64,000 nt of DNA. Source: Myxococcales bacterium FL481. GTDB lineage: Bacteria > Myxococcota_A > Polyangia > Nannocystales > Nannocystaceae. The DNA lies in the NCBI GenBank assembly GCA_006508105.1, contig QKPP01000059.1, positions 1 through 64,000 on the forward strand, written 5' to 3'. Positions 1 through 64,000 of the stretch are shown one piece after another; the stretch's first letter is position 1; each line of letters starts with the position of its first letter. The translations under genes and the position numbers were made by a program. The notes beneath the pieces are model-generated. The model saw nothing but the letters and a program-made list of their open reading frames with translations. It made no database searches and was not told the origin of the DNA.

Positions 1-387
1 GACGATGATGACGATGATGACGATGACGATGTCCAGGATCCCAACTACCCGCGGCCCGAAGGCAGCATTTGTTCGGACGACACCGTCTACCTGCTCATCC
101 TAGACGGAGGCAGCCTTTGCGTACCGGAGTGCCCGAACGACAACTCGTGTCCCGCGGGCGCGACGGGGGATGCGACTCCGTCCTGCGCATTTGCCAGTGA
201 GACGGCGTCGAACGCCGACTGCAGCGAGACGAAGGAGTGCGAGGCAGAGGACGAGTCGTGCATCGAGTTCGCGGGTGACACTTGGCTGTGCCGTGATGAC
301 AAGAGTCGCTGTGGGCTGTGGTGCGGCGACGACGAAATGACCTGCCCCGACGGCATGGCCTGCCAGGCGAGCTGGTGCGCCTACTAG
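1..387 (+). CDS. C-terminal part of a Cys-rich, Asp-rich probably secreted protein (5'-truncated by the window)
   Basis: Open frame 1 from base 1 to TAG at 385-387: DDDDDDDDVQDPNYPRPEGSICSDDTVYLLILDGGSLCVPECPNDNSCPAG...CGLWCGDDEMTCPDGMACQASWCAY*. Many cysteines. Confidence 0.7.
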   Translation, partial: DDDDDDDDDDVQDPNYPRPEGSICSDDTVYLLILDGGSLCVPECPNDNSCPAGATGDATPSCAFASETASNADCSETKECEAEDESCIEFAGDTWLCRDDKSRCGLWCGDDEMTCPDGMACQASWCAY

Positions 388-583
388 CTCGCGGGGTCCG
401 CCCGTACTGCTGACGTCTCCCCCGCAACGACCCGTAGAACGCCCCGGAGGACGACGCGGGAAGCCGCATGCGTCGGAGCGCGGGTCCAAAAGCCCGCCCC
501 GGCCGCATGCTGCGGGTTTGGACGGCCACGCGCTTTGGTGGGTCCTCGCGAGATCCGCCCGGCAGGTGTTCGCACAGCCGCGA

Positions 584-2950
584 TCACGCCAACGCTCGTC
601 GCACCATTGCGTCGACGAGCTTCGCGTCCGCCTGGCCCGATGTGGCGCGCATGACCTGTCCGACGAAAAACCCCAGCATCCGGGCGTTACCGTCGCGAAA
701 CTTGGCGACCTGCTTGGGGTTGTCGGCCACCAGCTGGTCGATCAGCGCCGCGAGCTGAGCCTCGTCGCGCAGGGGCTCGAGCCCCAGGCGTTCCACAATG
801 GCCACTGGGTCTCCACCGTGTTCGACGAGCTCGGCGAACACCTGCCGGCCGGCGTTCGTCGAGATCGTGTCGTTTTCCACGAGCTCCACCAGTCGCCCCA
901 GCGAGGGTCCATCGAAACGCAGATGCTCGAGCGGTTGGTCTTTGATCTCCCGTAGCACCTCGTTGACCACCCAGTTGGCGACCGCTTGAGCTCGACCGTG
1001 GCCGCAGCTTCGCAGCGCGTCTCGATAGAACGCTTCGACATCGGGGCGTTGCTCCAACACTGCGGCTGCGCCCACCGAGATCCCGAACTCATCCACGAGG
1101 CGTCGCCCTTGCGGGCCCAGATCGGCCTCGCTTGGTGGCGCGGGGGCGGGTGACGGAGTCGGCGACGACGGTGTTTTCGACGTTCCAGCGGATTGGGCTC
1201 GGCCGGCTTCAGGGCTCGGTTTGACTTCCAGCTTGGCCCACGTGTCCTTGAGCGCGACCGTCCGGTTGAACACCAGGTTGTCCGCGGTGCAGTCGATCGG
1301 ATCGGCAAAAAAGTAGCCGTGACGTTCAAACTGGTAGTGGCTCCCGGCCGTGGTGTTCGCCAGCGAACGTTCGACCCGGGCGCTTGTGAGAGACGTGAGC
1401 GACTCAGGGTTCAGATGCAGCCGAAAGTCGTCCCCCGTGTCTGGCTTGGGGTCGCGAAACAGCCGATCGTACACTCGCACCGTGGCGGGGAGACTGGCGT
1501 CGGCCGCGACCCAATGCAACGTCGCTTTGACCTTACGCCCGTCGGCCGGATCCCCGCCGCGAGATTGAGGGTCGTAGCGACAACGCAGTTCCACGATCTC
1601 TCCGGTGACGGGGTCTTTGACCACTTCTTCGCACTTGATCACGTACGCATATCGCAGTCGGACCTCCCGCCCGGGCGCCAGGCGGAAGAACTTGCGTTGC
1701 GGCACCTCTTGAAAGTCGTCGCGTTCGATGTAGAGCGTGCGAGCGAACGGTACCTGCCGGCTTCCCGTTTTGGGCACGTCGTGGGGCCAGTACGGGGCGT
1801 CGAGCGACTCGACGCGATCGGCCGGGTAGTTGGTGAGGACGACCTTGAGCGGCCTCAAAACGGCCATCACCCGTGGCGCCTTGAAGTTCAGGTCGTCGCG
1901 GATGGTATGTTCGAGCAGCTGCACGTCGACGGTGCTGTTGGCCTTGGCCACCCCCACTCGTTCCGCAAATGCCCGGATGGCTTCGGGGGTGTACCCGCGG
2001 CGTCGCATCCCGGCGAGGGTCGGCATGCGAGGATCGTCCCAGCCCGCCACGTCGCCACGTTGCACCAGCTCGAGCAGCTTGCGTTTGCTCATGACGGTGT
2101 AGGTCAGGTTTAGCCGGGCAAACTCCGTTTGCTCGGGGGGCGGTTCGAAACCCGTCTCGCGCACCACCCAGTCGTAGATCGGTCGATTGTTCTCAAACTC
2201 GAGGCTGCACAGCGAATGGGTAACCCCCTCGATTGCGTCCTCGAGGGGGTGAGCATAGTCGTACATCGGGTAGATGCACCACGTGTCGCCGGTGCGATGG
2301 TGTGAAACGTGACGGATTCGATAGAGCAACGGGTCGCGCAGTTTGAGATTCGGCGCGCTCATGTCCATTTTGGCGCGCAGCACATGCGCGCCGTCTTCGA
2401 ACTCACCTGCTCGCATGCGGCGGAAGAGATCGAGGTTGTCCTCCACCGTGCGGTCGCGGTAGGGGCTGGCCCGCCCCGGCTCGGTGATCGACCCTCGATA
2501 CTCGCGGATCTCGTCCTCGCTGAGGCTGCACACGTAGGCTTTGCCGGCTTCAATGAGGCCCACCGCCAGCTCGTACATGCGCTCGAAATAGTCGGACGCG
2601 AAGTACAAGTGCTCCCCCCAGTCGAAGCCGAGCCAGCGGACGTCGCGTTTGATCGCCTCGACGTACTCGGTGTCCTCCTTGACCGGGTTGGTGTCGTCGA
2701 ACCGCAGGTGACAGCGACCGCCGGGGTTTTCTGCGGCGATGGAAAAGTCGATGGTGATCGCCTTGGCGTGCCCGATGTGGAGGTAGCCGTTCGGCTCCGG
2801 GGGAAATCGGGTGACCACCCGGCCGTTGTACTTGTTGCTGGCGAGATCCTCGGCCACCTTTTGGCGCACGAAGTCGACGCTGTCACCGGTACCGGCTGGG
2901 GAGGACGACGGCTGTTCGGGCGCAGGGCTCATCGCGAGGATGATACGCAT
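584..2950 (-). CDS. glnS: Glutaminyl-tRNA synthetase with C-terminal YqeY/GatB-tail-like domain
   Basis: RFPPEPNGYLHIGHAKAI (class I HIGH motif), VMSKRKL (KMSKS-like), FDDTNPVKEDTEYVEAI; C-terminal ~170 aa (GPQGRRLVDEFGISVGAAAVLEQRPDVEAFYRDAL...KFRDGNARMLGFFVGQVMRATSGQADAKLVDAMVRRAL) resembles a GatB/YqeY domain. Confidence 0.96.
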   Translation of the reverse strand: MRIILAMSPAPEQPSSSPAGTGDSVDFVRQKVAEDLASNKYNGRVVTRFPPEPNGYLHIGHAKAITIDFSIAAENPGGRCHLRFDDTNPVKEDTEYVEAIKRDVRWLGFDWGEHLYFASDYFERMYELAVGLIEAGKAYVCSLSEDEIREYRGSITEPGRASPYRDRTVEDNLDLFRRMRAGEFEDGAHVLRAKMDMSAPNLKLRDPLLYRIRHVSHHRTGDTWCIYPMYDYAHPLEDAIEGVTHSLCSLEFENNRPIYDWVVRETGFEPPPEQTEFARLNLTYTVMSKRKLLELVQRGDVAGWDDPRMPTLAGMRRRGYTPEAIRAFAERVGVAKANSTVDVQLLEHTIRDDLNFKAPRVMAVLRPLKVVLTNYPADRVESLDAPYWPHDVPKTGSRQVPFARTLYIERDDFQEVPQRKFFRLAPGREVRLRYAYVIKCEEVVKDPVTGEIVELRCRYDPQSRGGDPADGRKVKATLHWVAADASLPATVRVYDRLFRDPKPDTGDDFRLHLNPESLTSLTSARVERSLANTTAGSHYQFERHGYFFADPIDCTADNLVFNRTVALKDTWAKLEVKPSPEAGRAQSAGTSKTPSSPTPSPAPAPPSEADLGPQGRRLVDEFGISVGAAAVLEQRPDVEAFYRDALRSCGHGRAQAVANWVVNEVLREIKDQPLEHLRFDGPSLGRLVELVENDTISTNAGRQVFAELVEHGGDPVAIVERLGLEPLRDEAQLAALIDQLVADNPKQVAKFRDGNARMLGFFVGQVMRATSGQADAKLVDAMVRRALA

Positions 2951-3046
2951 GCGCCGGTTGGCGCGCCACGCTTCGCGTCTCGCGGCCCGTCTATCGGTCG
3001 TTGCGGGGCGTCGCCTCCACCCTTCGCCCCGCGCGGCGCGGTGACG

Positions 3047-3934
3047 TTATTGCTGGCCGAGCTCGGTGCGAATCAACGCGAGCAGCTCCTCGCGCATCGC
3101 CGGCGTGATGGCATGGCCGACGTCGGGGTAGACATGCAGCTGTGCGCGAAACCCCAGCCGGATCAGCTCGGTGACCGCGGCTTGGGTGGGACCGAGGGCC
3201 ACGGCGTGGTCCTGATCCCCGTGCAGCGCGACGATCGGCGGGAAATCGCGGGGATCATCGATGTGGAGCGGCCAAAGCGGAGGCGGGAGCCAGCCGCCCA
3301 CCGGAAAGGCCGCGGAGAACAGGTCCGGGTGCGAGGTGGCGAGCGCGAACGAAAGCATGCCCCCTTGTGAGAACCCAGTGAGTACGGGTCGGCCCTGGGT
3401 CGGACGCTGGCGGACGACTTCACGCACGGCATCGGCGAGGGCATGCGTGGCGCGAGTCATCCCCTCCGCCAACGCGTCGACGTCTGGATCTCGGGCGCGA
3501 CGCGGAAACCACGAGAACCCACCGTGTTCGTAGGGGTCGAGCGCTCGGGGGAACACCAGCCGCGCGGGCATGCCGAGCCCGGAGAGCAACGCCGCGAACT
3601 GTTGCGGCTGGTCACCGAGCCCATGGAGGGCCACGACCATCGGCAGCACTGCGTCGATGTTGTCGTTGCCGACGACCAGCTCGAGGTACTCCACGTCGCC
3701 CGCGGTGCCGGTTCGAGCCAGCGGCGCCGGGCCAGGCGACGGCTTGTCCGGTGGCGACTCGACCGCGGCTGGCGGGGGAGCGCTCGGTGTCGTGGCCGCA
3801 TCGGCGGCCTGGTGTTGCACCGGGGCTGGTGCAGGGTCGGCCGCGACGGTGGCGGGTGGGGTGCGATTCGGGGCCCGCTCGCACGCGACGAGGCTCGCGA
3901 GCCAGGCAAAGGCAAGAGCAACCAGCAGGCGCAC
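3047..3934 (-). CDS. Putative phospholipase/carboxylesterase-type alpha/beta hydrolase, lipoprotein signal
   Basis: VRLLVALAFAWLASLVAC lipobox-like start (GTG at 3934), VVALHGLGDQPQQFAALL, GFSQGGMLSFALA nucleophile elbow, HGDQDHAVALG, DVGHAITP. Confidence 0.85.
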   Translation of the reverse strand: MRLLVALAFAWLASLVACERAPNRTPPATVAADPAPAPVQHQAADAATTPSAPPPAAVESPPDKPSPGPAPLARTGTAGDVEYLELVVGNDNIDAVLPMVVALHGLGDQPQQFAALLSGLGMPARLVFPRALDPYEHGGFSWFPRRARDPDVDALAEGMTRATHALADAVREVVRQRPTQGRPVLTGFSQGGMLSFALATSHPDLFSAAFPVGGWLPPPLWPLHIDDPRDFPPIVALHGDQDHAVALGPTQAAVTELIRLGFRAQLHVYPDVGHAITPAMREELLALIRTELGQQ

Positions 3935-4022
3935 CCGGCCAGTTTGGCAGAGGCAGGGGAACAGGTAAACCTCGTGGCGGGCCACGGCCGGCGGGTCTGG
4001 AGGTGAGCGGATCTGCTTTGGT

Positions 4023-4664
4023 CTATGCGTGACGCAGGAACCCGAGGAAGGGGTTTTGCGCTCGCTCGCGGGCCAATGTCGTCGTCGGGCCATGGCCGCT
4101 GTGCACCCGAAGATGGCCGGGAAGCGCCATGAGTCGAGTCAAGCTCGCTCGCATCAGGGCGGGGTCGCTCAACGGGAAGTCGGTGCGGCCGACACTGCCC
4201 GCGAAGAGCGTATCGCCAACGATGATGTCTTCATCGTCATAGTAACAGCCCTGACCCGGAGTGTGGCCGGGCGTGGACAGGAAGCGCACGGTCGTCTCTC
4301 CGATCGCGATCTCATCACCGTCGTCAACGAAGTGGTCGATGCGTCCGCAAGGGCGGTTGAGCTCCGGCATCCCGAACCAGTTGCCCTGCTGCGGCAACGC
4401 GGCGAACAATGGCTGCTCAAGCCGAGGCAGATAGGTCGGCACGTCGAAGCGGCGCTGCAGCGGGACGAGGGCTCCGGCGTGGTCCAGATGGCCGTGCGTC
4501 AGCAGGATGAGGCGCACGTCGGGTTTCGGGTCGAGCGCATCGAGCCGGCCGATCAACTCCGGGTCTTCCCCGGTATCGACGATCGCGGCGACGTGGGTCG
4601 CGGGATCTTCAACGAGGTAGGTATTGACCGCGAAGCGGCCAACCGTAAAGCAGCGGAGCTTCAT
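4023..4664 (-). CDS. MBL-fold metallo-hydrolase (glyoxalase II-like)
   Basis: MKLRCFTVGRFAVNTYLVED..., THGHLDHAG (HxHxDH), TPGHTPGQGCYY, GDTLFAGSVGRTDFP, HSGHGPTTT. Confidence 0.92.
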   Translation of the reverse strand: MKLRCFTVGRFAVNTYLVEDPATHVAAIVDTGEDPELIGRLDALDPKPDVRLILLTHGHLDHAGALVPLQRRFDVPTYLPRLEQPLFAALPQQGNWFGMPELNRPCGRIDHFVDDGDEIAIGETTVRFLSTPGHTPGQGCYYDDEDIIVGDTLFAGSVGRTDFPLSDPALMRASLTRLMALPGHLRVHSGHGPTTTLARERAQNPFLGFLRHA

Positions 4665-5080
4665 GCTGTCGGCGGAGACTGCCAGATCGAGGCCCGGCCG
4701 CGCTAGGGTTGGGATCACACAACTCGATGGGCTTCGACCGCTCTCCGGGCGGTCGACGTTGAGCCGTCTCGGTGCGAACTGAACCCGCTACGTCGTCTGT
4801 GCTCGGGGGGCCGCCGCTGGGCGCTTCCGGCGAGGGTGCCAACGCAGCTGGTCTTCTTGGATCAGACACGTGTCCCGGCGGTGAGCACCGGGGGTCGGCG
4901 TGACGGGGTCGCCGCAGCGCCGGCGGGGGGACGGAGCCAGGTCGGCCGTCGTTTCCCGTCTGGTTGCCCTGGCGCGCGGCCGTCGGGGTGTCATCGGGCC
5001 GCCGGCGGATCCGATTCGAGCGGCCGTCCCGGATCGGCGCAGCGAGGAACATATCGCCGCGTTAGATACCAGCGACGACG

Positions 5081-7762
5081 GTGGCAAGGATTGTGGAGTC
5101 GTTTCAGCCGAGCCTGACCCCACTGGCCGTTCGCGCCGCGCCCCGTCGGCCCGGGACCGAGGGGCCGTGGACGCCGGGAGCGGTCGCTTCGGTGGTGGCC
5201 GCGATCGAGCTTGGTGCACGCTTGCGCGCGGTCGATCCGGAGCGCGTCGAGCATGTGCTGCTCGTGGGAGCGTCGCATCCGGCATTGCTCGCCGGGATCG
5301 TTGCGGCCTGCCCGGGGGTGTCATGCGTGGTTGTCTGTGACGATGAAACGCAGCTACGACGCTTCGCTGACGACGGTTCGGGTCTGTCGAGCCCCCGAAT
5401 GGTCGATGCGTTTTCGCTCGGACTGAGACCAGATGATGGCGAGTTGGCGCTGGTCCCGGCGGTCTGCGCCGGGCTGGCGCAACGCCCAGCTGCGCTCCGC
5501 CACTCGCTGGTGGTCGTCGATCCGATGCGGTCCGCGGACGCGCCGAAGCTGGCCGAATGGGCCGATCTGCTGCAGCGTCTCGTCGACCCGTTGTGTCCCG
5601 TCGCGGCGGATCCGGTGCTCGCGAGCTACCAGCTCGACCGTGGCCCCGCCTCGCACGACGCGTTGCTTCGTTTCGCCGATCGCTTGGGCGTGTGCGGCGA
5701 CACGTTTCGCGCGGTGCAACTGCTCACCGGGTTCCGGGAACAGGGGGCCTCGGGGATCCGCGCGAGCCGGCTGGCTGCCCTGTGGTCGCAGCTGGCGGTC
5801 TTTCGTCGGGCGATCGGCGGTCTCGCCCGAGCGGGCTTGCCTCCCGAGCGAACCGAGGCTGCGATCGTGGAACTCGAGACCCTCGCGGGCCACGCACGAG
5901 CGCAGCAGGACGCGTTTGCCCGCCGCAATCTCGCCCACCTCGGCGAGCACTTTCCCGAGTTGACGACCCAGCTTGAGCGCACGCCGGCGGCTGATCTCGA
6001 TGCGGCGCGCGTAGACCACTCGGCTTGGATCTACGATTGCACCGTCCAACGAGCTTACCTCGCGGAATACCCATTGCTGATCGATGCGGCTGAGGATCGT
6101 GTGACGTCGCTCAATCGACCCACCGACCCTCGCCGCTTCCACGAGTTCTACCGCGGCTTGCGGGATCCTCGGGCGGCCCATGCCTGTGTGGGGACGGTCA
6201 CGGCCGTGGCCAGCATCGTGGCCTTGCAGCGTAACCGCGTACGCACGAGCATGGTGAACTGGCAGCAGATGCTCTACTTGTGTGAGCCCGATCTACGGTT
6301 ATTCCGTCGCATGATCGAGCTGTTCGATTTCTCGCCGTACTTGGGCCGTGAGCAGATCCGGCTGTACGTCGGGCCGACGGCTTACCGTCGCTTTTGCCTC
6401 GGATTCGCCGAGCACATCAAGCGCATCATTCCTCCGCTACGAGAGCACTTGCCAGCCCCCGTCGAGGTGGCTCTCGAACGGGTTGCCCAAAGTCGTCGTC
6501 ACCGAGCCGAGCGGGCCAAGTACGCCCTGTGGCAGGAGTACTCTCCATCCCGCCACGCCGCATTGCTCGCCAAGTTGAACGCGGGGGAGCCGTTGCGCGT
6601 ATGGGGCCTGACGTCGCGGCACACCACGGTGTTGCAGTATGTCGTGGGCGACTTGCTTGACGGTTTCGCCGCCTTGGGTCATCACACCGAGTTGGTCATG
6701 GAGCAAGACAGCGGCGAGAAGGTACATACCTACGCCACGTTGGACTCGTTGGCGCGGGCTCGGCCGGACGTGGTGTTGTTGGCCGACCATCTTCGCCCCG
6801 AGCTCGGCGACGCGCTCCCACCCCACATCCCGGCGCTGGTTTGGGTATTGGACGAAATGCCTGATCTCAACGACCCCGCGATCATCGCGAAGCTGGGCCC
6901 CCTTGATCTCACGTTTCCCATCAGTGAAGAGTGGACGCAACGGTACTTGTCCCTCGGCTACCCTCACGCGGAGTGTTTGCCGTTCGCAGCGAATCCGGCG
7001 CGTTGTCAGGTGGACGAGGCCATCGAGCCGGCCGACGCGGTGGCCTTCGCCACGCACGTCGTCCATCCGACCGAGTTTGGCTGGGCGCCGGGGTTCCTCG
7101 CTCGACTTGCGGAATCTCTCGAACGAACCGAGTTGCCCGCTTGGGATCTGGACGCGCAGCGAGAGCTGATCGACGCGACGATCGACAGTCTCGGTCCGAC
7201 GTTCTCTCTCTCGCAACGAGAGCGTCTGCATTTTCAGGGGTTCTTGCTCAGTCGCGATCGGGATCGCATCTCGATCGCTTCGGCCCTGCTCGACGCCGGG
7301 GTGCCGTTGTCGTTGTACGGGCGCGGGTGGGACCGCGTGGAGCGTTTTGTCCCGCACGCACGCGGGGTCGTCCAGCCCGGTCCTGAACTTGGGCGTCTAT
7401 ACCGCTCGCACAAGGTCGTGTTGCACATCAATCAGACCTGCAACCTCCACGTCCGCGTGCTCGAGGCCCTCAGTGTGGGGGCCTTCGTGCTCGCTCGCGC
7501 TGCGGGCCCGCTCGACGCGGCGCCGGGGGGCGCGGCGACGGCGTTGGAGATCGGGCGCGAGCTGTGTCTGTTCACGGACGCGGTCGACATGGTGGCGAAG
7601 ATCCGTCGCGCGTTCACGGACGAGGCGTGGCGCTCGGACATGGCGCGGCGGGGACGGGATCGGGTGATGCGTGATCATACCTACCGGGCTCGCGCCGCGA
7701 CCATGATCGAGGCGTTACACGGGCGGCTGAGGGACGTGGCGCACGACCAGCTCGCGGTGTAG
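5081..7762 (+). CDS. Large protein with C-terminal CgeB-like glycosyltransferase domain
   Basis: 893 aa ORF; C-terminus LYGRGWDRVERFVPHARGVVQPGPELGRLYRSHKVVLHINQTCNLHVRVLEALSVGAFVLAR...LCLFTDAVDMVAKIRRAFTDEAWRSDMARRGRDRVMRDHTYRARA is typical of CgeB/Glyco_trans_1_2 proteins; N-terminal ~500 aa not recognised. Confidence 0.8.
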   Translation: MARIVESFQPSLTPLAVRAAPRRPGTEGPWTPGAVASVVAAIELGARLRAVDPERVEHVLLVGASHPALLAGIVAACPGVSCVVVCDDETQLRRFADDGSGLSSPRMVDAFSLGLRPDDGELALVPAVCAGLAQRPAALRHSLVVVDPMRSADAPKLAEWADLLQRLVDPLCPVAADPVLASYQLDRGPASHDALLRFADRLGVCGDTFRAVQLLTGFREQGASGIRASRLAALWSQLAVFRRAIGGLARAGLPPERTEAAIVELETLAGHARAQQDAFARRNLAHLGEHFPELTTQLERTPAADLDAARVDHSAWIYDCTVQRAYLAEYPLLIDAAEDRVTSLNRPTDPRRFHEFYRGLRDPRAAHACVGTVTAVASIVALQRNRVRTSMVNWQQMLYLCEPDLRLFRRMIELFDFSPYLGREQIRLYVGPTAYRRFCLGFAEHIKRIIPPLREHLPAPVEVALERVAQSRRHRAERAKYALWQEYSPSRHAALLAKLNAGEPLRVWGLTSRHTTVLQYVVGDLLDGFAALGHHTELVMEQDSGEKVHTYATLDSLARARPDVVLLADHLRPELGDALPPHIPALVWVLDEMPDLNDPAIIAKLGPLDLTFPISEEWTQRYLSLGYPHAECLPFAANPARCQVDEAIEPADAVAFATHVVHPTEFGWAPGFLARLAESLERTELPAWDLDAQRELIDATIDSLGPTFSLSQRERLHFQGFLLSRDRDRISIASALLDAGVPLSLYGRGWDRVERFVPHARGVVQPGPELGRLYRSHKVVLHINQTCNLHVRVLEALSVGAFVLARAAGPLDAAPGGAATALEIGRELCLFTDAVDMVAKIRRAFTDEAWRSDMARRGRDRVMRDHTYRARAATMIEALHGRLRDVAHDQLAV

Positions 7763-7780
7763 ACCGGGCGTGGCGCAACG

Positions 7781-10621
7781 CTACACCGTGACCCGCCGCC
7801 GTCCCCACGTGATCCGTCGCAGCGCCAAGTCGAGGACAAACAACGGCAGCGTCAGCCCCCACAACACCATCGGCCATAGCGGAGTGTCTTTCGTCCGCCC
7901 GCTCGCCTGCCCGGGCCGCTTGACCAGCGCCTCCACATCGGCGAGCGGTTCGAGGGCCAAAGGCATCGCTCGGGCCAGTTCGATGGGTCCTGGCAACAGC
8001 TCCGCGGGGTACGGAATCGAGAGTTGAGTCACCGCCTGCGCGGCGAGCCGAGCTGGCTCGACGCTGCGGTCGAAGAGTCGGGCGCGAAACAGTCGCTGAC
8101 CGGCCTCGATGCCGTGCAGGCGCGCAACGTAGCGACCGGGGGCCGTGAGACGCAACGGCACCGCGCGACGGTGCATCGCGTCGTCTGCCTCGCGCGAGAG
8201 GTCCACGATCTCCAGCTCGCCGTGCAGTCCGTTGGCGAATCCGCTGACCGCGTCGACGTCGACCACCGCTTCGAACGCGCCGGGCCGCTCGCCGGGCTGA
8301 ATCTCGATGCTCGCTCCGCCGACCGAGGCTTTCCCTTGACGCATTGTGTCGCGAGCCAACTGGCTCCACAGTTTGGGAAACCCCGACCACAGCAGCCATC
8401 GACTCGCCCAACGCGGCTTCGCGTCGCTGGCGAAGGCCAGGGTCCGACCCAGTCCACTACGTCCGCGAACCAGCAGGTCGTCGCCGTTTTGCGTGCGTAA
8501 CAACGTCTCGGTTCGCGGTTTGGCATCGATGGGGATCAGGCCGGCAAGCCCCGGAGCCCGACCGAAGTCGATGCCGCGCAGGGCCTGGACCGATTTGTGG
8601 ACCCGGGCGAAGTGCTGCTGTTCGACCACGGCGTTGCGCGAGACCTCACGAGTCTCGCGCGAGAAGATGCGAGGCACGTCGGTCCCGTCTTGGGAAAAGT
8701 AGTAGCGGCCGCGGCCTTGGCTGGCGATGCGAGACAGCAGTTCTTTGCCCGCGCCTTCACCGACACCGACGGTCGAAACGGTGATATCCGACGAGCGCAT
8801 ATCGTGGAGCAAACTGGCGATGCCCCGCTCCGGGGACTGACCGTCGCTGAGCAAAATGACGTGCTTGACGAGGGCCCGCGACCCCGAAAGCTGGAGGTAG
8901 GCCTCGCGCAAGGCGGGGAGAACATTGGTGCCGCCACCCGCGGTGAGCCGCGCGATGTCGGACGAGATCCGGATCCGGTTGGCCGCCCGTTGCAGCCGTA
9001 CGAGCACGTGAGCGCGAGAGTCAAATGCGATTACCCCGATCTCGTCCGCCGGGTCCAGCGTCCGGGCGGTGAGCCGAGCGGCTTCCTTGACGAGATCGAG
9101 TTTGTCTTGGCTCGACATCGACCCGCTCTTGTCGATCACCAGCATCAGCGCCAGCGTCGGTTCCTCTCGCTGTCGTTCGCCCTCGAAGCGCACGGGCAAG
9201 ATGCTCTCGATCGGCGTGTTCTTCCATCCGCCCACGCCGAAGGCGTGTTCCCCCCCGACCATGGCGAAGCCGCCGCCTTGCTCGCGCACGTACTCGACAA
9301 TGGCCCGCTGTTGGTCCGTCGACACGGCTCGAGCCGGGATGTCGGAGAACACCACCAGGTCGTATCCCGCGAGCGCCGCGGTCTCGGTGGGCAAGCTCGC
9401 GGCGGAGCGATCATCGACATCGAGATGGTCGGCTCGCAACGCTCGGACCAACGCTTGGGACCCGTCGCTGCCGACGTGGAGGACGCGCGGGCGACCACGG
9501 ATCTCGCCCGCCGTGGCTCCATGATCGTTGTCGGGCCGGTCGTTGGCGACGCCACGAATCGAGCTGGGGTCGAGCTCGGCCCGAAACAACACCGGTCCGG
9601 CCGCGAGCAGGCGAGCGGGTACCCGCACTTGGTTTTCGCCCGCGCGCAGCTGCACATCGATCGCGGGCATCAGTTCGTTGGGCTGCCCGTTTTGCGTGAC
9701 CCGCAGGCTCGCGCTGGCGGTCGCACTCGACTCGATGTCCACGATGAGATCGATCGTTTGCCCGATTCGCAGCGTGTTGGGCAGGTGCATGCCGGTGATG
9801 GCCACGTCCTCTTTCGCGGCCGGCTCGAGAGATTCAAACCGGATGGTGACGTCGCGTTGCTCGAGCTCGGCCAACGAGGCGGCGAGGGCTTGCCGTTCTC
9901 GACGGTCGCCAGCTCCATCGGTGCACAGCACGAAGACCGGTTCCGTGTCGGGGTCGACCACGGCGTGGGCGAGCGCCAATGCTTCGGCGTGATGGCTCGC
10001 CAGCGGCGTCGCCGACGGGTGGATGTGCAGGTCTTGCGGGGGGTCCGCGTGGAGGTCATAGGCGCGTGCCGACTCGGCGTAGGTGACCAGCCGGATCCGC
10101 GTGCGGTCTTGGGGATCGACGCCGTCTTCGATCTCTTCTTCGCTCAACCGCTGGGCCTGGCGAACCAGCTGCCGCACCCGGGCGAGCGCTTCGGGTGACA
10201 CCGAGGCCGACGTATCGACCACAAACACCACTGTTTTGCCCCGCATCGGCGTGAGCAGACTCGGCCACGCCACGGCCAAGCCCAGCGATGCGAGGACCAA
10301 GGCGCGCAGCACCGTGTTGGTGGCGATTTGCCGGTTCCGCTGGTCGACCAGGCTGCGGGTGGCCATCCACACGAGAAACGGGACGGTGCCGGCGGGGATG
10401 AGCCACGCCAGATGCGGCTGGGCGAAGCGAACCTGGGCGGTGGAACTCGCGTTCATGAACGCGGTGAGGAGGGCGGGCGCGGGGACGTGCCAAGGTGGGC
10501 TGGGGCCGAGCCACTGGTAGGCGGCCCCCGCAAGGCCGACACTGGCGACGAGGACGATCAGGCCCGAAAGCCAAGCGGGCATGCGGGCGGTGGCTCGCGC
10601 GGCCATCGACGGCTGACTCAT
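7781..10621 (-). CDS. Membrane protein with two VWA-type domains flanking a GATase1-like domain
   Basis: N-terminal TM helices, VVFVVDTSASVS (first MIDAS), VLHVGSDGSQALVRALRADHLDVDDR...YDLVVFSD...GGGFAMVGGEHAFG (GATase-like), LALMLVIDKSGSMSSQDKLDLVKEAA (second MIDAS), C-terminal TM helix. Confidence 0.88.
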   Translation of the reverse strand: MSQPSMAARATARMPAWLSGLIVLVASVGLAGAAYQWLGPSPPWHVPAPALLTAFMNASSTAQVRFAQPHLAWLIPAGTVPFLVWMATRSLVDQRNRQIATNTVLRALVLASLGLAVAWPSLLTPMRGKTVVFVVDTSASVSPEALARVRQLVRQAQRLSEEEIEDGVDPQDRTRIRLVTYAESARAYDLHADPPQDLHIHPSATPLASHHAEALALAHAVVDPDTEPVFVLCTDGAGDRRERQALAASLAELEQRDVTIRFESLEPAAKEDVAITGMHLPNTLRIGQTIDLIVDIESSATASASLRVTQNGQPNELMPAIDVQLRAGENQVRVPARLLAAGPVLFRAELDPSSIRGVANDRPDNDHGATAGEIRGRPRVLHVGSDGSQALVRALRADHLDVDDRSAASLPTETAALAGYDLVVFSDIPARAVSTDQQRAIVEYVREQGGGFAMVGGEHAFGVGGWKNTPIESILPVRFEGERQREEPTLALMLVIDKSGSMSSQDKLDLVKEAARLTARTLDPADEIGVIAFDSRAHVLVRLQRAANRIRISSDIARLTAGGGTNVLPALREAYLQLSGSRALVKHVILLSDGQSPERGIASLLHDMRSSDITVSTVGVGEGAGKELLSRIASQGRGRYYFSQDGTDVPRIFSRETREVSRNAVVEQQHFARVHKSVQALRGIDFGRAPGLAGLIPIDAKPRTETLLRTQNGDDLLVRGRSGLGRTLAFASDAKPRWASRWLLWSGFPKLWSQLARDTMRQGKASVGGASIEIQPGERPGAFEAVVDVDAVSGFANGLHGELEIVDLSREADDAMHRRAVPLRLTAPGRYVARLHGIEAGQRLFRARLFDRSVEPARLAAQAVTQLSIPYPAELLPGPIELARAMPLALEPLADVEALVKRPGQASGRTKDTPLWPMVLWGLTLPLFVLDLALRRITWGRRRVTV

Positions 10622-12543
10622 ACCGTCCGCCTTCGATGGTACGTGCCCCACTCTCCCAACAGCACGGCAAGCGCGAGCCCAACCGCCAAGACCCAGAGTG
10701 GATCGTCGCGGACCGGCACCGGATCCGGCGACTCGCCGGCTAACGCCGGCCCGAGGGCGGCCGCGTCGATCGTCGGGCGCAGATCCGACGCCGCCGGGTC
10801 GGCCAGGTTCGCCGCGACCTCGGCCTGGTGTCCCTCCGCCGTTTGCAGCCGGTAGACCCCAGGGGAGTCGACCCGGAAACGGATCGTGCCTTGAACGGTC
10901 GTCGCTTCGGCCACGGTGCCGTCGGGTGCCAGGACGTTCACGGTGGTGCGATCCGTCACCTCGAGACCGACTTGCGCGGTGTCGACGGTCTGTGCGGCAC
11001 CGGTGGTGACCGCGGCCACAAACCCGGGGGACCGACGGTGAAAGTGATCGATCGCGTTGGCCAACAGGACGGGAAACGCCACGCGTAGCGGCAGGTCGGA
11101 CGCGCGTGGATCGAACCCGATCGCCAATAGCCTGGACTCGGTGTCGCGTAGCACGGCGATCGGCTCGCCGAGATGGCGCAGCAGCGGCACGTCGCCCGGC
11201 TCGAGTCGAAACGCCGTGGCGCGATGCATATTGACGTCTTTGAGGACCACGTCGCGCAAAATGGGGTGCGAACGCTCGATTTCGGTAATCCGAGGTCGCT
11301 TGATGGTGCGCAGCGGCATCACGGGGACCGGGCTGTCCTCGCGTCGATGGGGATCGAACACGATCAGCGCGGTGTCGGGGAGGCGCTCGGGGAGCGGGCG
11401 GTCGCCGACGTCGTAGACGACGACGTCCGCGGTTGCGATGGCGGATTCCTCCGGGCCGCCGCGTTCGGGAGGGAGCGCAGTGAGGCGGACGTGATCTTCG
11501 AGGCTGAGCAGGGCGGCCTCCAAGAACAAGTCGGTACCGTCGGAGACCAGCACCACGTGGACCGGGCGGGTCGGGGGGACGACCGCGTACGCTCGGTCGT
11601 CGACCCGCAGTCCGGCGTGGGGCCCCGTGTGGCGCAGCTCGGCCTCGAGCCGTCCGTGCGCGACATCGAGATCGAAAAAGACCTCGTGTACGGGCTCCTC
11701 GGGGGGCAGCTCGAGGGGCCGGGCGATCAGGTCGACGTCGTTGCTGCGCACGACGAGCGTGGTCTCGACGGTCTGATCGGAGAAATTTTGCACCTGCGCG
11801 AGCAATTCAACCCGCGCCCGATCGAACGGGTAGCGTCGCGCGGCGAAGCTAGTGATGGCCACATTCGGCGCGTCGCCGCTCACCGTCGCCACCGAGCACG
11901 CTACATCGGGTCGACACCATGACAAGGCGGTTTGGTCGCGTGACGCCAAGGCCAGGTCGGAGACGATGACCACGCGCGGGTTGGGTTGCCCGGCGAGGGC
12001 GTGGCGCGCCAGCGCGATCGCGGCTTCGAGATCCCCATCGCTCGCCTCTGGCCGGAGCGGATCGAGCCACCGGGTGGTGGGGTGATGACTCAGCGGGACG
12101 GGGACCCGAGGGCGCGCCCCGGCGAAGACCACCATGCCGCGGTCCCGGGGTCCGAGGGTGGCGAGTTCGGCCTGCGTGCGCCCGATCGCGGCCTGGAGCC
12201 GGGTTTCGGAGCTCTCCGGATCGGTCGCGCCCATGCTGGCGGATCCATCGAGCACGACCGCCAGCGTTTCGGGCTCGTCCACCCACGTCGACGGCCGGGG
12301 ATCACCGAGGGCGAAGCAGACGAATGCCACCACGGCGAGCTGAACCAGCCACGAGGCGACGCGTCGCAAGCGTCGCCAGATCCGACGGCTTTCGGACTCT
12401 CGCGCGACTTGTTGCCACAACGCGGCGAAGGGGACGACCAGCTCCCGTCGACGCATTCGCAGCAGATACAAGCCAGTGATCGCCATGGTTGCCGCGCCGA
12501 ACACCGCGGCGATTTGCACCAGCGATAGGCCCGTAAAGGTCAT
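10618..12543 (-). CDS. BatA N-terminal/VWA domain membrane protein (aerotolerance-type)
   Basis: ATMAITGLYLLRMRRRELVVPFAALWQQVARESESRRIWRRLRR (BatA-type N-terminus), LAVVLDGSASMGATDP (MIDAS), C-terminal TM helix. Confidence 0.88.
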   Translation of the reverse strand: MTFTGLSLVQIAAVFGAATMAITGLYLLRMRRRELVVPFAALWQQVARESESRRIWRRLRRVASWLVQLAVVAFVCFALGDPRPSTWVDEPETLAVVLDGSASMGATDPESSETRLQAAIGRTQAELATLGPRDRGMVVFAGARPRVPVPLSHHPTTRWLDPLRPEASDGDLEAAIALARHALAGQPNPRVVIVSDLALASRDQTALSWCRPDVACSVATVSGDAPNVAITSFAARRYPFDRARVELLAQVQNFSDQTVETTLVVRSNDVDLIARPLELPPEEPVHEVFFDLDVAHGRLEAELRHTGPHAGLRVDDRAYAVVPPTRPVHVVLVSDGTDLFLEAALLSLEDHVRLTALPPERGGPEESAIATADVVVYDVGDRPLPERLPDTALIVFDPHRREDSPVPVMPLRTIKRPRITEIERSHPILRDVVLKDVNMHRATAFRLEPGDVPLLRHLGEPIAVLRDTESRLLAIGFDPRASDLPLRVAFPVLLANAIDHFHRRSPGFVAAVTTGAAQTVDTAQVGLEVTDRTTVNVLAPDGTVAEATTVQGTIRFRVDSPGVYRLQTAEGHQAEVAANLADPAASDLRPTIDAAALGPALAGESPDPVPVRDDPLWVLAVGLALAVLLGEWGTYHRRRTV

Positions 12544-13484
12544 CGGAGTACGCCACCCGCCCGAAACATACGCAGGACCACGTCCTCGAACGGGTCGTCG
12601 ATTCGGGCCCGAAAATACGGGATCCGCGGCCCCGTTCCCGCTCGCCCCAGGGTCTGGCAGAAGCGCTCGTGGGCGTCATGGTAGGCGTCGAGTACCGAGG
12701 GTTTCAGTGTGACTTCGAATGCCTCCGATCCTTCGCAGTCGCGCAAGTTCACATCGCCACGCAACCCGCTTTGCCGCGGATCGGCTTCCACGGGGTCGAG
12801 TACCTGCACGCACACCACCTGGTGTTGACGGAATCGCAGCAGGTTGAGCCCGTCGAAGGCTCCGTCGAGGTCGTAGAAGTCGCTGATGACCACGGTGACT
12901 CCCGCTTGCGCCGATTCGGCGGCCACGCGGGCGCAGCCGGCTCGCAAGTCGGTGGGCCCGCCGCGTGGGGCCTGGCGCAGAAACTCGAATACGCGAAAGA
13001 TCCGGCCTTTGCCCCGCACCGCGGGGAGGGTCTCGTGGACGGCTCGACTCATGCACGAAAGGCCCACCCGGTCGAGACCGGCCAGCCCGACATAGGCCAG
13101 CGCGGCCGCGATCTTCTGGGCGTAAATCAGTTTGCCGGCCTCGCGCGTCGCCATCGAGTCGCTGACGTCCACAACGAGTCGAAGCGGGAGATCCTCGTCC
13201 TCGTCGAATAGCCGCACGAGGGTCTGACCCAGCCGGGCTTGGATATTCCAGTCGACGTTGCGAATGTCATCGCCGGCCGAGTACTCGCGATGGTCGGCAA
13301 ACTCGAGCCCGCTGCCGACTTTCCGAGTCTTGCGTTCTCCGCGTTGGCGCCCGCGAAGAAGCCGGCGGCTGACCACCGACAGCAACTCGAGTTGACGCAG
13401 GAACGACTCGTCAAACTGGTCGTCGCCGCTGCGACCGGACGCGGTCCGTCGGACCGCGCCGAACATGCGGGCGCGCAGACTCAA
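12540..13484 (-). CDS. DUF58 domain-containing protein (possible TTG start)
   Basis: GLEFADHREYSAGDDIRNVDWNIQARLGQTLVRLFDEDEDLPLRLVVDVSDSM is the DUF58 hallmark; located directly downstream of moxR. Confidence 0.92.
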   Translation of the reverse strand: MSLRARMFGAVRRTASGRSGDDQFDESFLRQLELLSVVSRRLLRGRQRGERKTRKVGSGLEFADHREYSAGDDIRNVDWNIQARLGQTLVRLFDEDEDLPLRLVVDVSDSMATREAGKLIYAQKIAAALAYVGLAGLDRVGLSCMSRAVHETLPAVRGKGRIFRVFEFLRQAPRGGPTDLRAGCARVAAESAQAGVTVVISDFYDLDGAFDGLNLLRFRQHQVVCVQVLDPVEADPRQSGLRGDVNLRDCEGSEAFEVTLKPSVLDAYHDAHERFCQTLGRAGTGPRIPYFRARIDDPFEDVVLRMFRAGGVLR

Positions 13485-14521
13485 TCGTCGACTCGCACGG
13501 TGCTCAGCACCTGATCCAAAATGTCATCGTGGGCGATCTGCTCGGCCTCGCCTTCGAAGTTCAAAATGACGCGGTGGCGCAAAGCGGGAATCGCTGTGGC
13601 GCGCACGTCGTCGACGCTGGGGCTGAGGCGACCTTGCATCGCGCAGCGGATCCGGGCGGCGATCAGCATCGCCTGGGCCCCGCGGGGGCTGCCGCCGAAG
13701 CGGACGTAGCGGCGGACAAGATCAGGGGCGTTGGGGTCGTCGGGATGGGTCGCCCGAAGCACGCGCACCACGTAGCGAGTCAGGCTCTTGGTGGTGGGAA
13801 TTCCCCGGACCAGGCGCTGCATCTCGAGCAGTCGCGGTCCTTCGAGCACAGCCGACGGCTCGGGCATCCGCTCGCCGGTGGTGAGGTCCAAAATCGCCAT
13901 CAGCTCGTCCTCGTTGGGGAAGTCGACGTGGATCTTGAGCATGAATCGGTCGAGTTGGGCTTCGGGAAGCGGGTAGGTGCCCTCTTGTTCGAGTGGGTTT
14001 TGCGTGGCGAGGACCAAAAACGGCGTCGGAAGTTCGCGGGTTTGCCCGCCGGCGGTGACTTGTCCCTCGGCCATCGCTTCGAGCAGGGCCGACTGGGTCT
14101 TGGGCGTGGCCCGATTGATCTCGTCGGCAAGCACGATGTTGGCGAAGACCGGTCCCGGTTGAAACTCGAGACGGCGTTCGAGCCCGCCGTCACCTTGCGT
14201 GAGGACCGACGTGCCGACAATGTCGGCCGGCATCAGATCTGGCGTGAATTGAATCCGGGAGAAACGTAGGGACACGGCCGCGGCCAGGGTGCGGATCAGC
14301 AGGGTCTTGCCGAGGCCGGGCACGCCCTCAAGCAACCCGTGTCCGCCGGCCAACAAACACGTCAAGATGCCCTCGACGACGCGCTTTTGGCCCACGACCG
14401 CGCCGGCGATGGCCTCGGTGAGCACGCCTAGGTCCTGGTTGAGTCGTTCGAGATCGGCTTGCGCGGTCGCGGGGGTCGGTTCCGCCACGTCCACGACCGA
14501 GGGAGCGGATGCAAGGCTCAT
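13481..14521 (-). CDS. MoxR-family AAA+ ATPase
   Basis: GHGLLEGVPGLGKTLLIRTLAAA (Walker A), RIQFTPDLMPADIVGT, IVLADEINRATPKTQSALLEAMAEGQVT, VLATQNPLEQEGTYPLPEAQLDRFMLK. Confidence 0.97.
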   Translation of the reverse strand: MSLASAPSVVDVAEPTPATAQADLERLNQDLGVLTEAIAGAVVGQKRVVEGILTCLLAGGHGLLEGVPGLGKTLLIRTLAAAVSLRFSRIQFTPDLMPADIVGTSVLTQGDGGLERRLEFQPGPVFANIVLADEINRATPKTQSALLEAMAEGQVTAGGQTRELPTPFLVLATQNPLEQEGTYPLPEAQLDRFMLKIHVDFPNEDELMAILDLTTGERMPEPSAVLEGPRLLEMQRLVRGIPTTKSLTRYVVRVLRATHPDDPNAPDLVRRYVRFGGSPRGAQAMLIAARIRCAMQGRLSPSVDDVRATAIPALRHRVILNFEGEAEQIAHDDILDQVLSTVRVDD

Positions 14522-16422
14522 GGATTCTCGTCTCGGGGTTGGATCATCTGAAAGTAGCGGCGAACCTGCCGGCGCTTGGCGGCCGGCAAAGTCTCGTCGT
14601 CGATGGCGCTTTGCGCAAACGCTCGGTAGTCGGTGTAGACCCGGCGATAGGCCTCGGTGGCGAAGCCTTGTTGACTCGCGTCGGCAATCACCTCCGCCCG
14701 CGTGGCACCGCGCCCCTCGTGCGGGGTGGCTTGATGGTCTCGGGCGCGAAACTGCTTGCCGGTGGCATCGCCGAGGCGGTTGTCGGAGCCCTCTCCGATG
14801 CCATGACTGGGCACCGATGAGGCCCGTTCGCTTTCGAGGTCGCCATCACCGAGGGATTCGCCTTCACCCCCGGGCGGCGCGGACGAGTCCTCTTCGAGCA
14901 GCACGGAGGGGTCTCCTCGGTCGTCGTCGCCCACGTCGCCCTCGATGAACATCGTCGGTTCGCCCCGCTCGCCCTTCTTTTTACCCTTGGCCGCCCGCGC
15001 GAATCGTTGCCGTTGCCGATCGCGTCGCCGGTTGTTGTCGTTTTGCTGCCCCGCGCGCCGCACCAGAGTCTTGGCTTGCTCCATGGCATCGCGGCCGCTG
15101 GACAGACGCCGGGCCTGCCGGGCCTTGCGAGCCGCGTCGCCGAGTCCCCGGCTCAGGTCGCGTTGTGCCTGTCGCCGCTTGGATGGCGAACGGTTCCCCT
15201 TCGTCGACGACCGGGCGTTGCGAGCCAGGCGGCGCAGACGTTCGAGTTCTCGCGCGGCGGCTTGCTCCCGCTCGTGTTGCCGGCGCAGCGCGTCCAGGCG
15301 GTCGCGTTGGCGTTTGAGTCGTCGCTCCTGCGCCGCTTGGTCCTCGGCTTGCTGGTTTTCCTCGCGCCGCAGTCGACGTTCGGCTTGCTCGAGTTGGGCG
15401 CGGGTGTCTTCGGCACCGCGCCGCGCCGCGGCCAAGCGGCGCTCGGCATCGGTTAGGGCGCGGTCCATCGCCTTGGCGGCGGCCGCGTCGGCCTCGCTGT
15501 CCGCAAACGCTTCATCGAGGCGTTCCGTCGCTTCCTCACCGCCCAGACGCGCCAACGCTTCGCCCGCGCGTTCGGTCGTGGCGTGCTCGGTGAAAGCTTC
15601 GGCGACTTGGCGCACGGCTTCCGCGAGCAGGGCGGGGTCTTCATCCACGCTCGCCTCGAATGCGGCCTCCGCCGCCAGTAGCTGTTGCTCGAGCTCCGCG
15701 AGGCGTTCAAGCGCCGCGGTGCGATCGAGCTCACCTCGCTCGAGCTTCGCCAATACACCGAGCATGTTCGATGCAACGAGGGCGACGTCTCCCTCCCCGG
15801 TCGACAAGGCACCCAGATCTCGTCGTAGCGGGGCGGAAAACGGGAGTCTGACGGGGGCCGGGCGTTCGTCAGCCTGGCTCTCGACGAGTGGCGGGGGGGC
15901 GGTGGGCGCCGGCTCGGTGCGCGGGGCGGGCATCGGAACAAGAAAGGCCAACGCTAACGCCAACCCGCTCGCGAAGTCACGAAGGTTGACGCGAGGGAGG
16001 TTCAGTCGGACCACCGGGCGAGCGTCGAGATCGGTCGAGGCCTCGCACGCGCTCGCCACCGCGGCTTGCATCCAGGCCGCCGTGGCCGGGTCGACTGGTT
16101 TGGGTTCCGCGGCGAACTCAAGCGCATTGCCGATCTGATCGTGCAGCCCGTAGTGCGCATCGAGCCGCCGGGCGTCCCCTCGCCAGTCGCGGGGCCGCCC
16201 ACTCGCCCAGGCGATGACTCCCACCACCGGCAGGACGGAGGCCATCGCCCACCACGGCGAGAGACTGGTGGCACGGATACCCACCACGCTGGCCGCGAGC
16301 AGTAGTAGTCCCGCCGGAAACGCGATGCGGTGGAGTTGTCCCACCGCATCGGCCACTCGCTCTCGGCGGCCCACCTTCGCCACGAGCTCGCGGAGGACGT
16401 CAACGTTGGGCGGCTCGTTCAT
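14518..16422 (-). CDS. DUF4175-like membrane-anchored, highly charged coiled-coil protein
   Basis: N-terminal TM helices, long Ala/Glu/Arg/Gln-rich coiled coil, C-terminal GFATEAYRRVYTDYRAFAQSAIDDETLPAAKRRQVRRYFQMIQPR. Confidence 0.75.
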   Translation of the reverse strand: MNEPPNVDVLRELVAKVGRRERVADAVGQLHRIAFPAGLLLLAASVVGIRATSLSPWWAMASVLPVVGVIAWASGRPRDWRGDARRLDAHYGLHDQIGNALEFAAEPKPVDPATAAWMQAAVASACEASTDLDARPVVRLNLPRVNLRDFASGLALALAFLVPMPAPRTEPAPTAPPPLVESQADERPAPVRLPFSAPLRRDLGALSTGEGDVALVASNMLGVLAKLERGELDRTAALERLAELEQQLLAAEAAFEASVDEDPALLAEAVRQVAEAFTEHATTERAGEALARLGGEEATERLDEAFADSEADAAAAKAMDRALTDAERRLAAARRGAEDTRAQLEQAERRLRREENQQAEDQAAQERRLKRQRDRLDALRRQHEREQAAARELERLRRLARNARSSTKGNRSPSKRRQAQRDLSRGLGDAARKARQARRLSSGRDAMEQAKTLVRRAGQQNDNNRRRDRQRQRFARAAKGKKKGERGEPTMFIEGDVGDDDRGDPSVLLEEDSSAPPGGEGESLGDGDLESERASSVPSHGIGEGSDNRLGDATGKQFRARDHQATPHEGRGATRAEVIADASQQGFATEAYRRVYTDYRAFAQSAIDDETLPAAKRRQVRRYFQMIQPRDENP

Positions 16423-17759
16423 GGGGCGCGATGCCCCGCGGCCGAAGCACGGCTCGATTCAGGGGTGTTCGGGGCGACCGACGACAGGGTGGCCCAGCCG
16501 AGACGGCGTAACCCGGTGGCGTCGACGTGCGGCGCGAACTGACTCGCGTACAGCACCTCATGCTCACGCCGCTCGACCACCACCTCCCCCAGCCCTCGGT
16601 TCGTCAGATAGGCTCGGAACAGTGGGGCGAACTCCTCGGCATCCTCGCGTGAGTCCCAAGCGATCAACCCGATCACGACCGGCGTGACGTCCGGGTCTTG
16701 GTGTCGCTCGAGGGCCACGAAGCGGTCGCCGCCCCAGCCCGACGCGGCGGCGCGCGCCTTGGTCGGGGGCAGGTCCTCGGCGAGCATGGCCAGCAAGTCC
16801 GCCTCGCCGAGCTCGTCTTGCCAGACCACGTCGAAGTCGGGCAGGTGCTGCTCGAGCGTGGCGGTGTCCACCGACACCTCATGGGCCGCTTCTCGCGAGA
16901 CCAACTTGTCAACGTGGAGCATCTGCTCGGTCGTCGTCGGCGGCCGGCGATACAGCTCATCCACCGCCGCCCAGCCCTGGCTTCGCGCCAGGGCCAAGAT
17001 CGTCGCGGTCCCGTCGGCGTAGGGCATCTGCATCATGCGCGCGAGCGTGGGGTAGGCGACGAGAGACCCGCCGATGCCGAGGGTTTGGTCGCGCATCGCG
17101 AGCAGTACGCGATCGGAGATGCCCGCCGGGCCGGCCTCTCCGGCGCGCCAGCTCAAGTAGGCCGCTTGCGCGTCGCCCTCGACCAGAAAACTCAATGCGG
17201 CGTCGCGCTCCGAGTGTCCTCGGTGGGGCTGTTGCAGCGCTTCGAGATCGAAGTGCATGTCTTGCAGCCCGTGCACGATTTCATGGCCCACGACCATGGC
17301 CAACATGGCACGGGGGACGAAATCGCCGATCAGCAGCACGTCGCGCTTCGGGTCGTAGATGCCGAGCACGCCATCTTGGTACAGGTCCAGCAACACCTGT
17401 TCCATCTCGGCGCCCAGTGGAATGACGCCAAGAGCGGCGCTGATTCGACCCATCAGTTGGGTTTCTTCGGGCGTGAAGTCCTCGTACATCGACTCACGCA
17501 CGAACGTGCGGACCCCCTGTCGGTCGATGAGCTCCACGCGGACCGGTGCATTGGGCTGCAGCTCCCGCGCGGCGGCGACTCCCGCGAGGATCTTTCGTGT
17601 CGTCGCCTCGGTCTCGGCGAGAAACTGGTCCCGTTGCGAGGGCGTCGCTGGCGGCGTGGACCCCGAGGTCGGCTCGGGGGCGGTTGGCTCGGACGTCGGG
17701 GGGCTGGCGAGCCCCACGGCGAGGGTCCACGTGCCTATCCACGGAACGATATTTGGCAC
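16419..17759 (-). CDS. Putative exported HEXXH metallopeptidase-like protein, first gene of the MoxR/VWA operon
   Basis: Signal-peptide-like N-terminus; MLAMVVGHEIVHGLQDMHFDLEALQ (HEIVH); stop overlaps start of next gene by 4 bp. Confidence 0.75.
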   Translation of the reverse strand: MPNIVPWIGTWTLAVGLASPPTSEPTAPEPTSGSTPPATPSQRDQFLAETEATTRKILAGVAAARELQPNAPVRVELIDRQGVRTFVRESMYEDFTPEETQLMGRISAALGVIPLGAEMEQVLLDLYQDGVLGIYDPKRDVLLIGDFVPRAMLAMVVGHEIVHGLQDMHFDLEALQQPHRGHSERDAALSFLVEGDAQAAYLSWRAGEAGPAGISDRVLLAMRDQTLGIGGSLVAYPTLARMMQMPYADGTATILALARSQGWAAVDELYRRPPTTTEQMLHVDKLVSREAAHEVSVDTATLEQHLPDFDVVWQDELGEADLLAMLAEDLPPTKARAAASGWGGDRFVALERHQDPDVTPVVIGLIAWDSREDAEEFAPLFRAYLTNRGLGEVVVERREHEVLYASQFAPHVDATGLRRLGWATLSSVAPNTPESSRASAAGHRAP

Positions 17760-18012
17760 CCACTGAGCCTAGCCTTTGGCGGGAACGCTCGCTACTCGCG
17801 CATTTGTCTCCGCAGCCACGGTGCCCACGCCCGGCTCGCGCGACCGCGCGGGGCCGGAGCCTGTCGTTCGGGCCGTCGCCGCGCCGCTCTGCGTCGTTTC
17901 GAAACCGCGGGAGGCCTCGCCGCGTGCCGCAGCTCGCGGGTAGCCGCTGGCGGAGCGCGGCTCGTGGACCCATCTGACGCGGCGAGGGAGGGGCGCAGCG
18001 CGGACCTTCGCC

Positions 18013-18849
18013 CTACAGCGGGCGCAACCCCGAGGCGGCTTTCGGAAGGTGGACGTCCATCTGCGGGAACGGAATCGAGATGTCGGCCTTGTCGAGCGCT
18101 TGCTTGACCCCGCGGGTGGTGGCGTCCCACACGTCCCAGTAGGCCTCGGTTTTGCACCATACGCGCACCTGCCAGGTGATCGAGCTGTCGCCCATCGACA
18201 ACAGGATGACCTGATGGCCGCGCTCCGGGTCGCGTCCGGGAACGGACGCCGCGACGTCCTCCAAAACCTTGCGCACTTGGTCCAAGTCGGCATCGTAGGC
18301 CGTTCCGACGTCGATATCGACCCGTCGCTCACCGTTGAAGGTCATGTTCTCAATCGAGCCCCCCATGACGGTGCTGTTGGGCACGATGATCCGCCGGTGA
18401 TCCAACGTGTCGAGCGAGGTCGTGAACAGTCCGATGTGGGCGACGAACCCGGTATGTCCATCAACACTGACAAGGTCGCCAATGGTGAACGGTCGAAAGG
18501 TCACGATCATCACCCCGGCCGAGAAGTTGGACAGCGTGCCTTGAAACGCCAGTCCCACGGCCAAGCCGGCCGCGCCGAGCACGGCTGCGAAGCTCGTGGT
18601 CTCAATGCCGAAAATGCTCAGGCAGCTGAGCACCGCCGCGACAATCAACGTCCAGCGGACAAGGTTGCCGAGAAAGTCGGACAGCGCCGGGTCGATCTTG
18701 CGGGCTTTGAGGGTGCGAGTCAGCCGGCCGTCGGCCCACGCGGCCACTCGGAACGCGATCCAAAGGGCAAACAGGACGCCGACGATGCGGACGCCGTAGC
18801 TGAGGAGTTGAGGGGCCAGTTCGGCGAGTAAGGCTTCGATGTTTTCCAT
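18013..18849 (-). CDS. Small-conductance mechanosensitive ion channel (MscS family)
   Basis: AAVLGAAGLAVGLAFQGTLSNFSAGVMIVTFRPFTIGDLVSVDGHTGFVAHIGLFTTSLDTLDHRRIIVPNS. Confidence 0.95.
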   Translation of the reverse strand: MENIEALLAELAPQLLSYGVRIVGVLFALWIAFRVAAWADGRLTRTLKARKIDPALSDFLGNLVRWTLIVAAVLSCLSIFGIETTSFAAVLGAAGLAVGLAFQGTLSNFSAGVMIVTFRPFTIGDLVSVDGHTGFVAHIGLFTTSLDTLDHRRIIVPNSTVMGGSIENMTFNGERRVDIDVGTAYDADLDQVRKVLEDVAASVPGRDPERGHQVILLSMGDSSITWQVRVWCKTEAYWDVWDATTRGVKQALDKADISIPFPQMDVHLPKAASGLRPL

Positions 18850-19001
18850 ATTGGCCGGCGATGGTGGCACGCGCGATCGTGCGGCTCAACAACGCGACCC
18901 GAGGCCAACGGGACGACGTTCGCCACCAACCGAGCGGAGAGAGCTTGGCGGACCCGCGGTCACGTTCTCGCGACAAACCCGACGCCGCATGGGCGCGACG
19001 A

Positions 19002-19394
19002 CTAGCGCGCGCGATGCTCGGTGCCGGCGCCCGCCGTCACGAAGATCGCGGTGACCGGGGCCGAGACATCCGCCGTATGCCAGACCCCCGGCGGGTTGAT
19101 CGCGTACTGCCCGGGTTGCAGCGTCGTGCGCCGGTGCTCGCCGTCAATCTCTTGCACCAGCGTGAGCTCGCCCTGCGTGCAGATAACGACCTCGCTGCCG
19201 CGAGGGTGCATTTCCCAGCTGTCCCAGGAGCGAGCGAAGGTGTGCATCGCAATCAGCCGCCCTTCGTCGCCGTCGTCCGCGTGCCGTTGCCCGTAGGCCG
19301 CATACCACTCGGCGCCTGTGAACGGAGGTTGAGCGATGGCGGTCGCGCCTCGACCGAGGTGCACCGGAGCTTGTGAGAGGTCGTTGGCGGGCAT
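19002..19394 (-). CDS. Cupin-domain protein
   Basis: WEMHPRGSEVVICTQGELTLVQEIDGEHRRTTLQPGQYAINPPGVWHTADV; ATG at 19394. Confidence 0.85.
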   Translation of the reverse strand: MPANDLSQAPVHLGRGATAIAQPPFTGAEWYAAYGQRHADDGDEGRLIAMHTFARSWDSWEMHPRGSEVVICTQGELTLVQEIDGEHRRTTLQPGQYAINPPGVWHTADVSAPVTAIFVTAGAGTEHRAR

Positions 19395-20084
19395 GCTCCA
19401 CAACCTTACCACTACGTCGGTTGCGCCCGTCTCGAGTCCGAGTCGCCGCGCACGAGAGGGATTGTGACGGGTTGTGGTCGGTTGGACCGATTCCACGCGC
19501 CGAGGGGCGCGGACTCGTCGGCGTGGACGACCCGCGCGTGGGGACCGGGAGGCTTCACCGTGGCTCGAAAACCGCGTGTGGTCAGCCCGTCGAGCGAGGC
19601 CGCGCCGGCCGGCGACGCGACTCGACACGAACTCGCCCACGGCAATCTGATCGCGCAGCGCCTCGCCCGGTGGATGTCAGTTCGGCCCGTGCGAGGGGAG
19701 CCCGCAGGCTACGCGGTCTGGACTTGCGCGAGGTCTGGCAGGGGTCGCGGTCGCGAAACGTCGGCGTGGATCAAACATCGGTATGCTGCCCTGACTAGCA
19801 TTACTCATGTTCCTGCGCCGTGGCGTCACGCCACGTCGGCATTCGTCGGCGTCGAGAGGCCAGGAACTGTATCGTGAACCGGGTTTTCGCCGGGGGCCCG
19901 GCCCCGTCACTGCGTGCATGTCAGGAACAGTTGGCTTCGCTCGCCAATCGACGTGGTCGATCGCACGGCTTTGTCGGCGCCGCGCCGTAAACGCCATTCG
20001 TAGTGCCCGTCGCGAACAACTCGGCACGCGGCGACCCACCGCCGGCGGGCCAGCGGGACACGGCAATGATACCGTCGAGTCTCG

Positions 20085-21953
20085 ATGTCTGGTGGTAGAT
20101 CGAAGACCCCGGGTGCGAGTGGATTGGCGAAGTGGCTGACCGCCCGAGGGTGGCCGATTCACCTGCTGCTTTGCACAGTGGGAATCGCGGTGTTGATCCG
20201 GCCGACCGTGTTGGCCGCTCGTTTCGGCCGGGTTCCAGGGATTGATCCGGCGGCGTTTTATCCGGCGAGTGTCGCGGTCGCCAAAATGCTCGGTGCTTGT
20301 TTCCTCGTTTGGGGGGCGGCTGGCGTGTTGCTCCGGGTGCTCGCTCGCCACGGAGCGTTCGCGGTGCAGGGGGTTCGGATGGCCGCGGTCGTCGGAACCT
20401 ATTTGCTTTGCACCGCCGTCTTTGTGGATTGGCATGTCGACGACGCTGCGATCACGTACGCCTACAGTGAGAACCTGGCCACGGGCCTGGGCTTGCGGTT
20501 GCACCCAAATCTGCCGACCGAGGAGGCGTACTCCAACACGCTGTGGATGCTTGTGCTAGCGGGGGCGCGAGCCTGCGGCGCGCCGATTCCCTGGGTGGCC
20601 AAGCTACTGGGTACCGGGCTCGGGGTGCTGTGCATCGTCGGCACGGCCCGACTGCTCGCGCGCGACACCGGCCAGTGGCTCTCGGCGCTGAATATCGCAC
20701 TCCTCGGTTCGCTGTTTTGCACCGCGCCGTTTGTGATCTGGTCCGTCTCCGGGCTCGAGCATGCGCTCCAGGCCGCCGGCTTTCTCGGGCTGGTCGCGTG
20801 CGGTGGCGTCGGTTCACCGCGGCAACGCTGGCGGTTCTCGGCGATCGGGGCCGGGTTGGTTCTCGTACGCCCAGAGGCACCGCTGATTTTGGCCGCGGTG
20901 GCGATCTCTCACGCGTGGGACCGCTGGCGTGAGCGTCGAACGCTTGCACCGATACTACAACTGTGGACACTTCCGGTTCTGCCACTACTGGCTTTGGCGG
21001 GCTTGGTGTTGTTTCGGATCGCCTACTTCGGTGACCCGCTTCCGAACCCCTACTACGCCAAGGGGACCTCCGCGACGCCGGCACGCCTGCTCAACCTTGT
21101 CGGTGGCGCGTGGGAGTACGTGTTCAGCTGGTTGCGAGCCGGGGGGATCGGCGCCCTGTTCGGAGTGTGGGTGTTTCTTCCCGCGCAGCGCCTGCCCCCA
21201 ACGGTGCGCGTGGCCCTGGCTATTGTCGGAGCCCAAGTCGCGTTCGCCGTGTACACAGACGGCGATTGGATGGGCCACTGGCGATTCATGGCCCCGGTGG
21301 TGCCGATGCTGGCCTTCATCACCGGCTACGCTCATGCCGCGAACGCAGCCGAGCGTTCGTGTCAGCTCCCCCTGAAGGTGCCGCTTGCGATCGCTGCGGT
21401 CACGTTCATCGGGATCTCGAGCGTTCGTCACTTCATCGAGTTTCGCGCGCGCCCGACCACTCCGTTCGCGTCGGTGGCCCACGTGGGACAGCGATTCGCT
21501 GCGCTGAGCGCCGACTTGGGGATCGAGCGACCGCGTTTGGCTCACCACGACGCGGGGGGAACGAGCTATCGCTCGGGCGTCGAGCTGGTGGACTTGGCCG
21601 GTCTGGGGAACCGCACCATCGCGAAGAACATGCGTGACCACACCTTTGTGCACCGGTATCTACTCGAACACGCTCAACCCGACTTCGTCTTCGGTAGCGC
21701 GAGCACGTTCGCGGCCGGCATCTCTCGCTTCCACGAGACGCCGCGGTTTGAGCGGGACTACGTGCCGCTGCGGTTCGAGGACGATGCGCTGATGGAGGCC
21801 GATCTGTGCCACATTCGCCGCGATCGGGTACGGGAGGTCGCCGGCCTCCGCGTGGTGCGGCGAGCGGATCAGATCATCGAGGTTGTCGTGTTCGATCCCG
21901 CAACGGTCTCGGCCGGGGCGGGCCGTGATCTCGCGGCCGGCCCCCGCCAGTAG
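20085..21953 (+). CDS. Polytopic membrane protein, GT-C-like glycosyltransferase
   Basis: Multiple TM segments; VDDAAITYAYSENLATGLGLRLHPNLPTEEAYSNTLWMLVLA, the acidic first-loop motif typical of GT-C/PMT-like proteins. Confidence 0.75.
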   Translation: MSGGRSKTPGASGLAKWLTARGWPIHLLLCTVGIAVLIRPTVLAARFGRVPGIDPAAFYPASVAVAKMLGACFLVWGAAGVLLRVLARHGAFAVQGVRMAAVVGTYLLCTAVFVDWHVDDAAITYAYSENLATGLGLRLHPNLPTEEAYSNTLWMLVLAGARACGAPIPWVAKLLGTGLGVLCIVGTARLLARDTGQWLSALNIALLGSLFCTAPFVIWSVSGLEHALQAAGFLGLVACGGVGSPRQRWRFSAIGAGLVLVRPEAPLILAAVAISHAWDRWRERRTLAPILQLWTLPVLPLLALAGLVLFRIAYFGDPLPNPYYAKGTSATPARLLNLVGGAWEYVFSWLRAGGIGALFGVWVFLPAQRLPPTVRVALAIVGAQVAFAVYTDGDWMGHWRFMAPVVPMLAFITGYAHAANAAERSCQLPLKVPLAIAAVTFIGISSVRHFIEFRARPTTPFASVAHVGQRFAALSADLGIERPRLAHHDAGGTSYRSGVELVDLAGLGNRTIAKNMRDHTFVHRYLLEHAQPDFVFGSASTFAAGISRFHETPRFERDYVPLRFEDDALMEADLCHIRRDRVREVAGLRVVRRADQIIEVVVFDPATVSAGAGRDLAAGPRQ

Positions 21954-21984
21954 GGCAAACCCGCGGGACGTGGTACGAGCCCGC

Positions 21985-23619
21985 TCAGGTCGCGGGCGTC
22001 TCGGACCGATTGGGCGCCCGCCGTCGACGGCGGAGTTCCCCGAGCAACAGGGCGGTCAGGCCTACCACCGTCGCCACCATGTAAAAATTGGCCGACGTGT
22101 AGAGATTCATGGCGCTTTTGGTGTGCTGGGACAGCAAATAGTAGGCGGGGATGAGGCCCACGACCGTCACGTCGAACACCGCGTACTTGTACCGCGAGCG
22201 AAACAGCGGTGGCCCCATACAAAACAGCAGAAACCAGAGCACCAGATAGTACTTCGAGATGTCTTCGAGCACGAACGCGGGGATCATGCCGACGAGCATG
22301 CTGTTGCCCTCGTCACTGGCGACGTAGATGATCACCACGCAACCGAGCAACGCGATGAGCGTGAGCCGGTAGTAGGTCTCCTGCTCGCGGAAGATCCGGC
22401 GTTTACGGGCTTTGTCGGCGCTGTGAGGCTGTTTGTCCGCGCCGAAGTCATGGGAGAAGATGCGTTTGACGCCGAACTTCTTTTCGACGAGGTACTGGAA
22501 GTCAGCATGGTGAAACATGTTCTCGCCGAACTCACGCCAGTCTCGGAGGCCGCGGCCGCCGGTCAGGGTCAAGGCGAAGCACAGCGTGAGCCCAGCAAGA
22601 AACGAGGCCGCGAAGTTGACGCGACCATGAGGCAGTCGCTTCGTCCGAAACCACGACCAGGCCACGTGCAGCGCCGGTCCGACGAGAAAAAACACCGGGA
22701 ACACGCGCTCGGCCACGGCGAGGGCGAACGCGAAACCTGCGGTCTTGTAGTGCCCGAGCTTGTAGCAGCTGATTCCCACCAGCACTGTCGCCAGCCAAAA
22801 GAACCGGAGCATCCCGCCGAAGTGAAACGGCGTGGCGCCGAAAAACAGCATGAAGCAGCCCACGAAGGCGAACGCTCGCACGCCGCCGAATGCTCGCCCG
22901 AAGACGAAAAAGGCGGGAATGAGGATGACCCAGTCGAGCGATAGCAGCACGGTGCGTTCGACGACATCGCCGAGTGACAGTCGACTCGAGAGGGTCGAAA
23001 ACACGAGGTGCCCGAACGGCGTGGCGTTGTAGCCGAGATCGGTCACCATGCGCCGCGCGGTGCGGCGGCGGGTGAGATCGAAGACGTCGCCGAGGTCTCG
23101 TTTAAAGGCCGACCAGCGTGCGGGGCTAAACCCGTTGGTCTCAATGCTGTCGATCTCGCCCTGGACGGGCACCCACCGGTAGTCGTGGAGGTCGCGAGTT
23201 TTTCTTACCTTCCGTAGTACATTGCGGTCCTCCCGATCGGCCAAGAACGTGTACTTGTACAGGCCGAAGTAGCCGAGCTCGTCGAAGTACTTGGAGCCCA
23301 TGTAGTAGTGGTAGACGTTCCACCCTTGCATGAACTCCCCCCGGGCAAGCTTCGGGACCTTGTCCTGACCGCGAAGGTACAGCGTGGCTGCACACACCAG
23401 GGCCATGACCGCGATCAACACCCGTCGCCCGGTGACCCGCTGGCCCCAGGCCGAGCGCTCCAAGGCCAGCCCCAACGCGATGGCGCACGACAGCCAGATC
23501 GCGTGCGCCGTACTCGAGATGTCCTCGTGGGTGAGCAGCCACCAGCCCACCCCGGCGAGCGCCGAGAGTCCCAACAGCAGCGGTGCAAAGCGGTTCCGGT
23601 CCGGACGGGGCGTGGCCAT
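21985..23619 (-). CDS. Polytopic membrane protein (GT-C/DUF2029-like)
   Basis: ~10 hydrophobic helices; GEFMQGWNVYHYYMGSKYFDELGYFGLYKYT; start ATG at 23619 or the ORF start 23649. Confidence 0.7.
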   Translation of the reverse strand: MATPRPDRNRFAPLLLGLSALAGVGWWLLTHEDISSTAHAIWLSCAIALGLALERSAWGQRVTGRRVLIAVMALVCAATLYLRGQDKVPKLARGEFMQGWNVYHYYMGSKYFDELGYFGLYKYTFLADREDRNVLRKVRKTRDLHDYRWVPVQGEIDSIETNGFSPARWSAFKRDLGDVFDLTRRRTARRMVTDLGYNATPFGHLVFSTLSSRLSLGDVVERTVLLSLDWVILIPAFFVFGRAFGGVRAFAFVGCFMLFFGATPFHFGGMLRFFWLATVLVGISCYKLGHYKTAGFAFALAVAERVFPVFFLVGPALHVAWSWFRTKRLPHGRVNFAASFLAGLTLCFALTLTGGRGLRDWREFGENMFHHADFQYLVEKKFGVKRIFSHDFGADKQPHSADKARKRRIFREQETYYRLTLIALLGCVVIIYVASDEGNSMLVGMIPAFVLEDISKYYLVLWFLLFCMGPPLFRSRYKYAVFDVTVVGLIPAYYLLSQHTKSAMNLYTSANFYMVATVVGLTALLLGELRRRRRAPNRSETPAT

Positions 23620-23796
23620 TGGGTTGATAGCTCCGATCGCTCGAAACATTGACCATAGCGATGCAGATGCGCGAGCGTCAAACCGCGGCGAGATGCCTCG
23701 GCGGGGCGGGGCGTGATCGAATTACCAGCTCGTGGCACGCCGGCATCCACGACGATCGCGCGAGGCTGGTGGCCAAGTCCAGGTAGACTCGCGGCC

Positions 23797-24726
23797 ATGC
23801 CTCGCCCGACCTTCGCGTCTGTCCGTCGAACCTCACGGTCGATCTTCCTTGTCGCGCGTCGCGGCCGTCGCTTCGCTTCGGCCGTCGGACTGGCCGTCGT
23901 GGCGCTCGTCGGGTTTGGCTGTAGCCCACCTCCGCCGGCGTCCCACGGATCTCCCGCGGCTGCCGTGCCCAAGCCGTCGCCGTCGCAGCAGCGAGACCGG
24001 GCGCGGGCGCTGGCTCGAGGCGAGGGACGAGAGGCCGATCCAGAGGCGGCGGCCCGGATGTTTCGCGACCTTTGTCGCGAGGGCGACGGCGAGAGCTGTT
24101 TCGCCTACGGCGAGGCGATGGAGCGGGGACTGGGCGCCGACGCGGACGAGGCCGCGGCGTTGGACAAGTTCCTCAAGGCTTGTGAAGCGGGTTATCTCCT
24201 CGGCTGCACCAAAGCCGGGCTAGCCACCCTGGCCGGTCGCGGCACCGAGCCGAATCCTTCGCGCGCCGGGGACGTGTTGCGACAAGCCTGTGTCGCGGGG
24301 GAGGTGTACGCATGTGCCCGCTGGGCCGTGATGCAGCAGCGCGGCGAGCTGGGGCGGGTCGATCTGCACGCGGCCGCGCAGACTTGGCGCCAAGCGTGTG
24401 ACCTCAGCGCCGCGTTCTGCGACGAATTCGGCGACATCTTGCGCGTCGGCGACGTCGTGCCCCGCGAGCCGGCGCTGGCGGCCGCGAGGTACGACGAGGC
24501 GTGCGAGCGGGGCGAAGCCTACGGGTGCCGAGCGCTCGGCGGGATGCTCGCGTCGGGCGATGCTTCCGGGTTTCCCGACCTCGAGCGGGCTCGCGCCGCC
24601 TTCAGCAAAGCTTGCGCGCTGGGGGATCGCCCCGCCTGTGCCCACAAGCAGCGCCTCGAGGCCCCCTCCGGGGCCGAAACCCCCGACGTCCGGGGGGGTA
24701 CCGGGTCGGCGGCTCGCGCTGGGTGA
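23797..24726 (+). CDS. Sel1-like repeat protein
   Basis: Repeats of A..MF.DLCREGDGESCFAYGEAMERGLGADADEAAALDKFLKACEAGYLLGCTKAGLATLAGRG; start chosen at MPRPTFASVRR. Confidence 0.85.
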   Translation: MPRPTFASVRRTSRSIFLVARRGRRFASAVGLAVVALVGFGCSPPPPASHGSPAAAVPKPSPSQQRDRARALARGEGREADPEAAARMFRDLCREGDGESCFAYGEAMERGLGADADEAAALDKFLKACEAGYLLGCTKAGLATLAGRGTEPNPSRAGDVLRQACVAGEVYACARWAVMQQRGELGRVDLHAAAQTWRQACDLSAAFCDEFGDILRVGDVVPREPALAAARYDEACERGEAYGCRALGGMLASGDASGFPDLERARAAFSKACALGDRPACAHKQRLEAPSGAETPDVRGGTGSAARAG

Positions 24727-25018
24727 CCGTGGGGGCCGGGTCGAAACCGACCCAGGCGACGTCGGCGGCGAGTCTTGCCGGAGATGGACGGCGGCGGCTG
24801 GTCGCGCCATGTCCGGCGCGGTTTGTGGTGGTTCCAACGCCCCGTTGGGCTATAACTGCCGGTGCGCCAGCCGACGCTCACGGCAGTTCACCCCCGCAAA
24901 GCGGTGACAGCACAACACAACGTTTGGCCCGAGAGCCGAAGTCAGGCAAAACCCATCACACCGTCAGCAAAACACGGGGCCAGTCATGAAGATGACTCGC
25001 CCAGCAAAGAGCATTTCT

Positions 25019-25363
25019 ATGTCGAGCAAACTATTCGTCGGAGGATTGAGTTGGGGAACTACGGACGAGGGCCTTCGGGACGCCTTCGATCGTTTCGGGG
25101 ATATCGTTGAAGCCAAAGTGATCACCGATCGGGATACCGGCCGGTCGCGTGGTTTCGGTTTCGTTTCTTTTGCCACCCCGGATTCGGCTCGCAGCGCCAT
25201 CGAAGAGATGAACGGCGCCGTGCTCGATGGTCGGTCGCTTCGCGTCAACGAAGCTGAAGAGCGTCGTGGTCCACGCGGCGGCGGCGGTGGTGGCGGAGGC
25301 GGACGAGGCGGACCAGGAGGCGGTCGCGGTGGTGGTCGCGGACGCGATGGCGATCGCTGGTAA
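25019..25363 (+). CDS. RRM-domain RNA-binding protein with Gly-rich tail
   Basis: MSSKLFVGGLSWGTTDEGLRDAFDRFGDIVEAKVITDRDTGRSRGFGFVSFA (RNP2/RNP1) followed by RGPRGGGGGGGGGRGGPGGGRGGGRGRDGDRW. Confidence 0.96.
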   Translation: MSSKLFVGGLSWGTTDEGLRDAFDRFGDIVEAKVITDRDTGRSRGFGFVSFATPDSARSAIEEMNGAVLDGRSLRVNEAEERRGPRGGGGGGGGGRGGPGGGRGGGRGRDGDRW

Positions 25364-25396
25364 CTAGCTCGTCGTCGACACGAGCCAACGATGAGG

Positions 25397-25425
25397 GCCG
25401 TGCCGCACTTGTGGCGCGGCTTTTT
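25397..25425 (+). terminator. Rho-independent terminator downstream of the RRM gene
   Basis: gccgtgcc-gcacttgt-ggcgcggc followed by ttttt (one G-U pair in the stem). Confidence 0.75.
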
Positions 25426-25587
25426 GCGTGGTTTCGGATGCCGCGACGCTTCGTGTGCCGCCGTCCGATGGTCCGTCGCCCCCGCGGCGGCGCGGTCTTG
25501 GTCGAGACGAGTCCGGTTGGAGTTCGTCAGGCCGCCTGTGCCCGCAACCGGGCGCGCAACAACAGGCTCCCCTGAGGTGAGACCGGT

Positions 25588-27078
25588 CTAGTCGGGCCCG
25601 GTCGTCGCCGCCGGGTCGACGTCACCGGCGTTGTCGCTGCGGCACGAGCCCCGTAGGGCGGTGAACAACTCGTGGATCCGCGTTTCGGACTTCACGCCCT
25701 CCGAGACCTCGACGCCGGAGTTCACGTCGAGCGCCCACGGTCCGATCTGCCGCGCGGCGACGACGTTGGCCGGTCCCAGGCCGCCAGCCAAGACGGCGGC
25801 CTGCAGTTGCGGGGCCCCACGCAGCACCTCCCACGGGAATACGCGCCCGGTGCCACCGGTTTGGCCGTGGCTTCGAGCGTCGAACAGCGTGCGGTCGCCC
25901 ACTGGGTCGGGCAGCGCTGGCGGTTCAGATCGCTCGGCATCGACGTCGACGCCGACTGCTTTCCAGATCGCCACCGTCTCGCCGAGGGCCCCCCGTAGCG
26001 CGTCGACGTACGCGCGGTCCTCCCGTCCGTGTAGCTGCACCACGGTGAGGTTGAGCGCGCGGGCGTAGTGGACCACGCGTGCGACGTCGGAATCAGCGAA
26101 CACCCCGACCCAGTGCAAATTGACCGCCCCAGCGAGCGCGCGGGCGGTCTCGAGGTCCACGTAGCGTGGTGACCGTTCGACGAAGATGAGGCCGCCGAAG
26201 GTCGCGCCGGCTCGACGAGCGGCCTGTGCGGCGTCGAGGTTCCGCAGTCCGCAGATCTTGACGCGGCCGAAGCAGAGCTGGCGAACTGCCGCCGCGAGGT
26301 CCGGTTGGGCCATCAGCGAGGTCCCGACCAGGAATGCGTCGGCGAACGGGGCGAGCCGATCGACGTCCTGTCGGGTGTAGACCCCGGACTCGCTCACCAC
26401 GAGCCGATCTGGCGGCACGCGACCGGCGAGCCGTTCGGTCACGGCCAATTCGGTGCGCAGCGTTTTGAGGTTGCGGTTGTTGATCCCGATGACGTTCGCG
26501 TCGAGAGCCAAGGCGCGGTCGAGTTCAGCCTCGTCGTGCACCTCGACCAGACAATCCACAGCGAGTTGCCGAGCCGTCTCGAGGCAAGCGCGGGCGGTGG
26601 TATCGTCGAGCACCGAGAGCATCAACAAGATGGCATCGGCTCCGTGACGCCTCGCCTCGAACACCTGGTAGGGGTCGATCACGAAGTCTTTGCACAACAC
26701 CGGCGCGGGTACGTGGGCCCGCACCGTTTCGAGGATGTCGAAACTACCGCCGAAGTAGGGCCCGTCCGTGAGGACGCTGATCGCGTCGGCAAACGGGGCG
26801 TACGCGCCGGCGATCGCGATGGGGTCGAAGTCCGGGCGAATGAGGCCCTTCGAAGGCGATGCACGCTTGCACTCCAAGATGAACCGCACGCCGGGCCGGC
26901 GCAGTGCCTCAACCAGGCTCCGCTCGGATCGTTCGAGGCGCGACGCGAACGTGGCGAGTGGCGTTTGCTCCATTCGCGCGGCAACGTCTTGCCGTTTGTG
27001 GGCGACAATTCTCGCGAGCACCTCGCCGCTACGCGCGGCATCGACGAGATCGGGGCGAATCTCCCCCGCGTTAGCCAT
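25588..27078 (-). CDS. trpCF: Bifunctional indole-3-glycerol-phosphate synthase / phosphoribosylanthranilate isomerase
   Basis: FILECKRASPSKGLIRPDFDPIAIAGAYAPFADAISVLTDGPYFGG (TrpC), then VKICGLRNLDAAQAARRAGATFGGLIFVERSPRYV (TrpF). Confidence 0.96.
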   Translation of the reverse strand: MANAGEIRPDLVDAARSGEVLARIVAHKRQDVAARMEQTPLATFASRLERSERSLVEALRRPGVRFILECKRASPSKGLIRPDFDPIAIAGAYAPFADAISVLTDGPYFGGSFDILETVRAHVPAPVLCKDFVIDPYQVFEARRHGADAILLMLSVLDDTTARACLETARQLAVDCLVEVHDEAELDRALALDANVIGINNRNLKTLRTELAVTERLAGRVPPDRLVVSESGVYTRQDVDRLAPFADAFLVGTSLMAQPDLAAAVRQLCFGRVKICGLRNLDAAQAARRAGATFGGLIFVERSPRYVDLETARALAGAVNLHWVGVFADSDVARVVHYARALNLTVVQLHGREDRAYVDALRGALGETVAIWKAVGVDVDAERSEPPALPDPVGDRTLFDARSHGQTGGTGRVFPWEVLRGAPQLQAAVLAGGLGPANVVAARQIGPWALDVNSGVEVSEGVKSETRIHELFTALRGSCRSDNAGDVDPAATTGPD

Positions 27079-28093
27079 GCGATCGCTCCACGAACCCGTC
27101 GAGCCGGCGCTGGGGCTCTCCCGACGCGAGCGTTTGCTGGGCGAGGTCGACCGCATCGAGCAACGACGGCGCTCGCCCGGCCAGCCATAGGATCGGCGCT
27201 GCGTTGATCGCGACCGCATCGCGGTGAGCGGAGCTTCCGCCCCCTCCGAGCAGGGTCCGCATCCACGCGGCGTTCTCCTGGGGCCCCCCGCCGGCGAGCG
27301 CCGAGGTCGGGGCCGGTTGCACCCCCAGCGCGGCCGGCTCGAGTGTCATCTCGTCGAGCTCGTCGCCCGCGACCCGCATCGCGGTCGTCGGTCCGTGCAA
27401 CGCGATCTCGTCGAGGCCATCTCCGTACACCGTCAGCGCGGACCGGCAGCCCATGCGAGCCAGCGTGCGCGCGGCGACGGGGACGAGATCGGACGCGTAC
27501 ACGCCCATGACCTGAATCGTGGGACGGGCTGGATTCACGAGCGGCCCGAGCACGTTGAAGATCGTGCGAGTGCCGATCTTTTTGCGCACTGGAGCCGCGT
27601 GTCGGGCCCCGGGGTGGTACTGCGGTGCGAACAAGAAGCACACCCCCACGTCATCCAACGCACTGCGCGAGACCTCGGGCGCGGGCGCAAGGTTGGCGCC
27701 GAGCTGCTCGAGGACGTCGGCCGAGCCGCACCGCGAGGACACCGATCGGTTGCCGTGTTTGGCGACCGGCACCCCCGCGGCAGCGGCGACGAAGGCCACC
27801 GCCGTCGAGACGTTCACCGACCCCGCGCCGTCGCCCCCGGTACCGCAGGTGTCAGCAAACGGGTAGTCCGGTCGGGGAAACGGCGTCGCCGCGTCTCGCA
27901 TGGCCGACGCCGCGCCGGCGATTTCGTCCGGCGTTTCTCCTTTGTCGCGCAGGCCGACGAGTACGCGCTCGAGCGCCTCAGGGGGCACGTCCCCGGCGAT
28001 GATCTCACGAAAGAGATCGTACGCTTGCGGTTGGTCGAGATCGCGACCCGTTTCGAGCGACGAGATCGCGGCGGTGGTATTCGCACTAGTCAT
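27071..28093 (-). CDS. trpD: Anthranilate phosphoribosyltransferase
   Basis: DTCGTGGDGAGSVNVSTAVAFVAAAAGVPVAKHGNRSVSSRCGSADVLEQLG; FNVLGPLVNPARP; start ATG at 28093. Confidence 0.97.
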   Translation of the reverse strand: MTSANTTAAISSLETGRDLDQPQAYDLFREIIAGDVPPEALERVLVGLRDKGETPDEIAGAASAMRDAATPFPRPDYPFADTCGTGGDGAGSVNVSTAVAFVAAAAGVPVAKHGNRSVSSRCGSADVLEQLGANLAPAPEVSRSALDDVGVCFLFAPQYHPGARHAAPVRKKIGTRTIFNVLGPLVNPARPTIQVMGVYASDLVPVAARTLARMGCRSALTVYGDGLDEIALHGPTTAMRVAGDELDEMTLEPAALGVQPAPTSALAGGGPQENAAWMRTLLGGGGSSAHRDAVAINAAPILWLAGRAPSLLDAVDLAQQTLASGEPQRRLDGFVERSHG

Positions 28094-28743
28094 CGGTCGG
28101 CCTTTCGCATCGAGGCAGCGCGGCGAGGGGCCCACGCAAGGCTCAGGACGTTGCGCAGGAGCTGATCGCCGTCGGGGGTGAGGATGGACTCGGGGTGAAA
28201 CTGAAAGCCAAACTGTCGGGCCATGGGATCGCTGATGCCCATGACCAGCCCCTCGGTGGTGGCATGCACCACGAAGCGATCGGGAGCCTCGCGGGCGGCC
28301 AGCGAGTGATAGCGGCCGACGAGCAGCGGCGACGGAAGGCCGGCAAAGGGGCCTTGTCCGTCGTGAGTGAGCGCAGAGGACTTGCCGTGGACGATGCGAT
28401 CGGCGCGATCGATGGTTCCGCCGGCTTGCTCGATCATCGCCTGTTGCCCCAAGCACACGCCCAGCAGCGGGACCTGGTGCTCGCGGCACAAGGCCACCAG
28501 CTCAAGACAGCAGCCGGCGTCGCGCGGCTGGCCGGGTCCCGGAGAAAGCACGACCAATGTGGGGACAGCGGAGCCTTGCGCCAGCTCGAGGATCGACGCG
28601 GCCGTGACGGTGTTGCGAAACACTCGGACCGCGCTGCCGAGACGGTGGAACACGTCGACGAGATTGAACGTAAACGAGTCGAAGTTATCGACGAACAGCA
28701 CCTGCCCGGTCGAGTGGGTGGCGGTGGGCGCCCGATCATCCAT
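28090..28743 (-). CDS. trpG: Anthranilate synthase component II (glutamine amidotransferase)
   Basis: VLFVDNFDSFTFNLVDVF, LSPGPGQPRDAG, PLLGVCLGQQAM, FQFHPESILTPDG. Confidence 0.96.
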   Translation of the reverse strand: MDDRAPTATHSTGQVLFVDNFDSFTFNLVDVFHRLGSAVRVFRNTVTAASILELAQGSAVPTLVVLSPGPGQPRDAGCCLELVALCREHQVPLLGVCLGQQAMIEQAGGTIDRADRIVHGKSSALTHDGQGPFAGLPSPLLVGRYHSLAAREAPDRFVVHATTEGLVMGISDPMARQFGFQFHPESILTPDGDQLLRNVLSLAWAPRRAASMRKADR

Positions 28744-30367
28744 GGTCGTCCTCGCGCTCGTGGCTGGCCGCCAACGCGGTCAGCACACTCGCCGCTTTGC
28801 GGCGTGTCTCGTCGGCTTCGAGTTGAGGGTCCGAGTCGTAAACCACGCCCGCGCCGGCTCGCACGTAGGCCTGGCCGTGCTTGACCACCGCGGACCGGAT
28901 GATGATCGCCGTGTCGAGCTCACCGTCCTCGGTGAGGTAGCCCACCGCGCCGCCGTACGGGCCGCGCTTGGGCTCGTGCTGACGCAACAGCTGAGCCGCG
29001 CGGACCTTCGGCGCCCCGACCAGGGTGCCCATGTTCATCGACGCCTGGTAAGCGTGCAGCGCATCCAGGTCGTCCGCCAACTCGCCACGCACGTTGGAGA
29101 CCAAGTGCATCACGTGCGAGTACCGTTCGGTCGTCAAGATCTCGTCGACATACCGGGTGCCGGGTTTGCTCACCCGCGCGATGTCGTTGCGCGCGAGGTC
29201 GATGAGCATCATATGCTCGGCGACCTCCTTTTCGTGCGAGCGCAACTCCACCTCGAGGCGGTTGTCGAGGTCGTGGTCGATCTCTCCGTGTTCGTTGTGC
29301 CCGCGGGGCCGGGTACCCGCAATCGGCCGGATCTGCGCGATTCGGCGGCCCTGATCATCGGACTTCACTTTGACCGCGGCTTCGGGTGATGCGCCGAGCA
29401 AGGTGTGGTCCGGCGCGGCGACATAGAACATGTACGGGCTCGGGTTGAGTTGGCGCAGCGCGGCGTAGGTCGCGAGCGGGCGGGGACACGGGGCGGCGAA
29501 GGTCCGGGAGGGGACGATTTGAAACACATCACCCGCTCGCACGCGTTCCTTGAGCGACTCGACGAGCGCGGCATAGCGGGCATCATCGAGGTCGGGCGGG
29601 GCGAATTCCGGGGGGACCGGCCGCCGCGAGACCGCCGGAGGGACCACCCGCCCGGTCCGGGCGACGGCTTCGCAGGTGTGAATGATGTCACCCATTCGGC
29701 GCGACGCGTCGTGGTACGCCCGAGAGACGGCTTCACGGTCCGAGGAACCGAACACGTTGCAGGCGATCTGCGTCCGTCGGGCCCGGTGATCGATGCGGAC
29801 GATCGTTTCGGCCAGCCAAAACGAGTAGTCCGGATACTCGAGGGGGTCGGTGGCCGCCTCGGGAAGCGGTTCGTAGTTGTCGAGGAGGTCGTAGGCGAAC
29901 ACCCCGGCACAGATGACACAGCCGCGCGCCGGGCTTTGCACCAGGCGTTGCTGCGGGCCGAGAGCACGCAAAACGTCGAGAGGCGACGCGGCGCGGATGC
30001 GGGTGCTGTCGTCGGCTCGCTCGGGGCCTGGGGGAAACTGCAGCACCACCCGATCGGCCTGCTGCGAGGTCACCCGGCCCTGCGGCTCGAAACGGCGGGC
30101 GAGCATCGCAATGACGGCTGCGCCGTTGGTTCCGAGCGCTTCGACCACGACCTCTCGCCGGCGGGACGTGGCGCGGACGGCCGCATCCACGACGATGAGG
30201 CTTTGTGTCGGCCGTTTGTCCGCGGCGCCCGACTCCAACAGCAACGTATCGCGCCGCTCGGCGCTGTCCGTGAGCCGGCGGTACGCCTCGAGTGGGTCGG
30301 GGGCAAGGTCGACCCAGCGTGCGAGAGTGTGGGTACTGCCCGGCGGGAGGTCGAGATTGCGGGTCAC
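28736..30367 (-). CDS. trpE: Anthranilate synthase component I
   Basis: VFQIVPSRTF, NPSPYMFYV, LLGASPEAAVKV, RPIAGTRPRG, HMMLIDLARNDIARVSKPGTRYVDEILTTERYSHVMHLVSNVRGEL, GGAVGYLTEDGELDTAIIIRSAV. Confidence 0.97.
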   Translation of the reverse strand: MTRNLDLPPGSTHTLARWVDLAPDPLEAYRRLTDSAERRDTLLLESGAADKRPTQSLIVVDAAVRATSRRREVVVEALGTNGAAVIAMLARRFEPQGRVTSQQADRVVLQFPPGPERADDSTRIRAASPLDVLRALGPQQRLVQSPARGCVICAGVFAYDLLDNYEPLPEAATDPLEYPDYSFWLAETIVRIDHRARRTQIACNVFGSSDREAVSRAYHDASRRMGDIIHTCEAVARTGRVVPPAVSRRPVPPEFAPPDLDDARYAALVESLKERVRAGDVFQIVPSRTFAAPCPRPLATYAALRQLNPSPYMFYVAAPDHTLLGASPEAAVKVKSDDQGRRIAQIRPIAGTRPRGHNEHGEIDHDLDNRLEVELRSHEKEVAEHMMLIDLARNDIARVSKPGTRYVDEILTTERYSHVMHLVSNVRGELADDLDALHAYQASMNMGTLVGAPKVRAAQLLRQHEPKRGPYGGAVGYLTEDGELDTAIIIRSAVVKHGQAYVRAGAGVVYDSDPQLEADETRRKAASVLTALAASHEREDDHG

Positions 30368-31380
30368 GCTAGCCTCCGTCCGCTCGCGGCCAAAAAAGCG
30401 CGAAGCTCGGTCATCAGTTGCGAGAAGCTCTCGACCGGCAACGCGGCCGGCGCATCGGCGCGTGCGGTGGCGGCTGGATCGTCAAGCTCAACGAGCAGCC
30501 CGTCGGCCCCACACGCGGCCGCGGCTTTGGCCATGGGCAGCACCAGGCTGCGCACGCCGGTCCCTTGGCACGGGTCGACGATCACGGGCAGGTGGCTGCG
30601 TTGTTTGATCCAGGGGACGGCGTTGAGATCGAGGGTGGCTCTCGTCGCCGTCTCGAATGTGCGGATGCCTCGTTCGCACAGGATGACCGCTTCGTTGCCC
30701 GCGGCAACGAGATGCTCAGCCGAGAGCAACAGCTCCTCCACGCGGGCGGCCGGGCCGCGTTCGAGCAGCACGGGACGGCCGGCGCTGCCCAGCGCATGGA
30801 GCAAGCCGAAGTTGGTCATGTTGCGGGCTGACACGTGCAGCAGATCGGCCACCCCCGCGACAGTGTCGAGATCCTTGAGGTCCCGGACCTCGGTCACGAG
30901 CGGTAACCCGCTCGCACGCGCCGCCTCGGCGAGGCGGTCGAGCGCGGCGCGGTCGAGTTGCGGGGTGACGTACGGCGCGCTGCGAAAGCTGTAGCCGCTC
31001 CCGCGCAGTGCCGTGGCTCCGCAGTGCCGGATGGCCGTCGCCAGCGGACGGAGGGTCTCGGCCTGACCCACGACCTGGCCTCCGCCGATCACGACGAACT
31101 GCTCGCCGCCGCACGCGGCCGAGCCGATGCCGACCACTGTGTCGTGGGGATGTACCTCACGGCTGACCAGCTTGTACGGCGCGAGGATCGGCTTGACTTC
31201 CTCGACCATGGGGTGGGCCGCAACGCCCAGCTCCGCAAGGACGCGTTCATCCCCGAGGGCACCGAGCACCACGCGCTCGCTGCCCGGCATGTACAGCGGC
31301 TTGCATCCGCTGGCCTCGATGCGCTGGAGCAGCTCCTCGGCGTCGGCGCGGCTGGCTTCGGGTCGCAAGACGATGATCAT
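30364..31380 (-). CDS. aroF: 3-deoxy-7-phosphoheptulonate (DAHP) synthase, first structural gene of the trp operon
   Basis: MIIVLRPEASRADAEELLQRIEASG, GSERVVLGALGDERVL, FRSAPYVTPQLDRAALDRLAEAARASGLPLVTEVRDLKDLDTVAGVADLLHVSARNMTNFGLLHALG, CERGIRTFETATRATLDLNAVPWIKQRSHLPVIVDPCQGTG. Confidence 0.93.
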   Translation of the reverse strand: MIIVLRPEASRADAEELLQRIEASGCKPLYMPGSERVVLGALGDERVLAELGVAAHPMVEEVKPILAPYKLVSREVHPHDTVVGIGSAACGGEQFVVIGGGQVVGQAETLRPLATAIRHCGATALRGSGYSFRSAPYVTPQLDRAALDRLAEAARASGLPLVTEVRDLKDLDTVAGVADLLHVSARNMTNFGLLHALGSAGRPVLLERGPAARVEELLLSAEHLVAAGNEAVILCERGIRTFETATRATLDLNAVPWIKQRSHLPVIVDPCQGTGVRSLVLPMAKAAAACGADGLLVELDDPAATARADAPAALPVESFSQLMTELRAFLAASGRRLA

Positions 31381-31411
31381 GAGCTGAGAGGGGCGAAAAG
31401 AGACGGAAACG

Positions 31412-31434
31412 AAAAAGCCCACCGGGAGGTGGGC
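31412..31434 (-). terminator. Rho-independent terminator in the leader of aroF-trp (attenuator terminator)
   Basis: On the minus strand GCCCACC-tccc-GGTGGGC followed by TTTTT, 32 nt before the aroF ATG. Confidence 0.85.
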
Positions 31435-31510
31435 CTTGCGATGGTGGGTTGGCGGTTCGCAGAGGCTAGCGCGCGCCCGAAAGGCCCGAGGCGAGACTAC
31501 GCCATCGCCA
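31412..31510 (-). promoter_or_regulatory. Candidate trp transcription attenuator: Trp-rich leader peptide codons, antiterminator and terminator
   Basis: Leader frame ...IVARHWRWRSLASGLSGAR* (TGG codons at 31508-31510 and 31502-31504, stop at 31466-31468); minus-strand gggcctttcg (31487-31478) is complementary with one mismatch to cgcaaggccc (31440-31431), which overlaps the 5' arm of the terminator. Confidence 0.6.
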
Positions 31511-31916
31511 GTGGCGGGCGACGATGTGCGCGCACGATGAGGCGGGCGACCAGATCGCGGGCGCCGGGCGGCAGGGGGCGAGCTCGAGCACGTGCCGACG
31601 GTAGTGGCAGGCCGCGAGCGAGTCAAGCGCGCGGGAGGGCCACGAGGGGCGGGGCGGCCCATCCCGTCGGCTGGTGGGGAGACGGGCAAGGGGGCCCGGC
31701 CCGCGGTTCCAGAGGCTCCACTCGGCCACTTACTCGCGCGAGGTGGCTCGCGCGAGACGGATTCGCTGTCTCGCCGCCGCCGGCTCGCGCGCAAGCCCAG
31801 CGGTCGACGCGAAACGGCGGCCGTCCGTCCCGTGCGCGGGGGTCCTCCTCGGTTTCGCGTCGCGTCGACGCGGCCGTGGGGAGCGTTCCGCCGCGGGTTC
31901 GACGAGATGAGACGAG

Positions 31917-32738
31917 CTACTTCGCGGCCAGGGTCTTGCCCTTGCGCTGGGCGGTAAACTCCAGTTCGATTTCCGCCACCTGAGCCACCTTTTCGGACAT
32001 CGCCGACAGGGTCTTTTGCGCCAGCTTCCCGAACGCCGTGCGCGGCCGTACGTCGTGCTCCGCGAGATCGACCCCGAGCGGTTCTACTGTTTTGACATGT
32101 ACGCTTTGCGGCACATCACCGGCGAATGCGAACGTGGCCTCGAGTTTGACTTTCTTTCTGCTCTTGCGTTGATGGAGCAAAAAGTCGCCTTCGGCTTCGA
32201 TGAGAATCTTTCGCTCCGGTCCCGTCATTTCCAGCACGTTGTTCGCCGACGCCGACAAGACTCGCGTCAATGAGAACTCGACCAGCGCGTTCTTCTTGCG
32301 CTGCTCCGCTGGCGCCGAATCGTCGATTTCGAGCCAGGCGCGCGCGTGTTCGTTTTGCATGTCGTTCTTTGTTTCTTCGCCGAACTTGCCGTCTTCCGCC
32401 TTGCGCTGAAACAGCTCCAGACCGCTGAGGTCGACGTGGACCAAACCGGCGCTCTTCCGAACGTCCGTGAGGTCGATGGTCAGCTCGCCCGTGGTCGCCG
32501 AACCGGGGACTTTGCCGCGGATCTTCTCGACCGGCGCCTCCATCATAAACCCCACATTGGCGGTCTTTGTCTCAATCGTATAGTCGTGCGCCGCGGCGGT
32601 TTGCTTCGGCTTGGCGATCTCGAGCTTGTCGGCCTTTTGCGCGAGCGGTTTCTTCGGCGCGTTGTCGGTCTTGGCCTGCCCGCAGGCGGCGGCGACGAGG
32701 AGCGCGGAGAGGGCATACATCGAACGAGAGCGGTGCAT
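31917..32738 (-). CDS. YceI-family lipoprotein
   Basis: MHRSRSMYALSALLVAAACGQ lipobox; DYTIETKTANVGFMMEAPVEKIRGKVPGSATTGELTIDLTDVRKSAGLVHVDLSGLELFQRKAEDGKFGEETKNDMQNEHARAWLEI. Confidence 0.75.
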   Translation of the reverse strand: MHRSRSMYALSALLVAAACGQAKTDNAPKKPLAQKADKLEIAKPKQTAAAHDYTIETKTANVGFMMEAPVEKIRGKVPGSATTGELTIDLTDVRKSAGLVHVDLSGLELFQRKAEDGKFGEETKNDMQNEHARAWLEIDDSAPAEQRKKNALVEFSLTRVLSASANNVLEMTGPERKILIEAEGDFLLHQRKSRKKVKLEATFAFAGDVPQSVHVKTVEPLGVDLAEHDVRPRTAFGKLAQKTLSAMSEKVAQVAEIELEFTAQRKGKTLAAK

Positions 32739-33036
32739 CGGCTGATCCTTCGGGCTTCGTGGGGCCAAACGTCATCACTCGCGCTGGTTGTTACAGGCTA
32801 GGCGTGGGCGCGGTTGCACCAGGCTCAGAATCGGACGGTGAGTGCGCGGGCAGCGGTGGCCGGTCGGGAAACCGCTGGGACGGCGCGGACGGCTCGTGCG
32901 GTCTGAACACGCGACCTGGAGCGAACGCCGAGGGCGATGGGCCGCCACCGCGACGGGTCGGGCGGGGCGGGGCGGGTCGGCCCGCGGGCTCGGGGGGTGG
33001 CGATCGCGTGGCCGGCTTCTCCGCGGACACCGGTGG

Positions 33037-35037
33037 CTAGGGGGGGGTCTCTTCGATTTCCCAGCGCTCGAATACGTCGGGCGGGTGGTCGATCTCGGCG
33101 AGAAACGGGCTTGGCCGCATCAGTCGCACCGGTCCGTCGTGGGCGTCATCCAGGGTCGGGTAGCAAAGGTACAGCTCGTCGGCCGCTCGCGTGGCCGCGA
33201 CGTAGAACAGCCGCCGCTCTTCTTCCATGTCTTTGGTGGTCCGTTGCGACCGCGGGGTCGGGAATTTGCCGTTGGCCAGCCACAGCACAAAACACTGCGG
33301 CCACTCCAACCCCTTGGCCTGGTGGATCGTACTCAGCACCAGCTTGTCGTCCGGGTCGGCTCCCGGTCCGACCGTTTGCCCCACCATGCCTTCGAGCAAC
33401 GCGAGCTCACTGAGCAACGCCGTCCCGCTCTCGTAGCGTGCCGCGAATCGAGCGAGGTTGTCGAGATCCTCGCGTCGCGCCGGCGCGTTGGGGAAGTTGC
33501 GATCGGCGTACTCGGCGTAGTGCGTCTCGATGATCAAACGGATCTCCTCAGCGGGCCCCGCCCCGGCGGCTGCTTCCAACGCGGCCCACAGCGTGGACAG
33601 CCGTTGCATGCTCTCACGCGCCCGGGGCTGACCCGATCGTGCCGTTTCGGCGAACGCGTTGCGGGCCGGCACCGGATGGGCGTCATCCGAGAGCCGCTGC
33701 GCCAGGCGGGCGGCCGTTTGAGTGCCCACGCCCGGCCATAGTTGCAGCATCCGACTCCACGCCAGCTCGTCGCGCGGATTGTTGCGTGCTCGCAAGAACG
33801 CGATGACGTCTTTGATGTGCGCTTGTTCAAAGAAGCGGGTGCCGCTGCGTACGACGAACGGGATGTTGCGTCGGGTGAGCTCGACTTGTAACTCCAAGCT
33901 GTGAGCGTGGCTGCGGTACAGGGCCACCATCTCACGGAGGGCTGTGCCGTGTTCGTGGTGCAGCTCCAGCACTCGCTGGGCCACAAACTCGGCCTGCTGG
34001 TAGACGTCGCGCAAGGCCAGCAAGGCCGGGCGAGGTCCCGCGCGCCGGGTGGTGCGCAGCGCTTTCGGGTGCTGCTCTTGGTTGTGGGCGATGCTGCGGT
34101 TCGCTAGCGCCAAGATCTCCGGGGTCGAGCGGTAGTTCTGGGTCAAACTGAGGACCTGTCCGTCGGGATGGCGCTCACGAAACGCCAGCATCTGCGACAC
34201 GTCGGCGCCGCGAAAGTCGTAGATCGATTGCGCGTCGTCGCCGACGCAGGTCAAGCTGCGATGGGTCTCGGCCATGGCGTCCGCGATGGCGCCTTGGAGT
34301 CGGTTGGTGTCCTGGTACTCGTCGACGAGCACGTGATCGAAGCGGCCGAGCACCTCCTCGCGGCGGTGCACCGGGGTTTCCGTCACCAGCTGGTGCCAGC
34401 CTCGCAGTAGGTCATCAAAATCGACCACGTTGAGTTTGCGCTTGCGCGCCTCGTAGCGACGCGCCAGGTCGACCAACGTGGGGGTTTGATCGACGAACTT
34501 GTCGAAGCGTTGCCGAATCACGTCCTCGAGCGGTCGTTTGGTCCCGGTGGCCAAGCTCACCATCGAGAAGATGACCTTGGCCGCCGGGAATCGGCGGCTG
34601 CGAAGCTTGTCGAGGCCCAACTCCGCGAGCAGCGACCCCAGCAAATCGCGACAGTCCTCGGGATCGAGGATGCCAAAATTCGGGGCGATGCCCACGAGCT
34701 CGCCGTACTGGCGCAACAGCCGATTGCCGACGTGATGGAACGTCCCCGCGGCGCACGGGCGCATATCCATCGCGACCAGCTTCTGCACCCTTGCGATCAT
34801 CTCGCGGGCGGCTCGGTTGGTGAACGTGGCCAACACGATGCGCGATGGCGGGCACCCGCTCGCGATCAGCCGGGCCACGCGGTACGTCAGGGTGCGGGTT
34901 TTTCCCGTGCCCGCGCCGGCGACCACCAGCAATGGCTGTGGATCGGCTTCCACCACGGCTCGTTGCTCCGCGTTGAGGTCGGCCGCAAAGTCGAGACGAG
35001 GGGTGCGACGGGGGGAGGACTTGAGAACGTACTTCAT
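33037..35037 (-). CDS. UvrD/Rep/PcrA-type ATP-dependent DNA helicase
   Basis: LNAEQRAVVEADPQPLLVVAGAGTGKTRTLTYRVARLI, VDEYQDTNRLQ, VGDDAQSIYDFRGAD, LTQNYRSTPEIL, LSTIHQAKGLEWPQCFVL, RRLFYVAATRAADELYL. Confidence 0.97.
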   Translation of the reverse strand: MKYVLKSSPRRTPRLDFAADLNAEQRAVVEADPQPLLVVAGAGTGKTRTLTYRVARLIASGCPPSRIVLATFTNRAAREMIARVQKLVAMDMRPCAAGTFHHVGNRLLRQYGELVGIAPNFGILDPEDCRDLLGSLLAELGLDKLRSRRFPAAKVIFSMVSLATGTKRPLEDVIRQRFDKFVDQTPTLVDLARRYEARKRKLNVVDFDDLLRGWHQLVTETPVHRREEVLGRFDHVLVDEYQDTNRLQGAIADAMAETHRSLTCVGDDAQSIYDFRGADVSQMLAFRERHPDGQVLSLTQNYRSTPEILALANRSIAHNQEQHPKALRTTRRAGPRPALLALRDVYQQAEFVAQRVLELHHEHGTALREMVALYRSHAHSLELQVELTRRNIPFVVRSGTRFFEQAHIKDVIAFLRARNNPRDELAWSRMLQLWPGVGTQTAARLAQRLSDDAHPVPARNAFAETARSGQPRARESMQRLSTLWAALEAAAGAGPAEEIRLIIETHYAEYADRNFPNAPARREDLDNLARFAARYESGTALLSELALLEGMVGQTVGPGADPDDKLVLSTIHQAKGLEWPQCFVLWLANGKFPTPRSQRTTKDMEEERRLFYVAATRAADELYLCYPTLDDAHDGPVRLMRPSPFLAEIDHPPDVFERWEIEETPP

Positions 35038-35093
35038 CGCGGGCAGAGGAGCGGACCGTGGCCGGCCGGTCCGACGGACCGGCGCGGCGTCGC

Positions 35094-37415
<2,322 letters not shown>

Positions 37416-37660
37416 GGGCGGATGCTGGCAGCTCGGGTTCGAGGTGTCCACGGCGACCGGGGCGGTTCCCCAGGTAGTGCGGCCGCGTCCGCGGGTAGGC
37501 GCAGACGCATCCGGGCGCTGGACTGCGTTGCGAGGCACTGTATGCCCGCGCGACGTCCCGCGCGACATCGCGAGCGGTCGACTCGGCGAACCGACTGATT
37601 CGGGGTCGCGGCGAGGCGTCGCGGCTTGCACCCACCGGCGAAATAGGCGATAGCGCGGTC

Positions 37661-38119
37661 ATGCCGAATGCATCGCTGCAAGAGAAACTCGCCGAGCAAC
37701 ACGACGCCGTGGTCTCTGCTTGCGAGGAGCTGGTACAACGCCAGGTTCAGCAAAAGCGTGGACTCACGGGGGCCGGCATCAAAGCCGCGCTCAAGGTGGC
37801 CACGGCCGTGCGGCCGAGCTTTGTCCGCGAGGTGGTCATTCGGTTGGTGCCCGAGTTCGCCAAGGCGCTGCAGCCTCAGTTCGAACGCTGCACCGAGCGG
37901 GCGACCGCAACGGGAGGCACCGTGGGAGACGCCTTTCGCGAGGAGTTGTCGTCGCGTCCCGGCGAGGCAGCGGACGCGTTGTTGGGAGTGACCGACGCTC
38001 GTGTCGCGGCGGCTGCACCCACGGTGCGCAAGGCCTACGACCGCTTGCGTGGGTCGGCGAAGACCCACGTCGAGGCTGCGATGCCCGACGCTGGAGCCAC
38101 GCTCGCGCGCTTCGTGTAG
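37661..38119 (+). CDS. Conserved-looking hypothetical, mostly helical protein
   Basis: 152 aa ORF MPNASLQEKLAEQHDAVVSACEELVQRQVQQKRGLTGAGIKAALKVATAVRPSFVREVVIRLVPEFAKALQPQFERC...; plausible amphipathic helices. Confidence 0.7.
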   Translation: MPNASLQEKLAEQHDAVVSACEELVQRQVQQKRGLTGAGIKAALKVATAVRPSFVREVVIRLVPEFAKALQPQFERCTERATATGGTVGDAFREELSSRPGEAADALLGVTDARVAAAAPTVRKAYDRLRGSAKTHVEAAMPDAGATLARFV

Positions 38120-38325
38120 CGCTGTCGCCCGCCTGGCGTCGTTTGAGCGCGTCGATCGGGTGCGCGCCGATCGGCCGATGTCGCGCAAACCGAGGAGTCG
38201 CGCGGGCGTTCCGGCGCGGAGAAGGGGCACGTTGCGGCAGCGTCGCAGCGGCAAGCGCTGGGCCATCGCCACACGCGTGATGCGGACGCCCGATTCCACG
38301 GTGTGGTACGTGGACTTGGCCCGGG

Positions 38326-38355
38326 TTATCCACAGACAACGTAGGGTTGTCCACA
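38326..38355 (+). promoter_or_regulatory. Two direct DnaA boxes
   Basis: TTATCCACA (38326-38334, perfect match to TTATNCACA) and TTGTCCACA (38347-38355, one mismatch), same orientation, 21 bp start-to-start. Confidence 0.65.
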
Positions 38356-38504
38356 GTCGATGAATTCTGTTGAGAGCCGATCGTTTTTGGTGGAAACACT
38401 GGATCTCGACCCGTACAGTCTGGGCCTCGTTCGCTACCGGGATCGACAGCGCGGCCGCCTTGTGGTCAACGCTCGATGTCGGGACGCGAGTGGACGGACG
38501 CTCT

Positions 38505-38849
38505 ATGACACCACTTGGAACATTCGGGGTACGTGCCGGTCGCGACCGAGTTGCCGCGGTACTCACGGAGCACGTGGGGCCGCTCGTGGCGCGTGAGCGG
38601 GCCAACAACATCGCGCAGGCGCTGGCGTTCGCGGCAGCCGATCCGGTCTCGATCGCCACGGAAATGCTGCGCGGGGTGCCGATGGCCTCCAGCGCCGAGG
38701 CGGCTGATGTCGCCGCCGCGGTGACGCGAGCCTGGCACGGTCAGCCGGGCGTGGCTGAGGTGGGCGTGGCCAACAGCGCTCCCGAGTTGCCGCCAGCGAC
38801 CCCGCTGTTTCGCGGGGGCGCGCCTGAGGACCGCCTCGCGTTGCGCTAG
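38505..38849 (+). CDS. Hypothetical protein (start uncertain; ORF open from 38370)
   Basis: MTPLGTFGVRAGRDRVAAVLTEHVGPLVARERANNIAQALAFAAADPVSIATEMLRGVPM...; G/C-biased third positions in the downstream half. Confidence 0.45.
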   Translation: MTPLGTFGVRAGRDRVAAVLTEHVGPLVARERANNIAQALAFAAADPVSIATEMLRGVPMASSAEAADVAAAVTRAWHGQPGVAEVGVANSAPELPPATPLFRGGAPEDRLALR

Positions 38850-38883
38850 CGTCCTCCCGCCTGGCCGCATCGCCGGCCGCGGG

Positions 38884-38908
38884 CCGAGCCGAGCCGAGCC
38901 GAGCCGAG
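38884..38908. repeat. 5-bp tandem repeat (CCGAG)x5
   Basis: ccgagccgagccgagccgagccgag read directly. Confidence 0.9.
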
Positions 38909-39447
38909 TTTCGACCGAGGGCTGACACCCGTCCCGGCGAACGCACGCGCGAACCGGTGACGCCCACGCGCCACGGCGCCGGCGCAGCGTCCGGCGCCAC
39001 CAATGGCCTCGTGGGGCGGGGGAAAGGCGATGTGCGCGATCTGCACAGGTTCGATGCGACGGTTTGTCACGGTCGCAACGAACCTCGTCTCGTGGCGACT
39101 ATGTGCTCGGGTGCGGGGAATGGTCCCCGCTGGAGATGAACCGGGTGGGTTTTTCACTCCCACGTTCGGCGCTGGCCGCGAGGTGGTGTCGCGGTCAGCG
39201 CCGGGTTTTTGGCCCGCGCTCGAGGAGTCGGTGTGCCGCATCTGCCCATCTGGAACCGCATCACCCAGGAGAAGGAGGTCGTCCGGACAGCATTTCAGAC
39301 CGTGCGCGGTCCCGATCACCGCGCCGTTTCACTGCCGCCAACCTTGGACCAAGCCTCGAGCCCCACGAGGGCACCAAACCTCTATACTCTCCAAGTACAG
39401 CCGCGAGTTCACTTCGCGGTGCGTGCCTCACCCGCCGGGCTGGCGCC

Positions 39448-40008
39448 ATGTCGATGCTTGCAGTTCGTCTCACGTCACTACTGGTTGCCTTGTCGGCCGT
39501 GGCTTGCGAGGAGCCCGTCGACCGTTCTCTCGTTCCCCGGGCTGTGGTCGACGTCGACCCGGTCGATGCACCGACGCGTTCCGTCGCTCGCCCCGGCCAT
39601 GTCTCAGCGGAAGCGACGATACCGCCAAACGAACCCGCCGATCTCGCACCGGACTCGGTCGGGACCGCGACGGTGGTCACGTGGCGTGAAGGCTGGGACT
39701 CGGCCGCGCAGTACGGACCGACAGTGACGCTCATGCGCTGCGAACTCGCAACGTTGCAGTGCTTGATCTCAGACGATCGGCTTGCGGTCGATCCGACGTC
39801 TAGCGCAAGCACGGCGACGGCCTGCGCGGAGGCTCTGGGACCTCGGTGCGCGCAGGGTCAAACGGCGCGGTTCGTCGGCGGTCGCTTCGACGACTGCCAG
39901 CTGGGTTTGCCGGCGTGCCTCGAGTCCTACGGCGATCCGGTGGCTTGTTCCGCCGTGTTCGCCTACTGTTTCGGCGGTGGTCAGGGTCGGTTCATCGAGC
40001 CGCGCTGA
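39448..40008 (+). CDS. Predicted lipoprotein/secreted protein with C-X6/7-C cysteine-pair domain
   Basis: MSMLAVRLTSLLVALSAVACEEP lipobox; CELATLQC, CAEALGPRC, CQLGLPAC, CSAVFAYC. Confidence 0.75.
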   Translation: MSMLAVRLTSLLVALSAVACEEPVDRSLVPRAVVDVDPVDAPTRSVARPGHVSAEATIPPNEPADLAPDSVGTATVVTWREGWDSAAQYGPTVTLMRCELATLQCLISDDRLAVDPTSSASTATACAEALGPRCAQGQTARFVGGRFDDCQLGLPACLESYGDPVACSAVFAYCFGGGQGRFIEPR

Positions 40009-40032
40009 ACCGACGCGGGGTGGCGAACGGTT

Positions 40033-40680
40033 TTGGCAGGGCAGCTCACTTTCGGCCGATTCGGGCGTCCGAGTTCCGCATTCGGTCCATTCTCCGCGGC
40101 AGCACCTGCGTTGACGGCAACGGGAACCGATTCGAGTCCTCGCGTCGCGGAGGAAGCCCGGCCGTCGTTCGAGGCGGTGTACCACCGGCATGTCGGATTT
40201 GTGTGGAGAACGCTACGACGACTCGGAATCCCGGCCGCCGAGCTCGAAGATGCCGTCCAGGACGTGTTTCTCATCCTTCATCGACGACTTGATGAATTCG
40301 ATCCCACCAAAGCCTCCATGCCGACTTGGCTCTATGGCATGGCTCGAGGCATTGCCGCGAATCGCCGGCGCAAGGCCGCTCGGGGGCGACGGCCAGACGG
40401 CGTGTCGCTCGTCCCGTCTTCGCCGCTGGGGCCAGAGCAACACGCGGAACGGGCGGAGGCCGAGCGGGTGGTGGGTGCGTTCCTCGACACGTTGTCGCCC
40501 GAGCGTCGGGCGGTGTTTGAGCTGTGCGAGGTCGAGGGGCTTCGTGGATCGGAGATCGCGAAGATCCTCGAGCTCAACGTCAATACCGTGCACACCCGCA
40601 TTCGCGCCGTGCGGGCCCTGTTCAAGACCTACCTGGCCCAGATGGCGACCGGGGCCGAGTCAGGCGTGAACCGTGGTTGA
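40033..40680 (+). CDS. ECF-type RNA polymerase sigma factor
   Basis: FEAVYHRHVGFVWRTLRRLGIPAAELEDAVQDVFLILHRRLDEFDPTKASMPTWLYGMARGIAANRRRKAAR (region 2), LDTLSPERRAVFELCEVEGLRGSEIAKILELNVNTVHTRIRAVRALFKTYL (region 4). Confidence 0.93.
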   Translation: MAGQLTFGRFGRPSSAFGPFSAAAPALTATGTDSSPRVAEEARPSFEAVYHRHVGFVWRTLRRLGIPAAELEDAVQDVFLILHRRLDEFDPTKASMPTWLYGMARGIAANRRRKAARGRRPDGVSLVPSSPLGPEQHAERAEAERVVGAFLDTLSPERRAVFELCEVEGLRGSEIAKILELNVNTVHTRIRAVRALFKTYLAQMATGAESGVNRG

Positions 40681-41797
40681 CACGAACCCGCACCCACGTG
40701 ATGGGGCCGCTTGGGTGGCGGACTATCGACGCTCGCTCGGTCCTTCGGCGGCCCAACAAGAGCGCGTGCTGGCGGCGTTGCGGGAGCGGGCGGCCCTCGA
40801 GCCCCCGCGCGCCGAGGCGAGTACGCGGCAGCGGAACGGGCGGGGTTGGTTCGCCGCAGCGGCGGGGGTTGTCGCGACCGCGGCCGCCGTGCTCGTGGTT
40901 TGGGGACAACAGCTACCGGCGCCGCCGGACAACGCGGTGTCCACCGGGGGCGACGCACCGACCACGGCCGTGGCCCGACAGCAACCCTTGCCCGTGACGA
41001 CGCTTCGGGGCGCCAGCGCCGGCTCCCGCTGGCCCGTGCCCGAGTCGGCGGCGGCGACCCGGCCGGTGCCGAGTCCCCAAGACCCCGCGTTCGAGGCGGC
41101 CGCGTCCGGGCCCCGCGAGCAGGGGACGGCGCGCCGGGACGCAAGCGAGGCGTCGGCGTCGCGGCGACCCGTGTCCGCTCCATCCACCGGTCCTGCGTCG
41201 GGCGTGCTCGCTGAGAGCGAGTCGAGCTTGCTCAGCGATGCGGCTGCCGGCGCCTTGTCGCCGAACGTCGCCCGAGGCGGTGCGGTCTTCGGAACCGCCC
41301 AGGATCGATCGCGGGGAACCGCCGTCGTGGCGGGTCAACCCGCTTCGCAGGTGCTCCGGCCGGTGACGGAGGAGGGCGCGGCCGGTCCCGAGCCGGAGCG
41401 CGCGTCGGCGGGAAGGCCCGGGCTGCGCTGCCGCGAGCGCTACAAGGCTTGCTCGGATAACGTGCGGCTCGAAGCACTGCACACCAAGTGTCGTGACGAC
41501 TACGCGACTTGTGTGGCCGAGCGGGACCGCATCTCGTTTGAGGATGCGCTGGAGGTGCTCGAGATCGGTTGTGAGCTCGATACGCTGACCTGCTTGGTGC
41601 GTGGCGAGTCGCCCGCGCAGGTGTGTGGTCAGCTCGCGGTGCCCGTGTGTACTGCTCGCGCGAGCGCTCGGGACGAAGCGCGCGAGCGCAGTTGTGTTCG
41701 GGCGTTGGCGACATGCGTCGCTGGCGAGGCCGAGCTCGCAGCGTGTGCCAGCGACTTCGCACAGTGTTTCGCGCCCGCCCCCGCCGTCGTGCCGTAG
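40673..41797 (+). CDS. Single-TM protein, putative anti-sigma/sensor partner, with C-terminal C-X6/7-C cysteine-pair domain
   Basis: GTG start overlaps sigma stop by 8 bp; cytoplasmic N-terminus, TM WFAAAAGVVATAAAVLVVWG, C-terminus CRERYKAC, CRDDYATC, CELDTLTC, CGQLAVPVC, CVRALATC, CASDFAQC. Confidence 0.8.
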   Translation: MVDTNPHPRDGAAWVADYRRSLGPSAAQQERVLAALRERAALEPPRAEASTRQRNGRGWFAAAAGVVATAAAVLVVWGQQLPAPPDNAVSTGGDAPTTAVARQQPLPVTTLRGASAGSRWPVPESAAATRPVPSPQDPAFEAAASGPREQGTARRDASEASASRRPVSAPSTGPASGVLAESESSLLSDAAAGALSPNVARGGAVFGTAQDRSRGTAVVAGQPASQVLRPVTEEGAAGPEPERASAGRPGLRCRERYKACSDNVRLEALHTKCRDDYATCVAERDRISFEDALEVLEIGCELDTLTCLVRGESPAQVCGQLAVPVCTARASARDEARERSCVRALATCVAGEAELAACASDFAQCFAPAPAVVP

Positions 41798-41806
41798 GTC
41801 CCCGAC

Positions 41807-42448
41807 TCACTCGAACAGGCGCGTGTCGAGGCAATCGTATCCGGTCACCGGGACGCGCCGAGCGGCACAGAGCGGGTAGGCGTGGGCGAACAGCGACCAG
41901 ACCATCACGTCTTGAATGTCGCCGTTCGCGTTGGTGAAACGCCGCGCCAGGGTCGCTTCGTGGGTGAACCCCAGCTTTTGCGCCAGTCGAACACTGGCGG
42001 CGTTGATCGGCGAACAGTTCAGTTCGACCCGATCGACCCCATCGAGCTCGAATGCCACGCGAACCATGGCTGCGCTGGCCTCGAACCCGTAGCCCCGTCT
42101 CGTGTGAGCGCTGTCGATCCAGTAGCCGATCTCGCGGCGCCCGTCGCCCAACCGGTCGAGCAGCATGACCTCCCCCACGAGATCGCCCCCGGCCGCCCCG
42201 AACACGGCATAGCGGTAGTGTTCGTCCCGATCAAAGCCGGACCGCAGTTCACGAAGCCATTGGGCGGTCGCTGCAAGAGACCGTGGCTCATGCTTCATGA
42301 ACGGAATGAAGGGGCGCATGTCCGCATCTGAGCGATCGAGGCTCGCACGGAGCCGGGGGGCGTCGCGCGGCGCCCAGGGCCGCAGCCGCAGGCGGGCGGT
42401 CTCGAGTCGATACGCTGGACCGGCCGTGTGCTCGGGGCTTCGCGCCAT
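41807..42448 (-). CDS. GNAT-family N-acetyltransferase (RimJ/RimL-like)
   Basis: YRLETARLRLRPWAPRDAPRL, GEVMLLDRLGDGRREIGYWIDSAHTRRGYGFEASAAMVRVAFE, NCSPINAASVRLAQKLGFTHEATL. Confidence 0.92.
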   Translation of the reverse strand: MARSPEHTAGPAYRLETARLRLRPWAPRDAPRLRASLDRSDADMRPFIPFMKHEPRSLAATAQWLRELRSGFDRDEHYRYAVFGAAGGDLVGEVMLLDRLGDGRREIGYWIDSAHTRRGYGFEASAAMVRVAFELDGVDRVELNCSPINAASVRLAQKLGFTHEATLARRFTNANGDIQDVMVWSLFAHAYPLCAARRVPVTGYDCLDTRLFE

Positions 42449-42569
42449 CCGCCGATGGTAGTCCGCTCGGATCGACACGACAATGCACGCCTGGGGGCCT
42501 CGACGTCGCGTGGGGCCCGTTGCACCGTCGGTTCTATCCGGGCGACCGGATGCCTCGAGGGGAGGGCGG

Positions 42570-42644
42570 GGCGAGTAATGGGATTCGAACCCACGACTTC
42601 CTGGACCACAACCAGGCGCTCTAACCAACTGAGCTATACTCGCC
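42570..42644 (-). tRNA. tRNA-His(GTG)
   Basis: Minus strand GGCGAGTATAGCTCAGTTGGTTAGAGCGCCTGGTTGTGGTCCAGGAAGTCGTGGGTTCGAATCCCATTACTCGCCC; full cloverleaf, anticodon GTG, encoded G-1:C73 pair, CCA not encoded. Confidence 0.97.
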
Positions 42645-42809
42645 GTCGGAGCGCGAACTCCTAGCACGCCTTGTTTTGGCGGCCAAGTGCAAGCCTTGAG
42701 CGCTGCGCGGGCTGCGTTGAGCCGGCGGCCGTCGATTGCGCCGCGGGCGGCGTGGTACGGTCGAGCTGCTGCTACGCGCGCCCTGGGATGGGCGTCCAGG
42801 AGTCACGTG

Positions 42810-44243
42810 ATGCTTGGCAAGTTGCTTCTCGCACCGATCTTGGCCCTCACGTTGTGGGCCGACGACCCGTTCCGCTTCGAGTTCGCCAGTCAGACCGATG
42901 CTCGGGGCGAGGTGTATCTCGTCGTCCACGCGAACGAGACCGAGTCGGGGGTCGAGGTACGGGTGGAGGGGGACGATGGCCGCGTCGTTCGCAAGGTGAT
43001 CGACGCCAAGGCGGGGCGACAGTACCGGCTCACCTGGAAGCAGAGCAAACCCCAGGTTCACTACCAAGTGGAGATCCGCGGGGCCGAGCTGGCCACGGAC
43101 TTCTCGTTCGATGTCCGCCGCGCGGTTGCGGGCGGCACGGTCAAAGCACCGACTTTGTTGTCTTCGCCCGGGGACATCGTGGACGAGCATCAGGCTCGCT
43201 ACAAGACCTCCTTCACCATGACCAACTACCAGTTTCGTGTCTTCAACACGGACGGCGAGATGGTGGAGGACCAGTTGGTGACGGACAAAGTGGTCGAGGC
43301 TGGTGAGACGATCTCATTGACCTGGAGCAATCCGGACGAGGTGTTCTTGCTCCAACTGCGCGGCGAGGACGAAGCCGGGCGCTACGCGGAAGCGACCCAC
43401 GTGCCCTGGTCGGCTGAGATCCCCCACACCGAGGTGCACTTCGACAGCGGGAAGTGGGACATCAAAAAAGACCAAGAACCGCAGCTCGACGAGGCGTTTG
43501 CCATCTTGGTGCATGAGCTCGCGGGCATCGATCGCGCGAACGAGGCCGTCAAGAAGAATCTCCAGACGCAGCTGTATATCGTGGGGTACACCGACACCGT
43601 GGGGTCAGCCGGAGACAACCAAAAGCTCTCGCACAACCGCGCCCGTGCGATCGCGCAGTACTTTCACGACAAGGGGGCGTGGTGTGAGATCTACTTCGCG
43701 GGGATGGGTGAGCGGGGGTTGGCGGTCCAAACCGGAGACAACGTCGACCAAGTGCAAAACCGGCGGGCTCGGTACTTGATGGGCGTGGACGCGGCCCCAA
43801 CGTCGAGCGACCTCCCGCGCGACTGGAAGCTCCTCGCGGGGGCGCGCCAACGTCAGCTCGACACGCTGCCGCCGCTGCCGCAAAGCTACCTCGATAAGAA
43901 AGCGTCCGAGCGCGAAGCGAGAATCGCGAAGTTCGGCGGGGCAGGATCGTCGGGCTCTTCGGCCGACGACGATGGTGATGACCCGGGCAACTCAAATCGT
44001 CGCGGCGGGGGAGATGATGATGTGGATCTCGATCCGCTGGGTGACGGCGGCCCCCCGCCGGTGGACGGGGCACCGGGAGGGACGGCCAAAGGATGTCGTG
44101 TGGCGGGGTCGACCGAGAGCTCCTGGCCCGGTGCCGGCCTTGGCTGGGCAGTTCTGATGGTTGCAGCTGCGCGACGTCGTCGCCGCCGCGACGGACCCGG
44201 CTTCGCCGGGTGGGTGATCAGCCGGCGCCGAGATCGCGCCTGA
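42810..44243 (+). CDS. OmpA-family domain protein with C-terminal MYXO-CTERM-like sorting tail
   Basis: TEVHFDSGKWDIKKDQEPQLDEAF...LYIVGYTDTVGSAGDNQKLSHNRARAIAQYFHDKG...VQNRRARYL (OmpA-like); Asp/Gly-rich linker; KGCRVAGSTESSWPGAGLGWAVLMVAAARRRRRR (Cys + TM + Arg cluster). Confidence 0.88.
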   Translation: MLGKLLLAPILALTLWADDPFRFEFASQTDARGEVYLVVHANETESGVEVRVEGDDGRVVRKVIDAKAGRQYRLTWKQSKPQVHYQVEIRGAELATDFSFDVRRAVAGGTVKAPTLLSSPGDIVDEHQARYKTSFTMTNYQFRVFNTDGEMVEDQLVTDKVVEAGETISLTWSNPDEVFLLQLRGEDEAGRYAEATHVPWSAEIPHTEVHFDSGKWDIKKDQEPQLDEAFAILVHELAGIDRANEAVKKNLQTQLYIVGYTDTVGSAGDNQKLSHNRARAIAQYFHDKGAWCEIYFAGMGERGLAVQTGDNVDQVQNRRARYLMGVDAAPTSSDLPRDWKLLAGARQRQLDTLPPLPQSYLDKKASEREARIAKFGGAGSSGSSADDDGDDPGNSNRRGGGDDDVDLDPLGDGGPPPVDGAPGGTAKGCRVAGSTESSWPGAGLGWAVLMVAAARRRRRRDGPGFAGWVISRRRDRA

Positions 44244-44270
44244 AATCACGCGAGCGCCTGCTACCCTCGG

Positions 44271-44918
44271 ATGAACGTGGGTGTGGAGCCTTCACCCGAC
44301 GCCGTTCGTCTCCCGCCGGGTGAAGTTGCGCGCGTCCAGAACCTATCGCGTCTTGCGGGCCGGACGTGGCTGCTACGGGGAGCGGTGGTGGTCGTGTGGT
44401 TCGCGGTGGCCCTTGTGATGGGCGGTGGATCGGCTTTGATCTTCGCGTACCACGATGTCGCGGGGATCATCGCGTTGTCCGGGGTGTTCCTGGGGCTGCT
44501 CGCGCCGGTGGCCACGGTGGCGGTGCGTCGCCTCAATGGGTTGTACAGCGAGCGGCGATTGGCGCTTTACCCCCCGGTGGGCGACGACATCGAGCGGTTG
44601 ACGCCGACCTGGCGCGAGCCCGTGCTCGAGACCCGTCTCGCTCGCTCGACGATCGAGGGCCTCGATGATGGAGCGCTCGCCGTGCGAGCGGCTTGCCACT
44701 ACCTAGAGTATCTGGAGGCAGCGTCCGGAGCGGTCCGCCAAGCGCTGACGGACGCTGGTGTAGGCCCGGGTCCGATTCGCGAGATCGTGTTTCGGGGCGA
44801 CGGCGAGGCCTCGGTCCAAGGCGAGCTCTCGCAGCGCCGGCAGCAAGAGCTGCTGCTGCACCTTGAGCGGTTTGAGCACGCGTTGTGGCACGCGGCGCGA
44901 GAAGACCCGTACCGTTAG
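44271..44918 (+). CDS. Hypothetical membrane protein with two TM helices
   Basis: 215 aa ORF; LLRGAVVVVWFAVALVMGGGSALIFAYHDVAGIIALSGVFLGLLAPVATVAV; ends ...LLLHLERFEHALWHAAREDPYR. Confidence 0.65.
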   Translation: MNVGVEPSPDAVRLPPGEVARVQNLSRLAGRTWLLRGAVVVVWFAVALVMGGGSALIFAYHDVAGIIALSGVFLGLLAPVATVAVRRLNGLYSERRLALYPPVGDDIERLTPTWREPVLETRLARSTIEGLDDGALAVRAACHYLEYLEAASGAVRQALTDAGVGPGPIREIVFRGDGEASVQGELSQRRQQELLLHLERFEHALWHAAREDPYR

Positions 44919-45172
44919 CGGTCCGCCCGCGAGCTTTTGGTCGCGTTCGTGGGGAGCATCGAACACGCGATGCCTGACCGCTGGGCCGACGCCGGTGCAC
45001 GGCGTTTGGCGAGCTGTCTCGCGACCGGGCGGCGCGGCGAGTCGGCTCGCTTCGTGTCGGCTCCGAGAAGACGGACCCTCGGCACCTACCAGTAGGTAGC
45101 GCACAAGCCTCCGCCGCGACCGCTGTCCATCGAAGCTCGTCGACGACTCGCTCCAGAGACTCGCGATGTCGT

Positions 45173-46687
45173 TCAACGCTCGTCGGCACAGCGTCGCTGC
45201 CACGCTGGACGAACGGCCCGCACGGCGAACAGATGCACCGTGACCGGGTGGGATGGTCGGACCTGGGTAAACGCAGGGTCCTCGAATCGCTGTATCGCGT
45301 CGAGCTCGAACGCGGCACGCATGGGGGCGAGGGCGTTGTCGGGGATCATCAGGTGGGTCGGCTCGGTCGCAAGCAGTTCACACATTCGGTCGGTGGGGGA
45401 GGGGGCCCGGGCGATCCGGTTGTGATTGAGTCCGATGATATCGACGACGGTCATCGAGCGCGGCGTGTGGTAGCGGGCCGCACCTGCGCCTTCGACCGCA
45501 ATGCGTGCATCGGACGGCAAGTTTTCGGCAAGGTAGTGAGCGGGCAGGGTGTGCAGCATGCGGGTGTCGAGCTCCCATCCTCTCAGCGCGCGAATCGAGG
45601 CCTGGCTCTGCCAACCCAGCATGCCGACGAGGGGCACAATGAGTCCGATCGCCAGCACTACTCGCAGTCGTACCAGGGCCAGGGCGATGGCCACACAAGG
45701 CAACGCGGAGACGATGACAAAGTAGCGTCGCTCGTAGAACTCCACCCCGGGGTGAAGCTGGCGCGACCACGCGATGGCGAGCACCGTCGCCAGCCAAGCC
45801 ACGCCGAGCCCGCTCGCGTCACGAGGGCCCGGCCGCCACCCCACCGTCAGTCCCACCGCGAACAGGATCGCGCCGGTGATCGAGACCAGCCATGGCTCCC
45901 ACACCAGCACCTCGTCGAGCACGTAGACGAGACTCGCGGGGTCGCCGAACTGACCTTTGATCGCGAGCGTATTGGGCAACCAGTATCCGCCCCCGAGCCG
46001 GTTGACGGTGGCCCACATCAACCCACCCAAGCCCAGACCGAGCACTGGCCAGCCCTCTGCCGCCGACCGCCGATGAGCCGCGCGCCACAGCGCGAACACG
46101 GCGATCGTGACGCTCGCTTCGGGTCGTGCCAACCCGGCGAGGGCCGCCAGTCCGGTTGCCGCCAGCCGTCGATTCTCGCAACAATTCACGATTGTGCCGA
46201 GGATCAACGCGGCGGTCAGGCTGACCTCCATCCCGCTGACGGACGCCGCGAGAAGGGGCGGCCACGCGGCGATCAGCGTGCCCGCCAACGCGGTGACCGA
46301 CGCCAGCGGGACCGGCCGCGCGACGCTGGCCCGCTCGGCCGCGACGACCAACGCGAGGCGAGCCCCCGTCCACGCTGTGATCGCGTGCAGCAACGCGCCG
46401 AGGAGCTGCACGCTGAGGACGGGGGCTCGGTCGATGGGCCATACAGCGAGCACCAAGACCCACAATGGGCTGGTACTGCCGAGCGCCGAATCATGGGGGT
46501 TGTAGCTAAAGCCTTCTCCGCTGCGCAGGCTCTTGGCGTAGCTGAGATGGATCCACGCGTCGTCCAGCGCAAAGTCTTGACTGCCTACACGAACGAGTAG
46601 TGCGGTTGCGAACGCGAGCAGGGCTGTCACCAACGCGACACGTTCCTCCACGATGGCGGCCACGGGACGGGGCGACGCTGCGTTCAC
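45173..46687 (-). CDS. Polytopic membrane protein, GT-C-like glycosyltransferase
   Basis: QDFALDDAWIHLSYAKSLRSGEGFSYNPHDSALGSTSPLWVLVLAVWP; multiple TM helices; same motif layout as 20085-21953. Confidence 0.78.
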   Translation of the reverse strand: MNAASPRPVAAIVEERVALVTALLAFATALLVRVGSQDFALDDAWIHLSYAKSLRSGEGFSYNPHDSALGSTSPLWVLVLAVWPIDRAPVLSVQLLGALLHAITAWTGARLALVVAAERASVARPVPLASVTALAGTLIAAWPPLLAASVSGMEVSLTAALILGTIVNCCENRRLAATGLAALAGLARPEASVTIAVFALWRAAHRRSAAEGWPVLGLGLGGLMWATVNRLGGGYWLPNTLAIKGQFGDPASLVYVLDEVLVWEPWLVSITGAILFAVGLTVGWRPGPRDASGLGVAWLATVLAIAWSRQLHPGVEFYERRYFVIVSALPCVAIALALVRLRVVLAIGLIVPLVGMLGWQSQASIRALRGWELDTRMLHTLPAHYLAENLPSDARIAVEGAGAARYHTPRSMTVVDIIGLNHNRIARAPSPTDRMCELLATEPTHLMIPDNALAPMRAAFELDAIQRFEDPAFTQVRPSHPVTVHLFAVRAVRPAWQRRCADER

Positions 46688-46857
46688 GGGTTGCCTCGCG
46701 GTTGCGTGGGTCCGAAGGCGAATTGCGATGGGTCTAGATTGGGTTCCATCAAGGATGCCGGAACGAGTTTACCCACGGGGTACGACCTGCCATGCGACCA
46801 AGGGGCCCGCGGTCAATTGCGGGCGGGCGCGGACGAAAAAAAAAGGTCGATGGCCCC

Positions 46858-46886
46858 TTGCACACGCGGCGAGGGATCGGCATAAC
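46858..46886 (+). promoter_or_regulatory. Candidate promoter upstream of the rpoH-like gene
   Basis: TTGCAC (46858-46863), 17 bp, CATAAC (46881-46886); partial sigma-70-like match. Confidence 0.35.
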
Positions 46887-46979
46887 CTATCTCCGCGGGG
46901 GTTGAGCTGGGGGGCTCGGCCATCGCCAACACGGATCTGCAGGGTTCTCGTGGGTGAACGACACTCACGGAGACCTTTC

Positions 46980-47846
46980 ATGTACTTCTACGACTCGAAC
47001 GCAGGCTTTCAGCGTTACCTTAAGACTATCGAGCGGTTCCCCGTACTTGAACGCGAGGGCGAGCTGGAGCTGTCTCGTCGCTATCTCGACGGCCACCGCG
47101 AGTCCGGTGACCATCTGGTCAACTGCAACCTGCGCTATGTCGTGAAAATCGCGATGGGCTATCGCGGCTACGGCTACAAACTGTCGGATCTGGTCGCCGA
47201 GGGGAACGTCGGGCTGCTCCAAGCGGTCCGTCGGTTCGAGCCGGAGAGGGGTCTGCGGTTCATGACCTACGGCTCGTACTGGATCCGCGCGCACATTTTG
47301 TCGTTCATCCTCAAGTCGTGGAGCTTGGTCGGCGTCGGCACGGGGCCGATGCAGAGCAAGTTGTTTTTCCGCCTGCATCGAGAGAAGGCCAAGCTCGCGT
47401 CCCGACTCGGTGAAGGGGTCGACACCACTGAACAGCTGGCCAAAAAGTTCGACTGCAGCGTCGAGCGGATCCGGAGCATGGAGCAGCGCATCGACGGGCG
47501 GGACGTCTCGCTTGACGCTTGCGCGTTCTCGGATAGCAGCGTCTCGTTGGTCGAGACGCTGCGCACGGACGGCGTGACGCAAGAGGAAGTCGCGGCTGGT
47601 TGCGAGGTCTCGCAGATCGTGCGTGATCGCGTGGGCGAGGCGATGACTCGGTTTGACGACCGTGAGCGGTTGATCGTCAACGAGCGGTTGCTCGGGGATG
47701 GCGAGAAGCGGACGTTGGCCGAGCTCGGCAAAGAGCTTGGTCTGTCGCGCGAGCGTGTTCGCCAGCTCGAGCAGCGCGTCAAGACCAAGCTTCGGCGCTC
47801 GCTCGCGGATCTGGCGACCGACGGCGACTACGCGGCCGCGGCGTAG
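46980..47846 (+). CDS. rpoH: RpoH-like (sigma-32 family) RNA polymerase sigma factor
   Basis: YLKTIERFPVLEREGELELSRRYLD, NLRYVVKIAMGYRGYGYKLSDLVAEGNVGLLQAVRRFEPERGLRFMTYGSYWIRAHILSFILKSWSLVGVGTG, TLAELGKELGLSRERVRQLEQRVKTKLR. Confidence 0.93.
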   Translation: MYFYDSNAGFQRYLKTIERFPVLEREGELELSRRYLDGHRESGDHLVNCNLRYVVKIAMGYRGYGYKLSDLVAEGNVGLLQAVRRFEPERGLRFMTYGSYWIRAHILSFILKSWSLVGVGTGPMQSKLFFRLHREKAKLASRLGEGVDTTEQLAKKFDCSVERIRSMEQRIDGRDVSLDACAFSDSSVSLVETLRTDGVTQEEVAAGCEVSQIVRDRVGEAMTRFDDRERLIVNERLLGDGEKRTLAELGKELGLSRERVRQLEQRVKTKLRRSLADLATDGDYAAAA

Positions 47847-48041
47847 GCGGTCACCATCGGCAACCTCCCTTGGGGTAAGTCTCCATCTCCACCCCCGGCG
47901 GCACGGCAACCGCCGGCGTCGTGCGGCTGGCTGGTAGACGTCGCGCGGAAGTCCGGTGGGCGGACCGGTGGCGGCGTTCGGCCCGGCTAGCGTTCTTCGC
48001 CTTCGCTGCGCACCCCGGCAGGCGTACGACTCTCGCAGGGG

Positions 48042-49433
48042 CTACGACGCGTAGCGATTTGACAGCGCGGCAAAGATAGCTCGCAGCCCGAACACCTCGC
48101 CGCCCGCGGGACGACCGGGTCGACTGGTGACGTTCCATCCCATTGTGTCGATGTGCAGCCAGGGCGTCTTCTCGGTGACGAAGTGCTGCAGAAACAGCGC
48201 GGCCGTGATCGCTCCGCCTTGGGAGACGCTCGAGATGTTGTTGAGGTCGGCGATTTTGCTTTCGAGGTGGCGTTTGTACGGGGTGAAGAGCGGCATCCGC
48301 CACAGCGGGTCTTGCTCGGTTCGACCCCGCGTCACGATGTCGTCGGCCCAGCCGTCGTCGCTGGAAAACAGCGCGGGCAGTTCGGTTCCTAGCGCGACGC
48401 GGGCGGCACCCGTGAGAGTCGCCGCGTCGATCAGCAGCGTTGGTTCCTCGGCACAGGCATCCGTCAACGCATCAGACAAGATCACCCGGCCCTCGGCGTC
48501 GGTGTTGCCGATTTCGACGTGGAGACCCTTGCGCGTGCGGACGACGTCGCCCGGGCGGTAGGCATCGCCAGAGACGCTGTTTTCTACGGCGGGGACTAGG
48601 ACGCGCAAACGCACCGCGAGCCCGGCGTCCATGATCATGTGGGCCAGCGCCAACACCATGGCCGCACCGCCCATATCCTTTTTCATCAGCTTCATCCCAC
48701 TGGCGCTCTTGATGTCGAGTCCGCCGGAGTCGAAGCAGACCCCCTTGCCGACGAGGGTGACTTTCGGGGCAGCTTCATCTCCCCATCGCAGCTCGATCAG
48801 CCGCGGCGCACGGGGACTTCCCTTGCCGACCGCATAGATGGCCGGGTAGTCGCGTTCGACAAGCTCCTCGCCGACGATTTGTGTGCAAGTCGCCTGGTGG
48901 ATCTCCGCGAGCTGCGTCACGCTGGTGGCGAGCTCGGCTGGGCCGAGGTCGCCGGCGGGCGTGTTGATGAGGTCGCGAGCAAGCGCGGTGGCTTCGTAGC
49001 AGCGACGGACAGCTGCCTGGTCGACCGTCGCTGGCCAGACCAATCGGGGGATCGGGTCTTCATTGGACTTGTAGCGCTCGTACTTGTAGGAGGCGAGCGC
49101 CCACGCCAGCGCGGCGTGATCGAGTTGGTCGTCGGGTAGCGCTTCTTCAATGGCGTACTGTCCCGGGGGAAGCGACGACACGGCGGCGGCGAAGTCCCAC
49201 ATGCGAAACTCGCTGCCGAGGCCCAGCACCGCCCGGGCCACGCTGCCGTCGGGTCCGGGGATCAGCGCCACGTTCCCGTGGTCGGCCGAGAAGTTGACGG
49301 CGTCCAGCCAGCGTCGGTCACCCGGAGAGAGGGACTTTTTCCAGCCCTTGTAGTCGCGGCGGGAGACCGCACGCAGCCCGATGGTGTCGTCGTCGGCCTC
49401 AGACGCGAAGCAGTTGAGTTGCGAGATCAGCAC
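48042..49433 (-). CDS. M17 leucyl aminopeptidase family protein
   Basis: LVGKGVCFDSGGLDIKSASGMKLMKKDMGGAAMVLALA, NTDAEGRVILSDAL, DAATLTGAARVALG. Confidence 0.96.
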   Translation of the reverse strand: MLISQLNCFASEADDDTIGLRAVSRRDYKGWKKSLSPGDRRWLDAVNFSADHGNVALIPGPDGSVARAVLGLGSEFRMWDFAAAVSSLPPGQYAIEEALPDDQLDHAALAWALASYKYERYKSNEDPIPRLVWPATVDQAAVRRCYEATALARDLINTPAGDLGPAELATSVTQLAEIHQATCTQIVGEELVERDYPAIYAVGKGSPRAPRLIELRWGDEAAPKVTLVGKGVCFDSGGLDIKSASGMKLMKKDMGGAAMVLALAHMIMDAGLAVRLRVLVPAVENSVSGDAYRPGDVVRTRKGLHVEIGNTDAEGRVILSDALTDACAEEPTLLIDAATLTGAARVALGTELPALFSSDDGWADDIVTRGRTEQDPLWRMPLFTPYKRHLESKIADLNNISSVSQGGAITAALFLQHFVTEKTPWLHIDTMGWNVTSRPGRPAGGEVFGLRAIFAALSNRYAS

Positions 49434-49536
49434 GCGACGCAGCGTAGGGGCAATCGCCAAGCGACACAAGCCACGACTGCGGCCGTGCGGCCCGACGCCG
49501 TCCTCGCGGGGAACGCCGAGCGGGCCGTCGCGTCGG

Positions 49537-50295
49537 CTATTCGAGTAGCTCGAGCATCATCGCGGTGATGTTGTCGCTTCCGCCTCGAGCGTTGGCGTGC
49601 TCGATGGCCGACAGCACGCCGGACTCGACGTCTTGGCCCATCAACGCCACGACGTCGTCGGCGTCTTCGAGGTAGCCGTGCAACCCGTCGGAACACAGCA
49701 AGAACCGATCGCCGGGACGTAGCGAGAGATTGACGATATCGACGTCGACGTACTCGCGGTGGCCGACGGCTCGGGTGATCACGTTTTTGGCTGTCGACGC
49801 TCGAGCCTGGGCCTCGGTGATCAGCCCGTGTTTGAGCTGGTAGTTCACCAGCGTGTGGTCCTCGGTCACTTGGGAGATGACGCCGTCGCGGGCCATGTAC
49901 ACCCGCGAGTCGCCCACTTGGCCCACGATGCCGGTCTCGCCCACCACCAGCATCGCGGAGGCGGTGGTGCTCATGCCCTTCTGGTCGGGGTTGAGCTCGC
50001 CCATCGAGTGGACCAGGTAGCAGGCGTTTTGGATGGCGCCGCGCAATACTCGGCCGAGCGCGACCTCGTCGGTGAGGCTCGCTGCGTTGGAGGCTCGGCG
50101 CAGTACCGGCTGCTCGCGCTTGACCCATTCCCAGATGAGGTCGGCTGTCTCGGCCGAGGCAATCTCACCTCGAGCTCGCCCACCCACGCCATCACAAACC
50201 ACAAAAAGGCCCAACTCGGGGTCGGCCAAGAAAGCGTCTTCGTTGTGCGCTCGCGACAACCCGACATCGGTATGACCAAAGTAACGCAGCCGCAT
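49537..50295 (-). CDS. PP2C-family serine/threonine phosphatase
   Basis: MRLRYFGHTDVGLSRAHNEDAFLADPELGLFVVCDGVGGRARGEIAS, GDSRVYMARDGVISQVTEDHTLV, FLLCSDGLHGYLED, GGSDNITAMMLE. Confidence 0.96.
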   Translation of the reverse strand: MRLRYFGHTDVGLSRAHNEDAFLADPELGLFVVCDGVGGRARGEIASAETADLIWEWVKREQPVLRRASNAASLTDEVALGRVLRGAIQNACYLVHSMGELNPDQKGMSTTASAMLVVGETGIVGQVGDSRVYMARDGVISQVTEDHTLVNYQLKHGLITEAQARASTAKNVITRAVGHREYVDVDIVNLSLRPGDRFLLCSDGLHGYLEDADDVVALMGQDVESGVLSAIEHANARGGSDNITAMMLELLE

Positions 50296-50323
50296 CGAAA
50301 CGCAGGATACCACGCCGATCGCA

Positions 50324-51373
50324 TTACGCCGGGGCAGCGGTCACAAACGGACCGAACAGATCGGTGTGCGACGCTGTGTTCACTTGTGTCTCCGTGGGGA
50401 GGGCTCGCCCCAGGTCGAGTGCGACTGCGTGCAGCATGAGGCGAGTCGCCCCGTCGCGGTCTCCGTACCGTGGATCGCCGACAATGGGCATTCCGAGCGA
50501 CGCTGTATGGACTCTCGCTTGATGGCGGCGACCCGTGACGAGGTGTAGTTCGCACAGCAAAAACCCGGTGGGGCCGTCGGCGATCGGGGCGATGATGCTC
50601 CGGGCAGGCTGACCATCGACGCGGACCTGGACGCGGTCTCGGTTCGATCCGTGGCCGAGCGGGGCGTCGATGCTAACCGCGGTACGGGACAGTGCGGCCG
50701 GTGTACGCCACGGCACGATCGCGGCGGAGAGGGGCGTGAACGGGTCGACCGGTCGCACCCACGCCAAACCGCCGCGGTCGTGGCCGTGGGGGGGCCAGGT
50801 GGGGGGCGGGTGGCACAAGGCCAAGTAGCGCTTACGCACCCGTCCCGTCGCAAACGCGGTCCGGCCTTGCGACCAGGCCGTCGCGTGCCGGGCAAATGCG
50901 ACGACCCCGGATGTCGCCGCATCGAGCCGGTGCAAGGCCCCGCCCTCTCGTGGGTCCGGGGAGGCGGAGTGGCATTCGGGGTAGCGGCAGGCGACTCGCG
51001 TCGCCAGGCAGTCGGGGTCGCCCGGCGTGCGCCCGGTTGTGTGTAGGCCAGCCGGCTTGTCGACGTAGACGAAGTTGTCGGTGATCCGGAGCACGACGAG
51101 CCCGTCACGTGGAGCCACGAGCCCGTCACCCGGTTCTGCCGGCGCTGCGTCGAGCTCGTCGGTCAACACGAGCTCGACGTGCGCGCCGGACCGAACGCGA
51201 GTCGATGGCGGCTGCTTGACGCCGTCGATGCGCAGGTGGCCGGCGAGGGCGGCCTGTCGCACCGCCCGTCGCGACAACCCCGCGGTGTGGCGCGCGAGCA
51301 CGACGTCTGCCCGATCCCCGGCTTCGTCGTGACCGGCGACTACGTGGAAACGACGTTCGCGCGGGGGGGACAT
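50324..51373 (-). CDS. RluA-family pseudouridine synthase
   Basis: VYVDKPAGLHTTG, GALHRLDAATSGVVAFARH (HRLD), KRYLALC, CELHLVTGRRHQARVHTASLGMPIVGDPRYG. Confidence 0.93.
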   Translation of the reverse strand: MSPPRERRFHVVAGHDEAGDRADVVLARHTAGLSRRAVRQAALAGHLRIDGVKQPPSTRVRSGAHVELVLTDELDAAPAEPGDGLVAPRDGLVVLRITDNFVYVDKPAGLHTTGRTPGDPDCLATRVACRYPECHSASPDPREGGALHRLDAATSGVVAFARHATAWSQGRTAFATGRVRKRYLALCHPPPTWPPHGHDRGGLAWVRPVDPFTPLSAAIVPWRTPAALSRTAVSIDAPLGHGSNRDRVQVRVDGQPARSIIAPIADGPTGFLLCELHLVTGRRHQARVHTASLGMPIVGDPRYGDRDGATRLMLHAVALDLGRALPTETQVNTASHTDLFGPFVTAAPA

Positions 51374-52602
51374 AGGGCGTCGTCTAGCAGCAGCGCGTCG
51401 AATCGATCCCCGGCTCGCACCTCGCCAGTGCCCTCGGGGATAACGAGCAACGCGTTGTGTCCGGCGATCGAACGCAGCGCGCCGGAGGCTTGGTCGGGGA
51501 GGGCCTCGGCGTGCTCTCCATGGACGCGGGCGCGGACGATATGAGCCCGACGACCGCCCCCCGCCGTCGGTTGGACGAGTGTGACCAGACGACGCGGACG
51601 CTGCCAGAGGTGAGGGGCGAGCCCGAGTCGTCGTCGGATCCACGGGCGACCCAGCAGTTCGAATGCCACGTAGCTGCTGGCCGGATTGCCCGGTAGCGCG
51701 AGCACCCCGGTGGTGCCGACGAGCCCGAAGCTGGTCGGTTTGCCGGGGCGCAATCGGATCGCGTCGAACTGCGGCTGGTAGCCCAATCGCAACAGCGTGG
51801 CGAACACATGGTCGTGGTCGCCGACGGAAAGTCCTCCGGTCGTGATCAGCAGCTCGCAGTCGAGCGCACGCTCGACGGCTCGGGCGAGCTCCCCGGCGTC
51901 GTCGGTCGCGATCGACATGGTCTGGGGCGAGCCGCCGGCATCCTCCACTTGAGCGGCGAGCATCGGCGCGTTGGTGTTGATGACATCCCCGGGCATGGGT
52001 GTCTCACCAAGGGCTCGCAGCTCGTCACCGGTACTGACAATGTTGACTCGCGGACGCGGATACACCGGCGTACGGGGGTGGCCCGCGCTGGCGAGCAGTG
52101 CCGCCTCGCCGGGGCCGAGGCGGGTTCCCGACGGGAGCAGTTCCGCGTCAACGGCGACATCGCTACCGGCGGGCCGCACGAACCGGCCGCGAGGGTAGTC
52201 TGCGAGGGCGGAGGCGACGATGCGGATCTGATCCTCCGTTCGCGCGACGTCCTCTTGCGCGATGACTGTGTCCGCGCCGGGGGGAACGACGGCGCCGGTC
52301 GAGATTCGGATCGCGGTCTGAGCGGGGAGTGGGGCCAAGTACGGATGACCAGCCGCACTTTCTCCGGCGACTCGAAGGGGCATCTCGTGGTCGAGTTCGG
52401 CGCGCTGAACCGCGTAGCCGTCCATGACGCTCACCGCCGCGGTGGGGAGCGGCCATCGGGCGGTGGGCGCTTCGGCGAGTACTTGCCCCACCGCATCGAA
52501 CACGCCAGTGGGCCGGGGCGGACCGGGCCTGGCGGTGGCGAGCACGAGATCGATGGCCTCGTCAACTGAGACGGCGCGAGAAAGACTGGTGTCACGGGGC
52601 AT
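51340..52602 (-). CDS. moeA: Molybdopterin molybdenumtransferase
   Basis: SVDEAIDLVLATA, AAVSVMDGYAVQ, AIRISTGAVVPPGADTVIAQED, VNIVSTGDELR, TGGLSVGDHDHV, LRPGKPTSFG, LALPGNPASSYVAFELL. Confidence 0.95.
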   Translation of the reverse strand: MPRDTSLSRAVSVDEAIDLVLATARPGPPRPTGVFDAVGQVLAEAPTARWPLPTAAVSVMDGYAVQRAELDHEMPLRVAGESAAGHPYLAPLPAQTAIRISTGAVVPPGADTVIAQEDVARTEDQIRIVASALADYPRGRFVRPAGSDVAVDAELLPSGTRLGPGEAALLASAGHPRTPVYPRPRVNIVSTGDELRALGETPMPGDVINTNAPMLAAQVEDAGGSPQTMSIATDDAGELARAVERALDCELLITTGGLSVGDHDHVFATLLRLGYQPQFDAIRLRPGKPTSFGLVGTTGVLALPGNPASSYVAFELLGRPWIRRRLGLAPHLWQRPRRLVTLVQPTAGGGRRAHIVRARVHGEHAEALPDQASGALRSIAGHNALLVIPEGTGEVRAGDRFDALLLDDALCPPRANVVST

Positions 52603-52619
52603 GGGCGGCTCGTTGGGGA

Positions 52620-54617
52620 TCAGTCCCGGCCAGGGAGCTTCGCCGTCGTCGGCGTGGAGGCGGAGCGAGCTTGTGAGACGATCGCTCGTGGCGAGCTCAG
52701 CTCGTCGCCGCGGACCGGCGGGGCGGCGACGGTGCCGGCGAGTTTGCGCGGCTTGACGTACACCGTGATGACCTCACCGGGTTTGAGTTTGTGCCGACGG
52801 GAGAACCCGTTGATTCGAGCCAGCGAGCCGACACTGAGGCCGAACCGTTTGCCGACGCGGGCGAGCGTGCTCCCTTTGCGCGCCCGGTAGCCCCGCCGAA
52901 CCAGGCCGCGCCGGGCCAACTCGGCTTCGAGATGCGCGAGTGACCCCCTCACCACGAGCTCCACCTCGTCGACTTCGAGGGCCACAATACCGGCGGTGGC
53001 GGTCGAGAAGTCCTCGCGTACGACCACCTGCACGATCTGCCCGAGCTGGATCCGGGCTTGGGGGTCGAGATCGTTGCCGCGGATGAGATCGCTGTAGCGC
53101 ACGCCGAACGCCGCGGCGAGGTGCCGTCCGTTTGTCGCACGGGTCATGCGGAAGAACACGCGTTTGTGGCCGACCGGTACCTCAACCGGGGGCACGGCCA
53201 CGAGCGGGCGCTCGCTCTTCGTCGGCTCGGCGTCACCCCGTGGGACCAGCAGCGTCAAGCCGGGAGCCAGCTCTCCGCTGTCAAAGACTCGGTTTTCGCG
53301 ACGTACGCGACGGGCAGTGGTGCCAAACTGAGCGGCGATCGAGTCGAGGTCGTCGCCCAAACGAACCACGTAGGTTTCCATCCCGTCGTCACGCAGTTCG
53401 AGGCTGGAGCGTTGTTGTTTGAAGCGCTCGGCCACCTCCGCCGGGAGGTATCCGGTGGAGGATTGCTTCGGCGGGGTGCGGCCGCGGACGAAGTGCGCGT
53501 TGAGTTCGGCGAGCAGGTCGCCGTCGATGCCGAGCTGCTTGGCCAAGCGAGACAGACGAATGCCGCCGTCGAGTTGCACTGCCACGGGGTCCACGGCCGT
53601 GTAAGGGTCGACGTCCGCCGGCGTGAACCCGAAGGACTCGGCGTTGCGAGCGATGATCGCTGCCGCGAACACCTTGGCCGTGTAGTTGCTGGTCGCGTAC
53701 GGCAAGCCGTTTTCGATCTCGCAAAGCGCCCAGTAATCGTTGGTGTTGTTGCGTCGAATCGCCTCCGCGACGAGGCCGTAGCCCGCGTTGAAGGCGGCCA
53801 ACGCCAGCTCCCAGGTCCCGAACCGAGTGTGTAGGTCGTCGAGGTACGCGCCCGCGGCAAATGTCGATTTGATGATATCGAAACGGTCGTCGACCCAGTA
53901 GTGACTCTTGAGGCCATACACGGAGCCGGTTGGCTTCATGAACTGCCACAACCCGGCGGCCCCGACCCGGGAATGCGCGCGCGGGTCGAATCCGCTCTCG
54001 GCGAGGGCGACGAACACAAGGTCGGTGGGCACGCCGGCTTCCGCGAGAATCGGACGCAGGGTGTCTTCGTAGCGCGCTAGCCTGCGCAACCATCCGCGCA
54101 TGAGTCGGCGGCCGCGATCGTGCTCGCTGAGGTACTCGACGTACCGAACGACTCTCGCGGTCCAGCGAATCGGTAGGTCCGGCGCCGCGAGGTTCGACCA
54201 CTTCGGCGGCAACGCGCTCGGCGTCAGCTTGGGGTCATCACGTTGGCTTGGGTCGGCCGTGCGCCGTTCGAACAAGGCGAGGTCGCGCCGGAACGTCGCG
54301 TCGATCTGGTGAACGGGGCGTCGTACGTTCACATAGCGCGACGCTTGCGGGGGCCGGTGGCCGCGGACTTGCTCACTCCCGGACGCCGAGATGTCGACCG
54401 GGCCGAACGTACGCAGGTCCGCCGCCGGACGCGGTTTCGGGCCGCGGCGCCGAGACGTTGCCGCGCTTTCGTGAGCCCGGGCTTCGGCGACCACGCCGGC
54501 GGCGGCGAGCGAGCAAACACACACCAACAGCGCGCCACCGACTCGGTGACAAAGGGCCCACAATCGGGATTTGCGGGGAGATTGGCGAACTACGCGCGTC
54601 GATCGGCGCACCGGCAA
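52620..54617 (-). CDS. SLT-domain lytic transglycosylase with LysM-like repeats (MltD-like)
   Basis: ILAEAGVPTDLVFVALAESGFDPRAHSRVGAAGLWQFMKPTGSVYGLKSHYWVDDRFD, LALAAFNAGYGLV, YVVRLGDDLDSIAAQFGTTARRVRREN and C-terminal LysM-like repeats. Confidence 0.93.
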   Translation of the reverse strand: MPVRRSTRVVRQSPRKSRLWALCHRVGGALLVCVCSLAAAGVVAEARAHESAATSRRRGPKPRPAADLRTFGPVDISASGSEQVRGHRPPQASRYVNVRRPVHQIDATFRRDLALFERRTADPSQRDDPKLTPSALPPKWSNLAAPDLPIRWTARVVRYVEYLSEHDRGRRLMRGWLRRLARYEDTLRPILAEAGVPTDLVFVALAESGFDPRAHSRVGAAGLWQFMKPTGSVYGLKSHYWVDDRFDIIKSTFAAGAYLDDLHTRFGTWELALAAFNAGYGLVAEAIRRNNTNDYWALCEIENGLPYATSNYTAKVFAAAIIARNAESFGFTPADVDPYTAVDPVAVQLDGGIRLSRLAKQLGIDGDLLAELNAHFVRGRTPPKQSSTGYLPAEVAERFKQQRSSLELRDDGMETYVVRLGDDLDSIAAQFGTTARRVRRENRVFDSGELAPGLTLLVPRGDAEPTKSERPLVAVPPVEVPVGHKRVFFRMTRATNGRHLAAAFGVRYSDLIRGNDLDPQARIQLGQIVQVVVREDFSTATAGIVALEVDEVELVVRGSLAHLEAELARRGLVRRGYRARKGSTLARVGKRFGLSVGSLARINGFSRRHKLKPGEVITVYVKPRKLAGTVAAPPVRGDELSSPRAIVSQARSASTPTTAKLPGRD

Positions 54618-54657
54618 ACGCTAGCAAAGCCGCGAAAAGAGGACTACCTTGGCATCC

Positions 54658-54915
54658 ATGCTCTTGGCAGCCATGCTCGGTGGGACCGAGATCGCGATCA
54701 TCTTGCTCATCGTTATCTTGGTGTTTGGTCCGTCGAAGCTGCCCCAGCTCGGCGCCGGGGTGGGGAAGATGCTGCGTGGCTTCAAGCGCGAGGTCAAAGC
54801 GCTCGAAGACGAGAAGGCGGCCGAGGCCCAGGCCCAGGCCCAGGTCGACAAGCCGGCCGAGTCGGCGCCCGCTGGCGCTGCCCGCGAGACGATCGACGTC
54901 ACCCCCCGCGAGTAG
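54658..54915 (+). CDS. tatA: Twin-arginine translocase TatA/E subunit
   Basis: MLLAAMLGGTEIAIILLIVILVFGPSKLPQLGAGVGKMLRGFKREVKALEDEK. Confidence 0.96.
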   Translation: MLLAAMLGGTEIAIILLIVILVFGPSKLPQLGAGVGKMLRGFKREVKALEDEKAAEAQAQAQVDKPAESAPAGAARETIDVTPRE

Positions 54916-55083
54916 AGCCCTCGACGGCGAGTGCAGCTGTCTTGTCCCGCGCGACGGACCCGACGACGAAGGCCCGCCCGACGGCTGCGGTCGAGCCCCG
55001 AGGTTGCGGTTTGCTCGCACCGCCTCGATCGTCGGTTTGGCGCGACTCGCCAAGCGACGGCGAGCTCGCGCAAGGACCCCTCG

Positions 55084-56463
55084 CTAGCCGTTGAGCAAGC
55101 GTAGCGGATTGGGGTCGCCGGTCTCGATGTACGCGACTCCAGCCGCGATCGCGATGAGGACGAGCACGATTACGAGCACCAAGGTGAATGCATTCGTACC
55201 GTTCTTCTCGTCGTCTTGGGTCTCCATCGCGCCCGACAGTTCGGCGGGATGGGGGACGATCTGCGCGTCGCTGGGTGGGTGTGACTGGGCCGGCGGGAGC
55301 GTGCCGTTGGCGGCGGCCGCCGGTGTGCTGTGCGGCGGGACTCGACCGGGGTCGTTCGTATCCACGACCGCCGGAGCACCGGTGTCCGCCACGGGGCCCG
55401 AGAAATCGAGGCTGACTTCCTGCTCCACGACCACGCCGGGCTCGTCGCTTCGGGCCCGCGTGGCGGCGCCAGGTTCCGGGGGAGCTGACTCCACGCGAGC
55501 CGTGAGCTCCAACGGAGCCTCGACTGGCTGCGATCCGGGGTCACGCAGTGGGGCGGGCATACCCGACAAGAGCCGCGTGCCTTGCCTGCGCTCAGGGGCC
55601 GGCGCGGGGGGAGGGGCGGCCGCGCTCGACTCGGGGACGCCGGGAGGGTCTTGCGCCGGCTGCCAGCCGCGAGGAGTGGCGCGGTAGGGCTTGGCGAGCG
55701 CGTCGGGGACGGGGGCACCGGTGTGGCTGATGTCCAGCGAGGGTGACGGCGCCGCGGCGATGGCGGGCGGATCCTCACTCGCCGGAACCGGTGTGTCTGC
55801 GGAGGTGGGACGCAACGGTTGCAGGCGAGCGGGTCCCATCGCCGACGTGGGAGGGGGGAACGGGCGAGGCGGGAGCTGGGAACTGATGGTGCGGCCCGTC
55901 GTGGCCGGGGAGCCGGGACGTGGCGAGCCTGCAGCGGTACCCGACGCGCTCGTTCCGACCCGATCCTGAGGCGCGTCACTGTCGGCGGCACTGGAGAGTG
56001 AGCCGGCGTTCGCCGAAGCTTCACCGGCCGACAAGTCCAAACGGGGGTTGTCGGCCAGACCGGCTGGATCGGCGGGATTTGGGTCCGCCCACCGGTCGCG
56101 CGGCAAAGTGCCATCGGCTGGCCGCGATTCCGGGCGCTCCGAGCCGGCGTCGACCGGGGCGATCGCGGCGGCTGGCGCTTCGCTCGAAGGGGCGCTGGCG
56201 GCCAGACTCGTCGGCAGGCGGCGGGGCACGGGCGCGACCGCGTCGTCGCGGAGACGGCCAGCGGCAGCGCGGCGGTAGGCAGCCTCGTCGGCGTACGCCA
56301 ACGTGGTCGCCATGCCCTCGTCACGCAGCGAAGCGTCGTTGGCGGCGCCGAAGTCCAAGATGATTCGCTCGCCACAAGTCGGACAGGCAACCTGGACCAG
56401 CTCCGCAATGTGCTCGGGCGCGATGGCGTAGACGTCGGAACAAGCGGGACAGGTGATGATCAT
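55084..56463 (-). CDS. MJ0042-type zinc-ribbon protein with Pro/Ala-rich linker and C-terminal TM helix
   Basis: MIITCPACSDVYAIAPEHIAELVQVACPTCGERIILDFG; TM NAFTLVLVIVLVLIAIAAGVAYIE. Confidence 0.8.
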   Translation of the reverse strand: MIITCPACSDVYAIAPEHIAELVQVACPTCGERIILDFGAANDASLRDEGMATTLAYADEAAYRRAAAGRLRDDAVAPVPRRLPTSLAASAPSSEAPAAAIAPVDAGSERPESRPADGTLPRDRWADPNPADPAGLADNPRLDLSAGEASANAGSLSSAADSDAPQDRVGTSASGTAAGSPRPGSPATTGRTISSQLPPRPFPPPTSAMGPARLQPLRPTSADTPVPASEDPPAIAAAPSPSLDISHTGAPVPDALAKPYRATPRGWQPAQDPPGVPESSAAAPPPAPAPERRQGTRLLSGMPAPLRDPGSQPVEAPLELTARVESAPPEPGAATRARSDEPGVVVEQEVSLDFSGPVADTGAPAVVDTNDPGRVPPHSTPAAAANGTLPPAQSHPPSDAQIVPHPAELSGAMETQDDEKNGTNAFTLVLVIVLVLIAIAAGVAYIETGDPNPLRLLNG

Positions 56464-57395
56464 CAGAAGTCCAAGCCGACCGTAAACGAGTACTGCTGTT
56501 GCAGGGCCGAGTTGTCAACGGCTGTCTCGGTGGTGCCGTTGCCGACGGGCACCACGTCGCTCGACGAGCCGGGCAGGGCAAACATCGCTTCAAACCCTAC
56601 CCGCAGCACGCTAAACACGACGCGGAAACCACCGTAAGGGCGCATTCGCGTGATCGGGTCTTGTCGGCGGAACACGAACTCATGGTCCCGGCCGGTCGGC
56701 GGCACGCCGAGCTGCTGGTTGTCGTATTCGTCGACACCCGGCGTGGCATCCAGCACGTTCGAGTGCGCGATGATGAACAGGGCATCAAACCCAGCGTACG
56801 GACTGATATGGAACGTGCTGCCGATCCCGAACACGTGGGACAGCGAGCCTCCCACGCTCATGGTGGTCAGGAACAGATCCTTGGCCCCCAACACCCGCGA
56901 AAACATGCCGCGCAGCGCGATGGTGGGGATGGGCAGGTGGTGAAACCCCTCATGCAGAGCGGCTTTACCGTAGCCGGCCACGGTCCACATGCGGCTGTCG
57001 AACAACTTGGTGGCGCCGGCCCCCACTTCCAGTCCGGGCCATAGACCCTTGCGGCCGAGCAGCTGCAACGTCGGGACGATGCGATCCGCGTCGCCTCGGG
57101 CCGAGTCGTCCCAAAACCCGGCGCTTTGGCTGATCGTGTTGAGCGAGACGTCGGTGGTGATGGCGAAACCGGCGAGGCCGAGCGAATCCGCGGGATCGGT
57201 CGGTTTGGGTGCCATCACGACCCCAAGCTCTGAGGCCAGCGACCGGAAACCGCTGTTGTCCTGCGTGACGAAGGCATCGGTGCCGCGCAGTTCGCCGAGC
57301 TTGGTCAAGTCGAGGTCGTATTTTCCGGCCTGTGCGACCGTGGGCAACAATCCGATGAGCGCCAGCGTTGCGGGGATGAGGAACCTGCTGAACAT
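56463..57395 (-). CDS. Hypothetical exported/outer-membrane protein
   Basis: Signal peptide MFSRFLIPATLALIGLLPTVAQAG; C-terminus ends in aromatic residue (YSFTVGLDF); stop region overlaps the zinc-ribbon start by 1 bp. Confidence 0.7.
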   Translation of the reverse strand: MFSRFLIPATLALIGLLPTVAQAGKYDLDLTKLGELRGTDAFVTQDNSGFRSLASELGVVMAPKPTDPADSLGLAGFAITTDVSLNTISQSAGFWDDSARGDADRIVPTLQLLGRKGLWPGLEVGAGATKLFDSRMWTVAGYGKAALHEGFHHLPIPTIALRGMFSRVLGAKDLFLTTMSVGGSLSHVFGIGSTFHISPYAGFDALFIIAHSNVLDATPGVDEYDNQQLGVPPTGRDHEFVFRRQDPITRMRPYGGFRVVFSVLRVGFEAMFALPGSSSDVVPVGNGTTETAVDNSALQQQYSFTVGLDF

Positions 57396-57662
57396 GAACA
57401 GCTCCGGAGACGGCGCGAGGTGGCAAAGCGTATCTTGCGCCGAACTCGCCTGTCAAGCAACGCGCCGCCCCAACCCCCTACCACAACTGCGTGTGGAGGG
57501 CTTCTCCACGACTCGATCGACACACGAATCGAGGTCGGGTTGGGGCGAGCCAGCGGAGATCGCTCGCGCACTTTCGACCGAACCCGTCGCGGGTGGGATC
57601 ACGCGATGGCGTGATCGGAGACGAGACGCCGACTGAACGTGCGGCGGTCCGCGAGGGTTGGG

Positions 57663-58349
57663 CTAGGTCGATTGCGCGGTGAGGCGCCAGACCAAGTGGA
57701 AGCCATGCCGGGCCGTCCAAACTCCGAACGCCGGTCGCGACTCGTCGCCATACGGTGGCAGCACTCGCAGCTTCGCTTGCAGCGGGGCCGATGCCTCGCT
57801 GGTCGCGGCGTGCTTTTGGAGCCGCGCTTCGAGGTCGGGCGGGAAGTGCACCGCGAAGGCCAAACGCCAGTGCCAGCCGTGGGCGCGGCTGGGGTAGCGG
57901 TCGAGGGTCTGAACCTCGACGCGCGCGGGTTCGATGTCGGTATCGTCGCCAAGGTCGAGACGAAACTTCCATTTGGAAGGGTCCGCGATGGGGTCGTCGC
58001 CGGTGGGTGAGCGCGGTCGGTTCAGCAGTTCGATGAGCACGGTGAACGTGGTCTGCTCGTCCACGTAGCGCTCGCTCCAGCGGGTACGGCGAGCGAGGGC
58101 CTCGTCGGGCGGCTCCAACGCTTTGGAGGTGTTGCGAGCCGTCTTGTCGTCGGCGGGGGGGTCCAGCAAGGTGCGATCCCAAAGCGTGGCCCGGATGCGC
58201 ACGTTGTCCGCGGGACGCCGCTCTTTCGACAGTTGGCGTTCGACGCGGCTGGGCGCTTGCGTGAACACGTCCGAGTCCGTGGGTCGGCAAGCCGTTGGGA
58301 GCAGGAGCACGAGCCCGAGGCCTGCGGCTGGGTTTCGCCAGGGGATCAC
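57663..58349 (-). CDS. Hypothetical lipoprotein
   Basis: GTG start 58349, VIPWRNPAAGLGLVLLLPTACRPTDSDVF lipobox. Confidence 0.65.
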   Translation of the reverse strand: MIPWRNPAAGLGLVLLLPTACRPTDSDVFTQAPSRVERQLSKERRPADNVRIRATLWDRTLLDPPADDKTARNTSKALEPPDEALARRTRWSERYVDEQTTFTVLIELLNRPRSPTGDDPIADPSKWKFRLDLGDDTDIEPARVEVQTLDRYPSRAHGWHWRLAFAVHFPPDLEARLQKHAATSEASAPLQAKLRVLPPYGDESRPAFGVWTARHGFHLVWRLTAQST

Positions 58350-58972
58350 GCGGCCCGAGCCTTTGCCGCGAGGCGCCGCGCGGCGCCAGCGAACATCATG
58401 CCGAAAGCTGTGCCGCGGACCCACGCCACACGCGACGGAAACTCGATCAGTCCGCCTCGCACCCGGAAGCGCAAGTCCACGGGCTCCCCCGGTGAGAACC
58501 CATGATCGGCGACCGCCTTGACGCCGCCGGCGCTCATGTCTTCGATCCTGACCTCGAGCCGCCGGGCGGGGCCGCTGTGGCTGGGCACGAGCACCACCGC
58601 CTGCGTGGCGCAGCACCAGCGGTAAAACGCCCGAAGCCGGGCCGCACCGTCGTCATCGGCCGCGCTCGGCTGGCGGAGCTTTTGCTCGAGGTACGGCAGC
58701 CGGGTGGCCGACGACCCCGACAGGCTTCCGCGCAGGCCCAGCGCGCGGAGCTCTCGGTACTCGATGACATCCGTGAGCAGATCGCCTTCGTACTCGACGC
58801 CGTCGTCTCGGGTGGCCGTGAAGTTGTTGCTGCGAGCCGGCGTGGGCAGGGGAGGTGGTGATTCGGGCGCGGCGCGAGGCGATTCGGCCGCGGTGCACGA
58901 CGAGGCTGAATCATCGCAAAGCGACAGGCCGGGTGTCGAAGCGAGGGCAAGTGGGCCGGTGACGTGCGACAT
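58346..58972 (-). CDS. PilZ-domain protein
   Basis: RRLEVRIEDMSAGGVKAVADHGFSPGEPVDLRFRVRGGLIEFPSRVAWVRGTAFGMMF. Confidence 0.82.
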   Translation of the reverse strand: MSHVTGPLALASTPGLSLCDDSASSCTAAESPRAAPESPPPLPTPARSNNFTATRDDGVEYEGDLLTDVIEYRELRALGLRGSLSGSSATRLPYLEQKLRQPSAADDDGAARLRAFYRWCCATQAVVLVPSHSGPARRLEVRIEDMSAGGVKAVADHGFSPGEPVDLRFRVRGGLIEFPSRVAWVRGTAFGMMFAGAARRLAAKARAA

Positions 58973-59047
58973 GGTGATGGTTCCCCAGATTGACCCAGCG
59001 GGTCGCCCCGCTGTAGCGTCCTCGACATCGACCAGTCCGGCTCACAA

Positions 59048-60973
59048 GTGAAGCGTATTTCTGCGGCGGCTGGCGGGGTCACCGGCCCCAGGTCGGGACG
59101 GGCGGAGGTCCAAGAGCGCTGGTATTTGGTGCTTGCGTGGCTGTTTGTCCCCCTCGCGGGGCTGTTTGTGGTGCCCGAGCCAAGTCTGGTCGTGACCGCC
59201 GGCGCGTGGGTCGGCCTGTTGGCGCTGGTTGCCCTGTGCGTGCGGCTGCTGTTGCTGGGCTTTTCCGGCTACGAGCGGCTCGTCGGGCTGCGTATCATCT
59301 CGCGCGACACAGCGAACACGCGGTCGCGGCGTCCCATGGTCGTCAGCGTGGGCGTGGCGGTGGTTGGGCTCGCGGGGTTGTGGGCGTTCCGGGTCGGCTG
59401 GGTGGGCGTCGGCGCGGACGGTCAGCCAGACGCGAGCTTCGACTGGCTTCGACTCGCACTGGTCGCGTTCGTGGCTTCCGCGACGTTCATCGCCCTGTTC
59501 TTGGCGCTGGCGCGTTGGTTTTCGGTGCTCGGCACGACGAGCATCTTCGGAGTCGTGCTCGGCGTGGCCGCGTTGGTGGTGGTTCAGTCGGTGGCCACCG
59601 GGTTTCAGCACGAGTTCGAGCGGCGGGTGTTGGGGGTCTACGCGCACATCAACGTGACGCAGTCGTTTGGGATCAGCGAGTATCGGCGTTTCGAGGCGTG
59701 GTTGCGTGATGTCCCCGGCGTCACCGGGGCGAGCCCCTTCGCGTATTACAGTATGGTTCTCGCTCCGCATCAGGACCCCAGCGAGGCCCGGGCCGATCCC
59801 GCCCAAGAAGACGACATCCGGTTGGCGACGGTGCTGGTCAAAGGCATCGATCCCTCCACCGCCGCCGAAGTCATCGATGTTGTGCCTCATCTCGCCCGCG
59901 GGTCATCACAGCCCGTCTCGCTCAGCGACCTTCGTAGCGACCACGTGTTGATCCCGATGCCGGATCGATCCAGCGACGAGCTGCCCCCGGCTATCGCACC
60001 GATTCCCGATCCGCGTGGCGAAAACTGGTATCCCGCCGCGCTCGCGCGGGCCAAAAAAGCCCGCGGGGAGGAGTTGGTGACCGCCGAGCGCCAAGACGCG
60101 TGGGCCGATCCGCCCTCATTGTCGGGTGCGACCGGCACGGCGCCGGCGGATGCGGGGCAGCCGGCGGCCGGCGTCGAGCACAAGCTGCCGACCATGTTTG
60201 TTGGCAAGATATTGGCGCAAAAGCTGGGTCTGAGCATCGGCGATCAGGTGCTCTTGGTCGAGCCAGGGGCCAGCTTCGACCACTCGGAAGAGCCGAAGTT
60301 CATGCACTACCGCGTGGCGGGCATCTTCAAGGCCGGTTTTCAGGAGTACGACGAAGGCTTGGTCTATCTCGACATCAAAGAGATCCAGCGCTTTCGGTAC
60401 CGCGACAAGGATAAGGTCTCGGGCATCGATCTGCGCTTGGCCGATCCGTCGACGGCGTCGACCGTCGGGGCGCACATCCGGCGCGAGCTCGGTGACGAGT
60501 ACACCGTACTCGAGTGGCAAAATCTCAATGAGAACCTGTTTTCTTCGATTCGAACCCAAAAAAATGTCATCACCATCATCTTGAGCTTGGTGATCTGTGT
60601 GGCGAGCTTCAATGTCCTGTCCACGCTGTGGACCATGGTCGTTCGCCGCACGCCTGAGATCGCCATTCTCATGTCGATGGGGGCCACGGGGCCCCAGGTC
60701 GCTCGCGTTTTTCAGGTCACGGGCATGACGATCGGCTTGGCCGGCGCTCTCGCTGGCGTCGCGCTGGGATTGATGATGTGCTGGCTAGTGGAGCTTTACG
60801 GGTACACCCTCGACGCCGAAGTGTATTTCATCGAGCATCTGCCGGTGGAGATCAGTTTTGGCCAGCTCGGTTGGGTGTTCGGCATGACCTTGTTCATCTG
60901 CTACGTCGCCACTATCCCTCCGTCGCTGCGAGCCAGTCGCCTTCGCCCGGTCGAAGGTCTGCGCTACGAATAG
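59048..60973 (+). CDS. FtsX/LolC-E-type ABC transporter permease with extra N-terminal TM segments
   Basis: LGTTSIFGVVLGVAALVVVQSVATGFQHEFERRVLGVYAHINV, GDQVLLVEPG, C-terminal FtsX helices ending ATIPPSLRASRLRPVEGLRYE. Confidence 0.88.
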   Translation: MKRISAAAGGVTGPRSGRAEVQERWYLVLAWLFVPLAGLFVVPEPSLVVTAGAWVGLLALVALCVRLLLLGFSGYERLVGLRIISRDTANTRSRRPMVVSVGVAVVGLAGLWAFRVGWVGVGADGQPDASFDWLRLALVAFVASATFIALFLALARWFSVLGTTSIFGVVLGVAALVVVQSVATGFQHEFERRVLGVYAHINVTQSFGISEYRRFEAWLRDVPGVTGASPFAYYSMVLAPHQDPSEARADPAQEDDIRLATVLVKGIDPSTAAEVIDVVPHLARGSSQPVSLSDLRSDHVLIPMPDRSSDELPPAIAPIPDPRGENWYPAALARAKKARGEELVTAERQDAWADPPSLSGATGTAPADAGQPAAGVEHKLPTMFVGKILAQKLGLSIGDQVLLVEPGASFDHSEEPKFMHYRVAGIFKAGFQEYDEGLVYLDIKEIQRFRYRDKDKVSGIDLRLADPSTASTVGAHIRRELGDEYTVLEWQNLNENLFSSIRTQKNVITIILSLVICVASFNVLSTLWTMVVRRTPEIAILMSMGATGPQVARVFQVTGMTIGLAGALAGVALGLMMCWLVELYGYTLDAEVYFIEHLPVEISFGQLGWVFGMTLFICYVATIPPSLRASRLRPVEGLRYE

Positions 60974-60976
60974 CCG

Positions 60977-62407
60977 ATGGCCGGCGCGTCTCGGCCACGT
61001 GCGGTCTCGTGGTCCTTCGTGCGGTTCGTGGTGGGCGGACTGGTGTTTGTCCGCGGGCCCCGTTCTCGGTTGGTGCGCCACGGCCTGGCCCTGAGCTTGG
61101 CGGCCGCGTGTTTGTGTGCGGTCGCCATCGGTTGGGGTGGTCCGCATCCTTGGTCCCTGTTCGGGTTGGGGCTGGCGAGCATCGCGACGCTCGGGTTCGG
61201 ACTGGCCGGGTGGCTGCTGCCGACGCTGGCCGTTTCGATCCTGGGACTCAGCGTCGGCGTCGCGAGCTTGGTGGGGGTCTTCGCGGTCACGCTCGGCCTG
61301 GAAACCGCGCTCGAGCGCCGGCTCGCTCGCGTGCACGGGCACGTATTGATCACCAAGTACGGTCTCGACTTCGCGGAGTACAACGAGGTTGCAAGCCGCT
61401 GGCGGCAACATCCATCGGTGACGGCTGCGTCGCCGTTTGCGTTTGGCCGGGCCGTGCTCGTCGCGATGGCCTCGAGCGACGACACACGCACTCATGTCGT
61501 GATGGTCAAGGGGGTGTTGCCGGATCCGGCATACGAGCTCGATGGCTTCGCGGACCTGTTCGTGGCCGGCCACCCGTCGGATCTGCATCCCGCCCACTTG
61601 GACTCGTTGCCGGCCATCGCGTTGGGCTATCGGCTGGCGCGATCCCACGGGGTGACCGTTGGCGATCGCGTGCGCCTCGCGACCCTCGACGCGTTGCTGG
61701 CCTCGGCCGCACCGGCGCCACCACGCGTCGCGGAGTTTCGTGTCGCAGGCATCGTGGATGCCGGTGTACTCGAACTCGACGAGCGCTTGGTTCTGATGCA
61801 TCTCCACGCGGCTCAGGCCCTGCTGTTCGCGCGCCGGAGGGCCACCGGGGTGGAGTTGCAGCTTGGCGAGCCCAAGCTCGCTCCCCGTTTCGCGCAGCGG
61901 GTCAAACTCGAGCAAAACGCTCCGCACCGGTTGCCGCTGTACCGCACGACGCACTGGCTCGAGCAAAACTCGAGTACCTTGGCGGTGATCCGCCAGGTTC
62001 GTATCGCGCTCAGTGTGGTGTTTGGGCTGGTCGCCTTGGTCGCGACCTCTTCGTTGGTGGTGTCGCTGCTGTTGCTACTTCGGCGCAAGCGGCGAGAGAT
62101 CGCGGTTTTGTCGACGATGGGGGCCACCCCGTGGCAGCTATTTGCCGTGTACGAGTCATTGGGTCTCGCGGTTGGAGCTGCCGGCGGACTCCTCGGACTT
62201 GCGCTCGGCGGAGGTTTCGCCGGGTTGCTCAGCGTCACCCCGCTCGCCTTCGTGCGAGACGCGTACGGGGTCGAGGTGCTTCCGGTGCAGCTCACGGCGG
62301 CTGCCTGCTGGATCCCGGCGGTAGCATCCGTGCTTGTGTGTGGGGTGGTCGCGATGCCGGCTGCACTCATCGCCGCCCGGGTGCGCCCGTTGGACGTCCT
62401 GCGCTGA
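60977..62407 (+). CDS. FtsX/LolC-E-type ABC transporter permease
   Basis: LAVSILGLSVGVASLVGVFAVTLGLETALERRLARVHGHVLI, KRREIAVLSTMGATPWQLFAVYESLGLAVGAAGGLLGLALG, ALIAARVRPLDVLR. Confidence 0.88.
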   Translation: MAGASRPRAVSWSFVRFVVGGLVFVRGPRSRLVRHGLALSLAAACLCAVAIGWGGPHPWSLFGLGLASIATLGFGLAGWLLPTLAVSILGLSVGVASLVGVFAVTLGLETALERRLARVHGHVLITKYGLDFAEYNEVASRWRQHPSVTAASPFAFGRAVLVAMASSDDTRTHVVMVKGVLPDPAYELDGFADLFVAGHPSDLHPAHLDSLPAIALGYRLARSHGVTVGDRVRLATLDALLASAAPAPPRVAEFRVAGIVDAGVLELDERLVLMHLHAAQALLFARRRATGVELQLGEPKLAPRFAQRVKLEQNAPHRLPLYRTTHWLEQNSSTLAVIRQVRIALSVVFGLVALVATSSLVVSLLLLLRRKRREIAVLSTMGATPWQLFAVYESLGLAVGAAGGLLGLALGGGFAGLLSVTPLAFVRDAYGVEVLPVQLTAAACWIPAVASVLVCGVVAMPAALIAARVRPLDVLR

Positions 62408-62446
62408 GTCGAACCGCGCTGAGTCGGACCGCGTTGAGTCCGAAGG
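62402..62446. repeat. Degenerate 15-bp tandem repeat, three copies
   Basis: cgctgagtcgaaccg / cgctgagtcggaccg / cgttgagtccgaagg; the permease TGA stop lies in copy 1. Confidence 0.8.
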
Positions 62447-62546
62447 CACCCGCCGGCCGAGCGGAGTCCAGCCGAGCTGAATGGGCCCAAGCGTGGGGGG
62501 GCGCATCCGCAAACCCGCGGGCGACTGCACCAGGCGAGACTCGACC

Positions 62547-62577
62547 AAAAAAAACGCACCGACTGGGTCGGTGCGTT
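62547..62577 (-). terminator. Rho-independent terminator for the TPR lipoprotein gene
   Basis: Minus strand cgcaccgac-cca-gtcggtgcg followed by eight T residues. Confidence 0.9.
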
Positions 62578-62633
62578 CGAGGGGGAGCGGGGGGCGGCGC
62601 AGGGCCGCTCGACTCGTGGGGGCGGCGAGTCGC

Positions 62634-63458
62634 TCAACCCGCTTCGTCGGTGGGAGGCTTGGTGGCCGCGATCTCGGCCTGAAGCTCGCTGTTTTCTTTC
62701 TTCTGCAATTCCTCGAGCTTGGGCCGTGCGACGGTCTTGGAGTACTTCGAGCAGCAGTCCATGCGGACATAGGTTGACCAGTGGTCCACCGCCCGCCGGG
62801 TGTCGCCGCGCGCTTCGTAGATCCGCGCCGCGCCAGCATGGGCATCCTTGTCGCTTTTGTACTGGGTGAGCGACTTCATGTAGGAACGCAACGCATCGTC
62901 GAGCTTGTCCTGACCGCGTTGAGCGTCACCCAGCTGCGACCAGACGTAACGGACTTTGGGGTCGACCTCGCCGGCTTTGGCCAGCACGGGCTCGGCCGCA
63001 GCGTACTGCTTCGCCTTGTTGAGGTTGGTGCCTTGTTCCAAGCCGTATCGCGCGTTGTCGGGCGCCAATGTGAAGGCTTGGCCGAACGCGGCGGCGGCTT
63101 CTGTCGGCTTGTCGAGCGCGGCCTGGGCATAGCCGAGCGCGGCGTGGGCTCGGGCATCGTTGCCATTCGCCGCAATCGAGCGCTGCAGCAACGAAATCGC
63201 CTGATCGTACTGCTTGGCTTCGCTGCGAACCTGAGCCAGGCCGCGAAGCGCCTGGGCGTGCTCGGGCTCTTGCTGGAGGACCCAGTTGTAGATCTCCTCG
63301 GCGTCTCTTGCGCGATTGTTCGTCAACCGCGTGTCCGCTTCTTTGAGCTTCTTGGCGATCTTGGCGGCGCGCTCCTCCGGGCTGACCTCCGGCTCTCCGG
63401 CACAGGCGGCGGGGGCGACGAGCAACCCAGCTAACAACAAGGCACTGAAACGATTCAA
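62634..63458 (-). CDS. TPR-repeat lipoprotein (probable TTG start)
   Basis: LNRFSALLLAGLLVAPAACAGEPE lipobox, GGAGGT upstream of TTG; TPR repeats (AQALRGLAQVRSEAKQYDQAISLLQRSIAANGNDARAHAALGYAQAALDKPTEAAAAFGQAFTLAPDNARYGLEQG). Confidence 0.88.
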   Translation of the reverse strand: MNRFSALLLAGLLVAPAACAGEPEVSPEERAAKIAKKLKEADTRLTNNRARDAEEIYNWVLQQEPEHAQALRGLAQVRSEAKQYDQAISLLQRSIAANGNDARAHAALGYAQAALDKPTEAAAAFGQAFTLAPDNARYGLEQGTNLNKAKQYAAAEPVLAKAGEVDPKVRYVWSQLGDAQRGQDKLDDALRSYMKSLTQYKSDKDAHAGAARIYEARGDTRRAVDHWSTYVRMDCCSKYSKTVARPKLEELQKKENSELQAEIAATKPPTDEAG

Positions 63459-63706
63459 GAGGTGACCTCCAGGCTCGTTAGATACCACAAGCCGCGCTAC
63501 AGTGTCTACGCGAGCTTCGGGCCGAGCGGCTGCAGCGGGCCATCACAACCGACGACCCGGGGGTGACCGGGCGGCGCGTAGGTTGTTGAAATCGCTGGGA
63601 CGAGGCGGTCCACGAGGGTGGTTCTTGGTTCCATTGCGTCCGTCCCTTCGAGCCGGCCGCCGTTGGCGTCGGCGCGCCAGACGGCCGCGGTGCGGCGAAC
63701 GACGCA

Positions 63707-63754
63707 GGTTGGCCGCGTGGTTGGCCGCGTGGTTGGCCACGTGATTGGCCCGGT
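63707..63754. repeat. 12-bp tandem repeat, four copies (last two degenerate)
   Basis: ggttggccgcgt / ggttggccgcgt / ggttggccacgt / gattggcccggt. Confidence 0.85.
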
Positions 63755-63774
63755 GGAGGGGCCGGGCCCCACGA

Positions 63775-64000
63775 CTACGGGTCCGGCGTGCCGCTACCCG
63801 TACAGCCCGTGTTGGTGCACCCGACCAAGGACAGGCGGATGTCCCGTCCCGGCCCCGGCGGGGGGAACGTGAAGCCGACGGGGGGCCCCATCACAATGCC
63901 GGCCCGATCCAATGGCTGAACCGAGATCTCGCCGACCGTCCGCCCGTTGAGGATCCGCGACGGATCCGGGAGGCGATAGTAAAACTGCGTGCTCGCGTCT
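63775..64000 (-). CDS. C-terminal part of a hypothetical protein, truncated by the window edge
   Basis: Open minus frame ending TAG at 63775-63777: DASTQFYYRLPDPSRILNGRTVGEISVQPLDRAGIVMGPPVGFTFPPPGPGRDIRLSLVGCTNTGCTGSGTPDP*. Confidence 0.6.
   Translation of the reverse strand, partial: DASTQFYYRLPDPSRILNGRTVGEISVQPLDRAGIVMGPPVGFTFPPPGPGRDIRLSLVGCTNTGCTGSGTPDP

Follow-up and report, generated by a model that had tools for sequence, protein, structure and literature searches.

The locus lies on the forward strand of a window (the whole stretch of 64,000 nucleotides that was analysed) that is part of a 6.4 Mb draft genome (G000), and it contains three genes in a row, coding for a lipoprotein (here referred to as LP; 39448–40008), an ECF sigma factor (40111–40680) and a proposed anti-sigma factor (AS; 40673–41797). 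LP has 186 aa. Its signal peptide, MSMLAVRLTSLLVALSAVAC, and its lipobox, SAVAC with Cys20, were read by eye; the lipobox has the general pattern, with an atypical Ala at position -3. A low-complexity linker of about 75 aa follows, and then the Cys domain (aa 98–174, 39739–39969) with the motifs CELATLQC, CAEALGPRC, CQLGLPAC and CSAVFAYC. LP contains nine Cys in all, namely C20 and the pairs 98/105, 126/134, 150/157 and 167/174, spaced as CX6C, CX7C, CX6C and CX6C.

The sigma factor matches PF04542 (2e-15) and PF08281 (6e-12) in Pfam and TIGR02937 (1.8e-23) in NCBIfam. By these matches it is an ECF protein (sigma-70 group 4) of about 200 aa with regions 2 and 4 only (Sigma70 r2 and r4_2), and its closest relatives are found in Nannocystis (51%) and in a genome of a second genus, G018 (45%). 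TTG at 40111 is a more likely start than the alternative TTG at 40033, because the homologs have about 22 residues ahead of the VY.RH motif, and with this start the gap from the LP stop is 102 bp. The sequence GGAAC-N15-CGTC at 40123 resembles an ECF promoter, but it was dismissed since one strand of the window holds 8 such sites.

AS is a single-TM protein of 374 aa whose GTG start at 40673 places it in an 8-bp overlap with the sigma gene (stop TGA, 40678–40680). Its cytosolic N-terminal domain (aa 1–45, 40673–40807; AAWVADYRRSLGPSAAQQERVLAALRER) has two helices as judged from its sequence, and is followed by the transmembrane helix (aa 58–76, 40844–40900, hydropathy 2.08) and a periplasmic linker (aa 78–250, 40904–41422) made up to 62% of P/A/G/S/T. 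Three Cys hairpins come next: hairpin 1 (aa 253–280, 41429–41512, CX6C-X12-CX6C), hairpin 2 (aa 300–326, 41570–41650, CX6C-X10-CX7C), which aligns to the first LP pairs, and hairpin 3 (aa 341–365, 41693–41767, CX6C-X9-CX6C), which aligns to the last ones. All 12 Cys of AS are located in this C-terminal ectodomain, at 253/260, 273/280, 300/307, 318/326, 341/348 and 358/365, and the five CX6C spacings compare with 1.1 expected from random placement (P=0.001). The coordinates, Cys motifs, spacings and overlap given in a sequence-only reading of this DNA are all present, and the 6,7,6,6 pattern that it saw in both the LP pairs and the last four AS pairs is borne out by the Cys positions. Downstream, a tRNA-His(gtg) gene (42568–42643, minus strand) sits inside the long 5' end of a GNAT ORF (41807–42667), so the true GNAT start is downstream of the tRNA.

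That LP and AS have an exported Cys domain in common, as the earlier reading held, agrees with direct comparison. BLASTP aligns the two at 31 bits (E=1e-5), their local score of 85 exceeds the maximum of 68 in 5000 full shuffles, and the similarity is still significant (P=0.0006) when the Cys positions are kept and the other residues are shuffled. On this evidence the two Cys domains are homologous and alike beyond composition and Cys pattern. The earlier reading missed the unit itself: two CX6C helices form a helical hairpin, which is recurrent in lipoproteins across the Nannocystaceae. Parsed as CX6C-X9-12-CX6/7C, it occurs three times in AS, and LP has one canonical and one split copy, while lipoproteins of other genomes mostly contain 5–11 Cys units each. 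Scans of AS and LP against Pfam and NCBIfam gave nothing, the hairpin unit had no match in Pfam, NCBIfam or PDB, and its assignment to a known fold was rejected as PDB had no sequence match. AF2, run on the two window domains only, predicted with low confidence (pLDDT 57.5) a domain that is helical throughout and in which nearly every CX6C pair lies on a single helix. With Cys residues one heptad apart on both helices, there would be room for two disulfides in each hairpin, and such disulfides are likely to form. In the literature we found no description of the hairpin domain or of the arrangement; subscription journals were mostly outside this coverage, and an earlier account is possible.

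The earlier reading had also put AS forward as an anti-sigma candidate, and its N-terminus and gene context uphold this. A profile of 11 N-termini from TPR-type partner proteins, with the window and G018 left out, found AS as the sole match among 641 window ORFs (E=6.1e-8) and the G018 protein as the sole match in its own locus (5e-10). The motif LLxAxR....P......R of the myxobacterial partners is present in AS, and R19 (Arg) is invariant across 20 aligned N-termini. Moreover, in most of 50-odd relatives the gene order is the same and the partner gene overlaps the sigma stop, mostly by 4–23 bp; AS fits this single-TM sigma-partner family in both its overlap and its one TM helix. Thus AS is very probably an anti-sigma factor, and its binding to the sigma factor is highly likely.

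As for its class, the 57-aa cytosolic part of AS has no Pfam match to class I or zinc anti-sigma domains (ASDI/ZAS), no Cys and no HX3CX2C. Class I domains average 101 aa, and domains shorter than 50 aa were set aside as possible class II (PMC7406223), so a cytosolic part of about 57 residues falls short of a typical class I domain. In the class II plan, CnrY embraces its sigma factor with two helices (PMC4598750). The N-terminus of AS fits a class-II-like domain by its length and two-helix pattern, a comparison of how the two may work. Among PDB chains, neither CnrY nor any solved anti-sigma factor matched it in sequence, and it did not match a known anti-sigma domain in Pfam or NCBIfam.

The ectodomain of AS sets it apart from its relatives. 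We fetched 80 related ECF loci from genome contigs, and 53 of them gave a usable partner protein. A TPR profile matches 53/53 of these, also when they are held out, and matches neither AS nor the G018 protein; the idea that Cys ectodomains prevail among the partners of this sigma type is therefore ruled out. By this comparison AS is a variant of the myxobacterial single-TM sigma-partner family and not a typical member, its Cys ectodomain replacing the TPR ectodomain that is standard there, which the earlier reading had missed as well. Only two anti-sigma candidates with Cys ectodomains were found (AS and the G018 protein), and in the 821 kb surrounding the 80 TPR-type loci no protein has two or more hairpins. 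The TPR ectodomain is predicted at pLDDT 90.9. It resembles BamD in sequence (E=3e-8), and Foldseek relates it to the YbgF and BamD TPRs with probability 1.00 and TM-scores of 0.6–0.67 at an E of only 0.05; by way of this domain the standard partners may report on outer-membrane assembly. Two near-invariant Cys were observed in the TPR ectodomains of the 53 partner proteins (L143–L222). For this family the AS linker is long, TPR-type linkers having a median of 87 and a range of 55–173 aa.

In the sigma tree, the window and G018 sigmas fall into one clade with the Nannocystis sigmas of TPR-type partners (UFBoot 97), and the sister relationship of window and G018 reaches a UFBoot of 43 only. Since TPR-type Nannocystis sigmas are in the same clade, the ectodomain was exchanged within it, so that the Cys domain replaced the TPR domain once or twice in the window/G018/Nannocystis clade. 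G018 has the genes for a sigma factor, a Cys-domain AS (448 aa) and a lipoprotein, in this order; the latter has five repeat blocks and an LGATGC lipobox, and its Cys domain matches that of the G018 AS (E=2.6e-7). The pairing of a Cys-domain AS with a lipoprotein is thus found again in a second genus. Between these two G018 genes there is a terminator-like hairpin with a T run (L049, about 8790–8830), so they need not be co-transcribed.

We further followed the hairpin repeat family, defined here by a CX6C-X8-13-CX6C unit that a profile from other genomes recognizes. Among the 641 window ORFs this profile reported LP only (E=0.0017). AS stayed below the threshold of E<1, with 7.4 bits and P=0.04 against Cys-fixed shuffles; AS therefore enters the family mainly via LP, which it matches at E=1e-5. 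A hairpin profile run over the window's own genome matches LP and AS and nothing else. Hairpin matches occur in 26 of 290 genomes of the class, 19 of these being among the 29 members of the window's own taxonomic family. Searches of the relatives with whole AS or whole LP mostly returned matches to the low-complexity linker, with L009/L050 as the useful one.

A profile search for co-occurrence with ECF genes had been proposed in the earlier reading, and it gave a positive result: 13 of 20 scorable hairpin lipoprotein loci of this taxonomic family are in or beside ECF operons, compared with about 0.5–1 expected. Linkage here means an ECF gene on the same strand within about 5 kb, and the expectation follows from the density of sigma genes measured in these genomes (39 to 138 in each). 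After orthologs were collapsed, 3 of 9 independent groups were linked (p=0.008). Nannocystis and the genera g3 and g5 share a conserved Nannocystaceae operon with a different ECF gene, then (where read) a single-TM/TPR protein and then a CX6C-hairpin lipoprotein (L085:3550–7976, L084:2504–7644, L094, L098, L139 and L092), and in several cases also a second Cys-rich lipoprotein. The one in G002 (L084:4319–5125) consists almost entirely of DDPCC(L/V/Q)NP repeats. G015 and G044 each combine an ECF gene with a gene for a FecR-like or TPR protein and one for a hairpin lipoprotein, so the linkage is present in another family (G044) as well. In another family, an ECF gene and a FecR-like anti-sigma gene are followed by a lipoprotein with C-X7-C-X9-C-X7-C repeats (L136:685–5586). 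A TonB-like protein has a single CX6C hairpin directly after its TM helix (L142:4763–5674).

We favor, at a probability of about 60%, the reading that the locus forms a self-contained unit for transmembrane signalling, with a class-II-like anti-sigma factor, a disulfide-stapled hairpin ectodomain and LP as its partner or co-sensor. The short two-helix N-terminus of AS would keep the ECF sigma factor inactive in the cytosol. AS would span the inner membrane once, and its long flexible linker would carry the Cys domain, as three disulfide-stapled helical hairpins in place of the TPR ectodomain, through the periplasm; the length of this linker could let the domain approach the outer membrane. LP would display its homologous version of the hairpin domain from a lipid anchor, which most likely sits in the outer membrane. 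The fate of AS might then depend on the binding of LP, or of a ligand that competes with LP for its binding surface: either AS stays stable, or its cleavage or rearrangement sets the sigma factor free. Release by proteolysis and release by rearrangement fit the sequence equally. The functional partnership of LP and AS, taken by itself, is evenly balanced. A bolder version is doubtful: anti-sigma factor and lipoprotein would be a homotypic pair with the same disulfide-hairpin fold, binding each other across the periplasm, the sigma factor would directly read a lipoprotein that is lost, misfolded or thiol-exchanged as envelope stress, and the hairpin would be a mobile cassette recruited repeatedly to ECF systems of Nannocystaceae.

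The most serious competitor, possible at less than even odds, retains AS as the anti-sigma factor and regards the hairpins as a structural disulfide scaffold for an unrelated ligand, LP being an envelope protein regulated by the sigma factor and no co-sensor. Seven hairpin lipoproteins have no ECF gene nearby, the 5–11 repeats in most of them look structural, one hairpin is located in the TonB-like protein and the G018 lipoprotein sits behind the terminator-like hairpin, all of which would suit a scaffold. Against it, the domain is limited within this genome to exactly two adjacent proteins, and the same pairing of AS and lipoprotein is seen again in G018. It is unlikely that the Cys domain itself senses thiol redox state or metals, its reduction, oxidation or metal binding altering AS and freeing the sigma factor, and redox or metal is equally improbable as the signal in general. 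The 12 regularly spaced Cys, with none elsewhere in AS, point in this direction, and precedents exist in the periplasmic Cys of OsrA (PMC4598750) and the metal-sensing CorE sigmas of Myxococcus (PMC8999054). However, with the heptad spacing of CX6C on a helix, a metal site is a poorer fit than structural disulfides linking paired helices, no His/Cys metal cluster or CXXC is present, and the operon contains no redox or metal gene. That AS is merely a co-transcribed envelope protein anchored by its N-terminus is very unlikely. In its favor is the lack of a match to known anti-sigma domains in Pfam, NCBIfam or PDB; against it stand the N-terminal motif kept across partners with unrelated ectodomains, the place of the partner gene, which nearly always comes 3' of the sigma gene and overlaps it briefly, and a length and two-helix pattern that fit class II.

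Under the favored reading of a hairpin-bearing anti-sigma factor with LP as its partner, the locus has a wider meaning. Most genomes of the family have from 20 to over 130 sigma-70-family genes, and most of these respond to signals of unknown kind; here the locus names a candidate partner protein. The natural swap of an ectodomain on a conserved sigma/anti-sigma core means that the sigma-binding part is separable from the sensing part. The locus also reveals a Cys-hairpin envelope domain that is absent from the family libraries searched and whose linkage to ECF operons extends over several lineages.

Among known systems, OsrA (EcfF, Bradyrhizobium) and RsrA (Streptomyces) are likewise Cys-containing anti-sigma factors. 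RsrA, however, resides in the cytosol and has the zinc motif HX3CX2C, which AS lacks, and OsrA depends on a single periplasmic redox Cys (PMC4598750). In the mitochondrial CHCH or twin-CX9C hairpins, too, two Cys pairs staple a pair of helices together, a likeness in working only, as their spacing is CX9C instead of CX6C and no sequence match was seen in Pfam or PDB. In RseA/RseB and FecR-type ECF systems the ectodomain of a membrane anti-sigma factor is controlled by another envelope protein, as proposed here; RseB acting on RseA is a precedent for such control, although the window proteins contain no RseA, RseB or FecR domains in Pfam or NCBIfam. In CnrH/CnrY/CnrX of Cupriavidus metallidurans, the cytosolic domain is likewise short, with about two helices, there is a single TM helix, and a second envelope protein is encoded alongside, CnrX being the separate periplasmic sensor that partners CnrY. 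Sequence similarity to it is undetectable, and CnrX is an unrelated metal sensor with no domain in common with CnrY. The myxobacterial ECF systems with YbgF/CpoB/BamD-like TPR partners have the same gene order, short overlap, N-terminal motif, single TM helix and P/A/S/T-rich linker, but here the AS ectodomain consists of Cys hairpins and the domain is also found on a lipoprotein. The locus thus points to an undescribed sensor variant on a very common sigma/membrane anti-sigma switch.
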